A DNA stretch of 64,000 bases from Pseudomonadota bacterium (lineage in GTDB: Bacteria > Pseudomonadota > Gammaproteobacteria > Steroidobacterales > Steroidobacteraceae): NCBI GenBank assembly GCA_018241505.1, contig JAFEDS010000010.1:1-64000 (forward strand), given 5' to 3'. The notes below the pieces were generated by a model, which saw only the letters and a list, made by a program, of their open reading frames with translations, had not been told where the DNA came from and did not search any database. Of this stretch, positions 1 through 64,000 are shown one piece after another; position 1 is the stretch's first letter, and every line of letters begins with the position of its first letter. The position numbers and the translations under genes were made by a program.

Positions 1-1434
<1,434 letters not shown>

Positions 1435-1480
1435 TTCCACCGCGCCGTCTGCTGGCGCGGCCCACTGGTCCCGCAATGTC

Positions 1481-1505
1481 GCGGCCCGCTGCATCGGCGG
1501 GCCGC
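1481..1505. terminator. GC-rich hairpin between convergent katG and the LytTR regulator
   Basis: A perfect 9-bp inverted repeat, GCGGCCCGC and GCGGGCCGC, with a 7-nt loop lies between two converging genes. A smaller 7-bp hairpin (CCGCGCC/GGCGCGG, 1440-1460) precedes it. There is no strong T tract, so it may aid termination or protect 3' ends rather than act as a classical intrinsic terminator. Confidence 0.45.
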
Positions 1506-1513
1506 AGCGGCCC

Positions 1514-2212
1514 TCAAGGTATCGCGCGGCTGCGAAACAACTGCGCCTGCCGCCGCGAGATCTCCACTTCCGGCCCCCCGCGTAGCTGCACATGCAACCG
1601 CCCACCCAACCCAACTTCAACCGCCTCTATGAAATCGAGGTTGATGATCTGAGCACGGTTGGCACGGAAGAACAAATTGGGATCGAGGCGCTGCTCCAGC
1701 ACAGTCAGGGGGCGAGCCAGCAGCGGCTGCAGGCTCCCCCATGAAAGCCGCAGGTGATTGCCCTCAGCACTCAACAACCGCACTTCGCGCAGCGGTATGA
1801 ACCAGCAGCGCGAGCCATCGCGAACAAAAACCCTCTCGAGCGCCGCTGACGGCTTCGCCGCCGCGGTGCCGGATTTGACCTTGTTCAATGCCGCTGCCAG
1901 CCGCTCGGGCTCGATGGGTTTCAGCAGATAGTCGAGCGCATTCACCTCGAAGGCGCGCACCGCATGTTGATCGTAGGCGGTCGTGAAAATCACCCGCGGC
2001 GGCTCATCCAGGCGAGCCAGGAGATCGAAGCCCGAGCCGCCGGGCATCTGGATATCGAGGAACACCAACCCCGGCTCGAGTTGTTGAATGCACGCGAACG
2101 CCTCTTCTATGTTGGCAGCCTCACCCACAATTTCGACCCAGTCATGATCATGCAACAGGCGCCGCAATTCGCGCCGTGCCAACCCCTCGTCATCGACTAT
2201 GACCGCCTTCAT
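1514..2212 (-). CDS. LytTR-family response regulator (LytR/AlgR type)
   Basis: DNA-binding response regulator of 232 residues. The N-terminal receiver domain (about 1-120) has the acidic pair DD at 7-8, phosphoacceptor Asp53 in FLDIQMP, the switch Thr in FTTAYD and Lys98 in YLLKP. A LytTR DNA-binding domain fills about 128-230 (FVRDGSRCWFIP, IINLDFIEAVE). The ATG start overlaps the end of the upstream sensor kinase by 4 nt, so the two are translationally coupled and form one two-component system. The preceding beta-lactamase-family gene is probably in the same transcript. Target genes cannot be read from the sequence. Confidence 0.93.
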   Translation of the reverse strand: MKAVIVDDEGLARRELRRLLHDHDWVEIVGEAANIEEAFACIQQLEPGLVFLDIQMPGGSGFDLLARLDEPPRVIFTTAYDQHAVRAFEVNALDYLLKPIEPERLAAALNKVKSGTAAAKPSAALERVFVRDGSRCWFIPLREVRLLSAEGNHLRLSWGSLQPLLARPLTVLEQRLDPNLFFRANRAQIINLDFIEAVEVGLGGRLHVQLRGGPEVEISRRQAQLFRSRAIP

Positions 2213-3261
2213 GGATTGCCGGGGATGCGGACACGGGCGACCGCACGATCCGCCTGGGTCACATCGAGATTCAGGCTCGCTTGCGGTCCGAACAGCAGGC
2301 GCAGCCTTTCTGTCGAGTTGCGCAGGCCGATGCTGTCCGAATCGGAGTCGGGCGCGGCCGTGCGCGGCCGCGCGTTCTCGACCGTCAGAATCAGTGCGTT
2401 CGCCACTACCTCTGCCGATATCTTCAACACACCGCCTCGCGGCAACTGTGCAATGCCGTGCTTGATGGCGTTCTCAACGAGACTCTGAAGCAACATGACC
2501 GGGATCTGCCGCTCGCGTGTGGCCGGATCGATAGCGCGAACCAGGCTCAAACGCTCGCCCAGGCGCAGCGCTTCAATGGCCAGATAATCATCCACAATAG
2601 CCAGCTCCCGGTCCAACGAGACTCGCTCATCCTGGCCGGAGTTCAGCGTATAGCGAAGCGTGCGTGCGAGTTGAGTGACGGCCTGTTGCGCCTGGGAAGG
2701 GTCTTCGGCAATGAGCGCTCGCACGGTGTTCAATGCATTGAACAGAAAATGAGGATTGAGCTGCGCTTTCAACAGGCGCAGCTCGGCGAGGTGCAACGCC
2801 TCGGCCAATTGCGCCTCCCGCACCTCACCCAGCGCCTGCTCACGAAACGAGCGCAAGGACAGGTATACAGCGCCCCAGACAACCAGCAACAGTACCCAAT
2901 TGAGTGCGTGCACCAGCGGCACGATGAGCCAGCGATGATCTGCGCCAACCGTGAGGTCTGCTGTCTGCCACGGTGCCAGATTCAAGGCACTGGTGAGTAT
3001 CCCGGCGGGCAGGCTGACCACTCCACTGAACAACAATACGTGGCCCACGCGCACCAGCAGCGAGCGATTGGCAACCTCGCTGCGCCGGATCCAGACGTAC
3101 AACAGGTGAGACAACCCGATCCCGAGGACACCCAGTCCCACCGCCTGCCCAACCACCACAGCCACGGGCAGGTGCACGATCCACCGTGCAACGCCCGCAT
3201 TGATTGCGCCGAACAGAGCCCACCCTGCGATCTGGAGCCGCCAATATCGTGTAGTACTCAA
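2209..3261 (-). CDS. LytS/YehU-type membrane sensor histidine kinase
   Basis: Sensor kinase of the His_kinase (PF06580) class that partners LytTR regulators. About 140 N-terminal residues hold four likely membrane segments, followed by a coiled-coil linker (about 140-170). The phosphoacceptor motif is NPHFLFNALN with His171, and the HATPase N box is LVENAIKHGI. The start is a TTG, supported by AAGGGGG about 10 nt upstream. No upstream ATG is in frame before the stop of the preceding gene. It follows the hydrolase gene by 15 nt and overlaps the regulator by 4 nt. The stimulus is unknown. Confidence 0.92.
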   Translation of the reverse strand: MSTTRYWRLQIAGWALFGAINAGVARWIVHLPVAVVVGQAVGLGVLGIGLSHLLYVWIRRSEVANRSLLVRVGHVLLFSGVVSLPAGILTSALNLAPWQTADLTVGADHRWLIVPLVHALNWVLLLVVWGAVYLSLRSFREQALGEVREAQLAEALHLAELRLLKAQLNPHFLFNALNTVRALIAEDPSQAQQAVTQLARTLRYTLNSGQDERVSLDRELAIVDDYLAIEALRLGERLSLVRAIDPATRERQIPVMLLQSLVENAIKHGIAQLPRGGVLKISAEVVANALILTVENARPRTAAPDSDSDSIGLRNSTERLRLLFGPQASLNLDVTQADRAVARVRIPGNP

Positions 3262-3276
3262 GCCTGGGCGGCCCCC

Positions 3277-5154
3277 TTAGTAATTCAAGTTGAATGATAT
3301 TAATCCCCCAATGACCCCAATCCAGACGAGCCCCACCAATCCCGCCGCAATGAGGCCATTGCCAATGCGGGCGGGCCACGACACTGCCGACCACAACCGC
3401 CACAAACAACCGATGCCGACCGCAGCCAGGGCGACAACCACTACACCTGCAAGCTGCAGCGTTCGAATGACGGGATCGAGTGCCGCACTGTAGAAGTCTA
3501 GCTGAATGCTGAGCACCGGGGTCAGCACGATGCACCAGGCTACGAGCCAGAGCAGGTCGAACAGTGCGGCGGCGCGCAGAAGAGTCCTGAGCTTCCGGCC
3601 GTCGGAAGGGGATCGTTGATAGTGTCTGCGCACGAGAAACGAGATCGGCCACAGAATCACGGCGGCTAGCAGCACCGCGAGTGAACCCACCAGTACGGTG
3701 AGATTCAACGCCGCGGAACGGCGTGTCGGCACCAACTGCAGAACGGATGTCGGATCATCGCTTTCAACAACGGTGTTGACCCCATTGACGTTCTGCAGCG
3801 CAAGCCGGCGATGCCCGCCGACCTCCTGCCAGGTATGCGGGGCCACTTCGCGAAACTGCGCCTCGCCCGGCTCGAGGAACTTCGGTGCCGACACCGTCCC
3901 ATCCGGATTGGCACTAATCACCGTTTGTTGCAGCAGGTAGAAAATGCTCAGAAAACCGTGCTGCACCCGGCGGGAGGATTCATAGCGGCCGGCGATTTTC
4001 TGCGCATCCGCTGGGGCGGTCGGCAGGGCCACGGCTTCCTGGGCTGGCGTGCTGGCCGGAAAATAGCGGTCCATGAATTGATCGAGCACCGCTTTGCGCA
4101 GGCCATAAACGGCATCTTCGCGCCCGCGGCTGTTGAAGCTGTAGAAAATGCCGACCCCTTCCCGTGGCAACAGTTGCATTTCCGTGTGAAAGAACAACGT
4201 GTCGCCGCCATGACCGATGAGGATCCGGCCATTGCGGGTTTCGTAGAAGAATCCGTGCGCCATGGTGCTGAACCCAGGTAACCCCACTTCCGACGGGCTG
4301 TGCATGAGTTGCACGGTGTCATTTTTCAGCAGGTCCGACTGTTGTAGATGCGCAAGCATGAATCGCGCCATGTCACTCGCCGTCGTAGCCGCGCTGCCCG
4401 CGGCCGGTGTTGCTATCAGCTCATAGGGTTGGGCGGCCTGGGAAGCCGTCCGGTAACCGAGCGCGGCTTGCCCCTTGAAGCGTTCGGGCAGCGGTTGATC
4501 GAAGGTCGAATGGGCCATCCCCAGCGGGCGCAGGATGTGATTTTCGATGTAGCGGCTGTAGGGCTCGCCGCTGACCCGCTCAACGATGTAACCGGCGAGG
4601 GAAGTACCGTAGTTGGAGTATGCGGGAACCGTGCCCGTGGGAAACAACAGCGGACGCGGATGTTGTTTCAGATACACCTGCTGGGATTGCAGGCGGCTGG
4701 GATCCAGGGCAAAAATGTCCTTCAGGCCTTCCTCGAAGCCACCCCGGTGATTCATCAGATCCAACAGGGTGATGGGCTTGCCGCCGGGCGCTGAGACTTT
4801 GAAATCCAGGTAGTCATCCACATTGCGATTCAGATCGAGCTTGCCCTGCTCCACCAACTGCATGACCGCGGTCCAGGTGAACAGCTTGGACGTGGAGCCG
4901 ATCCGCGTCATGACCTTCTCGGGGTCCATGGGGATTTTTCCGGCCACATCGGCGTAACCGTAGCCCGACTGGAACAGCACCTTGCCATCCTTGACGACCA
5001 CGGCCACGGCACCGGCGATATCGCCATTAGTGAGGCCGTAATTCATCAGACCATTGAGCCAGGACTCGACGTCCGCCGCCGTGAGCTCCGCCGGTGAGGC
5101 GGGTGTCGCCGCCAGTAAAGCCGCCGCCAGTAGCGCCGAAATGCGTCCGATCAT
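3277..5154 (-). CDS. serine hydrolase of the beta-lactamase (class C/PBP4) family with C-terminal membrane domain
   Basis: Predicted periplasmic serine hydrolase. I chose the ATG at 5154 (625 residues), which has GGAG 7 nt upstream; a TTG at 5169 is the alternative. A signal peptide ends near residue 22. The catalytic motifs are S87-T-S-K90 (SxxK), Y179-S-N181 (YxN) and a GHGGD segment in the HxG/KTG position. About 150 C-terminal residues hold four membrane segments, so the catalytic domain is probably tethered to the inner membrane. Relatives include esterases, D-amino peptidases and PBP4-type proteins, so the substrate is open. Linkage to a LytS/LytR-type pair hints at a cell-envelope role, which is inference. 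Confidence 0.88.
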   Translation of the reverse strand: MIGRISALLAAALLAATPASPAELTAADVESWLNGLMNYGLTNGDIAGAVAVVVKDGKVLFQSGYGYADVAGKIPMDPEKVMTRIGSTSKLFTWTAVMQLVEQGKLDLNRNVDDYLDFKVSAPGGKPITLLDLMNHRGGFEEGLKDIFALDPSRLQSQQVYLKQHPRPLLFPTGTVPAYSNYGTSLAGYIVERVSGEPYSRYIENHILRPLGMAHSTFDQPLPERFKGQAALGYRTASQAAQPYELIATPAAGSAATTASDMARFMLAHLQQSDLLKNDTVQLMHSPSEVGLPGFSTMAHGFFYETRNGRILIGHGGDTLFFHTEMQLLPREGVGIFYSFNSRGREDAVYGLRKAVLDQFMDRYFPASTPAQEAVALPTAPADAQKIAGRYESSRRVQHGFLSIFYLLQQTVISANPDGTVSAPKFLEPGEAQFREVAPHTWQEVGGHRRLALQNVNGVNTVVESDDPTSVLQLVPTRRSAALNLTVLVGSLAVLLAAVILWPISFLVRRHYQRSPSDGRKLRTLLRAAALFDLLWLVAWCIVLTPVLSIQLDFYSAALDPVIRTLQLAGVVVVALAAVGIGCLWRLWSAVSWPARIGNGLIAAGLVGLVWIGVIGGLISFNLNY

Positions 5155-5310
5155 GCTTGTGCTCCACAATTTCAGGCCATTATGTGGCGGGGACGCGCGG
5201 TGCCCAGCCTTTCAGGACCAGCGGTTCAAAAGGCGGGGTGAACGGAAATTTAACTTGCGACGGAAGTCGCGGTCCGGATTGCTGCTGAGCGATTACCATA
5301 ATTTCTGACT

Positions 5311-7509
5311 ATGGCCTCCAGCATCGCGCTCGAAACGAGTCCCCGCCTGAAGCCCAGGCCGGGCTTCCCGGTAGCGGAGGCGCTGCTGGGCCTCGCCTTG
5401 TTTGGGGCGGCCTGGGTCTCGATCTTCCTGACACGGGTGCCCGGCGGAATTGCCTTGTTCTGGCCGGGCAGCGCCATTGCGGGTGCCGTGCTGATCCGCC
5501 TGACCCGGGTCCGCTGGATTGCCGCGGCCGTCTTCACCTTCAGCCCGCTTGCTTTGGCCAGTATCGTTGCAGCGCACCGGCCGTGGCCGGTCGCATTCGC
5601 GTTCTCGGCTGTCAATCTCCTCGAAATTGCCCTGATGGTGCTCGCCTTCCGCTTTGTCTGGCGGCGCCCTTATCCCAACATCACGATCGAGCACGCCGCC
5701 TTGATGACGGCGCTGTTCGGCATCTGGATTCCCGCCCTGGCAAGCTGCCTGGGCGGATGGTTGCTGCACCTCCTGTTTGCCCTGCCCTGGATCACCGGCA
5801 TGCAACAGTTCTGGTCATCCCACACCATCGGCGCCTGCCTGCTCGGACCGCCGATCATCCTGTTCAGTGTGAAGGGCCTGAGGCGACTTGCACGGCCGGT
5901 ATTTCTCATCGAGAACCTGTTCGCCCTGCTCATCGCCGTCGGGGGCTGCTATCTCGCCATCCGCCACGTCCGCTTCCCGTTCGTCGCCATCAGCTTGATG
6001 CTGATTGTCATTGCATTTCGCGTGGGCGGGTTCGGTGCGTCCCTGATGAGTCTCGCCATCGGGCTGATGATTACCAACTTGTGGATTGCCGGCATCCGGC
6101 CCTTCGGCTTCGAACCGACGACCGCCACCGAAGGTACCCTGTTGGGATTGCCGGTCATTGCCTTTCTCGCCACTGTGATGCCTCCCGTCGCCGTCGGCCT
6201 GGGCAGTGACGCACGCCGCGCGGCTGCCCGCGACCTGCGAGTGAGCGAACGGCGGTTTCGCGAGTCCATGGCCCACTCGCCCATCGGAATGTTGATTGCG
6301 GAAATCAGCGGGCGGTGGACTTATACCAACCTCGCGCTGCAGAAGATGCTCGGCTACAGCGAAGCGGAGCTGCGCGACATGCCGCCCGGGGGCCCGTCGA
6401 GGAACGATGACTGGAAGGAAGGCAAGGCCCGCATGGATCGCCTGCTATCGGGCGAAATCGACAACTACGACATCGCTCGCTGTTTTCGCCACAAGGACGG
6501 TCGCTGGATATGGACGCATGTTGCCGTATCGCTCACACGCGACGATGACGGCTCGCCACTGCACGTCATCGCGCAGATTGAGAGCCTCGAAGCACGCCAG
6601 CTCGCCGAGCAGAAGCTGGCAGCCGAGCGCGAACGGTTGACTACCACCCTGGGTGCGATCAGTGACGCGGTCATCACGACCGACGCCGACACTCGCATCA
6701 ACTACATCAATCCAGCCGCGCAGTCCCTGCTCGGCCTGGAGTTGGAAGCGGTGGCGAACCGAAAAGTCTACGAGGTCATTCACCTCGTCGATCCGCGGAC
6801 CTCCAAGGCGGCCGCCAATCTCATCAGCCAGGGCGTCCTGCACGGGAAGGTCCTGCGCCGCGAGCTACCCTGCCAGCTCCATCGGCCGGATGGCACGGTC
6901 TGCTGGGTCTCCGACGTGGTATCGCCCGTTGTGGATTCAACAGGTGGCGTGAGCGGCATGGTGATTGTGTTCCGCGATGCAAGCGACGAAGTGGTCCGCA
7001 GCCGCGACCTGCAACATCGGGCCATGCACGATTCATTGACGGGACTCAGCAACCGAATCGAGTTCCACGAGCGCTTGCGTGAGACCTTCCTGAAATCGCA
7101 TCACCTGAACCGGCCCGCTGCCGTCATCGCCATCGATCTCGACCGATTCAAAGCGGTGAATGACACCGGCGGCCATGCGGCCGGCGATGCCATTCTTCGT
7201 AAGGTGGCCGACGCGTGTCGCGGTGCGGTCCGCAATACCGACACCGTGGCACGGCTGGGCGGCGACGAGTTTGCCGTCATCCTCGACAACTGTGGCGCAC
7301 CCAATGCCAAGCAGATTGCACGTCAGCTTCTGCAGGTGCTCAATCCGCTGGCCACGGAGTGGGAAGGCCAGACCTACTCGGTCAATGCCAGTCTCGGGCT
7401 CGCCCTCATCTCGGCGCAGATGAGCGACGCGCAGGCGTGGCTGGACGACGCCGACAAGGCCTGTTACCAGGCGAAGAAGAGCGGCCGCGGCCAGTTGATG
7501 TTTGCCTGA
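5311..7509 (+). CDS. MASE1-PAS-PAS-GGDEF diguanylate cyclase
   Basis: Membrane sensor that should make cyclic di-GMP from two GTP. The 732 residues run in order: eight or so hydrophobic helices of a MASE1 sensor (about 15-300), a PAS domain (about 308-425), a second PAS (about 440-550) and a GGDEF domain (about 560-732). The active-site motif GGDEF is intact at about 650-655. The product-inhibition I-site RNTD lies five residues before it, so both catalysis and feedback inhibition are expected. There is no EAL domain. It stands alone, divergent from the hydrolase gene. Confidence 0.93.
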   Translation: MASSIALETSPRLKPRPGFPVAEALLGLALFGAAWVSIFLTRVPGGIALFWPGSAIAGAVLIRLTRVRWIAAAVFTFSPLALASIVAAHRPWPVAFAFSAVNLLEIALMVLAFRFVWRRPYPNITIEHAALMTALFGIWIPALASCLGGWLLHLLFALPWITGMQQFWSSHTIGACLLGPPIILFSVKGLRRLARPVFLIENLFALLIAVGGCYLAIRHVRFPFVAISLMLIVIAFRVGGFGASLMSLAIGLMITNLWIAGIRPFGFEPTTATEGTLLGLPVIAFLATVMPPVAVGLGSDARRAAARDLRVSERRFRESMAHSPIGMLIAEISGRWTYTNLALQKMLGYSEAELRDMPPGGPSRNDDWKEGKARMDRLLSGEIDNYDIARCFRHKDGRWIWTHVAVSLTRDDDGSPLHVIAQIESLEARQLAEQKLAAERERLTTTLGAISDAVITTDADTRINYINPAAQSLLGLELEAVANRKVYEVIHLVDPRTSKAAANLISQGVLHGKVLRRELPCQLHRPDGTVCWVSDVVSPVVDSTGGVSGMVIVFRDASDEVVRSRDLQHRAMHDSLTGLSNRIEFHERLRETFLKSHHLNRPAAVIAIDLDRFKAVNDTGGHAAGDAILRKVADACRGAVRNTDTVARLGGDEFAVILDNCGAPNAKQIARQLLQVLNPLATEWEGQTYSVNASLGLALISAQMSDAQAWLDDADKACYQAKKSGRGQLMFA

Positions 7510-7555
7510 AATTGTCTGGCGTGACGGGGGACGTCCGCGCTGCCACGCAACAGGC

Positions 7556-7978
7556 TCAGAAGGGCCAGTAGTTGTTCGCCAACTTGCGAGCGCGCCGCAC
7601 ATACGGCCGCGTGTAGCGTACAGCCCGCCGGCCATATTCCGCCGCCCGACCACTCAGATCGGATTCGGGAATGAAGTTGGCGGCAATCAAGGCCGCGGCG
7701 CAGCCAACGGCCATTCCCGCAACCGCACCCGTAGCAACGGCGCTCCACGGGTGATCTTCAACGACCTCCCGCACGTAACCCGTCGTCGCGGCGGCGGATT
7801 TTCGCCATTGCTCGATTCGCGGCTCCAGTGTGTCGAGACTCGCCGAGATCCGCTCGCGCAGGGCGGTCGTGGCCTCAACCCCCTCCTCATTGAGCGCATC
7901 CAGTAACAGGCGCATCCGGATCAGGAATTCTTCGATCGATGCCCCGGCGCGGCCGGAGCCATTCATTGCGGTTTTCAT
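7556..7978 (-). CDS. DUF883/ElaB-YqjD-like membrane-anchored protein
   Basis: A 140-residue protein with a long amphipathic helical N-terminal part (about 15-75, heptad-like, charged). A single glycine/alanine-rich membrane segment follows (VATGAVAGMAVGCAAALIAANF, split here as VATGAVAGMAV and GCAAALIAANF, about 85-108), then an Arg/Tyr-rich tail. This architecture is that of the ElaB/YqjD/DUF883 family, whose E. coli members tether inactive ribosomes to the inner membrane in stationary phase. The tail is longer than usual for that family. Function here is by family only. Confidence 0.7.
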   Translation of the reverse strand: MKTAMNGSGRAGASIEEFLIRMRLLLDALNEEGVEATTALRERISASLDTLEPRIEQWRKSAAATTGYVREVVEDHPWSAVATGAVAGMAVGCAAALIAANFIPESDLSGRAAEYGRRAVRYTRPYVRRARKLANNYWPF

Positions 7979-8092
7979 GATCGAGAAACGCCCCTTGGCA
8001 GCGGCGGTTCCTGCGCTTTTTACCTTTGAACGGCCGGTCGGCTAAGCTTGGCCGCCCACACCGGCGAACCCTGTCCGCAAGCGGGAGAAATC

Positions 8093-8503
8093 ATGGCGGC
8101 AAGACTGTGGCTACGGATTTCGGCACTGATCGCAACCCTCTTCGCCTTAGGGCATACCCTTGGCAGCCGTAAAGACTGGTCGCCCCAAGGCGACAACCCG
8201 GTGCTGCAGCAGATGAGGGACGTACATTTCAATGTCATGGGCGTGAGTCGAAGCTACTTCGATTTCTATATGGCCTTCGGGTACTCCCTCTCAGTGTTCA
8301 TGTTCATGCAAGCCATTCTGCTGTGGCAGCTCAGCGGACTCGTCGTCACGGATGCCGCGCGTACCCGTCCGATGCTGGCCGTCATTACCGCTGCCGCGGT
8401 GCTAATGGGAATCATCTCGTGGCTACTGCTCTTTCCAGTGCCCGCTTACTTCTCCCTCGTGCTGATTGCATGCCTGGTGGTGGCACTGCTAAAAGCCCGG
8501 TAA
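8093..8503 (+). CDS. small four-helix integral membrane protein, function unknown
   Basis: 136 residues from the ATG at 8093, which has GGGAGA 5 nt upstream; a TTG at 8048 would add 15 unlikely residues. Hydrophobic segments lie at about 5-22, 58-80, 90-112 and 115-133, with a conserved-looking loop between the first two (GHTLGSRKDWSP, FNVMGVSRSYFDFYMAFG). It resembles the LIC_13387-like family of small membrane proteins of unknown role. It is 21 nt upstream of the next gene and may be cotranscribed with it. Confidence 0.7.
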   Translation: MAARLWLRISALIATLFALGHTLGSRKDWSPQGDNPVLQQMRDVHFNVMGVSRSYFDFYMAFGYSLSVFMFMQAILLWQLSGLVVTDAARTRPMLAVITAAAVLMGIISWLLLFPVPAYFSLVLIACLVVALLKAR

Positions 8504-8524
8504 TGGTTGAATAGAGGTTGGATC

Positions 8525-9100
8525 ATGCGCGCACGACTGTTCGTTATTCTGCTGACCGCTGCCCTCGCCGTACAGGCGAAACCCACCTTGCTCGAGCACG
8601 TACCCCTGAAGTGGCGGCCAACCTCGGACCTGAAGCTGGGAACCGTGGAAATGGCCGCGACACCCATTCAGCTCGAGACCTTCGAGGACGCGCGCGCGAA
8701 CAAGGAGGCCATCGGCGAGAATCGCGAGGACGATGTGCCCAAACCCGTTACAACGACCGATGACGTGGGCGCGTTCGTGAGCCGGCACATGCGCGAGCTG
8801 CTCGACAAGGGCGGCCTGAAAACCGTCGACAGCGGCGGCACCGTGACCATCAAGGGCGAAGTCAAACAATTCTTCGTCAGGGAAACCAGCACCTATCAAT
8901 CAACATTGGCCGTGCACTTGACGGTCGTCGGCCGTGACGGCCAGACTCTTTGGAGCGGAATGGCGGCAGGCGATGCAACACGCTTCGGGCGCTCGTACAA
9001 GCTGGAGAACTACTACGAGGTACTGTCCGATGCGTTGGTCAACACCGTGAGCTCGATGTTGCAGAGCGCCGAATTTCAGAAGGCCCTGAACGGGCGCTGA
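8525..9100 (+). CDS. exported protein, YajG/LptE-like fold suspected, function unknown
   Basis: 191 residues from the ATG at 8525, with GAGG 8 nt upstream; a TTG at 8507 is less likely. An N-terminal signal peptide ends near VQAK, without a lipobox Cys. The remaining alternating hydrophobic pattern (TVTIKGEVKQFFV, LAVHLTVVGRDGQTLWSG, then a C-terminal helix) resembles periplasmic lipoprotein-like domains of the YajG/LptE kind. I do not recognise a specific function. Expression with the preceding membrane protein is plausible. Confidence 0.65.
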   Translation: MRARLFVILLTAALAVQAKPTLLEHVPLKWRPTSDLKLGTVEMAATPIQLETFEDARANKEAIGENREDDVPKPVTTTDDVGAFVSRHMRELLDKGGLKTVDSGGTVTIKGEVKQFFVRETSTYQSTLAVHLTVVGRDGQTLWSGMAAGDATRFGRSYKLENYYEVLSDALVNTVSSMLQSAEFQKALNGR

Positions 9101-9172
9101 ACGAGGCTCGTGCTGCCCAATCGGCATGACTCTTGCTCCCGCCGCAAGGAGCGGATCATAAAGGGAAACCAG

Positions 9173-10057
9173 ATGCCCGAGGCCACGGCGACCAGGCCGC
9201 GCATTCTCTTCGTCGAGGATGAGGTTACGGTACGCGATCACTTGGCGCGGAAGCTGTCCGACGAGTATGTTGTGGACACGGCTGATAACGGTAACGAGGC
9301 GCTTCTGGCGGTCATCCGTGCCAAGCCTGCCCTGGTGGTGTCCGACATTGTCATGCCCGATATGGATGGGGTGGAATTGCTCAAAACCCTGCGCGACAGC
9401 CCGGGCACGCGCGCCATTCCTGTATTGTTGATTTCCGGCCGCGCCGCGGACGAATACCGCATCGAAGGCTTCGACAAGGGCGCCGATGGCTTTCTCGCCA
9501 AGCCCTATACGGAACGTGAGTTGCGCGCCCTGATCGGCTCGATGTTGCGTGCGGCGAAGTTGCGCGCCGATACCGCCGGCCGCGAGGCCCGCGACCGGGC
9601 CGAACAGAGCGCCCTCACCGAACGGGTGACACTGTTCGAAAAGATGACAGGTGGCTTCTACACACTCGACCGGCAGTGGCGCCTCACGTATGTCAATCAA
9701 CATGCGCTGGAATTCTTCGGCACACCCCAGGCGGACCTGGTGGGAAGCAATTTCTGGGAGCTGTATCCTGAAACGCGGGGCTCATTGCTCGAGGCACAGT
9801 TCCGGCGCGCCGTGCAGGAACCCTGCTCAGTGTGGTTTGAGATGCTCGCGCTCCCGGTCAACCGCTGGATTGAAGTGCATGCCAATCCCACGACGCGCGG
9901 TCTCGCTGTCAATTTTCGCGATCTCCATGAACGCAAGGCGCGGGAAATCCAGCTTCTCGCCGAGTTGACACGGGAGGCCCGCAACCCACAGCTCGCCCCC
10001 GAGCGGCTGCAGCAATTGATCGAAGATCTGCAGCGCACTCTTTTGCCGGAGCGCTAG
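9173..10057 (+). CDS. response regulator with REC and PAS domains
   Basis: 294 residues from the ATG at 9173 (AAGGGA 6 nt upstream); the longer GTG frame from 9110 lacks a site. The receiver domain (about 10-125) has the acidic pair ED, phosphoacceptor Asp in VVSDIVMPDMDG and Lys in FLAKPYTERE. A PAS domain follows (about 150-255: GGFYTLDRQWRLTYVNQHALEF, shown in part as RQWRLTYVNQ). The C-terminal 40 residues are helical with no recognisable output domain. It may feed an unlinked kinase or phosphatase. No cognate kinase is adjacent. Confidence 0.87.
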   Translation: MPEATATRPRILFVEDEVTVRDHLARKLSDEYVVDTADNGNEALLAVIRAKPALVVSDIVMPDMDGVELLKTLRDSPGTRAIPVLLISGRAADEYRIEGFDKGADGFLAKPYTERELRALIGSMLRAAKLRADTAGREARDRAEQSALTERVTLFEKMTGGFYTLDRQWRLTYVNQHALEFFGTPQADLVGSNFWELYPETRGSLLEAQFRRAVQEPCSVWFEMLALPVNRWIEVHANPTTRGLAVNFRDLHERKAREIQLLAELTREARNPQLAPERLQQLIEDLQRTLLPER

Positions 10058-10140
10058 CCAGCTCGTAGTAGCGCCGCGGACGCAGACGCAGCCTTGTGCG
10101 GTGCTACAATGTTGCTCCGTGCCATCAGAAGGCGGGTCGC

Positions 10141-11361
10141 ATGATTAAACGGCTGCTGTTCGTGTTGCTGTGGGTCGTCGCGTCGCAGGCATACGGCGAC
10201 ACCAAACCCAAGGTCCGCGCGATTACGGCATTCGTCCGTCTGGATCGGGCGACGACCGACAGCCAGGTGGGCGCGGCGCTGCAGGTATTGCGTGAGACCC
10301 GCGGCGAATTTCAAAAGCAGGGCTATGAGGTGCAAACCATCCGCATCGTCACCCAGCCACTGCCGGAGCTCGTAGCCGGACTGTCGGAAACGCAGGCGCT
10401 CGAATACCTCCAGGGTCTCGACCGCCTGGCGGCGAAGGAAGGCTTCACACCCAACGTAGGGCCCGCCATGAGCCGCGACTCCGATGATCCGCGCAATGTC
10501 CGGCTGCTCGAGAAGGTGCTTTCCACATTACCCACCATCCAAAGCAGCACCCAGATTGCCGGCGAGGACGGAATTCACTGGAAGGTCATCAAGGAAAGCG
10601 CGGCTCTCGTGCACTATGTGACCGAGCACAGTCCGCACAGCCAGGGCAATTTCAACTTCACGGCCACCGCGATGCTGAAACCTTACGGGCCTTTCTATCC
10701 CGGCGCGTATCACACCGGGCCGGGAAAGAACCTGTCGATTGGGTTCGAGGGCGCCAACCTGGTCCAGGAAGTGTTTGCGAAAACGCATGGCGACTTCCAG
10801 GGTTCAGTGAGTGAGCTGACCCGACAACTGACCGTCCACGCGAAAGTGGCGGAGTCGGTTGGTGAGCGGGTAGCGGCCGCGCGCGGCTGGACGTTCATGG
10901 GTGTCGATCCCACCCCGGCGCCGCTCGGCGATGTTTCCATCGGTGCCGCAATGGAGGCGTACACAGGCTCCCCGTTCGGGGGCAGCGGTACTCTGACCGC
11001 GGCCCTGGTCATCACAAGCGCGGTCAAAGCAGTCCCGGTAAAACAAGTGGGTTATGCGGGGTTGATGGTTCCTGTTCTCGAGGACAAGCGGCTGGCGGAG
11101 CGCTGGGCGCAAGGCTCATTCAACACGGATGACTTGTTGGCGTACTCCGCTGTGTGCGGCACGGGCCTCGATGCTGTGCCCTTCCCCGGCGACATCAGCG
11201 TCGATCAGATGGCCCGCATCATGGGGGATGTTGCTTCGCTGGCCTGGAAGTGGAAGAAGCCCCTGACCGCGCGTCTTCAGCCGGTGCAAGGCCGCAAGGC
11301 CGGTGAGCAGACGCAATTCAACAGCCCCTACCTGTTCAATACGACACTGCGACCGAACTAG
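10141..11361 (+). CDS. DUF711 (UPF0210) family protein with signal peptide
   Basis: 406 residues from the ATG at 10141; the GTG at 10096 would prepend 15 residues before an obvious signal peptide (MIKRLLFVLLWVVASQAYG). The body matches DUF711: VDPTPAPLGDVSIGAAME, a cofactor-like GGSGTLTAALVITSAVK block, YAGLMVPVLEDKRL and CGTGLDAVPFPGDIS. The family's biochemical activity is not established to my knowledge. Cytoplasmic UPF0210 proteins are more familiar, so the apparent export signal is notable. It converges with the DUF962 gene, the two stops sharing CTAG. Confidence 0.82.
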   Translation: MIKRLLFVLLWVVASQAYGDTKPKVRAITAFVRLDRATTDSQVGAALQVLRETRGEFQKQGYEVQTIRIVTQPLPELVAGLSETQALEYLQGLDRLAAKEGFTPNVGPAMSRDSDDPRNVRLLEKVLSTLPTIQSSTQIAGEDGIHWKVIKESAALVHYVTEHSPHSQGNFNFTATAMLKPYGPFYPGAYHTGPGKNLSIGFEGANLVQEVFAKTHGDFQGSVSELTRQLTVHAKVAESVGERVAAARGWTFMGVDPTPAPLGDVSIGAAMEAYTGSPFGGSGTLTAALVITSAVKAVPVKQVGYAGLMVPVLEDKRLAERWAQGSFNTDDLLAYSAVCGTGLDAVPFPGDISVDQMARIMGDVASLAWKWKKPLTARLQPVQGRKAGEQTQFNSPYLFNTTLRPN

Positions 11362-11657
11362 CGCCTCGTCAGCGTCTCCCACCACATGCGCCAATCACCC
11401 ATGAAGCTGAAAAGCGGGTACTCGAAGGTTGCCGGCCTGTTGTGCTCAAAGAAGTAGTGACCTACCCACGCGAACGCATAGCCGACAACCAACGCGAGCA
11501 GAACGAGCCACCATCTTTGTGTAATCAACGCCGTGGCGAGAAGCACCGCCGCCAGTGAAGTCCCGGCGAAATGCAACGCGCGACACGTAGGGTCCCGGTG
11601 TTCGCCGAGGTAGAACGGATAGAATTCAGCGAATGTCCTATAGCGCCGATCGCTCAT
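11358..11657 (-). CDS. DUF962/Mpo1-like membrane protein
   Basis: 99 residues from the ATG at 11657, preceded by GAGGG. It has the DUF962 signature: FAEFYPFYLGEH, the His-containing segment CRALHFAGTS, and WVGHYFFEHNRPATF ahead of a C-terminal helix. Two hydrophobic hairpin segments lie at about 27-60. Yeast Mpo1 of this family is a dioxygenase acting on 2-hydroxy fatty acids; the paired His residues used for iron there appear present. The bacterial function is inferred only. Confidence 0.82.
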   Translation of the reverse strand: MSDRRYRTFAEFYPFYLGEHRDPTCRALHFAGTSLAAVLLATALITQRWWLVLLALVVGYAFAWVGHYFFEHNRPATFEYPLFSFMGDWRMWWETLTRR

Positions 11658-11707
11658 GAGGCCCTCCGCGTCGCGCCCCGACCGTCGAGTCGGGGCGCGC
11701 CATAAAC

Positions 11708-12136
11708 TCACTTCTTTCCGGCTGCGGTCGCCTTCAATTGTCCCCGGATCTCTCCGCCCTTGTGCTCGGCACTGTGTACGTTCACGTACAGCTTGCCGGC
11801 CTTGAAGTCCTCCTCCTGCTCATCGGTCAGCTTTGACCCGGCAGGCACGGTCCATTTGCCGTCCGCGCCCTTCTCCAGGGTGATGATCGGAGGCCCTGCC
11901 TCACCGGGGGCGCCCACGTGGATGTGAGCCATCGTACCCTCAATTCCGCTAGTCTCGATCAATCCGCTCACCGACTTGTCCTTGGCAATTTTGATCGTGC
12001 CGTGCCCCTTGGCGGAGGTCGTCACCGCGGGGGTTTCCTCGGCCCCGGTCAAGTTAACTTTCACGTCCTTCCCAAACGCCGTCGCCGAACCCAGTGCCAG
12101 AACCGTAGCCGCAGCAAAAACCAGCTTTGTTGTCAT
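11708..12136 (-). CDS. secreted CHRD-domain protein
   Basis: 142 residues from the ATG at 12136, with AGGAGA 7 nt upstream. A signal peptide ends near TAFG. The rest is one CHRD (chordin-like) beta domain, recognisable by the ending YVNVHSAEHKGGEIRGQL and the early LTGAEETPAV. Such single-domain bacterial proteins are exported and mostly uncharacterised. The C-terminus is a short Lys/Ala tail. It is transcribed toward the DUF962 gene 50 nt away. Confidence 0.85.
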   Translation of the reverse strand: MTTKLVFAAATVLALGSATAFGKDVKVNLTGAEETPAVTTSAKGHGTIKIAKDKSVSGLIETSGIEGTMAHIHVGAPGEAGPPIITLEKGADGKWTVPAGSKLTDEQEEDFKAGKLYVNVHSAEHKGGEIRGQLKATAAGKK

Positions 12137-12457
12137 TGGGAATCTCCTATTGGAAGCCAAATTTCATCACAACCCGACGACCCGAGCCACTGTCATTTGA
12201 CGTCGCACCCCTACGGGTCCCCACACTTTCACCTACAACGTCTGATCGCACGTTCGATTCCCCGTCATCGATCCCACGCCAAACCAGCAGGCAACCAAAA
12301 CGTCGCACCACTCCATCAGCCGTCAATTGTCATCCGAGTAATTCATCGAAGTCGCCAAAAACTCGGACTCCAGTCAACAGGCGGCCGATATAAAATCCGT
12401 CACAGTTCGCTATGCAGCTATCACGGATGAGTGTGTGAACACACCTGCGGCGCGTAC
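12137..12457. other. 321-bp intergenic region, AT-richer than its surroundings
   Basis: No coding frame with a credible start is seen. It separates the divergent CHRD gene and a small membrane protein gene, so must contain both promoters, but no strong -35/-10 pair could be picked. A 10-bp direct repeat ACGTCGCACC occurs at 12200-12209 and 12300-12309, exactly 100 bp apart. Base composition is visibly less GC-rich than the flanks. Confidence 0.5.
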
Positions 12458-12865
12458 ATGAAACACAACTGGCAGTGGCTGATCTGGCAAGTCGGTGTGC
12501 CGCTGGGGGGACCCGTCATTCTGTCGTGGCTGATTGTTCTCGCCTGGCAGACGGGAAACCCTGGTTTCGTGCCGAAATGGAACGTCATCCTGGATGTCAG
12601 CCCATGGGCACTGACTTCCTATTCGCTGACGCTCATAGGTGCTTCCATGAATGACCTTTGGCCGAAGATACCTTCTCATCCATTCATCGGATGTAGCCTG
12701 ATTGTAACTGCACTAATGATAACGATCTACACTGCGTTCATGGTCATTTGGAGACACAACGACCATTTTCTACCGGGCCGTAGTGTGTATCTGCTGACAG
12801 GCGCCCTGCTGCTCGTTGCGATTCCACTTTGTTATTTCGCTTACCTGACCGAGGAGAACATCTGA
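12458..12865 (+). CDS. hypothetical multi-pass membrane protein
   Basis: 135 residues with four hydrophobic segments (about 8-28, 48-66, 78-98 and 108-128). The charged loops are short, and a Trp-rich N-terminus is present (MKHNWQWLIWQVG). The ATG at 12458 lacks a clear ribosome site; a GTG at 12431 is the alternative. No family is recognised. Codon usage looks less GC-biased than neighbouring genes, as does the upstream spacer, so recent acquisition is possible. Its stop is one base before the start of the next small gene. Confidence 0.55.
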   Translation: MKHNWQWLIWQVGVPLGGPVILSWLIVLAWQTGNPGFVPKWNVILDVSPWALTSYSLTLIGASMNDLWPKIPSHPFIGCSLIVTALMITIYTAFMVIWRHNDHFLPGRSVYLLTGALLLVAIPLCYFAYLTEENI

Positions 12866-12866
12866 C

Positions 12867-13082
12867 ATGATCCGACGGACTGTGGACATCCCGGCAACGC
12901 CGGCAGAAAACATCAGAGCCAGCACGCTGACGGGCATCGCCGCTGGAATGGTGTTTGGAGATATCATTGCAGCCGCACCCTGGATCGGAGGTGCCATCGG
13001 TTGCGCCGCCGGCTTTGCGATTGGCTGGCGCTTCAGGCACGTCGCAACCAAGCCGAAAATCGACGAATCGAGCCCAAGGTAG
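12867..13082 (+). CDS. small glycine-rich membrane protein
   Basis: 71 residues. The ATG at 12867 follows the previous stop by one base and has GAGGAG 10 nt upstream, inside the end of the preceding gene, so the pair is probably coupled. A single long Gly/Ala-rich hydrophobic stretch (about 21-55) contains AAGMVFGDIIAAAPWIGGAIG-type small-residue spacing, followed by a basic tail (WRFRHVATK). It is reminiscent of glycine-zipper membrane proteins, but no family can be assigned. Confidence 0.55.
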   Translation: MIRRTVDIPATPAENIRASTLTGIAAGMVFGDIIAAAPWIGGAIGCAAGFAIGWRFRHVATKPKIDESSPR

Positions 13083-13099
13083 TCTGCGGCGTGGCCCCG

Positions 13100-14473
13100 T
13101 CATACCACCGGCAATGTAACAATCGCAATCAGCCCCGACGTATCAGCACGGTTCTCCAGCCACACATTGCCGCCGAGTTGCCGCACGATACTGTCCACCG
13201 TCGACAGCCCTAACCCACTGCCATTGCTCGTATCGCCCGGCGCGCGATAGAAACGTTCAAACACGCGCTCCAACTCCGGCGGCGGCAGACCAACACCCTC
13301 GTCCCACACCTCGATGCGCGCCCGGGCGCCGACAACGGAAGTCCGCACCCGTACAGGGCCGCCGACCGGCGTATAGCGAATTGCGTTCTCCACCAGGTTG
13401 CCGAATATGAGCCCCAGGCGGCGCGGGCTGCCGGGCACGAACACGGGAGCCACCGATTCAACCCGAACGTGTACGTTGCGGGCGCGGGCAGCATCGGCGT
13501 AGAGCTGAACGACCTCCTCGAGACTTTCCCGCAGATCCGTCTTCTCAGCGACCGGACCGGCTGCGGACTCATTGCGCGCCAGGGACAACAGTTGCTCCGA
13601 CAGCCGGATCACACGCCGCAGCCCGGTCCGCAACTCCGCCAGACGAGTGGCCTTTTCCTTCTCATCTCTCCCGCCATCGAGCAGATCCACCTGCAACTGC
13701 AATGCCGTCAACGGAGTGCGCAACGCGTGAGCGGCATCAGTGACAAACTGCTTCTCGCGCTCCACCGTCGTCTCGAGCCGACGCATCAGCCGATTGATTT
13801 CCGCCACCAGCGGCCGCACTTCAGCAGGCAGATTCTCAACCGGCAAATCCTCGAATGTTGCCGAGGCCCGCTGGGCAAGCGCGTCAGCAGATGCATCTAG
13901 CGGTGCGACATGCTTGCGAATCACGATGCCGATGACGAGCGCGAGTACAGGCAGCAACAACACCATGGGTAACAACGTGGCAAGCGCAACGCCACCTTCC
14001 ACCTCACTGATCACGTCCATGGACAGGGCAATTTCAATACTCAACCCGTTGGATTGGGCGTTAAACACACGATATTCACCGGTCCCGAAGTCACGGATAT
14101 GGAAGCCGAGCGCATCGATGGGCGGCAGGATCCCGCCGGGAATGTGCCGATTCGACTTCGATGCGTACAGCACCTGGGCACGCGCGTCACGCACAACAAC
14201 AATGAGATCGTCTTCGTTGTCGTGATTGATATAGACGCGCGGCAGTATCTCGGGACCCTCTGCCGAATCCGGCTGTCGGTGCGTCGAGAAGTCCTGCGCC
14301 GCCAGAATCCGCGCCACCTGTTCCATCTGGTAGTCGAGTTGGGATTGGGTTTCGCGCCGAGCCTGCCAGTTGCCCACGGCAACGCTGAGCGCACCTACAC
14401 CCGCCACCGCCGCGCACAACCACGTTGTCAGGCCACGCCGCAAGGACCTCAAGGCACGAGCCCTATCCGCCAA
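13100..14473 (-). CDS. QseC/PmrB-like two-component sensor histidine kinase
   Basis: 457 residues, inner-membrane sensor. A first membrane helix (about 15-35) precedes a periplasmic sensor domain of about 125 residues, then a second helix (about 165-187) and a HAMP-like linker. The HisKA motif is AAHALRTPLTALQLQVDL with its phosphoacceptor His, and the HATPase shows the N box NLVENAIRYTP and G boxes WDEGVGLPP and GSGLGLSTV. The TTG at 14473 gives a 25-nt overlap with the regulator gene; a TTG at 14452, forming TTGA with the regulator stop, is an equally credible start. It partners the regulator directly upstream. Confidence 0.92.
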   Translation of the reverse strand: MADRARALRSLRRGLTTWLCAAVAGVGALSVAVGNWQARRETQSQLDYQMEQVARILAAQDFSTHRQPDSAEGPEILPRVYINHDNEDDLIVVVRDARAQVLYASKSNRHIPGGILPPIDALGFHIRDFGTGEYRVFNAQSNGLSIEIALSMDVISEVEGGVALATLLPMVLLLPVLALVIGIVIRKHVAPLDASADALAQRASATFEDLPVENLPAEVRPLVAEINRLMRRLETTVEREKQFVTDAAHALRTPLTALQLQVDLLDGGRDEKEKATRLAELRTGLRRVIRLSEQLLSLARNESAAGPVAEKTDLRESLEEVVQLYADAARARNVHVRVESVAPVFVPGSPRRLGLIFGNLVENAIRYTPVGGPVRVRTSVVGARARIEVWDEGVGLPPPELERVFERFYRAPGDTSNGSGLGLSTVDSIVRQLGGNVWLENRADTSGLIAIVTLPVV

Positions 14474-15117
14474 CCCACGCCGCGTACGTTTTCAATCACG
14501 CTGTTACCGAGCTTGCGCCGCAGGCTGTGAATCGCAAATTCAATGGCATTGCTCTGAACGGTTTCCTCCCAACCATACAGATGCTCTTCAATCTGTGCGC
14601 GGGACAGAACCGCGCCGGGGCGCTCGATCAGCGCGCGTAACAGCGCGAATTCGCGAGGCGTCACCGCGACCTGCGTGTCATGAACCTTTACGGTGTGTGT
14701 CACCGGATCCACTACGATCGCGCCATGAACGATCTCGGAGGTGGCGCGTCCATCGCGGCGGCGCAGGAGGCTGCGTAGGCGGGCCTTCAGCTCGGCAAGC
14801 TCGAAGGGTTTGACGAGGTAGTCATCTGCGCCCCCATCCAGGCCGCTGATCCGGTCGGCCAGCTCATCCCGCGCGGTGATCATGAGAACGGGGACCGTGT
14901 TTCCCGAGCTTCGCGCCGACTTCAAAACGGACAGGCCGTCCTTGCGCGGAAGGTTCCAGTCGAGGATGGCAAGGGCGTAAGGCGTCGTGGTGTCCTGAAT
15001 TGCTGCCAGTGCCGCGGCTCCGTCCCTGACCCAGTCGACCACATAGCCATCGTCGCGCAAGCCTCGGACGAGGCTCTCGCCGATCATGTGATCGTCCTCA
15101 ACCAGGAGCAGGCGCAT
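14449..15117 (-). CDS. OmpR-family response regulator (QseB/PmrA-like)
   Basis: 222 residues from the ATG at 15117, where the receiver domain begins (MRLLLVEDD); the 66-codon extension upstream is not protein-like. The receiver has the acidic pair ED, phosphoacceptor Asp in LAILDWNLPRKDG, Thr in MITARDE and Lys in YLVKPFEL. A winged-helix Trans_reg_C domain follows (about 128-220, LTPREFALL-type: VTPREFALLRALIERPG). It is coupled to the sensor kinase. The surface-glycan operon begins divergently 126 bp away and is a possible target. Confidence 0.93.
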   Translation of the reverse strand: MRLLLVEDDHMIGESLVRGLRDDGYVVDWVRDGAAALAAIQDTTTPYALAILDWNLPRKDGLSVLKSARSSGNTVPVLMITARDELADRISGLDGGADDYLVKPFELAELKARLRSLLRRRDGRATSEIVHGAIVVDPVTHTVKVHDTQVAVTPREFALLRALIERPGAVLSRAQIEEHLYGWEETVQSNAIEFAIHSLRRKLGNSVIENVRGVGWRIGLVP

Positions 15118-15243
15118 GACGGGAACCCCACTTTGCGGCCCAAACCTTAAGACGTGTGGTTTGTGGACGCCAGTCTCAGCATTTGCCTCGAACCTTACAG
15201 TACCCTTTCGTTCCGGATAGAAAAATAAAGCGCCCGCCGACGC

Positions 15244-16464
15244 ATGTCTTCGACGATCATTGAAATGCAGGCAACGCCAGTCAAGGAAGCCAGCTTGCCA
15301 CTCTATTCTGCGCACCTTCCATTCAAGGCGGAACGGGTCAACGAATCAGCGCTTGCAGGCCCCCTGCTCGCCGAGTGGGACGCCCTGCACGCCCGGATCT
15401 TGCCGAACATGCCGTTCACCTCCGCGAGCTGGAACGCCTTGTGGTGGAAGCATCACCGTTCCGACCGCCCCTTCAAGCGGGACAAGCTGTGTCTCATTGT
15501 CGTCCGGGACGCACGCAACGCACTGATTGCCGTTGCGCCGATGATGTCCACGCGGCGCTTTTACTTTCAAACGCTGCGCTATTTCGGCGCGGACCCGAAT
15601 GTCACGGAGGTTCGGGGCCTCGTGTGCGAACCCGAAAACGAGGTGGCGGCCATCGAGGCCGTGCTCAGATGCCTGAAACGGGAGATGCCCGCGGCCCACT
15701 GGATCGAATGGGGTGCCCTGCGCAAAGAGAATTGGGAGAGAGCCTCCCGCAACCTGCCCACGGGCTCCCGAAGCTCGACCCACCAGATTGAGGCCTATCA
15801 CCTGGAGCTGCCCGCTACGTGGGACGCCCTGCGTTCTTCGCGGTCCCGGAATATCAAGGAGTCCATTCGGCGGTGCTACAACTCACTGAAGCGTGAGGGA
15901 CTGACCCCGGAGCTGCGGGTCATCTCGTCCCCGCAAGACGCTCCCGAAGCGCTCGCAACCTTCTTCCGGTTGCACTCCATGCGCAGCCTCGCAACCAACA
16001 CAGTAGTGCACGCCAATGTGTTTCGAAACGAAAACGACCGGGCGTTTCTGACCGAGTACGCACTCGAGCTGGCCCAGCGCGGCGAGCTGCGGATATTTCA
16101 ATTGTTGATTTCCGGCAGCGTGGTCGCGACCCGGGTGGGTTTCCAATGCAACGACCAGATTTACCTCTACTACTCGGGCTACGACCCGGCGTGGTCCCGA
16201 TACAGCGTCATGACCACCCTGGTGGTGGAAGCCATCAAATGGTCCATCGATCAACGGCTCGCCACCCTGCATCTGTCCACCGGCACCGATGTGTCGAAGC
16301 TGCGGTGGGGTCCGGCCGCGACGCACTACGTTACCTCGACGGAAGTACCGCTCAACTGGAGCGCGAGGCTGTCGTACGCAACCTATCAGCGGGTGCAACG
16401 CCTGATTAGCTGGTGGGAAAGACGCCGGCTTGCACCGAACACGCGCCGCGAGGAAGCGGCATGA
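15244..16464 (+). CDS. BioF2/CelD-like GNAT acetyltransferase of a glycan operon
   Basis: 406 residues. It belongs to the Acetyltransf_6 (PF13480) group often seen in exopolysaccharide clusters. The central GNAT fold includes SRNIKESIRRCYNSLKREG (about 199-217), the acceptor region HSMRSLATN, and the later strands FQLLISGSVVATRVGF and YLYYSGYDPAW. The end is basic and Arg-rich (WWERRRLAPN). It is the first of four genes joined by ATGA overlaps, so it probably acylates a sugar or lipid-linked intermediate; FemAB-like aminoacyl transfer is an alternative. The substrate is not known. Confidence 0.85.
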   Translation: MSSTIIEMQATPVKEASLPLYSAHLPFKAERVNESALAGPLLAEWDALHARILPNMPFTSASWNALWWKHHRSDRPFKRDKLCLIVVRDARNALIAVAPMMSTRRFYFQTLRYFGADPNVTEVRGLVCEPENEVAAIEAVLRCLKREMPAAHWIEWGALRKENWERASRNLPTGSRSSTHQIEAYHLELPATWDALRSSRSRNIKESIRRCYNSLKREGLTPELRVISSPQDAPEALATFFRLHSMRSLATNTVVHANVFRNENDRAFLTEYALELAQRGELRIFQLLISGSVVATRVGFQCNDQIYLYYSGYDPAWSRYSVMTTLVVEAIKWSIDQRLATLHLSTGTDVSKLRWGPAATHYVTSTEVPLNWSARLSYATYQRVQRLISWWERRRLAPNTRREEAA

Positions 16465-17270
16465 TCGACGTATCCGTCGTGATTCCAACATTCCGGCGTT
16501 GCGAGCTGCTGTTGGAAGCCATCCAAAGCGTCCTGCGCCAGCCCGACGTGTCTGTTGAAATCGTTGTGGTCGATGACAGCCCGGAGGGCTCGGCTCGCGA
16601 AGCCGTCGCCGGTGTGGGCGACACACGCGTCCGGTACTTTCAGTCCGAAACACCCTCAGGCGGAAAACCCGCCCTGGTCCGCAACTACGGCGCAAGCAAA
16701 ACCAACGGACGTTACATACATTTCCTGGACGACGACGACCTGGTCGCCGATGGCTATTACCGCGACGCTGTCGCCGTGTTCCAAGTCCATCCCGACTGCG
16801 GTGTCGTGTTCGGTCAGATCCAGCCTTTTTCAAAACCGGACTCCGCCGCCCTGGCTGATGAAAGAGCCTTCTTCCGCAGCGCCGCACGGCGCACGCGCCT
16901 CTGGTCCAGCCTGGGATCCCGCTGGGCCGTGACAGCCAGCCTGTTGTTCACCCCGACCCTGCTGGTCAATTCGGCCTGTCTGATCCGCCGCGAGCACGTA
17001 ACCAGCCTCGGCGGCTATGACGCGCACATTCTTCTCAACGAGGACGTCGACTTTTTCTGCCGCGCGATCCGGGCATTCGGCTGCCGATACCTCGACCAGG
17101 TGGTCATTCACTACCGGATTCTCCCAAACTCCCTCATGCACGGACGCTCGGGGAATGAGAAGCTGATCGAATCCTATCAACGGATGTACGCCCGGTATCG
17201 CGCAGCGCACGGCGCCGTGGAATGGCTGGCCCTGAAGATTTTTGCGCGCACGGTCATGCGAGTCCTATGA
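16461..17270 (+). CDS. family 2 glycosyltransferase
   Basis: 269 residues; the ATG at 16461 overlaps the preceding stop (ATGA). A GT-A fold is clear: DVSVVIPTFRR at the N-terminus, the nucleotide-binding VVVDDSPEG, a metal-binding HFLDDDDLVADGYY, and LNEDVDFFCRAIRAFG at the catalytic-base position. There is no membrane segment, so it should act on the cytoplasmic face, adding a sugar to an acceptor that the flippase later exports. Neither donor nor acceptor sugar can be deduced. Confidence 0.92.
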   Translation: MIDVSVVIPTFRRCELLLEAIQSVLRQPDVSVEIVVVDDSPEGSAREAVAGVGDTRVRYFQSETPSGGKPALVRNYGASKTNGRYIHFLDDDDLVADGYYRDAVAVFQVHPDCGVVFGQIQPFSKPDSAALADERAFFRSAARRTRLWSSLGSRWAVTASLLFTPTLLVNSACLIRREHVTSLGGYDAHILLNEDVDFFCRAIRAFGCRYLDQVVIHYRILPNSLMHGRSGNEKLIESYQRMYARYRAAHGAVEWLALKIFARTVMRVL

Positions 17271-18289
17271 ACGCCGTGCCCTCGACTGCGCGGTCGACAG
17301 CCGATTTGCGGCCGGATGTATTGCCTCCGCAGGCGCTCAACCTGTCGGCCACCGAACGGGCCACCGGCCAATTCTCGCCGGGCAATTGCGAGCTCGCCGC
17401 TGCCATCCTGGCGTGCCGCGGGTACGTGATCCTGCGCGATGCCCTGGAGCCGGATTTTGCCGCCGCGCTGGCTCGCGAGATGGACGACATCTACCAGGAC
17501 TGCCGCACTACCCACGCCGTCGAAACCGGCACTTCGCCGGATGCCGCTTTCAAAACTCAGCTTTCCAACCGGCGCAACGCCACCTTCTGGTATCGCAAAT
17601 CCCGCTGGCGCATCTTCCCACGCCTGGAGGGTGCCATGGGCGATCCGCGCCTGCTGGCCAATCCTTTCGTGGTGCCCATACTCGACCGGCTGTTGGGCGA
17701 TACATTCCGGTGCCGGTATGTCTCCAGCGATACCTGCCTGGCCGGCGCCATTCTGCAGTCACCTCACAGCGACATTGATGGGGATGAGGTCTACGTCAAC
17801 GGCACCTGGAAACCTCGCGGCTTCGTTGTGAACGTGCCCGTGATGGAGTGCGGACTGCACAACGGGCCGCTCGAAGTCTGGCCGGGCGGCAGCCACTTGT
17901 GGGACAGCAACTTCCTCAAACCGCTGGGGCTCGTGCCCAACGTGCAGGACGGCCGCAATCCTCCAGTCGAGCGCCTCGCCGAATACTTTCCCTCCGTCAA
18001 AGTGGTGTTGAAGCCGGGCGAGATCCTGATCCGGGACCTTGCGATGTGGCATCGGGGCACCCCCAATCCGACGGACCAACCGCGCACGATGCTCACGATA
18101 GGGATGTTCCGGGCGGATCATGAGTATGGTTATGGAAGCCCTTTCTACAACCTGGATGAGACTCTCTACGAGCGGCTCGATCCGCGCATCCGCCGGATGT
18201 TTGCCTATCACTTCACATCGCTCAAACGGGCGCGCCGCGGTCTCGGACGATTGAAGCGCAAGCTGTTGGGATCATCGCAGACAGAATGA
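17267..18289 (+). CDS. phytanoyl-CoA dioxygenase (PhyH) family protein of the glycan operon
   Basis: 340 residues, ATGA-coupled to the glycosyltransferase. It is a predicted Fe(II)/2-oxoglutarate dioxygenase. The metal triad is His-Ser-Asp in ILQSPHSDIDGDE and a distal His in AMWHRGTPNP, with the 2-oxoglutarate-binding Arg in the following QPRTML. The double-stranded beta helix spans about 60-300, and the C-terminus is basic. Placement between a glycosyltransferase and a flippase suggests hydroxylation or oxidative tailoring of a glycan or lipid carrier, which is inference. The active-site residues appear complete. Confidence 0.88.
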   Translation: MNAVPSTARSTADLRPDVLPPQALNLSATERATGQFSPGNCELAAAILACRGYVILRDALEPDFAAALAREMDDIYQDCRTTHAVETGTSPDAAFKTQLSNRRNATFWYRKSRWRIFPRLEGAMGDPRLLANPFVVPILDRLLGDTFRCRYVSSDTCLAGAILQSPHSDIDGDEVYVNGTWKPRGFVVNVPVMECGLHNGPLEVWPGGSHLWDSNFLKPLGLVPNVQDGRNPPVERLAEYFPSVKVVLKPGEILIRDLAMWHRGTPNPTDQPRTMLTIGMFRADHEYGYGSPFYNLDETLYERLDPRIRRMFAYHFTSLKRARRGLGRLKRKLLGSSQTE

Positions 18290-19755
18290 GCGAAGTCGCC
18301 GCACCGCCATTGGATGTCGGGTCGCGCCGCCTCGTCGCGCGCAACACGATCATCATGGTGGCAGCACAGGCAATGGGCGTGCCGTTGCAAATCGTGGTGA
18401 ACGCCGTCATGGCGCGGACCGTAGGTCCGGGTGAGTATGGAATTTTCTACGTGCTCACGACCTTCGCGAGCCTCGCGTTCATGATTGTCGACTGGGGTCA
18501 GAACGGCATTCTCCCCGCAAAAATCGCCACCGACCGCCCGAACGCCGGCCGCTACCTGGGCAGCGCTCTGACCTGGAAAGTGGCGGCTTCGATTGTCGCC
18601 ACCGCGATTCTTGCCCTGATCTTTGAGTTCCAGGAAAAGAACCTGCCGTTGGTGGCCCTCGTGTTGGTGTGCCTGGGGCAGGCGGTCACGCTCATATCCC
18701 GGACTTGTGCCGATGTAGTGCGCGGTTTCGAGCGTGTGAAGGTCGCGGCTTTCACCCAGGTCGGTGGTCAGTTCCTTACCGCCCTCTTCGCCATTCCCGT
18801 GCTCTATGTGTTCGGGACCCTCAATTCATACCTGATAGCCGCCGCTGCGGCCGGGACTATCGTGCTCTACGCGGTGTGGCGTGGACTGCGCACGGTTGGA
18901 ATCAACAAGCTGGCGGCCGACCTGCCGACTGTCAAACACCTCATCCGGGACGGAAACACCTTCCTGGTGTTGAATCTCATCCTGCTCCTGCAGCCGGCGA
19001 TTGACGCACACTACATGGCGCTTCTGGCCTCCAGGGAGGCCATCGGCTGGCACGCCGCCGCCGTCAAGCTCATCGGGCCGCTGCTTCTGCCGGCCACTGC
19101 GCTCATTGGCGCGCTGTATCCCACGCTGTGCCGCCTCTGGTCCGAGAGCACAACGGAATACATGCACACCGCCAGGGGCGCACTGCGCGCCTGCTTCGTC
19201 ATGACCATGCCGATTGCGCTGGGATGCGCCCTGTTTCCGGACATCGGCATCCGCATTTTCGGCGGCGACACCTTCGGGCCCGCAGCCAACAACCTGCGGA
19301 TCCTCGCGATCTATGTATTCCTGCTTTACGTGACCATGACACTCGGTACCTGCCTCAATGCGGCCGGCCGCCAGCGCTCGTGGAGCGTCGTTCAGTTCAC
19401 CTGCATCTTGATTGTTGTGGTCGCGGACCCCATCCTGGTGAGCTGGTTCCAACAGCACTTCGGCAATGGATCGCTGGGAGTCAACATCACTACCGCCGGC
19501 ACCGAGCTGCTGATGCTGATTGCAGGCATCTGGCTGATGCCTCGTGGAGTTCTCGACCGCTCGATCCTGCGCTCCGCCTGTCTTGCGCTGATCGCAGGGG
19601 CGGCGATGGCGTGCGTGGCGTGGGTGTTGAAGAGCTTCGACTCGCTATGGGTAGCGCCGGTCGCCGTTGCCGCATATGCGGCAACGCTCTACGGTGTTGG
19701 CGGCATCGACCCCGAACAGATCCAGATCCTAACGCGACGGGCAGCGAAGCGCTGA
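18286..19755 (+). CDS. Wzx-like polysaccharide flippase (MOP superfamily)
   Basis: 489 residues with about 12-14 membrane segments, in the Polysacc_synt family. It should move a lipid-linked oligosaccharide across the inner membrane. The N-terminal region VPLQIVVNAVMARTVGPGEYG is the family's conserved first-helix/loop region (quoted in part: MARTVGPGEYG). The ATGA overlap couples it to the PhyH gene. It is the last gene of the operon, ending 3 nt before the convergent chemosensory operon ends. No polymerase, ligase or initiating transferase is present nearby. Confidence 0.92.
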   Translation: MSEVAAPPLDVGSRRLVARNTIIMVAAQAMGVPLQIVVNAVMARTVGPGEYGIFYVLTTFASLAFMIVDWGQNGILPAKIATDRPNAGRYLGSALTWKVAASIVATAILALIFEFQEKNLPLVALVLVCLGQAVTLISRTCADVVRGFERVKVAAFTQVGGQFLTALFAIPVLYVFGTLNSYLIAAAAAGTIVLYAVWRGLRTVGINKLAADLPTVKHLIRDGNTFLVLNLILLLQPAIDAHYMALLASREAIGWHAAAVKLIGPLLLPATALIGALYPTLCRLWSESTTEYMHTARGALRACFVMTMPIALGCALFPDIGIRIFGGDTFGPAANNLRILAIYVFLLYVTMTLGTCLNAAGRQRSWSVVQFTCILIVVVADPILVSWFQQHFGNGSLGVNITTAGTELLMLIAGIWLMPRGVLDRSILRSACLALIAGAAMACVAWVLKSFDSLWVAPVAVAAYAATLYGVGGIDPEQIQILTRRAAKR

Positions 19756-19758
19756 TCC

Positions 19759-21183
19759 CTACACGTGCCGGAACCCGATGCGGAACGCGCCCCAGTGGCG
19801 CCCGTTCACGAAAATCGGTGCGGACAAGTCTTTCATGAGCACGAACTTGCCGCCGCCCATGTCGCGCCGATAGGTCTGCAGCAGAAAGGGCTTCGTGTTG
19901 GCCGCCACCTTCTGCACCGCCCGGTCGTTGAACAGCCGGCGATTGCGGCAGTAGGCGGCATTCCAAGCCGGATCATCCCCCTGCGGCTGTGAGTATTCCG
20001 GGTTGTGGGTGGGCAGATAGCCGCCACGCGCCCAGGCCACACAAAACACAATGCGCGGATCCATCTTGCGGATCGGATCCTGGATCTGCGGCAGCACCCG
20101 GTCAGTGAACTTCACGTAGTCCGTCAGGTACTGCTTCGGGTTGGTCCCCGGAATCTCCCGGTAGCGCTCATCAAACAGCCGCCCGGCCGTGATTTCCCCG
20201 CGGGTCACGGCCCCCTCGAATTCCTCGCTGATGCGCTGGGCCGCTTCCACACCCAGGCGGATGATCGGCGTGTCCTGGGTCTCGATGCCACTCTCGGCAA
20301 TGTATTCAATGAGTGTCTCACTGAGCCCGAGCAGGCCTTCAATGCGCTTGTCGGCCTGCTTCAGGTTGGCCGAAGACAGCTCGACCCCTTCCGCCAGCGA
20401 CCCCAACTCCGATAACGTGGCGTCGCAGGCCTGCAGATTGTCGGACGTCGACCTGGCGATGGCGTCAATCTCGCGGCCGACGGTGTTGAACGCTTCATCG
20501 GCGCGGATGATGACGCCCTTGACCTTCTCAGCGCCCGCCTGTGCCTTGCTGGCATGCCGGGTCGCTTCGCCGCTTTCCTTCATGAGACCCTGAATCTGCT
20601 CGCCCAGCGCGCGCACAATGTCGCTGATCCGGACGGTGGCGGTCCGAGTTTCTTCGGCCAGCGTCTTCACCTCGCCGGCCACGACCGCGAAGCCCCGTCC
20701 GGCCTCGCCCGCCCGGGCCGCCTCGATGCCGGCGTTCAGGGACAGAAGACGGGTCTGCTTCGCAATGCGTTGAATCGATTCGGCGACGCCCCCGACCTGC
20801 TCCAGCAGCTTGCTGAACGAGCCCAGGCGCTCTTCAATATGCGTGACCGCGCCACTCAGGTCGCTGATGTGTTGGACGGCGCCGCCGATCAGGGCACGGG
20901 ACTCGGCAATCTCACTGCCGGCCGCGGAGGCGGCCTGTTGGGAGTCCTTGGCGGCGCGGTCGATTTCCCGATTCCCGGCGACCATGGTCTGGGCGGCGCT
21001 CTGCAGTCCCTTGAACTGCTCGGACTCGCCGGCGACGCGTGCCGTGACCTCTTCGAGGTTGCCGGCCACATCGGCCAGCTCCACGCCCAGGGAGCCGATG
21101 CGGGAGGCGAGCTCGTTCACGAGCGACGAGTCGCTACGGCCCGGCTCCGGCGCAGCCGGCTCTTCTTTCAACACTGCGTTCAT
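19759..21183 (-). CDS. soluble methyl-accepting chemotaxis protein with C-terminal sensor-like domain
   Basis: 474 residues without any membrane segment. The MCP signalling domain comes first (about 15-310), with the hairpin tip [20 protein letters not shown] and [10 protein letters not shown]. The C-terminal part (about 320-474) is a compact alpha/beta domain with [43 protein letters not shown] and [19 protein letters not shown]. It resembles single-Cache ligand-binding domains that in some MCPs sit C-terminal and cytoplasmic. It is the last gene of the che operon, 21 nt after cheB. The ligand is unknown; energy or small-molecule sensing is possible. Confidence 0.88.
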
Positions 21184-21204
21184 GATCTCGACCTCAATAA
21201 AATT

Positions 21205-22344
21205 CTACTGAGCAGCGCTACGAGTAACATCCATCGACTCCGCGAGCGCCCGCAAACGTCCCGGGATCTCATGCAATCCCATCACCTGAACAGCAGCGCC
21301 CAGCGCGACTGCCTCACGCGGCATTCCCCATACAACACACGTTGCCTCATCCTGGGCGATTGTCGGCGATCCCGCGTCGCGCATTTCCTTCAAGCCTTCC
21401 GCGCCGTCCTTGCCCATGCCGGTCAAAATGACACCAATGGCATTGCGGCCCGCCTGTTGCGCCACTGAGCGGAACAACACATCGACGCTCGGCTTGTGGC
21501 GATTGACGGCCTGTCCGTCATCCAACTTGCAAACATATCGCGCGCCGTCGCGCACCAGCAGCAAATGTCGATCGCCCGGGGCAATATAGACGTGGCCCGG
21601 CAGGACCTGTTGACCATCCTCGGCCTCATACACCGTCATCTGGCAGCAGGCGTTCATGCGCTTGGCGAATGGAGTGCTGAACGCCTTGGGTATGTGCTGC
21701 GCAATCACGATACCGGGCGTGTCCGCGGGGAGCTGAGTCAACACCTCGCGGATGGCCTCGGTGCCACCGGTTGAGGCGCCGATGGCAATGATCCGATCGG
21801 TAGTGCGGAACTGCCGAGGGGCTGCAGCCTTCGGCAGAACGGCATCTGCACTGTAGCGTGGCGGAATGGGCGCATTGGCGGACGACACGGACGGTGCATC
21901 GGCACTGTAGCGACGGACACGAGCCTTGGCGGCGGCTTTGATCTTCGTGAGCAGCTCATCGGCGTAATCGCCGAGCGTGGCAGCGAGATCGATCTTTGGC
22001 TTGGGAAGATAGTCGACCGCCCCGATAGCCAACGCATCGAGGGTGATTTCCGCACCATGCTCAGTGAGCGATGAAACCATCACCACCGGCATCGGCCGCA
22101 GGCGCATCAGATTACGCAGGAAAGTCACTCCATCCATTTTCGGCATCTCGACATCGAGCGTGATGACGTCCGGATTGAGTTGTTTGATCTTGTCCCGCGC
22201 CATGTAGGCATCGGAGGCCGCGCCGACGACTTCCACTTCGGGATCGGCAGACAGCAGCTCGGTCAGAATCCGCCGTACGAGCGCGGAATCGTCCACAATC
22301 AGCACCTTGAGGCGGCGTCCGGACAGGTTTGGTTGTGCGCTCAT
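21205..22344 (-). CDS. cheB: chemotaxis response regulator protein-glutamate methylesterase CheB
   Basis: 379 residues. It removes methyl groups from MCP glutamates and deamidates glutamines. The receiver domain (about 12-130) has the phosphoacceptor Asp64 in [12 protein letters not shown]. An interdomain linker of about 50 residues is followed by the methylesterase domain (about 190-370) with the Ser in [11 protein letters not shown], His in [10 protein letters not shown] and Asp in [10 protein letters not shown] as catalytic triad. The ATG overlaps the cheD stop as TGATG. The linker is longer than in E. coli CheB (349 residues). Confidence 0.96.
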
Positions 22345-22997
22345 CAGAACAACTCCACGTCGTTGCCAGCGGGCTTCTGGCGCAAGGTAGTCTGGTATTG
22401 CTTCTCGCGGCTGACCACCTCACCGTGGTCGACGTTGCGCAGGCGAAACATGAGCACCCGGCCGGTGGCCGGGAAATACAGCACCCGGCGCGGATGGGTA
22501 TCGCCGACGTCCTCGCCGGCGACCGACAGTCCTTCCGTCCTCAACCAATTGCGCGCGAACTCGATGTTGCGCGCCCCGACATCGGTCATCGACGCGAGCA
22601 CGCGTCCCCCGCCGGTCAGTTTGATCTCCAGCCGCTCGCGCTTCGCACCGAGCTTCAACAGGTCATTGATGAGGCTCTCCATGGCGAATGAACCGTACCG
22701 GGTCGACAGCCCAATCGTGGGGTCGTGCCAGGAGCTCGAGCCGTTGGTGATGTCCTCCGGCAACATGAAGTGGTTCATGCCCCCGATGCGCAGGGCCGGA
22801 TCGCGCACGCAGGCGGAAATACACGAGCCCAGCACGGTCTGGATGATCTCGTCGTTGCGCGTCACAAAGTATTCACCGGGCAGGATGCGCGCCGACCAGC
22901 GCTCATTGTGCCGATCCCAGGTGCGGTGGATGTGTTTGAATCCCGGCAGCGTTTCCGGCCGGGCCGGAGCCTCAGGAAAGCGCAGGAGCTGGTTCAT
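22344..22997 (-). CDS. cheD: chemoreceptor glutamine deamidase CheD
   Basis: 217 residues. CheD deamidates specific glutamines in MCPs and may interact with other Che proteins. The catalytic Cys lies in [12 protein letters not shown], and the His in [13 protein letters not shown], as expected for the family. The ATG overlaps the cheR stop (TAATG). The C-terminus ends in NDVELF, a tail whose last four residues are identical to those of the CheZ-like protein in the same operon. Confidence 0.95.
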
Positions 22998-23866
22998 TAT
23001 TCATTGCGCCGGTAAACGGTTCGGCCCACGAGGCTATAGTCATCGGATACTTTGAACAGACTCTCGGAGTGGCCCAGGAACAGAATGTCGCCGGGGCGCT
23101 GGAGCTGCGCGTAGCGCCTGAACAGGTCGCGCTGCGTATCCTTGTCAAAGTAGATGACCACGTTGCGGCAGAAGATGACATCCAGCGGCCCCTTCATGGG
23201 CAGCGCATTCATCAGGTTGAGTTGGTTGAAGGTGATCAGCGAGCGCACAGCCGCTTCGACCTGGTATTTGACTACGCCGCCGTCGCGCTGCTCGCGGAAG
23301 AACTTGCCGAGCCGCTCGGCCGGCAGGCCCTTCACCCGGTCCTGCGCATACAGGCCGCCACGGGCGCGGGACAACACATCCGAGTCGAGATCCGTGGCGA
23401 GAATCTTGATGTCGTGGCGGGCGCCCTCGGGCACCGCCTCGCGCACCGTCATGGCAATTGAATACGGCTCTTCGCCGGTGGAGCAACCGGCGGACCAGAT
23501 CCGCAGCTTCTGGCTGCCGCCGCGCTTCAACAGCGGCTGCAGCACCTGCTCGCGCAAGTAGTCGAAGTGGTGCGACTCGCGGAAGAAGGACGTCAGGTTG
23601 GTGGTGATGGCATTGATGAACTCAACCATCTCCGGTCCGTCGGCATTGCCGGCCAGCAGATCCCGGTAGGCAGCAAAGGACTGCAGGCCGAGCGCCCGCA
23701 GCCGGCGCGCCAGCCGCCCATACACCAGCTCGCGCTTCGCCTCGGACAGACTGATACCCGTCTGTTGGCGCACGAGCGCGCGCAGCGCATTGAAGTCCGC
23801 GTCACTGAAATGAAACTCGCGACTCCGGCCGGCGCCATCGTCAACGGGCAGCGCACCGGAGACCAT
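22997..23866 (-). CDS. cheR: chemotaxis protein methyltransferase CheR
   Basis: 289 residues from the ATG at 23866, which forms TGATG with the stop of the CheZ-like gene. It transfers methyl from S-adenosylmethionine to MCP glutamates. The N-terminal helical domain (about 18-90) is followed by the SAM-binding domain with TTNLTSFFRESHHFD, WSAGCSTGEEPYSIAM, ILATDLDSDVL and FCRNVVIYFD. All catalytic landmarks are intact. The PAS-MCP of this operon carries a C-terminal pentapeptide of the kind CheR can dock on. Confidence 0.96.
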   Translation of the reverse strand: MVSGALPVDDGAGRSREFHFSDADFNALRALVRQQTGISLSEAKRELVYGRLARRLRALGLQSFAAYRDLLAGNADGPEMVEFINAITTNLTSFFRESHHFDYLREQVLQPLLKRGGSQKLRIWSAGCSTGEEPYSIAMTVREAVPEGARHDIKILATDLDSDVLSRARGGLYAQDRVKGLPAERLGKFFREQRDGGVVKYQVEAAVRSLITFNQLNLMNALPMKGPLDVIFCRNVVIYFDKDTQRDLFRRYAQLQRPGDILFLGHSESLFKVSDDYSLVGRTVYRRNE

Positions 23867-24393
23867 CAAAACAGCTCCACACTGCCCTGGGCGGCCAGTT
23901 CGTTGCGGGCCTGTTCGGAAGTGATGTCGGCGCCGTGCGGCGGCGGCAGCATCGCATCGAGCAACTGCCGTTGCGCGTTTGAAATCAGGCGCGTCCGGAA
24001 CCGGTCGCGCAAGCCATTCCAGAAATCGGCCTGCTGCGGGTCACTGGAGGAACGGCCGGCCAGCTCACCCGCCGTTCCGGACAGGAAGTCCTGGATGTGC
24101 TGCAAATGCTGCACCAGGCGATCATAGAACTGTAACTGCGTGATACTGCCATTGATCTGCTTCTGCAGCTTGTCCACGGCCCGATCGAACGCGTCCGGAA
24201 ACACGGCCACGACGTCCGGGTCGGCAACACGGCGCCGGTCGGATCGCAGCCCACCGAGTCCCGTCGACATCTGGTCAATCAACTGGCTGAGCTCCGCCAC
24301 GGGGGACTGCACCTCCCGCACGGCGAGCTCAATCTGGGCGACCGCGGCCGCGATGGCCTGCGCAGCCTCACTGTTTTCAGCCGGATTCTGCAT
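23866..24393 (-). CDS. CheZ-like helical protein of the che operon (assignment uncertain)
   Basis: 176 residues from the ATG at 24393, with GAGGAG just upstream, 13 nt after cheY. It is predicted mostly helical: a Glu/Ala/Gln-rich first helix (about 8-45), then QINGSITQLQFYDRLVQHLQ (about 85-104), the segment most like the CheY-P phosphatase CheZ, whose catalytic Asp/Gln lie in a similar context. The C-terminus ends GSVELF. Position directly after cheY supports a CheY-related role. An uncharacterised che-operon protein is the alternative. I cannot confirm the catalytic Gln by eye. Confidence 0.55.
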   Translation of the reverse strand: MQNPAENSEAAQAIAAAVAQIELAVREVQSPVAELSQLIDQMSTGLGGLRSDRRRVADPDVVAVFPDAFDRAVDKLQKQINGSITQLQFYDRLVQHLQHIQDFLSGTAGELAGRSSSDPQQADFWNGLRDRFRTRLISNAQRQLLDAMLPPPHGADITSEQARNELAAQGSVELF

Positions 24394-24406
24394 CGACGTC
24401 GGCTCC

Positions 24407-24772
24407 TCAGGCCACGATCCGGGCGATGGTGGCAAGCAACCGGTCGGGGCTGAATGGCTTCACCACCCAGCCGGTGGCTCCGGCCGCCTTGCCTTCCAGC
24501 TTCTTCTCCGTGCTGGCTTCCGTCGTGAGGACCAACAGCGGCACGCCGCGATAATGTGGCAGTGCCCGCAGCTCGCGCACGAGCGTGATGCCGTCCATGT
24601 TCGGCATGTTGATGTCCGTGATGACCAGGTCCACGGCTTCCTGGGTTTTCGCCAGCTCGAGCGCTTCCTGTCCATCACAGGCTTCCAACACTTCATAGCC
24701 GGCGCTCTTCAGCGTGACGCCCACCATTTGGCGCATCGACGGAGAATCATCCACAGCGAGTATTCGTGTCAT
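24407..24772 (-). CDS. cheY: CheY-type single-domain response regulator
   Basis: 121 residues, a stand-alone receiver. Acidic pair DD at 8-9, phosphoacceptor Asp53 in LVITDINMPNMDG, conserved Thr in LVLTTEAS and Lys in GWVVKPFSPD. It should be phosphorylated by CheA of this operon and pass the signal to a motor or other effector. No flagellar or pilus genes are in the window, so the output is unknown. It is 17 nt downstream of the PAS-MCP gene. Confidence 0.95.
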   Translation of the reverse strand: MTRILAVDDSPSMRQMVGVTLKSAGYEVLEACDGQEALELAKTQEAVDLVITDINMPNMDGITLVRELRALPHYRGVPLLVLTTEASTEKKLEGKAAGATGWVVKPFSPDRLLATIARIVA

Positions 24773-24789
24773 GAGGAATTACTCTTGGG

Positions 24790-26388
24790 TTAGAACTCAC
24801 GCCAATCGGCGTCATTGCCACTGGCGACCGCCCGTGGGGCCGGCGCTTCCTGCGCGCGTGGTGCCGCTGCCGCTGGGGCGGCGGCCGGTTTGGCGGCGAA
24901 CGGCCGATTCGGGCCGCGGCGCTCAGTCATCGACTTCACGTCGGCTTTGGGCGCGGCTTTCGGTGTCGGGGCGCGGGCCACGGATACACCCGATCCCGCA
25001 TCGTTCACGTGATACTTCTCCATCATGACGGTCAGGTCGCGCGCCTGGTCGGCCATCGACTGGGAGGCCGCGGTGGCCTCCTCGACGAGCGCCGCGTTCT
25101 GCTGGGTCATCTCGTCCATCTGCATGACGGCCTTGTTGACCTGCTCGATACCCGAGGATTGCTCGCGTGAAGCCGCGGCGATTTCCGCCACGATGTCGGA
25201 CACTTTCTTCACCGACATCACAATCTGTTCCAGTGTCTGGCCCGACTGGGTCACGAGCAATGAACCGTCGCCGACCTTGCGCACCGAGTCCTGGATCAGC
25301 TCTTTGATTTCCTTCGCGGCAGTCGCGGAGCGGCCCGCGAGACTGCGCACCTCGGTGGCCACCACCGCGAAGCCGCGGCCCTGCTCGCCGGCCCGCGCCG
25401 CTTCCACGGCGGCGTTCAGAGCCAACAGGTTGGTCTGGAATGCAATCTCGTCAATGACACCAATGATGTCGGCAATCTTCTTGGAGGATTCGTTGATATC
25501 GGCCATCGCCTTCACGGCGCTGCCGACCACGGCACCGCCCTTCTCGGCCTGGTCGCGCGCGGCCGTGGCCAACTGGTTCGCCTGGCCTGCGTTGTCGGCG
25601 TTCTGCTTGACCGTGGAAGTCATTTCTTCCATGGACGAGGCGGTTTCCTCCAATGAGGATGACTGCTCTTCAGTCCGCTGCGACAGGTTGGCATTGCCCT
25701 GGGAGATTTCCTCGGCGCCGCGCAGCACTTCCGCCGCCGCATTCTTCACGCCGGAAACGATGTCGGAAACACTTTCCAACAGCGAGTTGATGGCATTGCC
25801 GAGCTTCATCAGGTCGCCGCTCTGCCCGGACACGTCCAGGCGGCGGGACAGATCCCCTTCGGTGGCCGCGCGGACGATTTCCTGGGTCTTCGTTACGGCC
25901 TGAGCCATCTGCTGGCTGCCGCGGATCTGCTCTTCAAACTGGTGCTCGAGCATGGTCACGGTATCCACGTGATCGGTTGCATCCGTCCCGCAGACAACAA
26001 ACTTCGATACCGCGCCGGCGGCGTCCACCACCGGACTGTAACTGCCATGCAACCAAACGACGCGGCCGCCCTTGGCGAGCCGCTTGAAGCGGCTCACTTC
26101 GGTCTCACCGCGTGCCAGCTTCTCCAACAAGGCGGGATCGGCGGCACCGGTCAGCAGATCGTGACTCTGGCCCTGCAGCTCCGCGAGCTCATAGCCCATC
26201 AGGCGCAGGAAATTCTCGTTGGCCGACAGAATCGTGCCATCGAGCTGACATTCGAGCAGGGCCTGCGCCTTGCTGATGGCGGCGACTTGCCCGCGCAGGC
26301 TGACGAGCTCGGCGGAGTCTTTCGGGACTGCGGTGCGGGTCTTCGCGGCCTTCACAGGAGCGGTCTTACGTTTAGAGCTACTGGCCAT
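24790..26388 (-). CDS. soluble PAS-domain methyl-accepting chemotaxis protein with C-terminal CheR-docking-type pentapeptide
   Basis: 532 residues with no membrane segment. A PAS domain (about 38-145: [20 protein letters not shown] in its core) precedes a short HAMP-like stretch (about 165-220) and the MCP signalling domain (about 220-470) with the tip [20 protein letters not shown] and matching methylation helices rich in EE/QQ pairs. A flexible Ala/Pro-rich tail of about 50 residues ends in DWREF, matching the xWxxF pentapeptide used to tether CheR or CheB. The PAS domain may bind haem, flavin or another ligand; the binding residues cannot be told here. Confidence 0.93.
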
Positions 26389-26415
26389 TAGTGCATTTCC
26401 TCAATTTCAATCTGC

Positions 26416-26928
26416 TCAAGCCGCCGCGGCCGCGGACGCTTGTTCCTGGTGGTTATCGGATGTGTTGGGCAACTGCCCGGCAATGAGTTTGTCGATGTCG
26501 AGCAGCACGACCATGCGGTCGGCCACTGGCAGCAGGCCCCGGATGTGCTCAGTGGCTTCGCGCGAGCCCAGCTCGGGAGCCGGCTTGACCTGGGCGTCAT
26601 CGACATTCACGACGTCCGAGACGCCATCGACGACGACGCCGAAGTCGCGCTTGCCCTTACGTGACTGCACCGACAACACAATGATCACCGTGACAGCCGT
26701 GTACTCAGCGCGCTCCAGGTTGAACTGCATACGCATGTCCACAATCGGAACGATGGAGCCGCGCAGGTTCAATACGCCGAGCACGTGTGGTGGAGCGTGT
26801 GGGATCTTCGTTACGGACGACCAACCCCGGATTTCCTGCACGCGCAGGATGTCGACACCGTAGGTCTCGCTGCCGAGCACGAAGGTCAGCACCTGTTGCG
26901 AGCTCGAGTTGGTTGAGTTGCTGGTCAT
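26416..26928 (-). CDS. cheW: chemotaxis coupling protein CheW
   Basis: 170 residues. It is a scaffold joining MCPs to CheA. The single CheW domain spans about 10-155, with FVLGSETYGVDILRVQEIRG and LGVLNLRGSIVPIVDMR (quoted in part: NLRGSIVPIVD). A C-terminal Ala-rich tail follows (EQASAAAAA). It lies 35 nt after cheA and 27 nt before the PAS-MCP. It is the only separate cheW in the operon. Confidence 0.96.
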   Translation of the reverse strand: MTSNSTNSSSQQVLTFVLGSETYGVDILRVQEIRGWSSVTKIPHAPPHVLGVLNLRGSIVPIVDMRMQFNLERAEYTAVTVIIVLSVQSRKGKRDFGVVVDGVSDVVNVDDAQVKPAPELGSREATEHIRGLLPVADRMVVLLDIDKLIAGQLPNTSDNHQEQASAAAAA

Positions 26929-26963
26929 GAGGCTGTGAGTCCTGAGAAAAGTAATCGGGTAGG

Positions 26964-29324
26964 TCAGGCCGCCCGGGCGGTGCCGGCGGCGACGCGAATG
27001 AGTCCGGAGAGGTCCAGGATGAGAGCGACGGAGCCGTCGCCGAGAATCGTGGCGCCGGCGACCCCGTCCACGGGCCCGTAGTTGGCCTCCATGGACTTGA
27101 TCACGACCTGCTGTTGACCGAGCAGCTCATCGACAAACAATCCGATGCGGCGGCCGTCGCCTTCCGCGACCACGATCAGACCCTCGTGCAACGCCGTCGC
27201 GCGCGCCTCGATCCCAAAGAGCTCGTGCAGGCGGACAATGGGCAGGTAGTCGCCGCGGAATGAGAAGACTTCGCCTCGTCCCGACAGCTTGCTGACACTT
27301 TGCGGCTGCAACTGCAGGGACTCGACAATCGAGGTGAGCGGCACAATGTAGGTTTCGCTGCCCACGGACACGGACTGGCCATCGACAATCGCCAGGGTCA
27401 GCGGCAGGGTGATGATGAAGCGCGAGCCTTTGCCGAGCTCGCTGGCGATCTCGATATTACCGCCCAGCTCTTTCACGTTCCGGCGCACGACGTCCATTCC
27501 GACGCCGCGGCCGGAAACGTCCGTCGTCTTTTCCGCCGTCGAAAATCCCGGCAGGAAAATCAGCTCATAGACCTGCTCGTCGGTGAGCACATCGTTCGGG
27601 CCGACGAGGCCACGCGAACGGGCCTTGGCGAGAATACGGGTCTTGTCGAGGCCACCACCGTCGTCGCGAATCTCAACTGCAATGTTTCCACCGCGGTGGC
27701 ATGCGTCGAGGTGCACGATACCCGTGGGGGATTTGCCGTTCTTGACGCGGACATCCGGGGGCTCGATGCCATGGTCCACGCTGTTGCGCACGAGATGCAC
27801 CAGCGGGTCGCCGATTTTCTCGAGGACAGTCTTGTCGAGCTCGGTCTGCTCGCCCGTCATCTTCAATTCAATCTGCTTGCCCAGGCGTTGCGCGAGATCG
27901 CGCACCATCCGCGGAAAGCGGCTGAACGTAAAGCTGATGGGCAACATACGCACCCGCATGACGCTTTCCTGCAGCTCACGCATGTTGCGCTCGAGCTGAT
28001 TCAAGCCCGTGCGGAATTGTTCGGCCACGGAGCCGTCCAACTTGCGGCCGAGCTCGCTCAACATGGCCTGGGTGATGACGAGCTCGCCCACCGTATTAAT
28101 GAGCTCGTCAATCTTTTCAATGCTGACGCGGATGGAGCTGTGTTCGCCGCCCTTCGCATCGCCGGGCTTGCCGGCCGCTGCTGCTGCCGCGCCCGGAGGT
28201 GTTGGTGCAGCGGGACCAGCGGGGCTCGCCGCGGCCGCGGATGCTGCACCGCTCGTCGAGGCGCCGTTAGCCGACGCCGTTGCGGCGGTAGTCTGGGCCG
28301 CGCCACTCGCTGGGACGCTGCCATTCGATGCGGCAGCGCCAATTACCGCGGCGGCCGGATACCCAGCCGCTGGCGCACCGGTGGCCGAAGCCGACGCGGC
28401 CGCCGTACCTGCGGCCGACTGCACGGGCAACGCGCCAGCCTCAACGCGCTGGATACTCAATTCACAATCAACCGCCGCCCACTCAAACGCCGCCTCAACC
28501 TGCTCGCGCCCGCACTCCGACTCCAGCTCGAGCGTCCACTTTAAATAGCAGCGCTCAGCGTCGATCTCCCGCAAGCGCGGGAGCGCATCCACGTTGCAGA
28601 CGACGGTCAGCTTGCCCAACTCCGCGAGCGCGGAAAAAATGGCCAGTGGATCGTTGCCGCGCAGCAGCAACTCGGGCAACGCACGGAACTCAATGAGCCA
28701 GCGACTAACATTGGATACGCCAAGCGCGCCACCGGCGCCCGCAGCCGAACCGCTGCCGCCCGCCGCCGCGCCGCCGCCAACAGCCGAACCGCCGACACCT
28801 GCAGTCGCAGCACCCGCAGCCGCACCCGGGGGCGCGCCGCTCGCAGCAGCACCGCCCGCGCCAGCAGCAGCGGCAGTAGCACCGGCCGCAGCGGCAGGGG
28901 CCCCAGCGGCGGGTGCCGTAGCGCCAGCCGCACCGCCCTGCGCCACAATCATCTCCAGATCAAACTGCAGATCCGCCACCTTCTGCATGTCGATCGGCTC
29001 TTTGCGCTGAACCGCGGTCAACATCGAGCGCATTACGTCCACGGAAACCAGCAGTTGGTCCGAGATTGCGCGCGTAACCTGCATGCGGCCCGAGCGCAAT
29101 TCATCCAACAGCGTTTCCAGTGTATGAGTGAACGAAGCGACTTCCTTGAAGCCGAACATCCCGGCGCCCCCCTTGATGGAGTGCGCCACCCGGAAGATGC
29201 CGTTCACGCGCTCCGGATCGGGGGCACCGACGTCCAGCCCCAGCAGGGCCGCCTCCATGCCATCCAGCGCTTCGAAGCTTTCTTCAAAGAACGAACTGTG
29301 AAATTGTGCGAGATCGAGATCCAT
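26964..29324 (-). CDS. cheA: chemotaxis histidine kinase CheA
   Basis: 786 residues. The P1 Hpt domain (about 1-105) carries phosphoacceptor His48 in FRVAHSIKGGAGMFGF. Two Ala/Gly/Ser-rich linkers (about 133-205 and 300-390) flank a regulatory domain (about 206-300: SRWLIEFRALPELLLRGNDP). The P3 dimerisation helices, the P4 ATPase (VHLVRNSVDHGIE, GDDGGGLD-type DDGGGLD, GRGVGMDVV) and the P5 CheW-like domain (about 640-786) follow. It should autophosphorylate under MCP control and phosphorylate CheY and CheB. The length of the low-complexity linkers is unusual. Confidence 0.96.
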   Translation of the reverse strand: MDLDLAQFHSSFFEESFEALDGMEAALLGLDVGAPDPERVNGIFRVAHSIKGGAGMFGFKEVASFTHTLETLLDELRSGRMQVTRAISDQLLVSVDVMRSMLTAVQRKEPIDMQKVADLQFDLEMIVAQGGAAGATAPAAGAPAAAAGATAAAAGAGGAAASGAPPGAAAGAATAGVGGSAVGGGAAAGGSGSAAGAGGALGVSNVSRWLIEFRALPELLLRGNDPLAIFSALAELGKLTVVCNVDALPRLREIDAERCYLKWTLELESECGREQVEAAFEWAAVDCELSIQRVEAGALPVQSAAGTAAASASATGAPAAGYPAAAVIGAAASNGSVPASGAAQTTAATASANGASTSGAASAAAASPAGPAAPTPPGAAAAAAGKPGDAKGGEHSSIRVSIEKIDELINTVGELVITQAMLSELGRKLDGSVAEQFRTGLNQLERNMRELQESVMRVRMLPISFTFSRFPRMVRDLAQRLGKQIELKMTGEQTELDKTVLEKIGDPLVHLVRNSVDHGIEPPDVRVKNGKSPTGIVHLDACHRGGNIAVEIRDDGGGLDKTRILAKARSRGLVGPNDVLTDEQVYELIFLPGFSTAEKTTDVSGRGVGMDVVRRNVKELGGNIEIASELGKGSRFIITLPLTLAIVDGQSVSVGSETYIVPLTSIVESLQLQPQSVSKLSGRGEVFSFRGDYLPIVRLHELFGIEARATALHEGLIVVAEGDGRRIGLFVDELLGQQQVVIKSMEANYGPVDGVAGATILGDGSVALILDLSGLIRVAAGTARAA

Positions 29325-29338
29325 AGCCGCTGCCAGTG

Positions 29339-29644
29339 TTAGTTTTTGTCGCTACCCAGGCCCAGCGCCGCACCCAATCCCAGGGAGTGCGCCGCCTTCT
29401 TCAATGCTTCGCTGCAACCAAGCCACTCGACGTCCCGGTTTTCGGCCCGCAGGTCGCGAACGAACGCGGCGAGCAACTGCAATCCCGCCGTATCGACGCG
29501 GTCGACCGCGATGCCATCCATCTGCACGGTGCCGCTCTCATCCAGGCGCTCGGCCAGCTCGGTTTGCAAAGAGGTGATGGTGCGAATGGTCGGCGAGGTC
29601 AACACCAGCGCACTGCCGGGGGCGGCTGAAGGTGTTACAGACAT
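29339..29644 (-). CDS. STAS-domain protein (anti-anti-sigma/MlaB-like), first gene of the che operon
   Basis: 101 residues, essentially one STAS domain. The central motif is VDRVDTAGLQLLAAFV; the position usually phosphorylated in SpoIIAA-type antagonists (Ser) is Thr here. STAS proteins often act as switchable binding partners. Fourteen nt separate it from cheA, so it is cotranscribed and likely works with the chemosensory array; the partner is unknown. The start ATG at 29644 is the only good candidate. Confidence 0.85.
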   Translation of the reverse strand: MSVTPSAAPGSALVLTSPTIRTITSLQTELAERLDESGTVQMDGIAVDRVDTAGLQLLAAFVRDLRAENRDVEWLGCSEALKKAAHSLGLGAALGLGSDKN

Positions 29645-29974
29645 GACGGATGCATCACAAATGACTCCGGGACGAATAATTCGAATTCGATAACCAGGCA
29701 GGGATGGGGCCTGGGAGAGTCATTCACCGCAAAAAAGGGGCGGCGGATGCAGCAAGCGCGTCCGTTCAATCCGGTACGAGCGGTACACGGATTCAACTGA
29801 CACGCCACAAGCATATGCAGCTTCAGGACTACGTTACGTGAAACGGACGGCTAAAACGGACGCGGGATTGAGAGCTAGTTCAAATTCTGCGCGTGCCGCG
29901 GAACTGTGTGCAGCGCAGGTAGAAAGGCCGTTTAGGGAGGGTGCGGCGCAAGGTTCGCTGCGCTGCGAGCGATG
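29645..29974 (-). promoter_or_regulatory. 330-bp leader region of the che operon, with an imperfect dyad
   Basis: No credible gene is seen. It lies between the ANTAR gene stop and the STAS gene start on the same strand, so it should contain the che operon promoter, a readthrough leader, or both. An imperfect inverted repeat TTCAATCCGGTAC / GGTACACGGATTCAA occupies 29765-29796. The sequence CGAATTCG (self-complementary) is near 29682. I could not find a convincing sigma-28 or sigma-54 promoter. Confidence 0.4.
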
Positions 29975-30592
29975 TCAGTTTTGGTCGAGTCCCGACTCGA
30001 TCGCGCGCATGGTGCGGCTCAGCTCTTCGCTGCTGGCCACGAGCTCGGTTGCCAGCTCAACAACCTTGCGGCGCTCAGTGCGGGAATAGCGGCGCAAGCG
30101 GGCATAGGCTTCCGCGCGTTGCAGCCGGAATCGTTCCATGAGAATGCCGACAACCGTACTCACGGTCTGGTCGCCTTCAATCGACGAGTGCATGCGCGTG
30201 GTTCTGTCAGTCAGCGTAGCGAGGGCCCGTGCTTGACTGGAAGCTGAGCAGATGGCTACGCCCAAGCCCAGGAAATCAAAAGGCGCGGCGAAATAGCCGC
30301 TGGCACCGGCGCCGATCGCCGCCTTGGCGGCGCGCAGCGACTGATCGCGCGACACGACAATAAATGCATTGTTGGCATCGGTCGCGGGAAAGTTGCCATC
30401 AACGACCAGCACCACCGTGTCCGGCACGTCCGCCTCGCCGGCCAGCGCCACGTTGAAACCCAGCGCTTTCAAACCCCCGATGAGATCGTTCCATGGGCCC
30501 GCCACGGGCACTTCGATGCGAACCGGTGGTAGGGGACGGGGCAGAGATGTCTGCTCTGCAGAAAGTTCAGCCGCTTTCAATTGAGTCGCCAT
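29975..30592 (-). CDS. ANTAR-domain response regulator (NasT/AmiR-like antiterminator)
   Basis: 205 residues. The C-terminal ANTAR three-helix domain is clear (about 140-195: STVVGILMERFRLQRAEAYA and ARLRRYSRTERRKVVELA). ANTAR proteins bind paired RNA hairpins and prevent transcription termination. The N-terminal half looks like a degenerate receiver domain, with VVLVVDGNF at the phosphorylation strand and a short or missing acidic pair. It lies immediately upstream of the che operon on the same strand, so the leader RNA of that operon is a candidate target. No cognate kinase is adjacent. Confidence 0.85.
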   Translation of the reverse strand: MATQLKAAELSAEQTSLPRPLPPVRIEVPVAGPWNDLIGGLKALGFNVALAGEADVPDTVVLVVDGNFPATDANNAFIVVSRDQSLRAAKAAIGAGASGYFAAPFDFLGLGVAICSASSQARALATLTDRTTRMHSSIEGDQTVSTVVGILMERFRLQRAEAYARLRRYSRTERRKVVELATELVASSEELSRTMRAIESGLDQN

Positions 30593-30742
30593 ATGCGCTG
30601 CGCCGCATCATGTACCGCGTGAGGCCCAAGCTTGCTCTTGCAACAATACACAAGCATTGTCCTGCGTGCCATGTTTGTATTCTTTTGCCAAAGCGATTGC
30701 ACCGGATGATGGAGCGCGTTACGTTGTATCCGTGTAGATGCA

Positions 30743-31783
30743 GTGGGATGTGTGCACCTGTCAACAACGAACTATTTTGAATCGGACAAGAGCGCGGCCG
30801 CGAGTGCGGCGCTGGTGGAGCCACTGAAGGGACACGAAGATTTCGCGGCCGCCACAATTGTGGACTTCCGCGCTCAGGTCGCGGCGAAACTGGGCGCACA
30901 GCGTGTTTGGACCGACTCGGACAATGATTTCGAAGTCCGAACGAGCCAGTATGGATTGCCTTCCGGAGCGCTCTGGCACGTCCAGAACCGCGCGCCACTC
31001 TGTCTAGAATGCGGTGATGCAGCACATATCCGCGTGCAGATTCAACGCGCCGGATCCGGCCGCACCACAATTGACTCGCGCGCGCTCAGTGTTTCGGACA
31101 CGAAGTCCTGCATCTCGCCGGCGCAGGCAACACTCGAATATGGAGCCGGCTTCCGCCATGTTGCGTGGCACGTTCGTACGGATGTGCTCGTGCGAAAGCT
31201 CGTAGCACTCACAGGGTTTCCTGTCACGCGCCCATTGGTATTTGAGCCGGTTGTCAATCGGGGAACACCCGAATCCGGCGCGTTCCTGGCCATCCTCAAC
31301 AGCATCCTGGCCAACATCGACTACGTGCAGGCCGCGGCGCCGCTGCTGTTCATTGCGGAGTTGGAGCACGCCTTGATGATCAGCCTGCTGCAAACCTGTC
31401 CGCACTCGCTGACCAGCCTCCTGGAAAGCAGTGTGCCCTGCGCGGGCCCCTGGCAGGTTCGCCAGGTTGAAGAGTACATAGCAACGCACTGGAACGCGCC
31501 GTTCGACATCGAACAGATTGCCGCACTGACCGGCATGAGCGCGCGCAGCATCTATCGCGCCTTCAAACGCACGCGTGGCTACTCGCCGAAGGCGTTCGCG
31601 CGACAGCGGCGGTTGCAACAGGCCCGCCTGCTGCTGGAAGAAGATCCCCGCGACCAAAACGTCACGTCGGTGGCATTTGCCTGCGGCTTCACCGACGCGA
31701 GCCACTTCAGTCGCGAGTTCTCGAAGGCCTATGGAGAGTCGCCCTCGACGATCCTGGCGCGCAATCGCCGCGCGCTACCCTGA
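30743..31783 (+). CDS. AraC-family transcriptional regulator
   Basis: 346 residues from a GTG at 30743; a second GTG at 30752 is equally possible and neither has a strong ribosome site. An AraC-binding-like N-terminal domain (about 30-210) precedes the double helix-turn-helix domain (about 240-340): FDIEQIAALTGMSARSIYRA and TSVAFACGFTDASHFSREF. The family usually senses a small aromatic or aliphatic compound and activates catabolic genes. It converges with the LysE exporter gene, its stop 1 nt away, so its target is not obvious locally. Confidence 0.92.
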   Translation: MGCVHLSTTNYFESDKSAAASAALVEPLKGHEDFAAATIVDFRAQVAAKLGAQRVWTDSDNDFEVRTSQYGLPSGALWHVQNRAPLCLECGDAAHIRVQIQRAGSGRTTIDSRALSVSDTKSCISPAQATLEYGAGFRHVAWHVRTDVLVRKLVALTGFPVTRPLVFEPVVNRGTPESGAFLAILNSILANIDYVQAAAPLLFIAELEHALMISLLQTCPHSLTSLLESSVPCAGPWQVRQVEEYIATHWNAPFDIEQIAALTGMSARSIYRAFKRTRGYSPKAFARQRRLQQARLLLEEDPRDQNVTSVAFACGFTDASHFSREFSKAYGESPSTILARNRRALP

Positions 31784-32398
31784 TCATGTCCACCCAAGGT
31801 TGAGCAGTCCCGCCAGGGTGTAGAGCCCGAAACCCAACAATATCATTCCTGACACCCGGTTGATGGTGGCAAACACCGCCGGAGTCAGGCGGCCGCGCGC
31901 GGCTCCCGCTACTGCCGTCAACATCAACCACCACAGAGCGGACCCAGCAAACACGCCCGCGAGCATTGTGGCAACACCGCTGTAGCCGACAGCAGCCGCG
32001 CCCATCCCGGCGAAGGCGGCCGTAAACGACAGTATGGTCAGCGGATTGGCCAGTGTCAGCAGGAACGTTGAAAAGTAGGCGCCCGTCGCGCTACCTGCCG
32101 ACGGGGTCGGGGCGGCGGACGAGCGGAACGTTTTCACCCCGAGGTACAGCAGGAATGCGCTCCCACCGGCAGTCATCCACACGCGGCCGCTGACGAGCCA
32201 CGCCGAGAGGCTGGTCAGGGCGAATCCGCCCAGCGCTCCGTAGACAGCATCGGCCGTTGCCGCACCCAGCCCGCAAACCAACCCCGCGGCCCGCCCCTCC
32301 ACAATGGAACGGCGGATACACAGGATTCCAATGGGACCGACCGGCGCGGCAATGGACAGGCCGAGCACCAGACTCTTGAACAAAAGATGCACGCTCAT
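31784..32398 (-). CDS. LysE/RhtB-family amino-acid or metabolite exporter
   Basis: 204 residues from the ATG at 32398; a GTG 9 nt upstream is the alternative. It has six predicted membrane helices. The family motif near the first loop is SIAAPVGPIGILCIRRSIVEG (quoted in part: AAPVGPIGILCIRRSI), followed by GLGAATADAVYGALG. Members export lysine, homoserine, threonine or related compounds. Nothing nearby indicates the substrate. The terminator of a possible small RNA on the same strand lies about 50 nt upstream of its start. Confidence 0.93.
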   Translation of the reverse strand: MSVHLLFKSLVLGLSIAAPVGPIGILCIRRSIVEGRAAGLVCGLGAATADAVYGALGGFALTSLSAWLVSGRVWMTAGGSAFLLYLGVKTFRSSAAPTPSAGSATGAYFSTFLLTLANPLTILSFTAAFAGMGAAAVGYSGVATMLAGVFAGSALWWLMLTAVAGAARGRLTPAVFATINRVSGMILLGFGLYTLAGLLNLGWT

Positions 32399-32446
32399 GA
32401 CGCTCACTCATGCTGAATGGGAGCCGGACGACGAGCGGCCAGAAAC

Positions 32447-32478
32447 AAAAAAGCCCCGTCGTACGCGGCGGGGCTTTG
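32447..32478 (-). terminator. strong Rho-independent terminator on the minus strand
   Basis: Read on the minus strand, AAAGCCCCGCCG pairs with CGACGGGGCTTT across a 4-nt loop, with one C-A mismatch beside the loop, and runs into CTTTTTTG. This is a classic intrinsic terminator. On the plus strand the following bases are T-poor. No annotated minus-strand gene ends here, so it must serve an unannotated transcript (see the entry at 32449-32585). Confidence 0.85.
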
Positions 32479-32585
32479 CGGTTTAATGCGTTGTCCTGTT
32501 TACATCAGGTTTGTAACAAGCACGGCCGTCGCCCCTGTTGAAAGGGTTGCTGCTGTTGGGACGTGGCTTGGAACAGGAAGCTCAT
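32449..32585 (-). ncRNA. candidate small RNA or leaderless micro-ORF transcript
   Basis: An orphan terminator is preceded by a promoter-like pair on the minus strand: TTGAGA at 32615-32620 and TACGCT at 32592-32597, spaced 17 nt, placing the start at about 32585. The transcript would be about 137 nt. The first three bases are ATG, opening a 26-codon frame (MSFLFQATSQQQQPFQQGRR and six more) that ends at 32505, before the terminator; with no room for a ribosome site it would be leaderless. A regulatory RNA is the simpler reading. The -10 matches consensus only moderately. Confidence 0.4.
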
Positions 32586-32648
32586 GTGGGAAGCGTAGCG
32601 CAGGATCATGCTAATCTCAACTTTTCGCCCGCCTGCCAAGGAAAGACC

Positions 32649-34571
32649 GTGACAACACGCGCAAAGGTCATTGCTGTCGCATTGAGCATCCTGGCCATCC
32701 ATTCCGCCACCGCGCAGCAGCCCGCTGCCGATCTGCCGAGTGACATCCCCGCCAAACTGAAACCCGCCGAAGAGAGCTTCGATTTCAGCAAGCGGGACGT
32801 CATGATCCCCATGCGGGACGGCGTGAAACTGCACACGGTCATCCTGCTTCCCAAAGGACTGACGCACGCACCGCTCCTGCTCACCCGCACACCGTACGGT
32901 GCCTCCAAGGCGGTCTCCCAGGCAGACAGCTCGCATGTGCAATCCGTGGTTCCGTGGGGTGACGACATAGTCATGATGTCCGGCTACATCCGTGTCTATC
33001 AGGATGTGCGCGGCAAGTACGGCTCCGAAGGCAACTACGTCATGAATCGTCCACTGCGTGGACCACTCAATAGCAGCGCGGTCGATCATTCAACCGATAC
33101 CTACGACACCATCGACTGGCTGGTGAAGAACGTTCCGGAGAGCAATGGCCGCGTCGGCATCATCGGTACCTCCTATGGCGGGTTCCTGGTGCTGATGGCC
33201 CTGATCGATCCGCATCCCGCATTGAAAGCCGCGGTTCCCATCGCACCGATGGTGGATGTCTGGCGCGGCGACGACTGGTTCCACAATGGCGCGTTCCGGC
33301 AGATCTATGCCCTGGATTACACCTATGAACAGACGGCCACGCGCAAATCCGATGAAACCTTGTGGCGCAGCCGGTTCGACGACTATGACACCTTCCTCGA
33401 TGCCGGCTCCGCAGGCGAAATCGGCCGGCGCTCCGGCACGGACCAACTGCCCTTCTGGCAGCGACTGACCCAACACCCCGCCTACGACAATTACTGGCAA
33501 CAACAGGCGCTCGACCGCATTCTCGCCGGGCGCCCGCTCAACGTTCCCATACTGTATGTCCACGGCATGTGGGACCAGGAAGATATCTATGGCGCGCCTG
33601 CGGCCTACGCGGCGACCGAAGCGAAGGATGCGGGGAACGACCGCAACTTTCTCGTCATCGGACCCTGGCGCCATGGTGGCGGCAACGGCGACGGCAGTAC
33701 GCTCGGCCCGCTGCAATTCGGACAGGACACCGGATTGTGGTTCCGCAAGACGGTGCTGCAGCCGTTCCTGGATCAATATCTGCAAGACGACGGCAAACCC
33801 GCGAACCTCCGCCCCGTGTTGGCATTCGAGACCGGGTCCAACACCTGGCGGCCGTATGACCGCTGGCCGCAAAGCTGCGAGTCCGGGTGCGCGGCTCCCC
33901 TGAAGCCGCTATATCTCGCCTCGGGCGGCGCATTGTCCTTCGAGCCCCCGGCGTCGAGCCGGCCGGTGTATGACGAGTATGTATCCGACCCCGCGAAGCC
34001 CGTCCCGTACCGCTTGCGACCCTTGCGGCCGGTGTACTGGCCCGATTCGACCTGGCGCAACTGGCTGGTCGATGACCAGCGCAATCTCTCCGACCGCACC
34101 GATGTGCTCGTATATACAACCCCCGTCCTGACATCCCCGGTGAGGATTGCCGGGCAACCCAAAGTTCACCTCAATGCCTCCACTACGGGTACCGATGCCG
34201 ACTGGGTTGTAAAGCTCATTGACGTCTATCCCGACGAAGTTCCGCACCAGCCGGCGATGGGGGGCTACCAACTGATGGTGGGAGCCGACATCTTCCGGGG
34301 CCGCTACCGCACCAGCCTGGAACACCCCGCGCCAATCGCGGCCGGCAAAGTGCTCGAGTATCAGTTCGCTTTGCCCAATGCCGACCATGTGTTCCTGCCG
34401 GGACACCGGATCATGGTCGAGGTGCAATCATCGTGGTTCCCACTGTACGACCTGAACCCACAGACCTACGTCGACAACATCTTCTTTGCCAAGCCGAGCG
34501 ACTATCGCAAAGCCACGCAACGCGTCTACTCCGGGAGCCACATCGACCTGCCAGTCACCCCTTATCCATAG
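32649..34571 (+). CDS. secreted CocE/NonD-family hydrolase (peptidase S15, alpha-amino-acid ester hydrolase type)
   Basis: 640 residues from the GTG at 32649, with AAGGAAAG 3-4 nt upstream and a signal peptide ending near ATAQ. The S15 alpha/beta-hydrolase domain carries the nucleophile Ser in IGTSYGGFLVLM, then the Asp region MWDQEDIYG and the His in GPWRHGGGNGDG. The C-terminal jelly-roll (X-Pro dipeptidyl-peptidase C-terminal domain, about 400-635) follows. Relatives include alpha-amino-acid ester hydrolases and glutaryl-7-ACA acylases. It probably works in the periplasm on acylated or esterified small peptides or antibiotics; the exact substrate is unknown. Its stop overlaps the convergent MBL gene by 10 nt. 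Confidence 0.92.
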   Translation: MTTRAKVIAVALSILAIHSATAQQPAADLPSDIPAKLKPAEESFDFSKRDVMIPMRDGVKLHTVILLPKGLTHAPLLLTRTPYGASKAVSQADSSHVQSVVPWGDDIVMMSGYIRVYQDVRGKYGSEGNYVMNRPLRGPLNSSAVDHSTDTYDTIDWLVKNVPESNGRVGIIGTSYGGFLVLMALIDPHPALKAAVPIAPMVDVWRGDDWFHNGAFRQIYALDYTYEQTATRKSDETLWRSRFDDYDTFLDAGSAGEIGRRSGTDQLPFWQRLTQHPAYDNYWQQQALDRILAGRPLNVPILYVHGMWDQEDIYGAPAAYAATEAKDAGNDRNFLVIGPWRHGGGNGDGSTLGPLQFGQDTGLWFRKTVLQPFLDQYLQDDGKPANLRPVLAFETGSNTWRPYDRWPQSCESGCAAPLKPLYLASGGALSFEPPASSRPVYDEYVSDPAKPVPYRLRPLRPVYWPDSTWRNWLVDDQRNLSDRTDVLVYTTPVLTSPVRIAGQPKVHLNASTTGTDADWVVKLIDVYPDEVPHQPAMGGYQLMVGADIFRGRYRTSLEHPAPIAAGKVLEYQFALPNADHVFLPGHRIMVEVQSSWFPLYDLNPQTYVDNIFFAKPSDYRKATQRVYSGSHIDLPVTPYP

Positions 34572-35389
34572 AGTCCTGCTTCGCACCGCAGCTCGCCGTC
34601 CGCGACGAGCTTGTCGAGATGCGCCTGCAATGACATGGCTGCCCACTTGTAGAGGGATTTCGACACATCGTCGTATGCATACGGAAGCAGCGATTCAACC
34701 GTGGCACGGGCTCCCACCCGCGCCACCGCCTGACGCACCTTATCCTCACGCCGGAGCCGGTGGTCTATCAGCCGATTCAACTCACCGTACGGATCGCTGA
34801 TCAGGTGGCCATGGCCGGGCGCCAGCAACTCGAGATCGACCTTCAGCAGGTTGCGCAATGAATCCACATAGGCGCGCATGTTGCCATCCGGTGGCCATAT
34901 GACCACCGTGGATCCTTGCATGATGTGGTCACCGGTAAACAGCATCCTGGATGACAAATAGCACAGATGATTGGATGCGTGCCCCGGCGTATGAAGAGCC
35001 CGGATTGACACATCTACAGTCTCTACCACATCACCATCCAACAGAACGCGATCCACGCTCAACTGAAAGTCATGATCCGTGTGCGGCGGCCTCATGGCGG
35101 CCACGGGGGCGCCGCTCAGTTGTTTGAGCTTGGAGGCGCCCGGTGCGTGATCCATGTGAGTGTGAGTGCACAGAATCCAACGAATGGGAGCCGCGGCCGC
35201 ACTGAGAATCGCCTGTATGTGGGACTCATCATCCGGACCCGGGTCAATCACAATCAACTCGCGGGCACCGACGAGATAGGTGTTCGTGCCGGGACCGGTC
35301 ATGAGGCCCGCATTGGGCGCAATGATCCGTGTCACCGCAGCATCGAGTGCCTGCGGCACCCCAGGCACCAGCTCAAATGAGTCCTTCAC
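34562..35389 (-). CDS. MBL-fold metallo-hydrolase (LACTB2/glyoxalase II-like)
   Basis: 275 residues from a GTG that overlaps the TetR gene stop (GTGA). The metal motif HxHxDH is intact in LCTHTHMDHAPGASKL, with later ligands in TPGHASNHLCY, LFTGDHIMQGS and LAPGHGHLI. A C-terminal winged-helix-like extension (about 205-270) is typical of the LACTB2 group. Substrates could be thioesters, lactones or RNA ends. Cotranscribed with the TetR regulator. Confidence 0.92.
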   Translation of the reverse strand: MKDSFELVPGVPQALDAAVTRIIAPNAGLMTGPGTNTYLVGARELIVIDPGPDDESHIQAILSAAAAPIRWILCTHTHMDHAPGASKLKQLSGAPVAAMRPPHTDHDFQLSVDRVLLDGDVVETVDVSIRALHTPGHASNHLCYLSSRMLFTGDHIMQGSTVVIWPPDGNMRAYVDSLRNLLKVDLELLAPGHGHLISDPYGELNRLIDHRLRREDKVRQAVARVGARATVESLLPYAYDDVSKSLYKWAAMSLQAHLDKLVADGELRCEAGLYG

Positions 35390-36000
35390 GAAAGAGTATC
35401 CTGTGGCAATGAAACACTGCGTCCTGATGCTATTCCGCTGAGCCAGGCGTCGACCAGCGCCGTCGTTCTATCTTCATCGCCGCTCGCCAGCAGATCCATC
35501 AAGGCGCCGCGAAGCACGGCCAGGGCGAGCGCCCGCTCGTTGGCACCCGCCCGGGTACGCCGGCGTTGGGCTGTTTGATGATTAGCCAACAGCCCGAGCC
35601 AGCCTTCCACTGTCCGAAGCGCAAACTGCGCATAAGGCCCTTCCGGCTCCACAACTGAATGCGCGTAGGTCTCCAGCCATAGCGCGAGCATCGCGCGATG
35701 CTCCTTGGCGACGAGCCATTGCCAGACCCGGCGCACCACGTCAGCGAAATCATCCGGCCGGCCGGCCGGGCGTATGTCATTCAGGAATTCCAACTCCGCG
35801 GCGCGCGCGCGGGCCAACAGCGCCTGGACCAGGCCTTCCTTCGAGCCGAACAGAAACAACAACACGCGCGGACTGGAGCCGATCGCCTGCGCCAACGGCC
35901 GCAATGACAGTGTCATGAGCCCATGTTGCAGGACATAGGCATACGCCCGCTGCAGCAGCTCCTGCTTGCGCGCCGAATCCTCTCGACTTTGCCCCGTCAT
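35386..36000 (-). CDS. TetR-family transcriptional repressor
   Basis: 204 residues. The N-terminal helix-turn-helix (about 10-60) reads TLSLRPLAQAIGSSPRVLLF. The C-terminal ligand domain is helical and unspecific. It is divergent from an acetyltransferase gene across 49 bp that contain a perfect 8-bp-arm inverted repeat, a likely operator for self- and neighbour-repression. It is coupled to the MBL hydrolase, so it may control a small detoxification unit. Confidence 0.92.
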   Translation of the reverse strand: MTGQSREDSARKQELLQRAYAYVLQHGLMTLSLRPLAQAIGSSPRVLLFLFGSKEGLVQALLARARAAELEFLNDIRPAGRPDDFADVVRRVWQWLVAKEHRAMLALWLETYAHSVVEPEGPYAQFALRTVEGWLGLLANHQTAQRRRTRAGANERALALAVLRGALMDLLASGDEDRTTALVDAWLSGIASGRSVSLPQDTLS

Positions 36001-36012
36001 TGGTCTAGATTC

Positions 36013-36032
36013 ACTGAAACAGTCGTTTCAGT
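36013..36032. promoter_or_regulatory. probable TetR operator between divergent genes
   Basis: ACTGAAACAGTCGTTTCAGT is an inverted repeat with perfect 8-bp arms and a 4-bp spacer. It lies 13 bp from the TetR start and 18 bp from the acetyltransferase start, where a bound repressor would block both promoters. Length and geometry fit TetR-family operators. Confidence 0.75.
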
Positions 36033-36049
36033 CAAGGAGAAAGTGAATC

Positions 36050-36535
36050 ATGGACCGGGTCCGAATCCGCACCTTGGGCCTACCGGGCGATCTCGGGTGG
36101 GTGGTGATGGCGCACGGCGAGATCTACGCCCGCGAGTTTGGTTGGGATACCAGCTTCGAAGCGTTGGTTGCCCGGATCGTGGCCGACTACGCAGCCCAAC
36201 ACGATCCTGAGCGCGAGCACGCCTGGATCGCCGAGCTCGATGGGCAGCGGGCGGGCTGTGTGTTTTGTGTGGCCGCCGATGAAAAGACCGCCCAGTTGCG
36301 CATCCTGCTGGTCGACCCCGCGGCGCGCGGCCATCGGCTGGGCGGCCAACTCGTGGACACCTGCATTTCATTCGCGCGCCAGGCGGGCTTCGAACGCATG
36401 AAACTCTGGACCAATCACCCTCTCGAGGCGGCCCGCCATCTCTATCTGGCACGAGGCTTTGAGCTCGTCTCCGAGGAACCGCACGAAAGCTTCGGCGTGT
36501 CGCTCCGGGGCCAGGTCTACGCTCTGACTCTATAG
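36050..36535 (+). CDS. GNAT-family N-acetyltransferase
   Basis: 161 residues from the ATG at 36050, with AAGGAGAAAG upstream. The GNAT core is clear: AWIAELDGQRAGCVFCVAAD, the acetyl-CoA loop LLVDPAARGHRLGGQLVDT and FARQAGFERMKLWTN, then HLYLARGFELVSEE. The single GNAT domain is typical of stand-alone enzymes next to MarR/TetR regulators. It may detoxify a small amine or drug under control of the divergent TetR protein; the substrate is unknown. Confidence 0.9.
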   Translation: MDRVRIRTLGLPGDLGWVVMAHGEIYAREFGWDTSFEALVARIVADYAAQHDPEREHAWIAELDGQRAGCVFCVAADEKTAQLRILLVDPAARGHRLGGQLVDTCISFARQAGFERMKLWTNHPLEAARHLYLARGFELVSEEPHESFGVSLRGQVYALTL

Positions 36536-36604
36536 ATTTGACAGCGCAGTCAATATTGGCCTGACCAGTCCTTTATATCCGGCCCAACCTGTGGTTTAGT
36601 AGCT

Positions 36605-36620
36605 ATGTCAGCGCTAACAT
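36605..36620. promoter_or_regulatory. LacI-family operator upstream of the GH3 gene
   Basis: ATGTCAGCGCTAACAT is a 16-bp palindrome around a central CG with only one mismatched pair. This size and central CpG are typical of LacI-family operators. A LacI-family gene lies just downstream of the GH3 gene, so it probably represses the GH3-lacI-methyltransferase transcript. The site sits 16 bp before the GH3 start codon. Confidence 0.75.
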
Positions 36621-36635
36621 CTTCAGGGGGCTGCG

Positions 36636-39143
36636 GTGGCATTCGGGCGGCAGTATTCATTTCTTTTGTCTTTAATCGGGCTCACGGTGGCGGCACCCGG
36701 AGCGGGTGCGGCAAGCGCTATACATCCCGCGGACTGGCCCGCGCTGAAGAGCCCTATATCCGTACGGCCCGACCTGGAAACATCCGTTCAGCAGCTCGTG
36801 AAAAGCCTCTCCTTGGAAGAAAAGGTGGGGCAGCTCATCCAGGCCGACATAGGCTCCATCAAACCGGAGGATCTCGCCCAATATCCGCTCGGCTCGATTC
36901 TCGCCGGCGGTAACGCCGCCCCCGATGGCAACGTCCGGTCCGGCGCCGAGGCGTGGCTGAATCTGACGGAAGCGTTCTCCCAGGCGTCCAGGCGCAGACC
37001 CTCCCCTGCTCACCCGCCAATCCCGATCCTGTTCGGAATCGACGCCGTGCATGGACACGCCAAGATCCGCGGCGCCACCCTCTTTCCGCACAACATCGGT
37101 CTGGGCGCGGCCCACGATCCCGGTTTGATTGAGAAGATCGGCCGGGCAACCGCCGAGGAAGTGGCGGCGACCGGAATCGACTGGACTTTTGCGCCCACCG
37201 TGGCGGTGGTTCGCGATGTTCGCTGGGGCCGCTCCTACGAGAGTTATTCGGAAGACCCCGGGCTCGTGGCCGAGTATGCCCAGGCGATGGTCAATGGACT
37301 GCAGGGCAAAGCCGGCACCGCGGACTTCCTGACTGCCGCTCATACACTCGGTTCGGCAAAGCACTTTCTCGGTGACGGCGGCACCCTCGCCGGCCGCGAT
37401 CAATTCGACAACCTGTCCGATGAGCACACGTTGCGTGACATACATGGCGCAGGTTTTGTCGGCGCGCTGTCGGCCGGCGACCTGATCGTCATGGCCTCCT
37501 ACAACGGCTGGCACGGCACCAAGATGCATGCCAACCCGCAGTTGCTGACAGATGTGCTGAAGCGGCGCTGGAGCTTCCCGGGCTTTGTGGTCGGCGACTG
37601 GAACGCCCATGAGGAGATTCCCGGCTGCACGAAATGGTCGTGCCCCGCGTTTCTCAGCGCCGGCGGCGATATGTACATGGCGCCGGATAGTTGGAAACAA
37701 CTCTATGCCAACCTGCTCAAACAGGTCGGTTCGGGCGAGATTTCCCAGGCGCGCGTGGATGATGCGGTGACCCGGATTCTGCGGGTGAAGATGCTGGCCG
37801 GGCTGTTCAACGCGCAGTCGCCGAAGCAGCGGGTGAGCGTCGCCCGGCTTGCCGCGCCGGGCTCGGCCGCGCACCGTGCGCTCGCGCGGCAGGCGGTGCG
37901 TGAGTCTCTCGTACTGTTGAAAAACAACAGGCACGTCCTGCCACTCGACCCGCATTCCAACATTCTGGTCGCCGGCGCCGGAGCCAACGACATCGGCATG
38001 CAAAGCGGCGGTTGGACCGTGGACTGGCAGGGCAACCACAACACCAACGCCGATTTTCCGGGCGGCACATCCATACTCGCGGGAATCGCGGCCGCGGTGC
38101 AGGCCGGCGGCGGCAAAGTCGTCACGCGCCTCGAGGACCGGCCGGCGGCGGCGATTGTTGTGTATGGAGAGAAACCCTACGCCGAGTTCCAGGGCGATCG
38201 GGAAACCCTGGAATTGCCGGCCGGCGACGGTCATCTGGAGCTGTTGAAACGCTTGCGCGCGGCGCACATCCCGGTCATCAGCCTGTTTATTTCGGGCCGT
38301 CCCCTGTGGACCAATCGCGAGATCAATTTGTCCGATGCCTTCGTCGCCGTGTGGCTGCCGGGATCGGAGGGCGGTGGGATTGCGGACCTCCTGTTCACCC
38401 CCGGCAAGGGAGCAACCGCCTACGACTTCACCGGCCGCCTGAGCTTTTCCTGGCCGGCCACCGCGATGCCCGTGACCTTTTCGGGCAACGAGGTGAAAGG
38501 CGCCCAATTTGCCCGCGGATTTGGCCTCACACTGGCACAGAGCCCGGAGCTCGGCGAGCTGCCCGAAAATCCCGAGGTCGCGGCGGCCTTCGCCGATCGC
38601 GACAGCCTGTTCAGTGCCGGACATGTGACAGCGCCGTGGTCGATTTACGTCTCCGATCCCTCCGCTGAGGTCCGCTTGACGATGCAGTCCCAGGTATCTC
38701 CAGCGGGCGCTGTCACCGCACGCTTGGCTGACCAGAGCGTTCAGGCCGTCTGGTCCGGACAGGGGCCGGGCATCTTCCGCATCGGCGGTCGTGCCACGAA
38801 TCTGGTGCAGGCGGTAGCGGATAATCAGGTGCTCAAACTCCACTACCGCGTGGAGCAGTCACCCCGGCAAGCCGTGATCCTGAGCCTGCGGTGCGAGCCT
38901 GCCGAACGCTGTGGGTTGGCGACAGGTTCCGGCCTGGACCTCACGGCCGCGTTCCGCGGTACCGCCAACGGCGACTGGCAGACCCTGAGTCTACCCCTGG
39001 GCTGCCTGAAAAAACTGGGCGCGGCGCTGGCTGCGGTCACCGCGCCCTTCGCGATCGAAACCGCCGGACCGTTTGCTGTGCGCTTCGATGACATCCGGAT
39101 TGCGCGCCAGCCGGGCGCCACCTCGTGTCCGCCCAACACCTGA
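36636..39143 (+). CDS. ExoP-like exo-beta-glucosidase, glycoside hydrolase family 3
   Basis: 835 residues from a GTG at 36636, with AGGGGG 5 nt upstream and a signal peptide ending near GAGAAS. It should cleave terminal beta-glucosyl residues from beta-glucans or cello-oligosaccharides in the periplasm or outside. The GH3 N-terminal barrel (about 60-390) includes KHFLGDGGT and the nucleophile Asp in GFVVGDWNAHEE. The GH3 C-terminal domain (about 425-650) and an ExoP-type C-terminal galactose-binding-like domain (about 665-830) follow. It heads a transcript with the LacI regulator gene 32 nt later. Confidence 0.94.
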   Translation: MAFGRQYSFLLSLIGLTVAAPGAGAASAIHPADWPALKSPISVRPDLETSVQQLVKSLSLEEKVGQLIQADIGSIKPEDLAQYPLGSILAGGNAAPDGNVRSGAEAWLNLTEAFSQASRRRPSPAHPPIPILFGIDAVHGHAKIRGATLFPHNIGLGAAHDPGLIEKIGRATAEEVAATGIDWTFAPTVAVVRDVRWGRSYESYSEDPGLVAEYAQAMVNGLQGKAGTADFLTAAHTLGSAKHFLGDGGTLAGRDQFDNLSDEHTLRDIHGAGFVGALSAGDLIVMASYNGWHGTKMHANPQLLTDVLKRRWSFPGFVVGDWNAHEEIPGCTKWSCPAFLSAGGDMYMAPDSWKQLYANLLKQVGSGEISQARVDDAVTRILRVKMLAGLFNAQSPKQRVSVARLAAPGSAAHRALARQAVRESLVLLKNNRHVLPLDPHSNILVAGAGANDIGMQSGGWTVDWQGNHNTNADFPGGTSILAGIAAAVQAGGGKVVTRLEDRPAAAIVVYGEKPYAEFQGDRETLELPAGDGHLELLKRLRAAHIPVISLFISGRPLWTNREINLSDAFVAVWLPGSEGGGIADLLFTPGKGATAYDFTGRLSFSWPATAMPVTFSGNEVKGAQFARGFGLTLAQSPELGELPENPEVAAAFADRDSLFSAGHVTAPWSIYVSDPSAEVRLTMQSQVSPAGAVTARLADQSVQAVWSGQGPGIFRIGGRATNLVQAVADNQVLKLHYRVEQSPRQAVILSLRCEPAERCGLATGSGLDLTAAFRGTANGDWQTLSLPLGCLKKLGAALAAVTAPFAIETAGPFAVRFDDIRIARQPGATSCPPNT

Positions 39144-39174
39144 CCCGCCCCTTGCGGTACTCTTGGGTTTACGA

Positions 39175-40206
39175 ATGACCAAGCCGCAGCAACCCGCAAC
39201 GCTCGAGGACGTCGCCGCCCTCGCGGAAGTGTCCGCGAAAACCGTCTCGCGAGTGGTCAACGCCGAACCAACGGTCAGCGAAAAAACGCGTGCGCGCGTT
39301 CTGCGCGCCATCGAGCTGCTCGACTACAAACCCAACTTGAACGCCCGCATGTTGGCAGGCGAGCGCTCCTATCTGATCGGGCTGTTTTACGACAAGCCGG
39401 GTGCGTACCTGACCGACTTCTACGCGGGAGCGGCCGACCGCTGCCGCGAGTCCGGTTACCACCTGATGATGGAGTCCTGCGATCGGGACAGCCCGCAGTT
39501 CACTCGACAGGTTTCAACGCTGTTGCGGCAGATGCGGCTCGACGGCGTGATCCTGCTGCCACCCTTGAGCGATGACGCGCTCATTGCCAACACCTTGCGC
39601 GATGCCTCGATCCCGGCCGTGCGGATTGCGCCTCGCGAGCGAGGCCAGGACTCCCCATCCATCGGTATTGATGATTACCTGGCTGCGCGCCGGCTCACGG
39701 CGCATCTGATCGGCCTGGGGCACGAACGTATCGGCTTCATTCTGGGTAAGCCGGGGCACGGTGCCACGGAAGAGCGCTACCGCGGTTTCACGGATGAGAT
39801 GCGGGCAAACAACTTGTCCATCGATACCGCGATCATTGAAACCGGCAACTTCATATTCCCGGACGGTGTCGCCTGCGCGGAGAAGCTGCTGCAGGCCGCG
39901 AAGCCGCCCACCGCCATCTTTGCAAGCAACGATGACATGGCGGCCGCCGTCATCTCGGTGGCCCACAAGCTGGGCATGGAATTGCCGACCCAATTGTCCG
40001 TAGTTGGATTCGACGATGCGCCGGTCGCCACCATGATCTGGCCATTGCTGACCACAGTACGCCAGCCGGTCACCAGCATGGCGCGCGCGGCCGCGGGGCT
40101 GATCATCGAAAACTCGCCCCGCCGCAACGGCTGGCCCGATCCGATTCCCCACAGCACACTGGACTTCGAGCTCATAGTGCGCGATTCGGCCTCTGCAGCG
40201 AAGTGA
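39175..40206 (+). CDS. LacI-family transcriptional repressor
   Basis: 343 residues from the ATG at 39175; the upstream extension to 39073 overlaps GH3 and is not protein-like. The N-terminal helix-turn-helix and hinge are complete (TLEDVAALAEVSAKTVSRVV, then YKPNLNARMLA). The periplasmic-binding-protein-like effector domain runs from about 62 to 340. It should respond to a sugar released by GH3 or taken up by the TonB receptor. The best operator candidate is 36605-36620. It is coupled to the methyltransferase by a GTGA overlap. Confidence 0.95.
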   Translation: MTKPQQPATLEDVAALAEVSAKTVSRVVNAEPTVSEKTRARVLRAIELLDYKPNLNARMLAGERSYLIGLFYDKPGAYLTDFYAGAADRCRESGYHLMMESCDRDSPQFTRQVSTLLRQMRLDGVILLPPLSDDALIANTLRDASIPAVRIAPRERGQDSPSIGIDDYLAARRLTAHLIGLGHERIGFILGKPGHGATEERYRGFTDEMRANNLSIDTAIIETGNFIFPDGVACAEKLLQAAKPPTAIFASNDDMAAAVISVAHKLGMELPTQLSVVGFDDAPVATMIWPLLTTVRQPVTSMARAAAGLIIENSPRRNGWPDPIPHSTLDFELIVRDSASAAK

Positions 40207-41027
40207 GTCTCAACACCCCCGAAAATCCCCAGGCCGATCAGATGGCCGACGAATCCATGGTCCGTACCCTGGATGCCCAGGCGCGCGCCATCTGGCCACA
40301 GGAAGTGCAACTCATTGATCGCTACGACCTGCCGCCCAACCTCCGCATCCTGGATGCCGGCAGCGGTACCGGCGAGGGGGCATCGCGTCTTGCGGACCAT
40401 TTTCCGCGCTCGCGCGTGTTGGGGGTTGATGTGCTCGAGGAAAACCTGACGCGCGCCCGCGAGCGATTCGCGGCCCTGGCACCCCGACTGAGCTTCGAGC
40501 AACTCAGCGTCTACGATCTGCAGCTCCCCGCTCAATCGTTCGATCTGACTGTGTGCCGCCACGTGCTGCATACCGTCCCACATCCCGAGCAGGCGGTCGC
40601 TGAGCTGGTGCGTGTCACACGCTCCGGTGGCTACCTGCACCTGCTCGCTGAAGACTATTCCATGATCCATTTCGAGCAACACGCCGCGGCGCTCGACGGC
40701 TTCTGGCAGGCGGTGGCCAACAAGTTCACGGCCACCTCCGGAATCGACATGCGCTCCGGGCGGAACGTGTTTGGCATGCTGGCCGCGGCCGGGTTGGACA
40801 ACATCGCGGTCAACTATGTCATCGTCGACACCGTGCGCGTGCCGCGGCCTGTTTTCGCCGCCATCCTGGAAGCCTGGCGCGATGGCTTCGCGGGGCCGTG
40901 CGCCGAGGTCACAGGAATTGCGCTCGACGAGGTCGTGGGCTACTTCGAAAACATGATTGAGCAAGTCCACGATCCGCGACGCTACGTAGTATGGATGGTG
41001 CCGATCGTCAGCGCGCGAGTCCCGTGA
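40203..41027 (+). CDS. class I SAM-dependent methyltransferase
   Basis: 274 residues from a GTG overlapping the lacI stop (GTGA). The SAM-binding motif I is LRILDAGSGTGEGASR, motif II is VLGVDVLEENL and the post-I/III region SFDLTVCRHVLHTVPHPEQA. It is similar to UbiE/Methyltransf_25 enzymes of unassigned substrate. The tight link to a sugar-locus regulator is odd, because no methylated product is obvious there. A role in modifying a sugar or a small metabolite is possible but unproven. Confidence 0.88.
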   Translation: MSLNTPENPQADQMADESMVRTLDAQARAIWPQEVQLIDRYDLPPNLRILDAGSGTGEGASRLADHFPRSRVLGVDVLEENLTRARERFAALAPRLSFEQLSVYDLQLPAQSFDLTVCRHVLHTVPHPEQAVAELVRVTRSGGYLHLLAEDYSMIHFEQHAAALDGFWQAVANKFTATSGIDMRSGRNVFGMLAAAGLDNIAVNYVIVDTVRVPRPVFAAILEAWRDGFAGPCAEVTGIALDEVVGYFENMIEQVHDPRRYVVWMVPIVSARVP

Positions 41028-41074
41028 TGTAGACTCCTCAGGTTACGCGGAAGCGAGACCGAGGGAGACGCGAA

Positions 41075-43204
41075 ATGAAGTTGCTCTGGACTGGCTGCGC
41101 AATACTGCTGTGCGCAAGCTCATCCGTAATTGCCGACCAAGCGCCCGCTGATCCGTCCTATGTCCAGTGGCTCGAGCAACGCTCCATGCTCCATCAAGCG
41201 GAAGCATTGGCGCAGCACTTCGCCGGCAACTCCGCGCAATGGCAGCACCCGTACGGTGTGCCACAACCCCGGGCCGCATCAGCGAAGGCCTCCGTTTGGT
41301 TTACTGCCTATCCCGCGTCTACGGTCGCCGCGACTCCGGGCGCCTCCGTACTGACCACTCTCGCGGATGAGCGCCTGTGGAGCGCGTTCCAATCGATTGG
41401 TATCCAGGCCATCCACACTGGCCCCATGAAACGCTCCGGCGGAATCAACGGCAAAGAGTACACACCCTCCGTCGACGGCAACTTCGACCGCATCAGCTTC
41501 GACATTGACCCCGACTTCGGCACCGAGGATCAGTACAAGGGGATGGTGCAAAGCGCACGCTCCCATGGTGCTGTTGTAATCGGCGATGTCATCCCGGGAC
41601 ACACGGGCAAGGGCGCTGACTTCCTGCTCGCCGAGCGAGCCGTCGGTGACTATCCCGGCATCTACCACATGGTGCAGATCCCTTCCGCAGACTGGGGATT
41701 GCTGCCGCCGGTGGCCGCCGGACACAACTCCGTCAACTTGAGTCCGGCCATTGTCGATGCCTTGCAGGCCAAACACTACATAGTGGGCATGCTGTCCTCG
41801 AAGATCTTCTATGCACCGGGCGTCAAGGACTCGGATTGGAGCGCGACCGATGTTGTAAAGGGTGCCGACGGCGTGAGCCGGCGTTGGGTGTATCTCCATT
41901 ACTTCAAGGAGGGGCAACCCACCTTGAACTGGCTCGACCCGACATTCGCGGCCGAGCGTCTCGTCATTGGCGATGCCATTCACGAGCTGACCGTACTGGG
42001 GGATGGCGGCGTTCGTCTCGACGCCAACGGCCTGCTGGGGATCGAGCGGTATGCGAACAGCAACAAAGTCTGGTCGGAGGGCCATCCGCTGTCGGATACG
42101 GCGAACCAACTCATTGCCGACATGGTCCGCAAGATGGGTGGCTTCACGTTCCAGGAGCTGGCGCTCGCGTTCGACAAAGTGCACGAGATGTCCAACGGCG
42201 GTGCCGACCTCACCTATGACTTCGTCACCCGCCCTGCGTATGAACATGCGCTTCTGACCGGGGATGCGGAGTTTCTGCGGCTGATATTCCAGCTCATGCG
42301 CAAGAATCAGATCGACTCGGGTGGTTTGATTCATGCGCTGCAGAACCACGATGAGCTGACCATGGGCCTGTCCCAGTTCACGGGTGCGCACGAGAACGAT
42401 CGCTATACGTTCCGTGGACACGAGGTCACGGGAAAGCAGTTGCGCGAGACGGTCCATGAGGACATGTACAGCCGGCTCATTGGCCCGGGCGCGCCCTATA
42501 ACCTCAAGTTTGGTGACGGCGTCGCCAGCACCACGGCGACGGTCATCACGGCCGCGCTCGGCATAAAGAACATCTCGAAGCTGTCGGCTGCCGACATCGA
42601 GAAGATCAAGCACGCACACCTGCTGCTCGCGTTCTACAACGCATTCCAACCAGGGGTGTTTGCCCTGTCGGGTTGGGATCTCGTGGGTGCGCTGACGCTG
42701 CCGAGCGCCGTTGTGAAAGACCGGCTCGCCGACGGCGACACCCGCTGGATCAACCGCGGCGCCTACGATCTCATCGGTTCCAACCCCAAGGCGAAGACTT
42801 CCGCCGCCGGCCTGCCGGTCACCGTCGCCCTGTACGGCCCCCTGCCCAAGCAGCTCAAAAACCCGGACTCGTTCGCATCGCGGCTGGCGCAGATGTTGAA
42901 AGTGCGTGCCGGCCTGCGTCTATATGCCGGCCGCCTGGTCGATGCACCCGCGGTCCGGGCAAAAGGGCTGATTGTGCTGGTGCATCAGTTGCCCGACACC
43001 CCGGACCTCGAAGTCACTGCCATCAACTTCGCCTCAACACCGGTTGATGAGACGATTGTCATTCAGGGCGCGACACAGAACTCCGCCGTAACCGACGTGT
43101 TGAACACGCGGGCACCGCAACTGATGGTAGGGGCCGGCGGGACGCTGCAGGTGACCCTGGGCGGGTATGAGGGCAAGGCGTTTCGGGTCAAAGGGTTGCC
43201 CTGA
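41075..43204 (+). CDS. secreted GH13 alpha-amylase/trehalose-synthase-like enzyme
   Basis: 709 residues from the ATG at 41075 (GAGGGAGA upstream), with a signal peptide ending near SVIA. The GH13 barrel shows region [15 protein letters not shown], where the usual Asn is Gly, region [14 protein letters not shown] with the nucleophile Asp, region [11 protein letters not shown] with the acid/base Glu, and region [12 protein letters not shown]. The NHDELT form of region IV is that of trehalose synthases (GH13_16) and relatives. It acts on alpha-glucans or maltose-type substrates, hydrolytic or transglycosylating. It overlaps the convergent DeoR gene by 17 nt. Confidence 0.87.
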
Positions 43205-43949
43205 CCACACTCAATCCCAACTGCTCATAGGGCGCCAGCGCCTCGTCCGCAATTCCGGGCTCCACAATCATCCCCGCCACCTCTGTGGTGGGGACGATTA
43301 CGTACGGCGATGCGGCGTTGAGCTTCTCCGCCGAAATCAACACATGGGTCTCGGCCGCGCTGCCAATCAACGCGCGCTTGACATGAGCCTCCTCGAGATC
43401 GCCCGTGCTGAGCCCTGCCTGCGGATGAATCCCGGTCACCCCGATAAAACAGATATCCGCATGAATACGCGCGATCGCCTCGATCGCCGCGGCGCCCACC
43501 GCCACCACCGAGTGCTTGAACAACCTGCCGCCAATCAGCACCACCTCAATCAACGGATGGTCCACCAATGCCACCGCGATCGTGGGGCTGTGAGTCACGA
43601 TGGTGAGCTTCAGGTCGGTGGGCAGGTGCTTCGCCAACTGCAATGTCGAGGTGCCGCCGTCGAGAATCACAACCTGCCCGGCCTTGACCAACTTCGTGGC
43701 CGCGCGGCCGATCGCGACCTTGCCATCCGGAGCGAGCTGCTGGCGGGCGGCGAAATCCCCGACGGCGGGCGATGCCGGCAAGGCCCCGCCGTGTACTCGT
43801 TGCAGCCGTCCCTCCGCGGCCAGCTCCCGCAGGTCGCGGCGGATGGTGTCCTCGGACAGCCCGAGCTCCTGACTCACTGATTTCGCAACGATTTGCCCGG
43901 TTTTACGCAGTAATTCGAGCAGGTACTCCTTGCGCTGGCGGGTGAGCAT
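43188..43949 (-). CDS. DeoR-family transcriptional regulator
   Basis: 253 residues from the ATG at 43949; the extension to 44138 overlaps the Nudix gene. The N-terminal DeoR helix-turn-helix (about 5-55) reads [20 protein letters not shown]. The C-terminal sensor domain has [16 protein letters not shown], the typical phosphosugar-binding Asp-Gly-Gly-Thr-Ser/Thr region, then [16 protein letters not shown]. Members respond to phosphorylated sugars. Three TGCACG repeats lie just upstream of its start and probably form its operator, shared with the divergent Nudix gene. Confidence 0.93.
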
Positions 43950-43959
43950 GGGATCAGTT

Positions 43960-43995
43960 TGCACGAATTTTCTTGACCCTGCACGTTTCTGCACG
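43960..43995. promoter_or_regulatory. phased TGCACG direct repeats, probable DeoR operator
   Basis: TGCACG starts at 43960, 43980 and 43990, spaced exactly 20 and 10 bp, so all three face the same side of the helix. They lie between the divergent DeoR gene (start 43949) and the Nudix gene (start 44035). DeoR-family proteins commonly bind tandem direct repeats of this type. Confidence 0.7.
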
Positions 43996-44034
43996 ATACG
44001 CTGATCTCCTCCTGAAGCTGCCGGAACGCCCGCA

Positions 44035-44658
44035 ATGTCACTCAATCCCGCCGTCGAAGTACTCAAAACCGAAGTGCTGTCGAACAACTGGTATGTGCTG
44101 CGGAAGGTAACCTTCCGCCTGCGGAAACGCGACGGCACCTGGGAAACCCACAGCCGCGAGGCCTACGATCGCGGCAACGGCGCAACCATCCTTCCCTACA
44201 ACCTGGGACGCCGTACGGTCATCCTCACCCGCCAGTTCCGCCTGCCGACTTTCGTCAACGGCAACGAATCCGGCATGTTGATCGAAACCTGCGCGGGCCT
44301 GCTCGACAAGGAGAACCCCGCCGAGTGCATCGTCAGGGAGCTGCGCGAGGAAACCGGCTTCGCCATTCAAAACGTGCAGAAGGTGATGGAAGCCTACATG
44401 TCACCGGGTTCGGTGACCGAAATCGTCTACTTCTTCATCTGCGAATACACGCAGGCCCAGAAACTGACATCGGGCGGTGGCGTCGAGGAGGAGGACATTG
44501 AGGTGCTGGAGCTCGGCATCGATGCCGCCCACGAAAAAATCGCCAGCGGCGAAATCTGCGACGGCAAGACGATCATGTTGCTGCAGTACGCCAAACTGCG
44601 GCTTTTCAATGCGGCGGCCTCTGCGCCACAAACTGAAGCTCTGGCGCAACAGCAATAG
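44035..44658 (+). CDS. Nudix hydrolase, NudK (GDP-mannose pyrophosphatase)-like
   Basis: 207 residues from the ATG at 44035. The Nudix box is intact from Gly of ETCAGLLDKENP through VRELREETGF (about 78-102). The flanking pattern, NNWYVLRKVTF and ATILPYNLGRRTVILTRQ at the N-terminus, matches the ADP-sugar/GDP-mannose pyrophosphatase group, and the overall length fits NudK. It would hydrolyse a nucleotide sugar in the cytoplasm. Divergent from the DeoR regulator with shared repeats, it may feed released sugar phosphate into metabolism. Confidence 0.88.
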   Translation: MSLNPAVEVLKTEVLSNNWYVLRKVTFRLRKRDGTWETHSREAYDRGNGATILPYNLGRRTVILTRQFRLPTFVNGNESGMLIETCAGLLDKENPAECIVRELREETGFAIQNVQKVMEAYMSPGSVTEIVYFFICEYTQAQKLTSGGGVEEEDIEVLELGIDAAHEKIASGEICDGKTIMLLQYAKLRLFNAAASAPQTEALAQQQ

Positions 44659-44739
44659 CCGGAACTTGAATTGCTCCATGTTAAGACACACTGTCGCTTC
44701 GGAACAACGATATGGTCGGTTGGTCACTATAAATTAGCC

Positions 44740-44753
44740 CGTAAGCGCTGATT
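44740..44753. promoter_or_regulatory. weak LacI-type half-conserved palindrome upstream of the TonB receptor
   Basis: CGTAAGCGCTGATT shares the AGCGCT core and flanking T/A pair with the palindrome at 36605-36620 but is poorly conserved outside it. It lies 137 bp before the receptor start, just after a TATAAA-like -10 sequence near 44729. It may be a secondary LacI site or chance. Confidence 0.3.
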
Positions 44754-44889
44754 TGCCCCATCCGGTCGCGTGTTGCGAATCCGTAACAACACTTGTCCCC
44801 CGGCCCGGTTCGCATTACATTTCCCGCCTCAGCACGGCCGTGGCGTCGATGCGACGCGTGGCTTTTTAATCCAATCCGAGGGGAAATCT

Positions 44890-47427
44890 ATGTACAGGCC
44901 AGTGTCAGGCAACCAGGCACGCATCAGCGTCGCGGCAGCAGTGGCCGGCATCCTTTGCAGCGTCGGCGCGCCGGTTCACGCGCAGGAAACCGCCGAGGCA
45001 CCCGCTTCCAACGATGCCCTGGCAGAGGTGGTCGTGACCGCCAACGCCAGCTCAGGCATCAAGAAGATCGATGCCAGTTACAACATCGTGTCCGTGAGTC
45101 TCGACCAGATCAAACAGGCGAATCCGCAGAGCACGGCCGAAGTGTTCAAACTCTCGCCCGGCGTCTGGCCGGAATCCTCCGGCGGTCAGACCGGCGCCAA
45201 CATCGACATCGCGGGCTTTCCCAACGGCGGCGGCGACTCCCCCTATTTCACGACCATGATCCAGGGTTCCCCGCTGTACGGAACCGCCAGCCTCTCATTC
45301 ATGGACTCGAGCTCCCTCGTGCGTATCGACGACACCATTGAGCGTGTCGAAGTCGTGCAGGGTGGTACGAGCGCCATCTTCTCGTCAGGCCAGCCTGGCG
45401 CCAGCGCCAACTTCATCCTGCGGACCGGCTCCGACAAGCCCTCCGGATCGGTTGCGGCCACCTACGGTTTCGAGGGTATGGAGCGCGTCGATGCGTTCTA
45501 CAGCGGCAAGATCGCCGATAACTGGTACGGCAGCGTCGGCGGTTTCTACCGCTCATCGGACGGTGTGCGCGACCCGCAATATACCTCCGACCTCGGCGGC
45601 CAGTTCACGGCCACTTTGAAGCACACGATGGACAACGGGTCGATCATGTTCTGGTACCGGCTCCTGAACGACAAGAACTATTGGGTGGCCGACCTTCCGT
45701 ACTCTGTCAGCGGCGACACGGTGTCGACCTATCCAGGATTCGATCAGCTCAACTCCACTTACAACAGCAAGCAACTGCAGAACTTCCAGGTACCGAACCC
45801 GCGCGGCGGCGGCTTCCGCAACAACGACATCAGTGACGGCCGCGGCGCGCAGCTCAACTTCGGCGGTTCCGAGCTGAAGATGAAGTTCGACAACGGCATT
45901 TCCATCATCAACAACTTCGGGGTCATGGGCGGGTACCTGAATACCCATGCGCTGGTCAACAACAGCAATCCGTCGACCCTGGGCAATTACATCGACACCA
46001 GTGGCGACTTCACGCTGCCCGGGGTATTGAGCCGGTCCGCGATCGTGGCGACGTACCAGAATGGCATCCCGGTGCCCCTCAGCCAGAGCGTCGTAACCCA
46101 GCAGGTCTGGTACATCGAGAAGAAGCTCTTCAACATCAGCGACGAGTTCCGCGTCGCTTACGATCTCGGCTACGGCAACACGCTGACCGGCGGCATCTAC
46201 GGCGCGTTTTACACAACCAACGACGCCTGGTCATTAGGCTCGAATGCGCTCATCACTAACCAGCCGAATGCAAGCCCGATCATTCTACAGGGCGTCGGCA
46301 CCGACGGCGGTCTCTACAACGTGACCAATTCGCAAGGCATGGTGAGCTCGAACGGCGGCTACAACATCCTGGAGCAGGGACGCGCCAACAATCTCGCCTT
46401 CTACCTGTCGGACTCCTGGAAGATCGATCGGTGGCTGCTCGATGCCTCGGCCCGTGTGGAGCACATCAACCTGTGGCAACAGACGAGCAACCTCAGGGAC
46501 CGGCAACTGGGCACCCAGTACGACCTGTGGGACACCCACGTCAGTCTGCCCGATGGAACCTACACCGAACGCGACGAACACAACACCGTCCCGACGTTCT
46601 CGGTGGGCGCGAACTATGAGCTCGCGGACAACATGAGCGCCTACGTACGCGTCAACAACGGTGTACTGTTCGACAATTTCGATGACGTCCGTTGCAATTA
46701 TGTCAATGGAGGGGGTGGCTGCAGCACCAAGAAGCCATTGACCCACGTGCGCAACTACGAGATCGGGTACAAGCTGCAGAACCAGTTCGTATTCATTGAC
46801 GCATCGGTCTACGACAAGGAATTCAAGGGCATTCAGCACATTCCCGTGGACATCCAGAGCAGACCTATCGGCCCTTCCACTTCGTACGGCTCGATATCCA
46901 AGGGCGTGCGTTTTATCGGCAGTGTCAACCCGTTGGCGGCAATGGACAGCCAACCGCTCAAGTCGTTCAAGGTCACAGTCAATGCCAACTGGGAGAATGC
47001 CCACTACAAGGACTTCCCCGGTTGCTTCATCTACAAGGACATCAACCAGGTCACGCAATGCGGCACCATCAACGGTGTACAGCTCACGCGCCTGCCCAAG
47101 TTCCAGGTTCGGGTGACACCGGAAGACACGCAGGAGTTCGCCTGGGGCACGATCACCGAGTACGTGACGTACGAGCACATTGGCCAGCACTACCAGGATG
47201 AGACGGGACTGAACCCGCTGGGCACTTACTATTCTCTGGGCGCGGGCGCCGTGGCCAACTATGGCGAGAACTGGGAGTTCCGCGTTGCCGGTTCGAACCT
47301 GACCAACCAGATTGGTCTCACCGAGGGCAATGCGCGCGTGGGTGGCAACGCCGTGGTGAACGGAGTCGGTTTCGGCCGTTCGATCCTCGGCCGCGAGGTC
47401 AACATCCAGCTCAAGTACAAGTGGTAA
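44890..47427 (+). CDS. TonB-dependent outer-membrane receptor
   Basis: 845 residues from the ATG at 44890, with GAGGGGAAA 5-6 nt upstream and a signal peptide ending near VHAQ. The TonB-box-like region precedes EVVVTANASSG; the plug domain (about 50-170) includes STAEVFKLSPGVWPE and RVEVVQGGTSAIFSSGQPG. The beta-barrel fills the rest and ends in QLKYKW with the terminal aromatic needed for assembly. The class imports large substrates such as siderophores or oligosaccharides. Genes on both sides suggest a glucan or maltooligosaccharide substrate, but this is inference. The barrel shows no break. Confidence 0.93.
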   Translation: MYRPVSGNQARISVAAAVAGILCSVGAPVHAQETAEAPASNDALAEVVVTANASSGIKKIDASYNIVSVSLDQIKQANPQSTAEVFKLSPGVWPESSGGQTGANIDIAGFPNGGGDSPYFTTMIQGSPLYGTASLSFMDSSSLVRIDDTIERVEVVQGGTSAIFSSGQPGASANFILRTGSDKPSGSVAATYGFEGMERVDAFYSGKIADNWYGSVGGFYRSSDGVRDPQYTSDLGGQFTATLKHTMDNGSIMFWYRLLNDKNYWVADLPYSVSGDTVSTYPGFDQLNSTYNSKQLQNFQVPNPRGGGFRNNDISDGRGAQLNFGGSELKMKFDNGISIINNFGVMGGYLNTHALVNNSNPSTLGNYIDTSGDFTLPGVLSRSAIVATYQNGIPVPLSQSVVTQQVWYIEKKLFNISDEFRVAYDLGYGNTLTGGIYGAFYTTNDAWSLGSNALITNQPNASPIILQGVGTDGGLYNVTNSQGMVSSNGGYNILEQGRANNLAFYLSDSWKIDRWLLDASARVEHINLWQQTSNLRDRQLGTQYDLWDTHVSLPDGTYTERDEHNTVPTFSVGANYELADNMSAYVRVNNGVLFDNFDDVRCNYVNGGGGCSTKKPLTHVRNYEIGYKLQNQFVFIDASVYDKEFKGIQHIPVDIQSRPIGPSTSYGSISKGVRFIGSVNPLAAMDSQPLKSFKVTVNANWENAHYKDFPGCFIYKDINQVTQCGTINGVQLTRLPKFQVRVTPEDTQEFAWGTITEYVTYEHIGQHYQDETGLNPLGTYYSLGAGAVANYGENWEFRVAGSNLTNQIGLTEGNARVGGNAVVNGVGFGRSILGREVNIQLKYKW

Positions 47428-47446
47428 GTTAGACGATGGCGGTGGC

Positions 47447-47477
47447 TCTCCCCTCACCCGCAAAGGGTGAGGGGAGA
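47447..47477. terminator. perfect hairpin between the convergent TonB receptor and TPR gene
   Basis: TCTCCCCTCACCC pairs perfectly with GGGTGAGGGGAGA over 13 bp, with a 5-nt GCAAA loop. It can terminate or protect transcripts from both directions; the plus-strand exit holds only a short T-rich patch (ATTTT). The sequence also resembles widespread dispersed intergenic repeats of proteobacteria, so it may be a copy of a mobile palindrome. Confidence 0.6.
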
Positions 47478-47478
47478 C

Positions 47479-49263
47479 TCATTTTGCGGGGACTGCGTCG
47501 AATGCCACAGTGAGCCGTGGCTGCTCTCTGTGAAAAGGCACGGTCCCATGCCAGAAATACGACGGGAACAACACCAGTAACCCCACTTCGGGGCGCACCG
47601 AATGCTCGGTACCGAGCGCCGGCGTCGTGAGGACTCCCGGCGCACCGAATGTCAGAATGCCTTCCGTGCCCGGCATGCTGTCCGGCAACTGAATATAACA
47701 AGCCGACGAGATCCAGCCCCGCGGGTGCACGTGCGTCGTGTGGTAACCGCCGGAATGCAACCGCACCGACCAACTGCCGTTGAAACGCGCGGCTCCCCGA
47801 TTCCGCCGCCGCAGGGGATCCGCCCCCTGACCGATGTGCTCCCGGTAACGCGCAATGGGTGCGGCAAAACTCCGAAACAGCGCCTGAATGACCGGGTCCT
47901 GGCTGCGTGACAGATCCTGGGTCGTTTCCGTACCCTGGCGCAGGGATTGATACAGGGGCCGATGGCCGTGCGGACTATGAATGGCCGCCAGTCTGGCTGT
48001 CAGCTCCGTGAGGAAGCTGTTGAGATCCGGCCACCCCGCCGGCACCTCGAGATAGCTCGACCACACCATTGTCCGGTAGTCACAGAACAACTCATAACGG
48101 AGGTCGTGCAACAGCCGCAATGCCGTCGCCTGGATGGCAATGAGGTACTGGTCGTCAGGCGCTGCCTCGATCAGGCTGACAGATTCGGTCAGCGCCCTGG
48201 CGCCGTCACCCACACCCAGGCAGGCAGCGCACAGGAGCTTGCGGGCGGTTGGATTGGCGGGTAGCGCCTCGAGAGCGCGCTCCGCGAACTTCAAGGCAGC
48301 GGCCGGCTCGATCTCCAGGGCTGCCAGGCCGGCCCGGATCAGCAGGTTGGGATGCGACTGGGGTCGTGCGGCACGTTCACTCAAGTATGTCAGAGCCGCG
48401 CGCGCATCGCCTGCTTCCTGCAACAGAGCGGCCTTCGTAGCCCATAGCGCATCGTCCTGACTATACCTGGCGAGCGCCTCATCGAGAGGGCGCGTGGCTT
48501 CAACGATGTTGCCGGTTCGCATCCAGATCAGTTGCGCCAGCCTGTCATGGGCCTCTGCGCGGTGCGGCTCCAACCTGACACATTCACGCAATGCTTGCTC
48601 TGCTTCGTCAAACCGCTCCAGGTCGATGAGACTCCGTGCATGTGTGTAGTACAGCGCCGCCGTGGGTAGAACACGAGTCAACGTTTGCCTCGCGACCTGC
48701 TCCCCTTCCGCGGGCTGTTGAGCCGCATTCAACGCCAGGGCGAGCGTGTAGCTCGCAATTGGGTCATCGGACGTCCGTGCCATGAGGCGCCGGGCGTGCG
48801 CCAACGCATCGATTTGCCGACCCAGAGCGGCATATGCCGCAACGAGCAGCTCCGCCAGGCTCATGTCGGCTTTGCCACTGTTGATCCAAAGTGTTGCGAC
48901 GTCGAGAGCCGCCGCCGGCTGCCCCCCGTCTAGATAGTGGCGCGCCAGAAGAAAAGCCGCCCGGGGCGAGCCTCGCACGGCACGCTGCAAAAGCGGCACG
49001 GCCTCGGCGCCGCGACCCGTCATGAGCAAAAGCTCAGCGAGGGTGGTCAAAGTAGGAGGCCACGCGGCATCGATTTCCAAAGCACGGCGTAGCAGCGCCT
49101 CGGCCTCCGTGACATTGCCCAATATCTGCTTGGTTCCGGCCAGCAACCGCAACCCTTCCACATGATTCGGGTTGGCGGCGACGAAGGATTCCAGTTGCGC
49201 GTGAGCGGCGGCGTACTGCCCGGATTGCAGTAGCTCGCTGATACGGCGCAAGGTCTCGATCAT
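47479..49263 (-). CDS. TPR-repeat protein with C-terminal 2-oxoglutarate/Fe(II) oxygenase domain
   Basis: 594 residues from the ATG at 49263, with GAGGGA 6-7 nt upstream; the track-length extension is not protein-like. About 370 residues of tetratricopeptide-type helix pairs (RISELLQSGQYAAAHAQLES, AEALLRRALEIDAAWPPTLT) lead into a putative 2OG-Fe(II) oxygenase of PF13759 type (about 480-592). Candidate metal and cosubstrate residues are in YHTTHVHPRGWIS and FPSYFWHGTVPF, with the Arg in QPRLTVAFD. It is probably a protein hydroxylase or sugar-linked modifier with a protein partner bound by the TPRs. It is related to proteins with sulfotransferase or glycosyltransferase partners elsewhere, but none is adjacent. 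Confidence 0.85.
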   Translation of the reverse strand: MIETLRRISELLQSGQYAAAHAQLESFVAANPNHVEGLRLLAGTKQILGNVTEAEALLRRALEIDAAWPPTLTTLAELLLMTGRGAEAVPLLQRAVRGSPRAAFLLARHYLDGGQPAAALDVATLWINSGKADMSLAELLVAAYAALGRQIDALAHARRLMARTSDDPIASYTLALALNAAQQPAEGEQVARQTLTRVLPTAALYYTHARSLIDLERFDEAEQALRECVRLEPHRAEAHDRLAQLIWMRTGNIVEATRPLDEALARYSQDDALWATKAALLQEAGDARAALTYLSERAARPQSHPNLLIRAGLAALEIEPAAALKFAERALEALPANPTARKLLCAACLGVGDGARALTESVSLIEAAPDDQYLIAIQATALRLLHDLRYELFCDYRTMVWSSYLEVPAGWPDLNSFLTELTARLAAIHSPHGHRPLYQSLRQGTETTQDLSRSQDPVIQALFRSFAAPIARYREHIGQGADPLRRRNRGAARFNGSWSVRLHSGGYHTTHVHPRGWISSACYIQLPDSMPGTEGILTFGAPGVLTTPALGTEHSVRPEVGLLVLFPSYFWHGTVPFHREQPRLTVAFDAVPAK

Positions 49264-49349
49264 CGCAAATCCCTCGAATTCGCTGCAGTCTGCGGGGCAG
49301 CCAATATAGTATGGCGTCCCGCGGCTGACCGGCACAGGTGGCATCCTCC

Positions 49350-50396
49350 GTGCGTCCGTTGCTCGAACTGTTGCGAACCGAACTACCGATTGTTCAGGCA
49401 CCCATGGCCGGCACATCCTCGCCCGCCTTGGCGGCCGCGGTGGCGAATGCCGGGGCCCTGGGTTCCATTGGGGTCGGCGCAGTCAACGCGGCCGGCGCCG
49501 AAAAGATGATTGCCGAGGTGCGTGCGCGGAGCACCCGTTCCCTGAATGTCAATGTGTTCTGCCACCAGCCGGCGGTCAGTGACCCCGAGCGTGAGGCCGC
49601 GTGGATCGAGCGCCTGCGTCCCGAGTTCCAACGATTGGGAAGCCAGCCGCCCCGCGAGCTGACACAGATCTACTCGAGCTTCCTCGCGGATCGGCCTCTG
49701 TTGGAAATGCTGCTGGCGGCAAAGCCCGAGGTAGTCAGCTTTCACTTTGGAGTGCCTCCCGAGCGCACCGTGCGTGCGTTTCGCGAGGCCGGCATCGTAA
49801 CGCTCGCATCGGCCACCAACCTCGAGGAAGCGCGCATGGGCGTGCGCGCGGGAGTGGACGCCATCGTTGCCCAAGGCTTCGAGGCGGGAGGGCATCGTGG
49901 AGTGTTTGATCCGAATGCGCCCGATGACAGGTTGGGCACCTTTGCATTGACACGCCTGCTCGTACGGAAGCTCGAGGTCCCGGTGATCGCGGCGGGTGCC
50001 ATCATGGACGGCGCCGCAATTGCGGCGGTATTGCGACTCGGAGCCAGCGCCGTGCAGATGGGTACGGCTTTCATCGGTTGCCCGGAGTCCGATGCCGATG
50101 CGGGATTCCGTGCCGCCCTGGCCAGCGACGCGGCCTTTCATACAACCATGACACGTGTCATATCCGGCCGCCCGGCGCGCTGCCTGGCCAATAAATTCAC
50201 GGCGTGGGGCCGCGAGGTCGAGGCCGCGGCAGTCCCCGACTATCCAATAGCGTATGACGCGGGAAAGGCACTGAATGCAGCCGGCAAGCGCGCGAACGAA
50301 GCCGGGTTTGGTGCGCAATGGGCCGGCCAGGGAGCCCCGCTGGCCCGCTTCCTCCCTGCCGCGCAACTCATTCGGACCTTGATCGAGGAGATGTAG
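49350..50396 (+). CDS. nitronate monooxygenase (2-nitropropane dioxygenase family)
   Basis: 348 residues from the GTG at 49350, with AGGTGG 8 nt upstream; a GTG at 49338 lacks a site. It is an FMN-dependent TIM-barrel flavoprotein that oxidises alkyl nitronates. Family landmarks are PIVQAPMAGTSSPALAAAV, VAQGFEAGGHRG at the FMN phosphate site, VIAAGAIMDGAAIAAVLRLG and AVQMGTAF. The region of the catalytic His is intact in GFEAGGHRGVF. It is divergent from the TPR-oxygenase gene across 86 bp. The natural role is often detoxification of nitronates such as propionate-3-nitronate. Confidence 0.92.
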   Translation: MRPLLELLRTELPIVQAPMAGTSSPALAAAVANAGALGSIGVGAVNAAGAEKMIAEVRARSTRSLNVNVFCHQPAVSDPEREAAWIERLRPEFQRLGSQPPRELTQIYSSFLADRPLLEMLLAAKPEVVSFHFGVPPERTVRAFREAGIVTLASATNLEEARMGVRAGVDAIVAQGFEAGGHRGVFDPNAPDDRLGTFALTRLLVRKLEVPVIAAGAIMDGAAIAAVLRLGASAVQMGTAFIGCPESDADAGFRAALASDAAFHTTMTRVISGRPARCLANKFTAWGREVEAAAVPDYPIAYDAGKALNAAGKRANEAGFGAQWAGQGAPLARFLPAAQLIRTLIEEM

Positions 50397-50682
50397 GCAA
50401 GCCCGGGCGTAGCGGCGCCCTGTGGCCAAGCCGCAGCCTCAGCCGCTGTGAAACCAACAATCGCCTGAACATAACTCGCACGAAAATGCGGCGCACGCCA
50501 CAGGTCCGACGCGTTGCCATGCAACAACACGGCCGCCTGTTGCGCTGCAGAGTTCCAACTTGCGACAGCGCGGGCATACTCAATTTTCGCGGTGTTGAAT
50601 GAATTTGTCGGAGGATGCGTGGCCACCGCGAGTCAGGCGCCCGACCCGGGTAACACGGGGTCGGGCGCCAGTATCCCCACCC
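50397..50682. other. 286-bp spacer between convergent genes, nothing recognised
   Basis: No open frame with protein-like composition or a start site is seen on either strand, and no clear terminator hairpin with a T tract. It lies between the nitronate monooxygenase stop and the HD-domain gene stop. It may be the remnant of a decayed gene; nothing supports more. Confidence 0.4.
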
Positions 50683-51384
50683 TCACAGCACGCGCAGATT
50701 CTGTGTTTGTTCGCGTAGCTGTCGCAGGAACTTGGAGAGCTCTTCCTGGCGCTCCGGCACCCGCGCCTTGCCGGCCGGCGACAGCACCCGAGCCGGCACC
50801 TTGGCCAGATTCGACTCCAGCATGGGAACGACCTCCGGACCGGTCGGATTGCCGCCCTTCGGATCGACCAGGCCGAAGATGCGAGCCACGCCCACTGCTC
50901 CCAGCCAATCGAGCGCATCGGCATCGTGCAGGTAAAGCGCTTCGTGGCCCACGGGATTGCGGTCGTACATATGCGTGCGGACCGCACCCCTGACCGCATC
51001 CAGTTTCTTCATTGGAAAGCCGGTGTTCTTTAATATGGTGCCGACCAGCTCAGCGGCCTGATCGGCGTGATCGACACCGGTTTTCTCCCAGGGTTCGAAC
51101 GCCGCCATGTCGTGCAAGTACGCAGCCGCATACAGGACATCATCGTCGAGCGCGACGTGGTCCGCTGCCGCCAGCTCGCGAGCCAACGCGTAATCACGCT
51201 GGCAATGGGAGTACCCCCACGCTGGGTTGTGGAAATGGTCCTGGGCGAATTTGCTCACCACCGTCCGCCAGCCCTGGGCATCGCCAGCCGCGGAACCCGC
51301 GGGCTCGTCAGCCGCAAGGGCCGCTCCCGAGAGGATGGCCGCAACGAGCCACAGTCCGGGCAATCCTCGTTTCAAAACAGACAT
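50683..51384 (-). CDS. exported HD-domain phosphohydrolase-like protein
   Basis: 233 residues from the ATG at 51384, with AGGAG 6 nt upstream and a signal peptide ending near GAALAADE. The HD metal motif is complete: His in GYSHCQRDY, His-Asp in AAYLHDMAAF, His in GVDHADQAAE and RTHMYDR, and Asp in YLHDADALDWLG. HD proteins usually hydrolyse nucleotides or phosphoesters in the cytoplasm. An export signal is unusual and suggests periplasmic activity. No neighbour clarifies the substrate. Confidence 0.85.
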   Translation of the reverse strand: MSVLKRGLPGLWLVAAILSGAALAADEPAGSAAGDAQGWRTVVSKFAQDHFHNPAWGYSHCQRDYALARELAAADHVALDDDVLYAAAYLHDMAAFEPWEKTGVDHADQAAELVGTILKNTGFPMKKLDAVRGAVRTHMYDRNPVGHEALYLHDADALDWLGAVGVARIFGLVDPKGGNPTGPEVVPMLESNLAKVPARVLSPAGKARVPERQEELSKFLRQLREQTQNLRVL

Positions 51385-51512
51385 GTCCGCTCCTGAGTTG
51401 ATCGTGCCCCGCGGATATTAACGCCCTGGGCTTCGCGCTGAAACATCCAACTGAATAATTCGCGCCCGAAAATATTCAGATGGATGGATCGCCACTTGCG
51501 TAGTTGGTTCAC

Positions 51513-52313
51513 ATGTCTCTCGCCGACGCTGTAGCAATCGATGCTGCATACACCGAGTCACCGGCGCAGCAATTCGCCCGACGGGGATTTGTCACCATCG
51601 AGTCCCTGACGACGGCCGCGGACATCGCCCGAATCCGCTTGCTGTTGGATCCGCTGTTCGACCGGTTCGACTCGCTCGGCGAACGGGCGGTGGATATTGC
51701 CGGACCGCGGGCGCCGGGCGCCGCCCTGCGTTCACCGGAAATCAATGAGGCGGTAAAGTTGGTCCCGGAGCTGACAGACACGCTCGCCTATGCACGCTGC
51801 CGGCAGTTCGCCCGCCAGTTCCTCGGCGTTCCGGTCGGATACATGTTCGATCACGCGATTTACAAACTGCCACATAACAACGCCTCGACCGCGTGGCATC
51901 AGGACGAAGCGTACTCAGCACGCCCCATCCCGCTGCGGTCGGTCCATTTCTGGATTCCTCTCCAGGACGCCACCTTGGATAACGGCTGTATGTGGTTTAT
52001 TCCCGGCTCGAATCTCGGCGGCGTGCGTTCCCACCACGTCGCCGCCATCAGGACGACTGGCACTGATTACAAACCCGCCGGGGCCACCATTACAACCCAG
52101 GATGTAGATCCGACCAGGGCCGTTCCCTGCCCACTACCCATTGGCAGTGCCACCGCGCACCATCCGCTGACTTTGCATTACACCGGACCGAATCAGACGG
52201 ACCACTGGCGCCGCGCATGGATACTGCACTTCGGTGCATACGGCCGGGCCCGTTTCCTGCTGCATCCGAAAATGATTGGCGCGCAAATCTCCGCATTGCT
52301 GCGGGCCTTTTAA
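51513..52313 (+). CDS. phytanoyl-CoA dioxygenase (PhyH) family protein
   Basis: 266 residues from the ATG at 51513; a TTG at 51504 adds three residues. It is a predicted Fe(II)/2-oxoglutarate oxygenase with the His-x-Asp in STAWHQDEAYS, the distal His in LTLHYTGPNQTD and the 2-oxoglutarate Arg in WRRAWILHFG. It hydroxylates a small molecule, perhaps an amino acid, fatty acyl or secondary metabolite. It stands alone, convergent with the WD40/kinase gene, its stop overlapping that gene's end by 4 nt. Confidence 0.88.
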   Translation: MSLADAVAIDAAYTESPAQQFARRGFVTIESLTTAADIARIRLLLDPLFDRFDSLGERAVDIAGPRAPGAALRSPEINEAVKLVPELTDTLAYARCRQFARQFLGVPVGYMFDHAIYKLPHNNASTAWHQDEAYSARPIPLRSVHFWIPLQDATLDNGCMWFIPGSNLGGVRSHHVAAIRTTGTDYKPAGATITTQDVDPTRAVPCPLPIGSATAHHPLTLHYTGPNQTDHWRRAWILHFGAYGRARFLLHPKMIGAQISALLRAF

Positions 52314-53605
52314 GCTCGCGGTGGATGTTCGTATTTTTTGCGCACGGCGGCGAAGGCGTCGCTAACTTGTTGCATCATCCCTTCGCGCTCTAGTATTCGA
52401 GCGAGCGACGCGCGGCGATAACGCCAGCTCACCCAGATATCGTCAGGCCAATCCTCACTGCGGGCGCGCTCCGCGGCAGCCGCATAATATTTAAAGGACG
52501 CGATCAGATAGTCACGCCTTACCGGCGCTGACGTCTGCGAGACGGCAGCCGCTGCTTCGCGTTCGGCAAGACGTGCCAGTGAGTGCGGCTCATCCGCTTT
52601 CGCCCCGCGTTCGTACCACGTCCAGGCGTGCGGCAGATCGCCACGCATTTCATACAGGTGTCCGAGCTGAAACCCGGCGAAAGTAACACCCTCCGCCCAG
52701 GCTCGTTCTAAGAGAGTAACAGCACGGCCAAAATTGCCAGCCGCGCCCTCTCCTTTCACCAGAAGCATAGCCAAGTCAATGCGAGCGGCTCGATACTTGC
52801 CGTCGATTGCACGTTCGAATGCGCGCCGGGCAGCCGGCTGATCGCCGGTGGCCAGCAATGCGCGCCCGTGCTCATAGACCCACCGCGGCTCCCCCACCAT
52901 GCTTTGGTGTTCCGTGCCACACGCCTGGCTGGCGATATCACCCACGATCTGTTCGGATGCAACACCCGGGGCCCGTCTGTCTGGATCATAGGGTGCGCCG
53001 GCGGTCTCGTCGCACTTCGAATGGTCACCAATCCAGGGCCGTGCGTTTGTCGGGGTGAGCAATCCGAGAGCAAATCGTTGCTTGGGATCCAACGACTCGA
53101 ACTGCGCGGCTTCGATCCAGCGCATCTGCTGCGCAATCGGGGTCACGCGCGCATCCCAAATGCGCGCCACACCATCATCAGAGGCCGTCACGATTCGATC
53201 GCCATCGGCCGAGAATGCGGCACTCTCCACCTGGTCGGGGTGTCGCAGCACCAATAATTGCTCGCCGGTGACAGCGCTCCAGACCCGCGCCGTCTTATCG
53301 GCCGACGCAGTGGCAATCTTCAGACCATCCCGGGACATCGAGACATCCGGGACCTGGTCCGAATGTCCATACAGCGTCAGGACTTCCCGACCGGTGGCCA
53401 CGTCCCACACTCGCGCAGTCTTATCGTCGGAGGCGGTAAGGATCCGCGTTCCGTCGGGCGAGAACTCCGCTCGTTCCACTACGTCGGCATGACCGCTGAA
53501 GACAGCTAACTGCTGCCCTGTGAATGCATCCCAGATGCGGGCTGTTTTATCGTTCGACGAAGTAACGATCCGCCGGCCGTCCGCGGAAAAGAAGGCATTC
53601 TCCAC
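52310..53605 (-). pseudogene. 3' part of the kinase-WD40 gene after an in-frame TGA (WD40 repeats 11-14 and Sel1/TPR-like end)
   Basis: 431 codons counted from a GTG. The reading frame is the same as that of the kinase gene upstream, and sequence between the TGA and this GTG reads NVATGHLVRILEGHGG, a normal repeat. So this is the rest of one protein of about 1352 residues rather than a separate gene. It holds the last four WD40 repeats of an apparent two-propeller array, then a helical region with Sel1/TPR-like pairs (NFGRAVTLLERAWAEG, WTWYERGAKADEPHS). No ribosome site is evident before the GTG. Independent expression or TGA readthrough cannot be excluded. Confidence 0.8.
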
Positions 53606-53656
53606 CGGGCCACCATGACCTTCCAGGATACGAACCAGATGACCGGTGGCAACATT

Positions 53657-56368
53657 TCAAATGCGCGCTGTTTTGTCCAACCCCGCTGTGACCACGCGTT
53701 GGCCATCGGGCGAAAACGCGGCGGAGAACACCGCTTCGGTGTGCCCTGTCAGCACAACGAGCTCCTGCCCTGTTTCCGCATCCCAGATACGAGCCGTCTT
53801 ATCGGTGGAAGTGGTCACCGCACGTCGGCCATCAAAAGAAAATGCGGCACACGTCACTCGCTCCCTGTGCCCCACCAACTGGACGAGGGCCTTACCCGTT
53901 TCCGCATCCCAGATACGAGCGGTTTTGTCGAACGACGAGGTGATGATCCGCTGACCGTCCTGTGAGTACAGCGCACTGCTCATGGCATCTGTATGGCCTA
54001 CCAATTCTCCGAGGCGTTTGCCGACCATGTCCCAGATCCGAACGGTGCGGTCGCTCGAGGCCGTGATGGCTCGCGAGCCATCCCTGGAAAAGACAGCGGA
54101 TTCCACAGTATCCGTGTGCCCCGCCAACAGAAATAGTGGCTGGCCGGTGTTGGAATCCCAGATTCGCGCCGTCCGGTCATAGGCGGCCGTGATGACATTC
54201 TTGCCATCGGCTGAAAAAGTGGCTGCCGCCACAAGCTGCGTGTGACCGCGGAGTTGAACCAGCTCCTTTCCCGTCGAGACATCCCAAATTCGGGCGCTCT
54301 TGTCTCCGGACGCCGTGAGTACGCGCAGACCGTCCGGCGAGAATTCTGCCGACGTCACGCGGTCCGTATGCCCGACCAACCGCTTCACTTCACGCCCCGT
54401 GACAGCGTTCCAGATACGAACAGACTTGTCATACGACGCCGTCACTACGCGGGTCCCATCGGGAGAAAATCCCACACCGGAGATCACCTCGTCGTGACCC
54501 GTCAGCACCTGGAGTTGCTTGCCCGTTGCAACATCCCATATGCGCGCCGTGAGGTCGTACGACCCGGTGACGAGCCGGCGACCATCGCGAGAGAACCCAA
54601 GTGACCGCAGCCGGTCCGTATGACCCTTGAAAACCTGCAGCGCTTGTCCGGTTTTGGCATCCCACAGGCGGGCGGTTTTGTCATACGAGGCCGTGGCAAT
54701 GCGGCTGCCATCCAGGGAAAACACGATTTGTATGAAGTGCGCGCCCGGACCTGCGAGCGTCCTGATCTCCTGGCCGGTCTGCGCATCCCACAGCCGTGCC
54801 GTGTTATCGAACGAGGCCGTGGCAATCAGGCGCCCGTCGGGCGAAATGGCAACCGACCGCACCCGATCCGTATGTCCGGTGATTGCCAGGATCTGCACAT
54901 CCGCGGCACGTGCTTCCTGCAATACATTCAACGCTTCCGGTTGGCCCCCGTCGTGCAACACTTCCAGAATGATGTTAATCGCTCCCGAGACATCACCCTC
55001 GCGCAGGCGCGCGGCGGCGGTCTGAGTCAAGGAGCGGCGGTTGGCTTCCAAGGCATTGTCGCGTTGGCGGGCCGCGATCCTGGCTTCATACGTGGTCGCC
55101 GCCAGGCCGGCCAGTAGAGTGAGCAGAAGGATGGATCCAACACCGATTCCAACCCAATGACGACGAGCAAACTTCAGCGCACGGTAGTGCAGCGTATCGC
55201 GCCGCGCAAGCACTGGGTCCCCCGCCAGATACCGAGCTAAATCTTCCGCAAACGCGTCGACTGTCGTGTATCGGTCCGCCGGTACCTTCTTCAGCGATTT
55301 GAGGACGATCGTGTCGAGGTCACCCTGCAGCGCCGCGGCAAGCTTGCGTACGTTGGTCCCGCGGTTCGCTGCGGCGGCTTCGGTCAACGCCGCGCGGCTC
55401 GGGGGTACCGCATCGGCCTCCAGAATCGCATGCTCCAGCGCGCCGCGCGACTCCGCCTTGAGCCTATAGGGACGCTCGCCGGTCAACAGACCATACAACA
55501 GCACGCCGAGCGAGTAGACATCGGCGGCGGTACTGACCGATTGCCCCAGAATCTGTTCCGGAGCGGCAAAGTCCGGAGTGAGGGCACGGCCGCCGAGTTG
55601 CGTCAGCTCAGTCTCGCGCGACTGCCCGTCGCCCAGCAGCTTGGCAACGCCGAAATCCAGCAGGTGCACCTGGCCATCGTGGCTGACCAGGATGTTGGAC
55701 GATTTGAGATCCCGATGAATGACGAGGTGGCCGTGCGCATACTGCACGGCCGCCAGCACCTGTTGGAACAGGGCGAGTCGTTCGCCGAGCGACAACTTGT
55801 GATCGTCGCAATAGGTTGAGAGTGGAGTACCGACAATGTACTCGAGCGCCAGGTAAGGCTGGCCGTCGTCCGCGATGCCCGCATCCAACAGACGCGCGAT
55901 GTTCGGATGACTCAAGCTCGCCAGGATTTCGCGTTCGCGGGCGAACCGCTCGGCCGTCACCCAGCTCACCAGCGCGGTATGAACCAACTTGAGCGCCACC
56001 TTGAACAAGCCGTCGGTGCGCTCCGCGAGCCAAACACTCCCCATGCCGCCGCGCCCCAGAAGCGCCAACACGCGGTACGACCCAAACTGCCTGCCAACCA
56101 GCGTCGTGTCGGAAGACAACGTCGTATCGGCCGGCACCGACGGCATTTCCTCCAGGAAGTTGTCGGCCGAGTAGGCCACTTGCGCGGTAAACATCCCGCG
56201 CAGAATGGCGGCGGACTTCGGGTCGGTGCGCTCCAGCGTGGCTAGCCAGACCTGCCGGTCGCTGGGAATCATGTCGATGGATTCGTCCAGCAGGGCCGAG
56301 ATTCGAAAGTACGCGTCTGCGCTCAGCCCCTTGAGAAAATCGCCCGCCCCTATGGACTCATCACTCAT
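53657..56368 (-). CDS. Ser/Thr protein kinase with WD40 repeats, cut by an in-frame TGA
   Basis: 903 residues to the TGA. A PknB-like kinase (about 70-340) has the Gly-rich loop LLGRGGMGSVWLAE, the catalytic IHRDLKSSNIL, DFGVAKLL and a later APE in PDFAAPEQIL. One membrane segment (about 410-430: HWVGIGVGSILLLTLLAG) separates it from an extracytoplasmic array of ten WD40 repeats (from about 500), each ending like KTARIWD. The TGA replaces the Trp of repeat 10's final WD, so the tenth repeat is truncated. The full protein would have 14 repeats, two seven-bladed propellers. The kinase half should still be functional. Confidence 0.93.
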   Translation of the reverse strand: MSDESIGAGDFLKGLSADAYFRISALLDESIDMIPSDRQVWLATLERTDPKSAAILRGMFTAQVAYSADNFLEEMPSVPADTTLSSDTTLVGRQFGSYRVLALLGRGGMGSVWLAERTDGLFKVALKLVHTALVSWVTAERFAREREILASLSHPNIARLLDAGIADDGQPYLALEYIVGTPLSTYCDDHKLSLGERLALFQQVLAAVQYAHGHLVIHRDLKSSNILVSHDGQVHLLDFGVAKLLGDGQSRETELTQLGGRALTPDFAAPEQILGQSVSTAADVYSLGVLLYGLLTGERPYRLKAESRGALEHAILEADAVPPSRAALTEAAAANRGTNVRKLAAALQGDLDTIVLKSLKKVPADRYTTVDAFAEDLARYLAGDPVLARRDTLHYRALKFARRHWVGIGVGSILLLTLLAGLAATTYEARIAARQRDNALEANRRSLTQTAAARLREGDVSGAINIILEVLHDGGQPEALNVLQEARAADVQILAITGHTDRVRSVAISPDGRLIATASFDNTARLWDAQTGQEIRTLAGPGAHFIQIVFSLDGSRIATASYDKTARLWDAKTGQALQVFKGHTDRLRSLGFSRDGRRLVTGSYDLTARIWDVATGKQLQVLTGHDEVISGVGFSPDGTRVVTASYDKSVRIWNAVTGREVKRLVGHTDRVTSAEFSPDGLRVLTASGDKSARIWDVSTGKELVQLRGHTQLVAAATFSADGKNVITAAYDRTARIWDSNTGQPLFLLAGHTDTVESAVFSRDGSRAITASSDRTVRIWDMVGKRLGELVGHTDAMSSALYSQDGQRIITSSFDKTARIWDAETGKALVQLVGHRERVTCAAFSFDGRRAVTTSTDKTARIWDAETGQELVVLTGHTEAVFSAAFSPDGQRVVTAGLDKTARI

Positions 56369-56406
56369 CGGGGCAACCCCCGCCGCTGGTGTCCCCCTAT
56401 TGTACC

Positions 56407-57066
56407 CTACTTGGCTGCCGCACCGTTCTCGTGCCCTTTCCAGGCCGGCCCCGAGAACTCCGCCTCAATGGCGAAATCAACATTATCGCTCACGCCCAGG
56501 GTCGATCCCGGCTGCGGCACGCCGAAAGCGATTCCGAACTCAGATCGTTTCAAGCTGCCATGCGCCGAGAAGCCGATGCGCGCATGCGGGTCCATGGGAT
56601 GGCCGATGTAACCCCCGTTGAAGGTCGCATCCAATACAACCGGCTTGGTTACACCGTGCATGGTCATATCACCCGTGATGCGCAGGCCGTTTTTGCCCAC
56701 CGCCTCCACGTGCCTGGATTTATAGGTGATCTGCGGAAATTGCCCGGCGTTCAACCACTGAGCGCCCTGCAGCGAAGCTACAAATCCGGGCGGTGGGTTG
56801 TCCGGGGTGATTGAACTCGGATCGATGATCACCGTCACCTGGTCCGCCGCCGGCTTCGCAGGGTCGAACTGCAGTTGCGCATCGAAGCTGGAGAAGCGCG
56901 CCGTCCAATGGGAGAACCCGAGGTGATTCACCTTGAAAATCAAGCTGGCATGCGGCTTATCGAGAGTGTAGCTACCAGCCGGAATCGGCCCGGTGCCCGC
57001 TTGCGGCACCTCGGCGCTCGCGGCGGTGGCGATCAGGACGGCGGAGGTCATTGCGGTCAACTTCAT
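56407..57066 (-). CDS. YceI-family periplasmic lipid-binding protein
   Basis: 219 residues from the ATG at 57066, with GGAG 7 nt upstream and a signal peptide ending near ASAE. The family's lipocalin-like barrel is clear: SYTLDKPHASLIFKVNHLGF, FDAQLQFDPAKP, and GVTKPVVLDATFNG. Relatives bind polyprenoid-type lipids such as ubiquinone precursors in the periplasm. The downstream kinase gene begins 39 nt after its stop on the same strand and may be cotranscribed. Function is by family. Confidence 0.93.
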   Translation of the reverse strand: MKLTAMTSAVLIATAASAEVPQAGTGPIPAGSYTLDKPHASLIFKVNHLGFSHWTARFSSFDAQLQFDPAKPAADQVTVIIDPSSITPDNPPPGFVASLQGAQWLNAGQFPQITYKSRHVEAVGKNGLRITGDMTMHGVTKPVVLDATFNGGYIGHPMDPHARIGFSAHGSLKRSEFGIAFGVPQPGSTLGVSDNVDFAIEAEFSGPAWKGHENGAAAK

Positions 57067-57189
57067 TGCGGGTCTCCGTAATAGGTGCCCAAAGGACGCC
57101 CACGGAGCCCGCCATCCGACACTCACTTCATTAATTTACGCGACCGGGGAAGCGGTTACACTCGCGTTTTTTGAGCGGGATCGGAATTT

Positions 57190-59349
57190 ATGAGTTACGA
57201 CAAGCGCGCCGGCCTCAGCGTGGCTCAGTCCCTGCTGAGCCTGATTGAGCAGGAAGTCCTGCCGGGCACGGGGATCGATGCCACCACGGTGTGGAATGGA
57301 TTCGCCGCACTGGTGCGGCAACTCGCGCCCCGCAACGCCCATTTGCTGGAAAGGCGCGATGCCCTGCAGGCGAAGATCGACGATGCCTACACGGGGCGCG
57401 ACGGCGAGCCGCAAGATGCCAACAGGCAGCGCAAGCTGCTGCGTGAAATCGGTTACCTCGTGGCTGAGCCGGCGCCTTTCCGCATCGAAACCGGGAATGT
57501 CGATGTCGAGCTCAGTGAAATCGCCGGTCCGCAGCTCGTCGTGCCGGTCACAAACCCCCGTTATGTGCTCAATGCCGCCAACGCGCGCTGGGGTAGCGTT
57601 TATGACGCGCTCTACGGAACCGATGCGATTGCCGAAGACGACGGCGCCACGCGTGGCGGGCAATACAATCCGGTTCGCGGGGCGAAAATCATTGCGCGCG
57701 GCAAGCAGATTTTAGACCGGGTCGCGCCGCTCGCTCGCGGCGAGCACCGGCAGGTCACGCGATATTTCATTGCCGGCGACCACCTGAATGTCACTCTGGG
57801 TGACGAAACGATGGGCCTGGCGGATCCGGCGAAGTTGGTGGGCTACCTGGGATCCGCCGCCTCGCCGCAGGCCATTCTGCTGCGCCACCATGGCCTGCAC
57901 GTCGAGATCCGGATCGATCGCGATCATCCGGTGGGCAAGGCGGACACCGCCGGCATATCAGACATTGTGCTGGAATCCGCCATCAGCACCATTGTCGACT
58001 TCGAGGATTCCGTGGCAACCGTGGACGCGGCCGACAAGACGGCGGCCTATCGCACCTGGCTCGGCCTGATGAAAGGCACACTGGCGGCCGAGTTCGAGAA
58101 GGGCAGCCGCAAAATGACCCGGCAGCTCAATCCGGACCGCGAATTTCAAACGCCGCAAGGGGGGAGCCTCACTCTGCCGGGGCGCTCGCTCCTGCTGGTC
58201 CGAAATGTCGGACTCCACATGTATACGGATGCGGTGTTGGATGAGCACGGCAAACAGATCCCCGAAGGGATGTTGGATGCCCTCGTCACATCCCTGATTG
58301 CCGTTCACGACCTGCGCGCCCGGGGGCCGATCCGCAACAGCCGCACCGGCTCGGTCTATATTGTGAAGCCCAAGTTGCATGGACCGGAGGAGACCGCGTT
58401 TGCAATCCAGATCATGGAGGAAATCGAGAAGCTCTTGGGACTGGCGCGCAATACGCTGAAAATCGGCCTGATGGACGAGGAGCGCCGTACGAGCGCCAAT
58501 CTGGCCGCCTGCATTCACGCCGCGCGTGAGCGGTTGGTATTCATCAACACGGGCTTCCTGGATCGGACTGGCGATGAGATCCACACAGCCATGCACGCGG
58601 GGCCGGTCGTGCGCAAAGCCGAGATGCGAACCGCGAAATGGCTGCTCGCCTACGAGCGGCGCAACGTGCAGATCGGCCTCGCCTGTGGCCTGCATCGAAA
58701 AGCTCAGATCGGCAAAGGCATGTGGGCAGCACCTGACCGGATGGCCGCGATGTGCGAACAAAAGATCGCACATCCCCTGGCAGGCGCGAACACCGCATGG
58801 GTTCCCTCACCTACTGCGGCCACGCTGCATGCACTCCACTATCTCGAAGTTGACGTGTTTGCGCGGCAGAAGACCTTGCTGAGCGAAACCCCGGACGACG
58901 GTCTGTTGGAGCTGCTGACGCCGCCGCTTGCCACCCGGACCTATGGGCCGGCCGAGGTCCGCGAAGAGTTGGATAACAACGTCCAGGGGATCCTGGGCTA
59001 TGTCGTCAGATGGGTCGACCAGGGCGTGGGCTGCTCAAAGGTACCGGACATTCACGATGTCGGCCTGATGGAGGACCGTGCCACATTGCGCATCTCATCC
59101 CAACACATTGCGAACTGGCTGCAACATGGCCTCATAACCGCGGATGAAGTGCGCAGCTCGCTGGCGCGGATGGCGCCGATTGTCGACCAACAGAACCGCG
59201 GCGACAGCGCCTATCGGGCCATGGCACCGGCGCTGAACGGCGCGGCTTTCGCTGCCGCCAGCGCCCTGATTTTCGAAGGCGCCGCCCAGCCCAATGGCTA
59301 CACGGAATTTATTCTGCAGCGCTTCCGGGTAACGGCGAAGGGCCTTTAG
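57190..59349 (+). CDS. glcB: malate synthase G
   Basis: 719 residues, the usual length for the monomeric malate synthase G. It condenses glyoxylate and acetyl-CoA to malate for the glyoxylate cycle and growth on two-carbon compounds. Family signatures include VDFEDSVATVDAADK, SVYIVKPKLHGPEE, GLMDEERRTSANL and AAPDRMAAMCEQKI; the catalytic Arg and Asp/Glu metal residues appear intact. The ATG at 57190 is the only plausible start. The exonuclease III gene starts 4 nt after its stop. Confidence 0.97.
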   Translation: MSYDKRAGLSVAQSLLSLIEQEVLPGTGIDATTVWNGFAALVRQLAPRNAHLLERRDALQAKIDDAYTGRDGEPQDANRQRKLLREIGYLVAEPAPFRIETGNVDVELSEIAGPQLVVPVTNPRYVLNAANARWGSVYDALYGTDAIAEDDGATRGGQYNPVRGAKIIARGKQILDRVAPLARGEHRQVTRYFIAGDHLNVTLGDETMGLADPAKLVGYLGSAASPQAILLRHHGLHVEIRIDRDHPVGKADTAGISDIVLESAISTIVDFEDSVATVDAADKTAAYRTWLGLMKGTLAAEFEKGSRKMTRQLNPDREFQTPQGGSLTLPGRSLLLVRNVGLHMYTDAVLDEHGKQIPEGMLDALVTSLIAVHDLRARGPIRNSRTGSVYIVKPKLHGPEETAFAIQIMEEIEKLLGLARNTLKIGLMDEERRTSANLAACIHAARERLVFINTGFLDRTGDEIHTAMHAGPVVRKAEMRTAKWLLAYERRNVQIGLACGLHRKAQIGKGMWAAPDRMAAMCEQKIAHPLAGANTAWVPSPTAATLHALHYLEVDVFARQKTLLSETPDDGLLELLTPPLATRTYGPAEVREELDNNVQGILGYVVRWVDQGVGCSKVPDIHDVGLMEDRATLRISSQHIANWLQHGLITADEVRSSLARMAPIVDQQNRGDSAYRAMAPALNGAAFAAASALIFEGAAQPNGYTEFILQRFRVTAKGL

Positions 59350-59353
59350 ATTC

Positions 59354-60130
59354 ATGAAGCTGGTGACCTACAACGTCAACGGAATCGGTGCGCGGCTGCC
59401 GAATTTTCTGCGCTGGCTGAGCGAGACTGCGCCCGACATCGTGTGCCTGCAGGAACTGAAGGCACCGCAGGAAAAATTTCCAGAAAGCGCCATTCGCGAG
59501 GCCGGCTACGGTGTCATCTGGCACGGCCAGAAGAGCTGGAACGGCGTGGCCATCCTCGCCCGGGGCAAGGACGACCCGGTGGAAATCCGGCGCGTACTGC
59601 CGGATGACCCCGAAGATCTCCAGAGCCGCTACATCGAGGCCAACGTGCGCGGGCTGTTGGTGGGTTGCCTGTACCTGCCCAACGGCAATCCCGCTCCGGG
59701 GCCGAAATTCGATTACAAGCTGCGCTGGATGGAGCGTTTCATCAAGCACGCCGCCGAGCTCGCTTCGAGCACCGAACCGGTGATCCTGGCAGGCGACTTC
59801 AATGTGATTCCAACCGAACGCGATGTCTACAAACCGGAGCGCTGGGTCGACGACGCCCTGTTCCGCGTCGAAACGCGCGAAGCCTTCGGCCGCCTGATGC
59901 AACAAGGCTGGACCGACTCGTTACGTACCATCCATCCTGACGCGACCATCTTCACTTTCTGGGACTACTTTCGTAACGCCTACGGCCGTGATGCCGGATT
60001 GCGTATCGATCATCTGCTGTTGAATAAAACACTGCGCGGTCGATTGGTCAGCGCCGGCGTCGATCGCGCGGTACGCGGCTGGGAAAAGGCCAGTGACCAC
60101 GCACCAACCTGGGTCGAGCTTCGTGACTAA
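59354..60130 (+). CDS. xth: exodeoxyribonuclease III
   Basis: 258 residues. It is an AP endonuclease and 3'-5' exonuclease of base-excision repair. The EEP-fold motifs are complete: YNVNG (Asn), LQELKAPQEKFP (Glu), YLPNGNP, AGDFNVIPTERD (Asp/Asn), the catalytic Asp in LRIDHLLLN and SDHAPTWVEL (Asp-His). Four nt separate it from glcB, so the two are probably cotranscribed, though their functions differ. The next gene starts within its last codons. Confidence 0.96.
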   Translation: MKLVTYNVNGIGARLPNFLRWLSETAPDIVCLQELKAPQEKFPESAIREAGYGVIWHGQKSWNGVAILARGKDDPVEIRRVLPDDPEDLQSRYIEANVRGLLVGCLYLPNGNPAPGPKFDYKLRWMERFIKHAAELASSTEPVILAGDFNVIPTERDVYKPERWVDDALFRVETREAFGRLMQQGWTDSLRTIHPDATIFTFWDYFRNAYGRDAGLRIDHLLLNKTLRGRLVSAGVDRAVRGWEKASDHAPTWVELRD

Positions 60131-60824
60131 GAATTCATTTGGACAACCCGTCGGGCCGGACGTCTTGGGCTGGACTGCGCGGCCGCGCCCGCCGCGGACC
60201 GACATGCTCGGCCGGTATTGCCGGCTCGAGCCAGTCAACACTGAGCGGCACGCACAGGAGTTGTTTTCCGCTTACCAGCAGGCACCCGACGGCCGCGACT
60301 GGACGTATCTCTTTCACGATCGGCCCGACACGCCGCAGGCATTCAATGCCTATCTGGCCAAGCTGGAGGCGAGCACGGATCCGCTGCACTTCACGATCAT
60401 CGACACGTCGGCAAGCAAGGCGGTCGGCACTGCAGCGCTGATGCGCATCGAGCCGGCGCATGGGGTCATCGAGGTCGGCAGCATCGCCTTCTCGTCGCTG
60501 TTGAAGCAAACACGCGCGGCGACGGAATCCATGTTCCTCATGATGCGCCGGGCATTCGATGAGCTAGGCTACCGCCGCTACGAATGGAAATGTGACAGCT
60601 TGAACGCGCCCTCCCGGGCAGCCGCCGAGCGCTACGGATTCACGTTCGAGGGGATCTTCAGACAGGCCATTGTCTATAAGGGGCGCAGCCGGGATACCGC
60701 GTGGTATTCCATCATCGACTCCGAATGGCCGCGCGTCCGGGGGGCTTTTGACGCGTGGCTGGACCCAGCCAACTTCAGTGCGGACGGTCGTCAGAAGCGA
60801 CGACTTTCAGACCTTCGGAGCTGA
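60123..60824 (+). CDS. GNAT-family acetyltransferase (RimJ/RimL-like)
   Basis: 233 residues from the GTG at 60123, which overlaps the exonuclease III stop by 8 nt; a GTG at 60093 lies further inside that gene. The Acetyltransf_3 fold is clear: WTARPRPPRTDMLGRY at the N-terminus, HFTIIDTSASKAVGTAALMR, and the acetyl-CoA/alpha-amino region SLNAPSRAAAERYGFTFEG. Relatives acetylate ribosomal protein N-termini or antibiotics and peptides. The substrate is not assigned. Likely the third gene of the glcB transcript. Confidence 0.9.
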   Translation: MTKNSFGQPVGPDVLGWTARPRPPRTDMLGRYCRLEPVNTERHAQELFSAYQQAPDGRDWTYLFHDRPDTPQAFNAYLAKLEASTDPLHFTIIDTSASKAVGTAALMRIEPAHGVIEVGSIAFSSLLKQTRAATESMFLMMRRAFDELGYRRYEWKCDSLNAPSRAAAERYGFTFEGIFRQAIVYKGRSRDTAWYSIIDSEWPRVRGAFDAWLDPANFSADGRQKRRLSDLRS

Positions 60825-60853
60825 CGCGCAACTACACGTCCTAACCCGCGCGT

Positions 60854-61258
60854 CTACTTGCGAGTCGACCGGTCCTTCTGCCACTTCTCCAACTGCTCGA
60901 GCTCGTCGACCGTCGACGTATCCGCGTCGCTCGGCCCCTTGGGCGAGGACGCATCGTGCTTCCCGAGCGAATGCCCCAGGGCACGCTGAAGCTTCGAAGC
61001 GGCGCCTTCGATCGCCTCGAGGACCGTCGGGGCTTCATGCGACGCCGCAACCGGCGCAATGCCGGCCGGACGGGCTTCCATTACGCAGCGCTTGTCCTTG
61101 GCGCCATGCTTGCCGCCCGCGGCATCACTCAAGAACACCTCGACCCGCGTGATCCTGCCCACGAAGCGGTCCAATTCCGCCTCGACAATATATTGGACAC
61201 GCTCCGCGACCGATTCGCCGCCGTGAATGTGGTGATCCGATTTGACCAGAACTTGCAT
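60854..61258 (-). CDS. HPF/RaiA-family ribosome-associated protein
   Basis: 134 residues from the ATG at 61258, with AAGGAGAC about 4 nt upstream. The core (about 1-100) follows the beta-alpha-beta-beta-beta-alpha plan of hibernation promotion factors: QVLVKSDHHIHGGESVAERV, RVEVFLSDAAGGKHGAKDKR and a final amphipathic helix. A charged tail of about 30 residues (DELEQLEKWQKDRS) replaces the long HPF C-terminal domain. It may bind and silence ribosomes in stress, or act on ribosomes otherwise; the family link is moderate. It is divergent from bluB. Confidence 0.85.
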   Translation of the reverse strand: MQVLVKSDHHIHGGESVAERVQYIVEAELDRFVGRITRVEVFLSDAAGGKHGAKDKRCVMEARPAGIAPVAASHEAPTVLEAIEGAASKLQRALGHSLGKHDASSPKGPSDADTSTVDELEQLEKWQKDRSTRK

Positions 61259-61377
61259 CGCGTCTCCTTCATTTGGCGCGGCACTGGCCGCGCGGAGCCC
61301 GGGTACTGTCATGCCCGCACCCCACGATCATCGGGGTCGAGGTAGAGTGACGCAAGGGCAACAGGCAGCGGGGCGGT

Positions 61378-62004
61378 ATGGCGGATTTCACGGAGCAGGA
61401 AATTGCAGCGATCTATCGGGTTGTCGCATTGCGCCGGGACATGCGGCACTTTCTCCCCGACCCGCTGGACGAGGCGCTCGTCGAACGCCTGTTGCGTGCC
61501 GCACATCTCGCTCCGAGCGTCGGATTCATGCAACCGTGGCGCTTCATTCGAGTCCGCAGCCCCGATGTCCGCAATCGGATTCACGCCATCGTCGATGCCG
61601 AGCGCCGGCAGACAGCGGCCGCCCTGGGTGAACGTGAAGATGAGTTCATGCGACTGAAGGTGGAAGGAATCCGCGAATGTGCGGAAGTGCTGGTAGTCGC
61701 ACTGACTCACGATCGCGAGCGACACGTGTTCGGACGCCGGACCCTGCCGGAGATGGACCTCGCGTCCGTGGCGTGCGCCATCCAAAACCTTTGGCTGGTA
61801 GCGCGCGCCGAAGGTGTTGGAATGGGATGGGTATCGATGTTTGATCCGCAGCAGCTTGCGCAACTGCTGAGTCTGCCCGCGGGCAGCCGGCCGATTGCGG
61901 TTCTATGCCTCGGGCACGTACCCGAGTTCTACAAGAAGCCCATGTTGGAGGAAACCAACTGGGCGCCGCGCCTCAACCTCCACAACCTCGTCACGGTCAT
62001 CTGA
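61378..62004 (+). CDS. bluB: 5,6-dimethylbenzimidazole synthase BluB
   Basis: 208 residues. BluB destroys reduced FMN with oxygen to make the lower ligand of cobalamin. It has the nitroreductase fold with the BluB-specific features RRDMRHFLPDPLDEAL, HLAPSVGFMQPWRFI, DLASVACAIQNLWL and EGVGMGWVSMFDPQ. No other cobalamin genes are in the window, so the step may serve imported cobinamide or a distant biosynthetic locus. It overlaps the convergent nitroreductase gene by 8 nt. Confidence 0.95.
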   Translation: MADFTEQEIAAIYRVVALRRDMRHFLPDPLDEALVERLLRAAHLAPSVGFMQPWRFIRVRSPDVRNRIHAIVDAERRQTAAALGEREDEFMRLKVEGIRECAEVLVVALTHDRERHVFGRRTLPEMDLASVACAIQNLWLVARAEGVGMGWVSMFDPQQLAQLLSLPAGSRPIAVLCLGHVPEFYKKPMLEETNWAPRLNLHNLVTVI

Positions 62005-62671
62005 ACCCGCGCAACTGCGCAAACTCAGCCACTTCCGCACGCTCCGACCGCAGGGAATTCACCGCCGCGGCCGGATCCGCAATCCCCAACGCCATGCCGC
62101 AATAGATCATCTCGTCCGCCGCGAGATTGAAGTGGACCTTGAGCGGCGCACGCAGCGCCGACCACGACTCCTGCATACACGAGCCAACGCCCCGCTCCGT
62201 CGCCGCGAGCGCAATCGATTGAATCAACATGCCCAGATGCGCCCACTGCGCGTGTCCCATGCGCTCCTCGATCACAAAGAACAAGCCCACGGGCGCTCCA
62301 AAAAACTGGTAGTTCCGGGCCCATTGGGCCAGGCGTCCCTGGCGGTCGCTGCGGGGGATCCCCAGCAGCGCGTACATGTCCTCGCCGAGCTTGTAGCGCC
62401 GGGTCCGGTAGGGCTCCCAGAGATTGGGCGGGTAGACCGGCCGGTCGTCGCTCGAATCCGGTGCATAGGTCGCCGCCGACTCGGACGCGAGCCGGACGAC
62501 GGCATCCCGAGCCTCGCCGGCGACCGCAATGACGCGCCAGGCTTGCAGATTTCCACCCGACGGTGACCACCTGGCTGCCTCCAGGATGTCGCGCACCTGG
62601 CGCTCAGCCAGGGGGTCCGGCAGGAACTGCCTGATGGATATGCGTTTTTTGAGCGCTTCTGTCACCGTCAT
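61997..62671 (-). CDS. nitroreductase-family flavoprotein
   Basis: 224 residues from the ATG at 62671, with GGAGG upstream; the extension to 62851 enters ilvE. The FMN-binding nitroreductase fold is clear: KKRISIRQFLPDPLAERQ, ARWSPSGGNLQAWRVI, QWAHLGMLIQSIALAATERG and the C-terminal MALGIAD. Members reduce nitroaromatics, quinones or enones with NAD(P)H. The substrate is unknown. It is the same fold as BluB, its convergent neighbour, but not a paralogue of similar specificity. Confidence 0.92.
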   Translation of the reverse strand: MTVTEALKKRISIRQFLPDPLAERQVRDILEAARWSPSGGNLQAWRVIAVAGEARDAVVRLASESAATYAPDSSDDRPVYPPNLWEPYRTRRYKLGEDMYALLGIPRSDRQGRLAQWARNYQFFGAPVGLFFVIEERMGHAQWAHLGMLIQSIALAATERGVGSCMQESWSALRAPLKVHFNLAADEMIYCGMALGIADPAAAVNSLRSERAEVAEFAQLRGFR

Positions 62672-62738
62672 TTTCAGCCTGCCTCCCGAACCTACTCGCT
62701 GGTAGGATACCGGGGGTAGCAACGAACGGAAGACCACG

Positions 62739-63794
62739 ATGACCCCTCCTTCAGGCGCAGCCGCAGCGTCCCTCAAAGCGGCCCCGAGCTCAGCAGCCCC
62801 CGCCCGTCCCGCCTTCGGGACCGTACTGGCCCCCACGATGGTGGTATCCAAGTACCGGGATGGAAAATGGACCCCACTTGATACGCGGCCTGTAGGCGCG
62901 ATCGAAGTACATCCGGCGGCCCACGTCCTGCACTACGCCAGTACCTGCTTCGAAGGATTCAAGGCCTATCGGTGGGCTGACGGCAGCGTCAACGTGTTCC
63001 GCATGGACCGCCACATTGAGCGCCTGCGCCAGAGCGCACGTGCGCTCGTCCTACCGGAACCAGATGCTGATCAGCTCGCACAGATGATCAGGCTCGCGAT
63101 CGAGAAGAACCGCGACCAGGTGCCCGAGGCGCCGGGCGCCCTCTATATGCGGCCCCTGCTGTTCGGGACCACTCCGAACATTGGTGCGGCGGCAACGCCT
63201 GCCGATGAGGCTACGCTCATCGTTCTTGCGAGCCCGGTGTGGGACTACTTCGCGGGTGGCATGAAGCCTCTGCGTATTTATGTTGAGGACGTGAATTCCC
63301 GCTCGGCCACTCAGACGGGTCGCGTCAAAACCGGCGGCAACTACGCCGCGGCGCTGGGCCCGACCCTGGAAGCCCGCAAGCAGTACAAATCGGACCAGGT
63401 TCTGTTTGCTCCCGGCGGCGAAGTTCAGGAAACCGGTGCTGCGAATTTCCTTTTGATCAAGAAAGGAAAGATCCTCACCCGCAGTCTCGACTCCACCTTT
63501 CTCCACGGTGTAACACGCGATTCACTGCTGACGATGGCGCGCGACGACGGCTACTCAGTGGATGAGCGCGTTTTCCACGTGCCGGAAATGCTCGAATGGT
63601 CGCGCGATGGTGAAGCGGCTCTTTCCGGGACGGCAGCGGTGCTCGCCGGTGTCGGCGTGCTCATTCACCGCGGCAAGGAATATCAGCTTTCAGGCGGCGA
63701 CGTGGGACCCACGACCCAGGAGCTGCGCCAGAAGTTGGTTTCAATCCAGCGCGGCGAGATTGCCGACCGGCACGGCTGGATCACTAAAATCTGA
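62739..63794 (+). CDS. ilvE: branched-chain amino acid aminotransferase
   Basis: 351 residues. A class IV PLP aminotransferase that interconverts branched-chain amino acids and their 2-oxo acids. The PLP Lys lies in TGRVKTGGNYAAALG; other conserved parts are YASTCFEGFKAYRW near the N-terminus, ALYMRPLLFGT, EVQETGAANFLLIKKG and TFLHGVTRDSLLTMA. The length fits the larger BCAT (type II) group. The ATG at 62739 follows GGAAGA. The divergent nitroreductase is 67 nt away and a short membrane protein converges with it. Confidence 0.95.
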   Translation: MTPPSGAAAASLKAAPSSAAPARPAFGTVLAPTMVVSKYRDGKWTPLDTRPVGAIEVHPAAHVLHYASTCFEGFKAYRWADGSVNVFRMDRHIERLRQSARALVLPEPDADQLAQMIRLAIEKNRDQVPEAPGALYMRPLLFGTTPNIGAAATPADEATLIVLASPVWDYFAGGMKPLRIYVEDVNSRSATQTGRVKTGGNYAAALGPTLEARKQYKSDQVLFAPGGEVQETGAANFLLIKKGKILTRSLDSTFLHGVTRDSLLTMARDDGYSVDERVFHVPEMLEWSRDGEAALSGTAAVLAGVGVLIHRGKEYQLSGGDVGPTTQELRQKLVSIQRGEIADRHGWITKI

Positions 63795-63987
63795 CAACGG
63801 CATGCGGGGCCTGCGCGATGCGCGGGCCCCCGGGCATGTGCCTCCACGCCACCCAGGCGCCCAGGAGGACAGCAAACACGACCAGCGGAATGAGCAGGCG
63901 CTTTTTGAGAATATTGATCTGCTCGTCTTCAGCGGCCTCCCCGGCCAGCAAGTCGGCGTAGGAGGTCGGTTTGTCGGGTAGGTTCAT
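63784..63987 (-). CDS. small single-pass membrane protein, function unknown
   Basis: 67 residues from the ATG at 63987. An acidic N-terminal region (YADLLAGEAAEDEQINILKK) leads to one membrane helix (about 31-48: LLIPLVVFAVLLGAWVAW) and a short basic tail. No family is recognised. Its end overlaps ilvE by 11 nt. It may be the last gene of a transcript entering from outside the window. Confidence 0.55.
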   Translation of the reverse strand: MNLPDKPTSYADLLAGEAAEDEQINILKKRLLIPLVVFAVLLGAWVAWRHMPGGPRIAQAPHAVVRF

Positions 63988-64000
63988 GCCTGCAGTCCAG

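Follow-up and report, generated by a model that had tools for sequence, protein, structure and literature searches.

The window, i.e., the whole stretch of 64,000 nucleotides that was analysed, carries on its minus strand a long reading frame that starts at the ATG at 56368 and runs through 903 open codons (53660..56368) encoding a Ser/Thr kinase, a hydrophobic segment and WD40 repeats 1–9 together with most of repeat 10. The frame is interrupted at codon 904 by a TGA (53659–53657) and continues in the same frame and without an indel over 448 further open codons to the final stop at 52312–52310, giving a total of 1352 positions when the inner stop is counted as one. The local translation at the interruption reads KTARI-stop-NVATG. 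A preliminary description of this DNA had reported the kinase and the following WD40 segment in one frame without an indel, the same junction and a length of 1352 residues, all of which were borne out by the coordinates, the open frame and the translation. A product terminated at codon 904 has a calculated mass of 97.6 kDa. In a mechanical ORF list, the part behind the stop appears as a downstream ORF (52310..53605, minus strand) opening with a GTG 18 codons past the stop.

The protein kinase domain spans residues 98–373 (55250..56077; Pfam PF00069), and the residues which we take to be catalytic are conserved in the alignment with homologs. It is followed by a likely transmembrane segment at about residues 407–430 (55079..55150), recognized as a peak in a hydrophobicity profile rather than by a topology program (maximum of 2.24 at residues 406–424). 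In front of the stop, Pfam searches matched Pkinase (4e-44) and WD40 (3.4e-101), with further WD40 repeats following behind it: residues 493–903 (53660..54892) comprise repeats 1–9 and most of repeat 10, and residues 905–1072 (53153..53656) the remainder of repeat 10 and repeats 11–14. Counted over the whole frame with the stop ignored, this reproduces the 14 repeats that had been proposed, the TGA taking the place of the Trp of repeat 10. The kinase domain shares its frame with WD40 repeats both in the pre-stop part and in the intact homologs described below. The last 280 residues (1073–1352; 52313..53152) form a helical TPR-like domain, which matched TPR_14 with 27.6 bits (cut-off 23.5) and contains helices, partly of low confidence, in the structure model of an intact homolog. 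The label “Sel1,” originally attached to this part, fits less well, as Sel1 was matched in homolog L065 only and there under the cut-off (E 0.11).

With a kinase and WD40 repeats joined in a single product, the gene resembles the PkwA-type kinase of Thermomonospora curvata as presented in the available part of the source (PMC6113231; 5YZV); unlike PkwA, it features 14 repeats followed by a helical C-terminal domain, and it carries a nonsense codon. Among solved structures, the closest sequence match (1.1e-130), which was also top in both fold searches, is the Nostoc double propeller 2YMU, whose 14 repeats make two WD40 domains and whose 577-residue chain consists of propeller only, according to the excerpted account (PMC5587647). 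This match and the 56 strands predicted in a structure model for the WD40 part of an intact homolog speak for the two seven-bladed propellers postulated earlier, but the arrangement itself is a low-confidence prediction (pTM 0.46) and the models superposed poorly on 2YMU (rmsd 15–17), so that a two-propeller organisation of the 14 repeats is best regarded as plausible. The model of the pre-stop array alone reached a pLDDT of 91.3 and a pTM of 0.85, the 50 fold matches listed for it had a query TM of 0.38–0.64, and closure of repeats 1–7 on their own was not discernible. If the arrangement is 2YMU-like, the shortened protein would retain the first propeller in full and an open second one, a picture which the structure models neither support nor contradict.

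Intact homologs and other relatives

Among the matches listed for the kinase part, the nearest were found in two genomes of the same genus (62% and 59% identity). Both encode the whole protein in a single frame (1397 and 1374 amino acids), and both share the C-terminal domain and feature 14 repeats (13 in each being caught by the pattern and the remaining one recognized by eye). At the aligned codon itself, which was compared in these two homologs only, both have Trp, followed by Asp (GAT). Intact homologs with a sense codon at the aligned place are what would be expected for a truncation allele.

A profile of the C-terminal domain matched 7 of 58 genomes of the genus at 1e-5 and three of them strongly, these three being the window's own and the two intact homologs, i.e., the sequences from which the profile was made. 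Scanning with the three-row C-terminal alignment yielded six loci, two of which are the contigs of the intact homologs (JANWKL010000157.1, a Steroidobacteraceae MAG, and JAGWPE010000350.1, a Gammaproteobacteria MAG); the other four belong to palsa_914 (three) and palsa_895 (one), labelled Alphaproteobacteria. These six relatives of the C-terminal module all lack a stop in the available frame, which makes the window one in seven. In four of them the frame extends back to an N-terminal enzyme domain, and the remaining two (L161 and L164) start at a contig end. Relatives carrying the same stop, which the preliminary description had named as a finding against its proposal, were not among them, and the close relatives it had suggested to inspect at this codon have Trp. 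Since Trp-Asp is present in both intact homologs and the stop is absent from all six relatives, the uninterrupted frame is, judged from these sequences, the ancestral one, with the stop seen only in the window.

With the whole downstream ORF as query, 27 of 60 related genomes gave a match, which beyond the window's own copy was partial only and mostly covered WD40 repeats. A first contig scan with the C-terminal part alone returned no relatives; class-wide, 2 of 369 genomes matched, one being the window's own and the other a weak match; and 293 plasmid records matched, none of them spanning 80% of the query.

Several kinase places among the matches listed (in contig C44 of the window's own genome and in genomes G031 and G427) had been flagged as containing one TGA. 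Inspected by eye, the stop lay at an ordinary gene end or ahead of the start, and no recurrence of TGA-split kinases was seen among the flagged places listed. At locus L068 (G031:C33, reverse strand, about 179020–180336), an ORF that by eye resembles a sigma factor ends with a TGA directly before a related kinase; the place was flagged because this ORF ends in the frame of the kinase.

Conservation behind the stop and decoding of TGA

Compared with four outgroup proteins, the C-terminal domain of the window has a mean identity of 47.6%, and those of the intact homologs have 48.2% and 45.8%. Counting columns that are invariant in the other six sequences, 5 of 81 are broken in the window, versus 7 of 83 and 9 of 85 in the intact homologs and 1–4 of 77–80 in the four outgroups. 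Conservation of the domain behind the stop is roughly level with that in the intact homologs, without clear acceleration, and the stop is therefore young or an error. Replacements private to the window amounted to 87 before and 67 behind the stop, versus 220 and 97 for the other two sequences together (Fisher p = 0.007); kinase and linker compared with the C-terminal domain alone gave p = 0.012, the WD repeats alone p = 0.22, and the codon-position shift p = 0.049 for the window (0.58 and 0.47 for the intact homologs), all of these values coming from several uncorrected tests. In the same private-replacement test, the homolog G440 deviates just as strongly in the opposite sense (p = 0.005), and the homolog G445 gives p = 0.92. 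The relative excess of private replacements behind the stop, a result of the cruder three-way test, would fit an older loss; taken together, the outgroup and three-way tests are best read as a young change, possibly accompanied by slight relaxation. The proportion of synonymous differences among the three sequences is 0.59–0.81, and dN/dS is not trustworthy here because they are too far apart. GC3 is 0.66 and 0.63 behind the stop, 0.78 in the kinase and 0.73–0.77 in the post-stop part of the homologs; in the window it is already at 0.66–0.73 between the kinase and the stop. The C-terminal domain of the window (52313..53152) lacks some 13 residues which all six aligned relatives have.

Relative to Trp-Asp (GAT) in both intact homologs, the window differs in two neighbouring codons, in agreement with the two adjacent changes noted earlier. 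The use of this adjacency as an argument against an error carries little weight, since W-N in place of W-D occurs naturally among the repeats of the family (6 of 86 motifs that a regular expression picked up in seven proteins, two of these proteins being partial). A harmless Asn may have been there already, the stop then needing one more change; a single double change is possible as well. Diversity-generating retroelements alter template adenines and were for this reason set aside as a candidate source.

On the 677-kb contig, we screened for stops flanked in the same frame by at least 150 open codons on each side (n = 179). Single-codon coding scores were too weak to recognize split genes and were replaced by two-codon scores and Pfam. 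By the two-codon score the frame was best on both sides in 53 of the 179 splits, and in 20 of these, the studied site included, the first start codon follows the stop at a distance of 8 codons or more. Pfam searches with pieces of at most 300 codons (one downstream piece lacking its first 13 codons) showed that 14 of the 19 other pairs divide different genes, five lacking a domain on at least one side, and no second split gene was found among these 14 decided pairs; splits with a start fewer than 8 codons away (33 of 53) and those that failed the coding filter (126 of 179) did not enter this step. The coding score of the 15 codons just past the stop, −0.41 at the studied site, was left unused as a measure. 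The final stops of 176 long frames were 96 TGA, 45 TAG and 35 TAA, and no sign of a general TGA reassignment was seen on the contig. Among the decided pairs of this one contig, the stop is hence an isolated case and not that of a recoded genome.

The genome encodes release factor 2, matched above the cut-off at 510 bits. Rfam gave 45 tRNA matches and ARAGORN called 44 tRNAs, 43 with a clear anticodon, none of which is UCA. The tRNA-Trp carries the anticodon CCA, and its anticodon stem has 5 bp in the minimum-energy fold (the outer pair being lost in the centroid fold), unlike the tRNA-Trp with a 4-bp anticodon stem that reads UGA in the accessible part of PMC13092985, with which the locus shares the TGA at a Trp position. 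Of 1223 tRNA-Sec candidates, 150 were scored, and the single match that reached the cut-off is a tRNA-Ser; the SelA match in the genome stays under its own cut-off, and neither component of a selenoprotein system passed. For UGA-to-Trp recoding, the genome offers neither a UCA tRNA nor an altered tRNA-Trp and retains release factor 2, although the assembly is 93.9% complete and a decoding gene could therefore be missing. The RNA near the stop did not stand out from shuffled sequences in folding (z = +1.04; 175 of 200 shuffles fold at least as well).

A tRNA-like gene on contig C43 of the same genome (about 86736–86808; L118, 336–409, minus strand) has, by eye, a 6-base anticodon loop, UUCCAA. 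It was not named by ARAGORN, is not close to any of 27 other tRNAs compared and may be a decayed tRNA.

Possible origins of the stop

Among the three readings offered in the preliminary description, a recent nonsense change is best supported, a sequencing error comes second, and readthrough or restart showed no positive sign in the tests made. We consider a recent nonsense allele yielding a shortened kinase of 97.6 kDa the most probable case (about 0.6). The ancestral gene would have encoded one polypeptide in which a Ser/Thr kinase and a single membrane segment are followed by 14 WD40 repeats, probably arranged as two propellers, and by the helical C-terminal domain, and the Trp codon in repeat 10 would have become TGA in this strain or in part of its population. 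Release factor 2 should end translation at this codon, presumably with high efficiency, and the product would comprise the kinase, repeats 1–7 as a first propeller and an incomplete second one (repeats 8–10), with the C-terminal domain missing. As the kinase would be left with an incomplete second propeller and no C-terminal domain, its sensor half is probably non-functional or altered. In the available part of the literature, leaky TGA decoding with insertion of Trp is known for enterobacteria (PMC7918605), and such decoding could still supply a little full-length protein here.

According to the accessible part of Belinky et al. (2021; PMC7918605), most in-frame stops in bacterial genes are short-lived, much as polymorphisms are. 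The locus is similar to the cases treated there in its single in-frame stop, its constrained downstream part and its expected short life; it differs in being represented by one genome only, which offers no within-species persistence or dN/dS. The finding is an ordinary one, adding one more in-frame stop of a kind already reported in bacteria, and its value is that of a negative case, in which a striking TGA at a Trp codon came without a sign of recoding in the tests made.

A clearly less probable, though still sizeable, alternative is a consensus or assembly error, the gene being intact in the organism and the TGA present in the deposited sequence only. Such a mistake would look the same as a recent nonsense allele, and it is favoured by a downstream part conserved like that of the intact homologs and by the nature of the evidence, i.e., one genome only, from a draft of 46 contigs that is 93.9% complete and 5.67% contaminated, with strain mixing being possible. 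Against an error, the codon lies well inside the 677-kb contig, and the difference from both intact homologs extends over two neighbouring bases, unlike in a single miscall, with the Asn change possibly being separate and genuine. Moreover, stop-to-stop frames of 450 codons or more, with almost no mutual overlap, account for 117,324 codons (352 of 677 kb), and the contig is thus not riddled with frame errors, an argument which bears on frame errors and not on substitutions.

Taken jointly, a functional readthrough or a restart is improbable. Under programmed or tolerated readthrough, most ribosomes would terminate and some would insert Trp, with the stop setting the ratio of short to long kinase. 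The conserved downstream sequence would suit this idea, Trp would restore the residue of the homologs, and TGA is described as leaky in Escherichia coli in the available part of PMC7918605. Yet a programmed event would be expected as a stop kept among species, and none of the six relatives has it; together with the missing UCA tRNA, the normal CCA anticodon and 5-bp stem of tRNA-Trp, the tRNA-Sec match that is a tRNA-Ser, the sub-threshold SelA and the RNA near the stop folding worse than the shuffle mean, this makes readthrough quite unlikely. Slightly more doubtful still is a species-specific variant, in which a tolerated TGA with low-level Trp decoding would act as a dosage dial setting the ratio of one-propeller to double-propeller kinase.

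A restart, with the downstream ORF being translated separately and the two pieces cooperating, appears very improbable. It could draw on an ORF of 431 amino acids whose GTG at 53605, the first start-like codon past the stop, has an anti-Shine-Dalgarno energy of −6.2. However, an energy of −6 or below is also seen at 4 of 23 start-like codons in the array ahead of the stop, and the value for the start of the gene itself is −9.3. The GTG is a valine codon within repeat 11, and the ORF therefore opens in the middle of a repeat; furthermore, the four relatives in which the N-terminus is present carry array and C-terminal domain as a fusion with an N-terminal enzyme. No evidence was found that this ORF is a separate gene. 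An old pseudogene, whose sensor half would have been lost at a distant time and would now be drifting, has a similarly slight chance, as the excess of private replacements (p = 0.007) and the 13-residue gap are set against 448 codons without a further stop or frameshift and against columns, invariant elsewhere, that are kept as in the intact homologs.

Apart from the stop, the surroundings of the WD40 array gave a further observation. A linker, the array and the “APYDPDR” helical domain form a module (52313–55150 in the window) which is preceded by a Ser/Thr kinase in the window and in L162 and L165, by a TIR domain in L160 (5325–8888) and by a cyclase and nSTAND1 in L163 (387–6200). Matches to a defence library were read as generic kinase, TIR and WD40 regions. 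The C-terminal module has the look of a sensor that is reused with exchangeable enzymes, and for research on bacterial signalling and defence this membrane, WD40 and helical module with its varied N-terminal enzymes (kinase, TIR, cyclase-nSTAND1) may be of greater interest than the stop.
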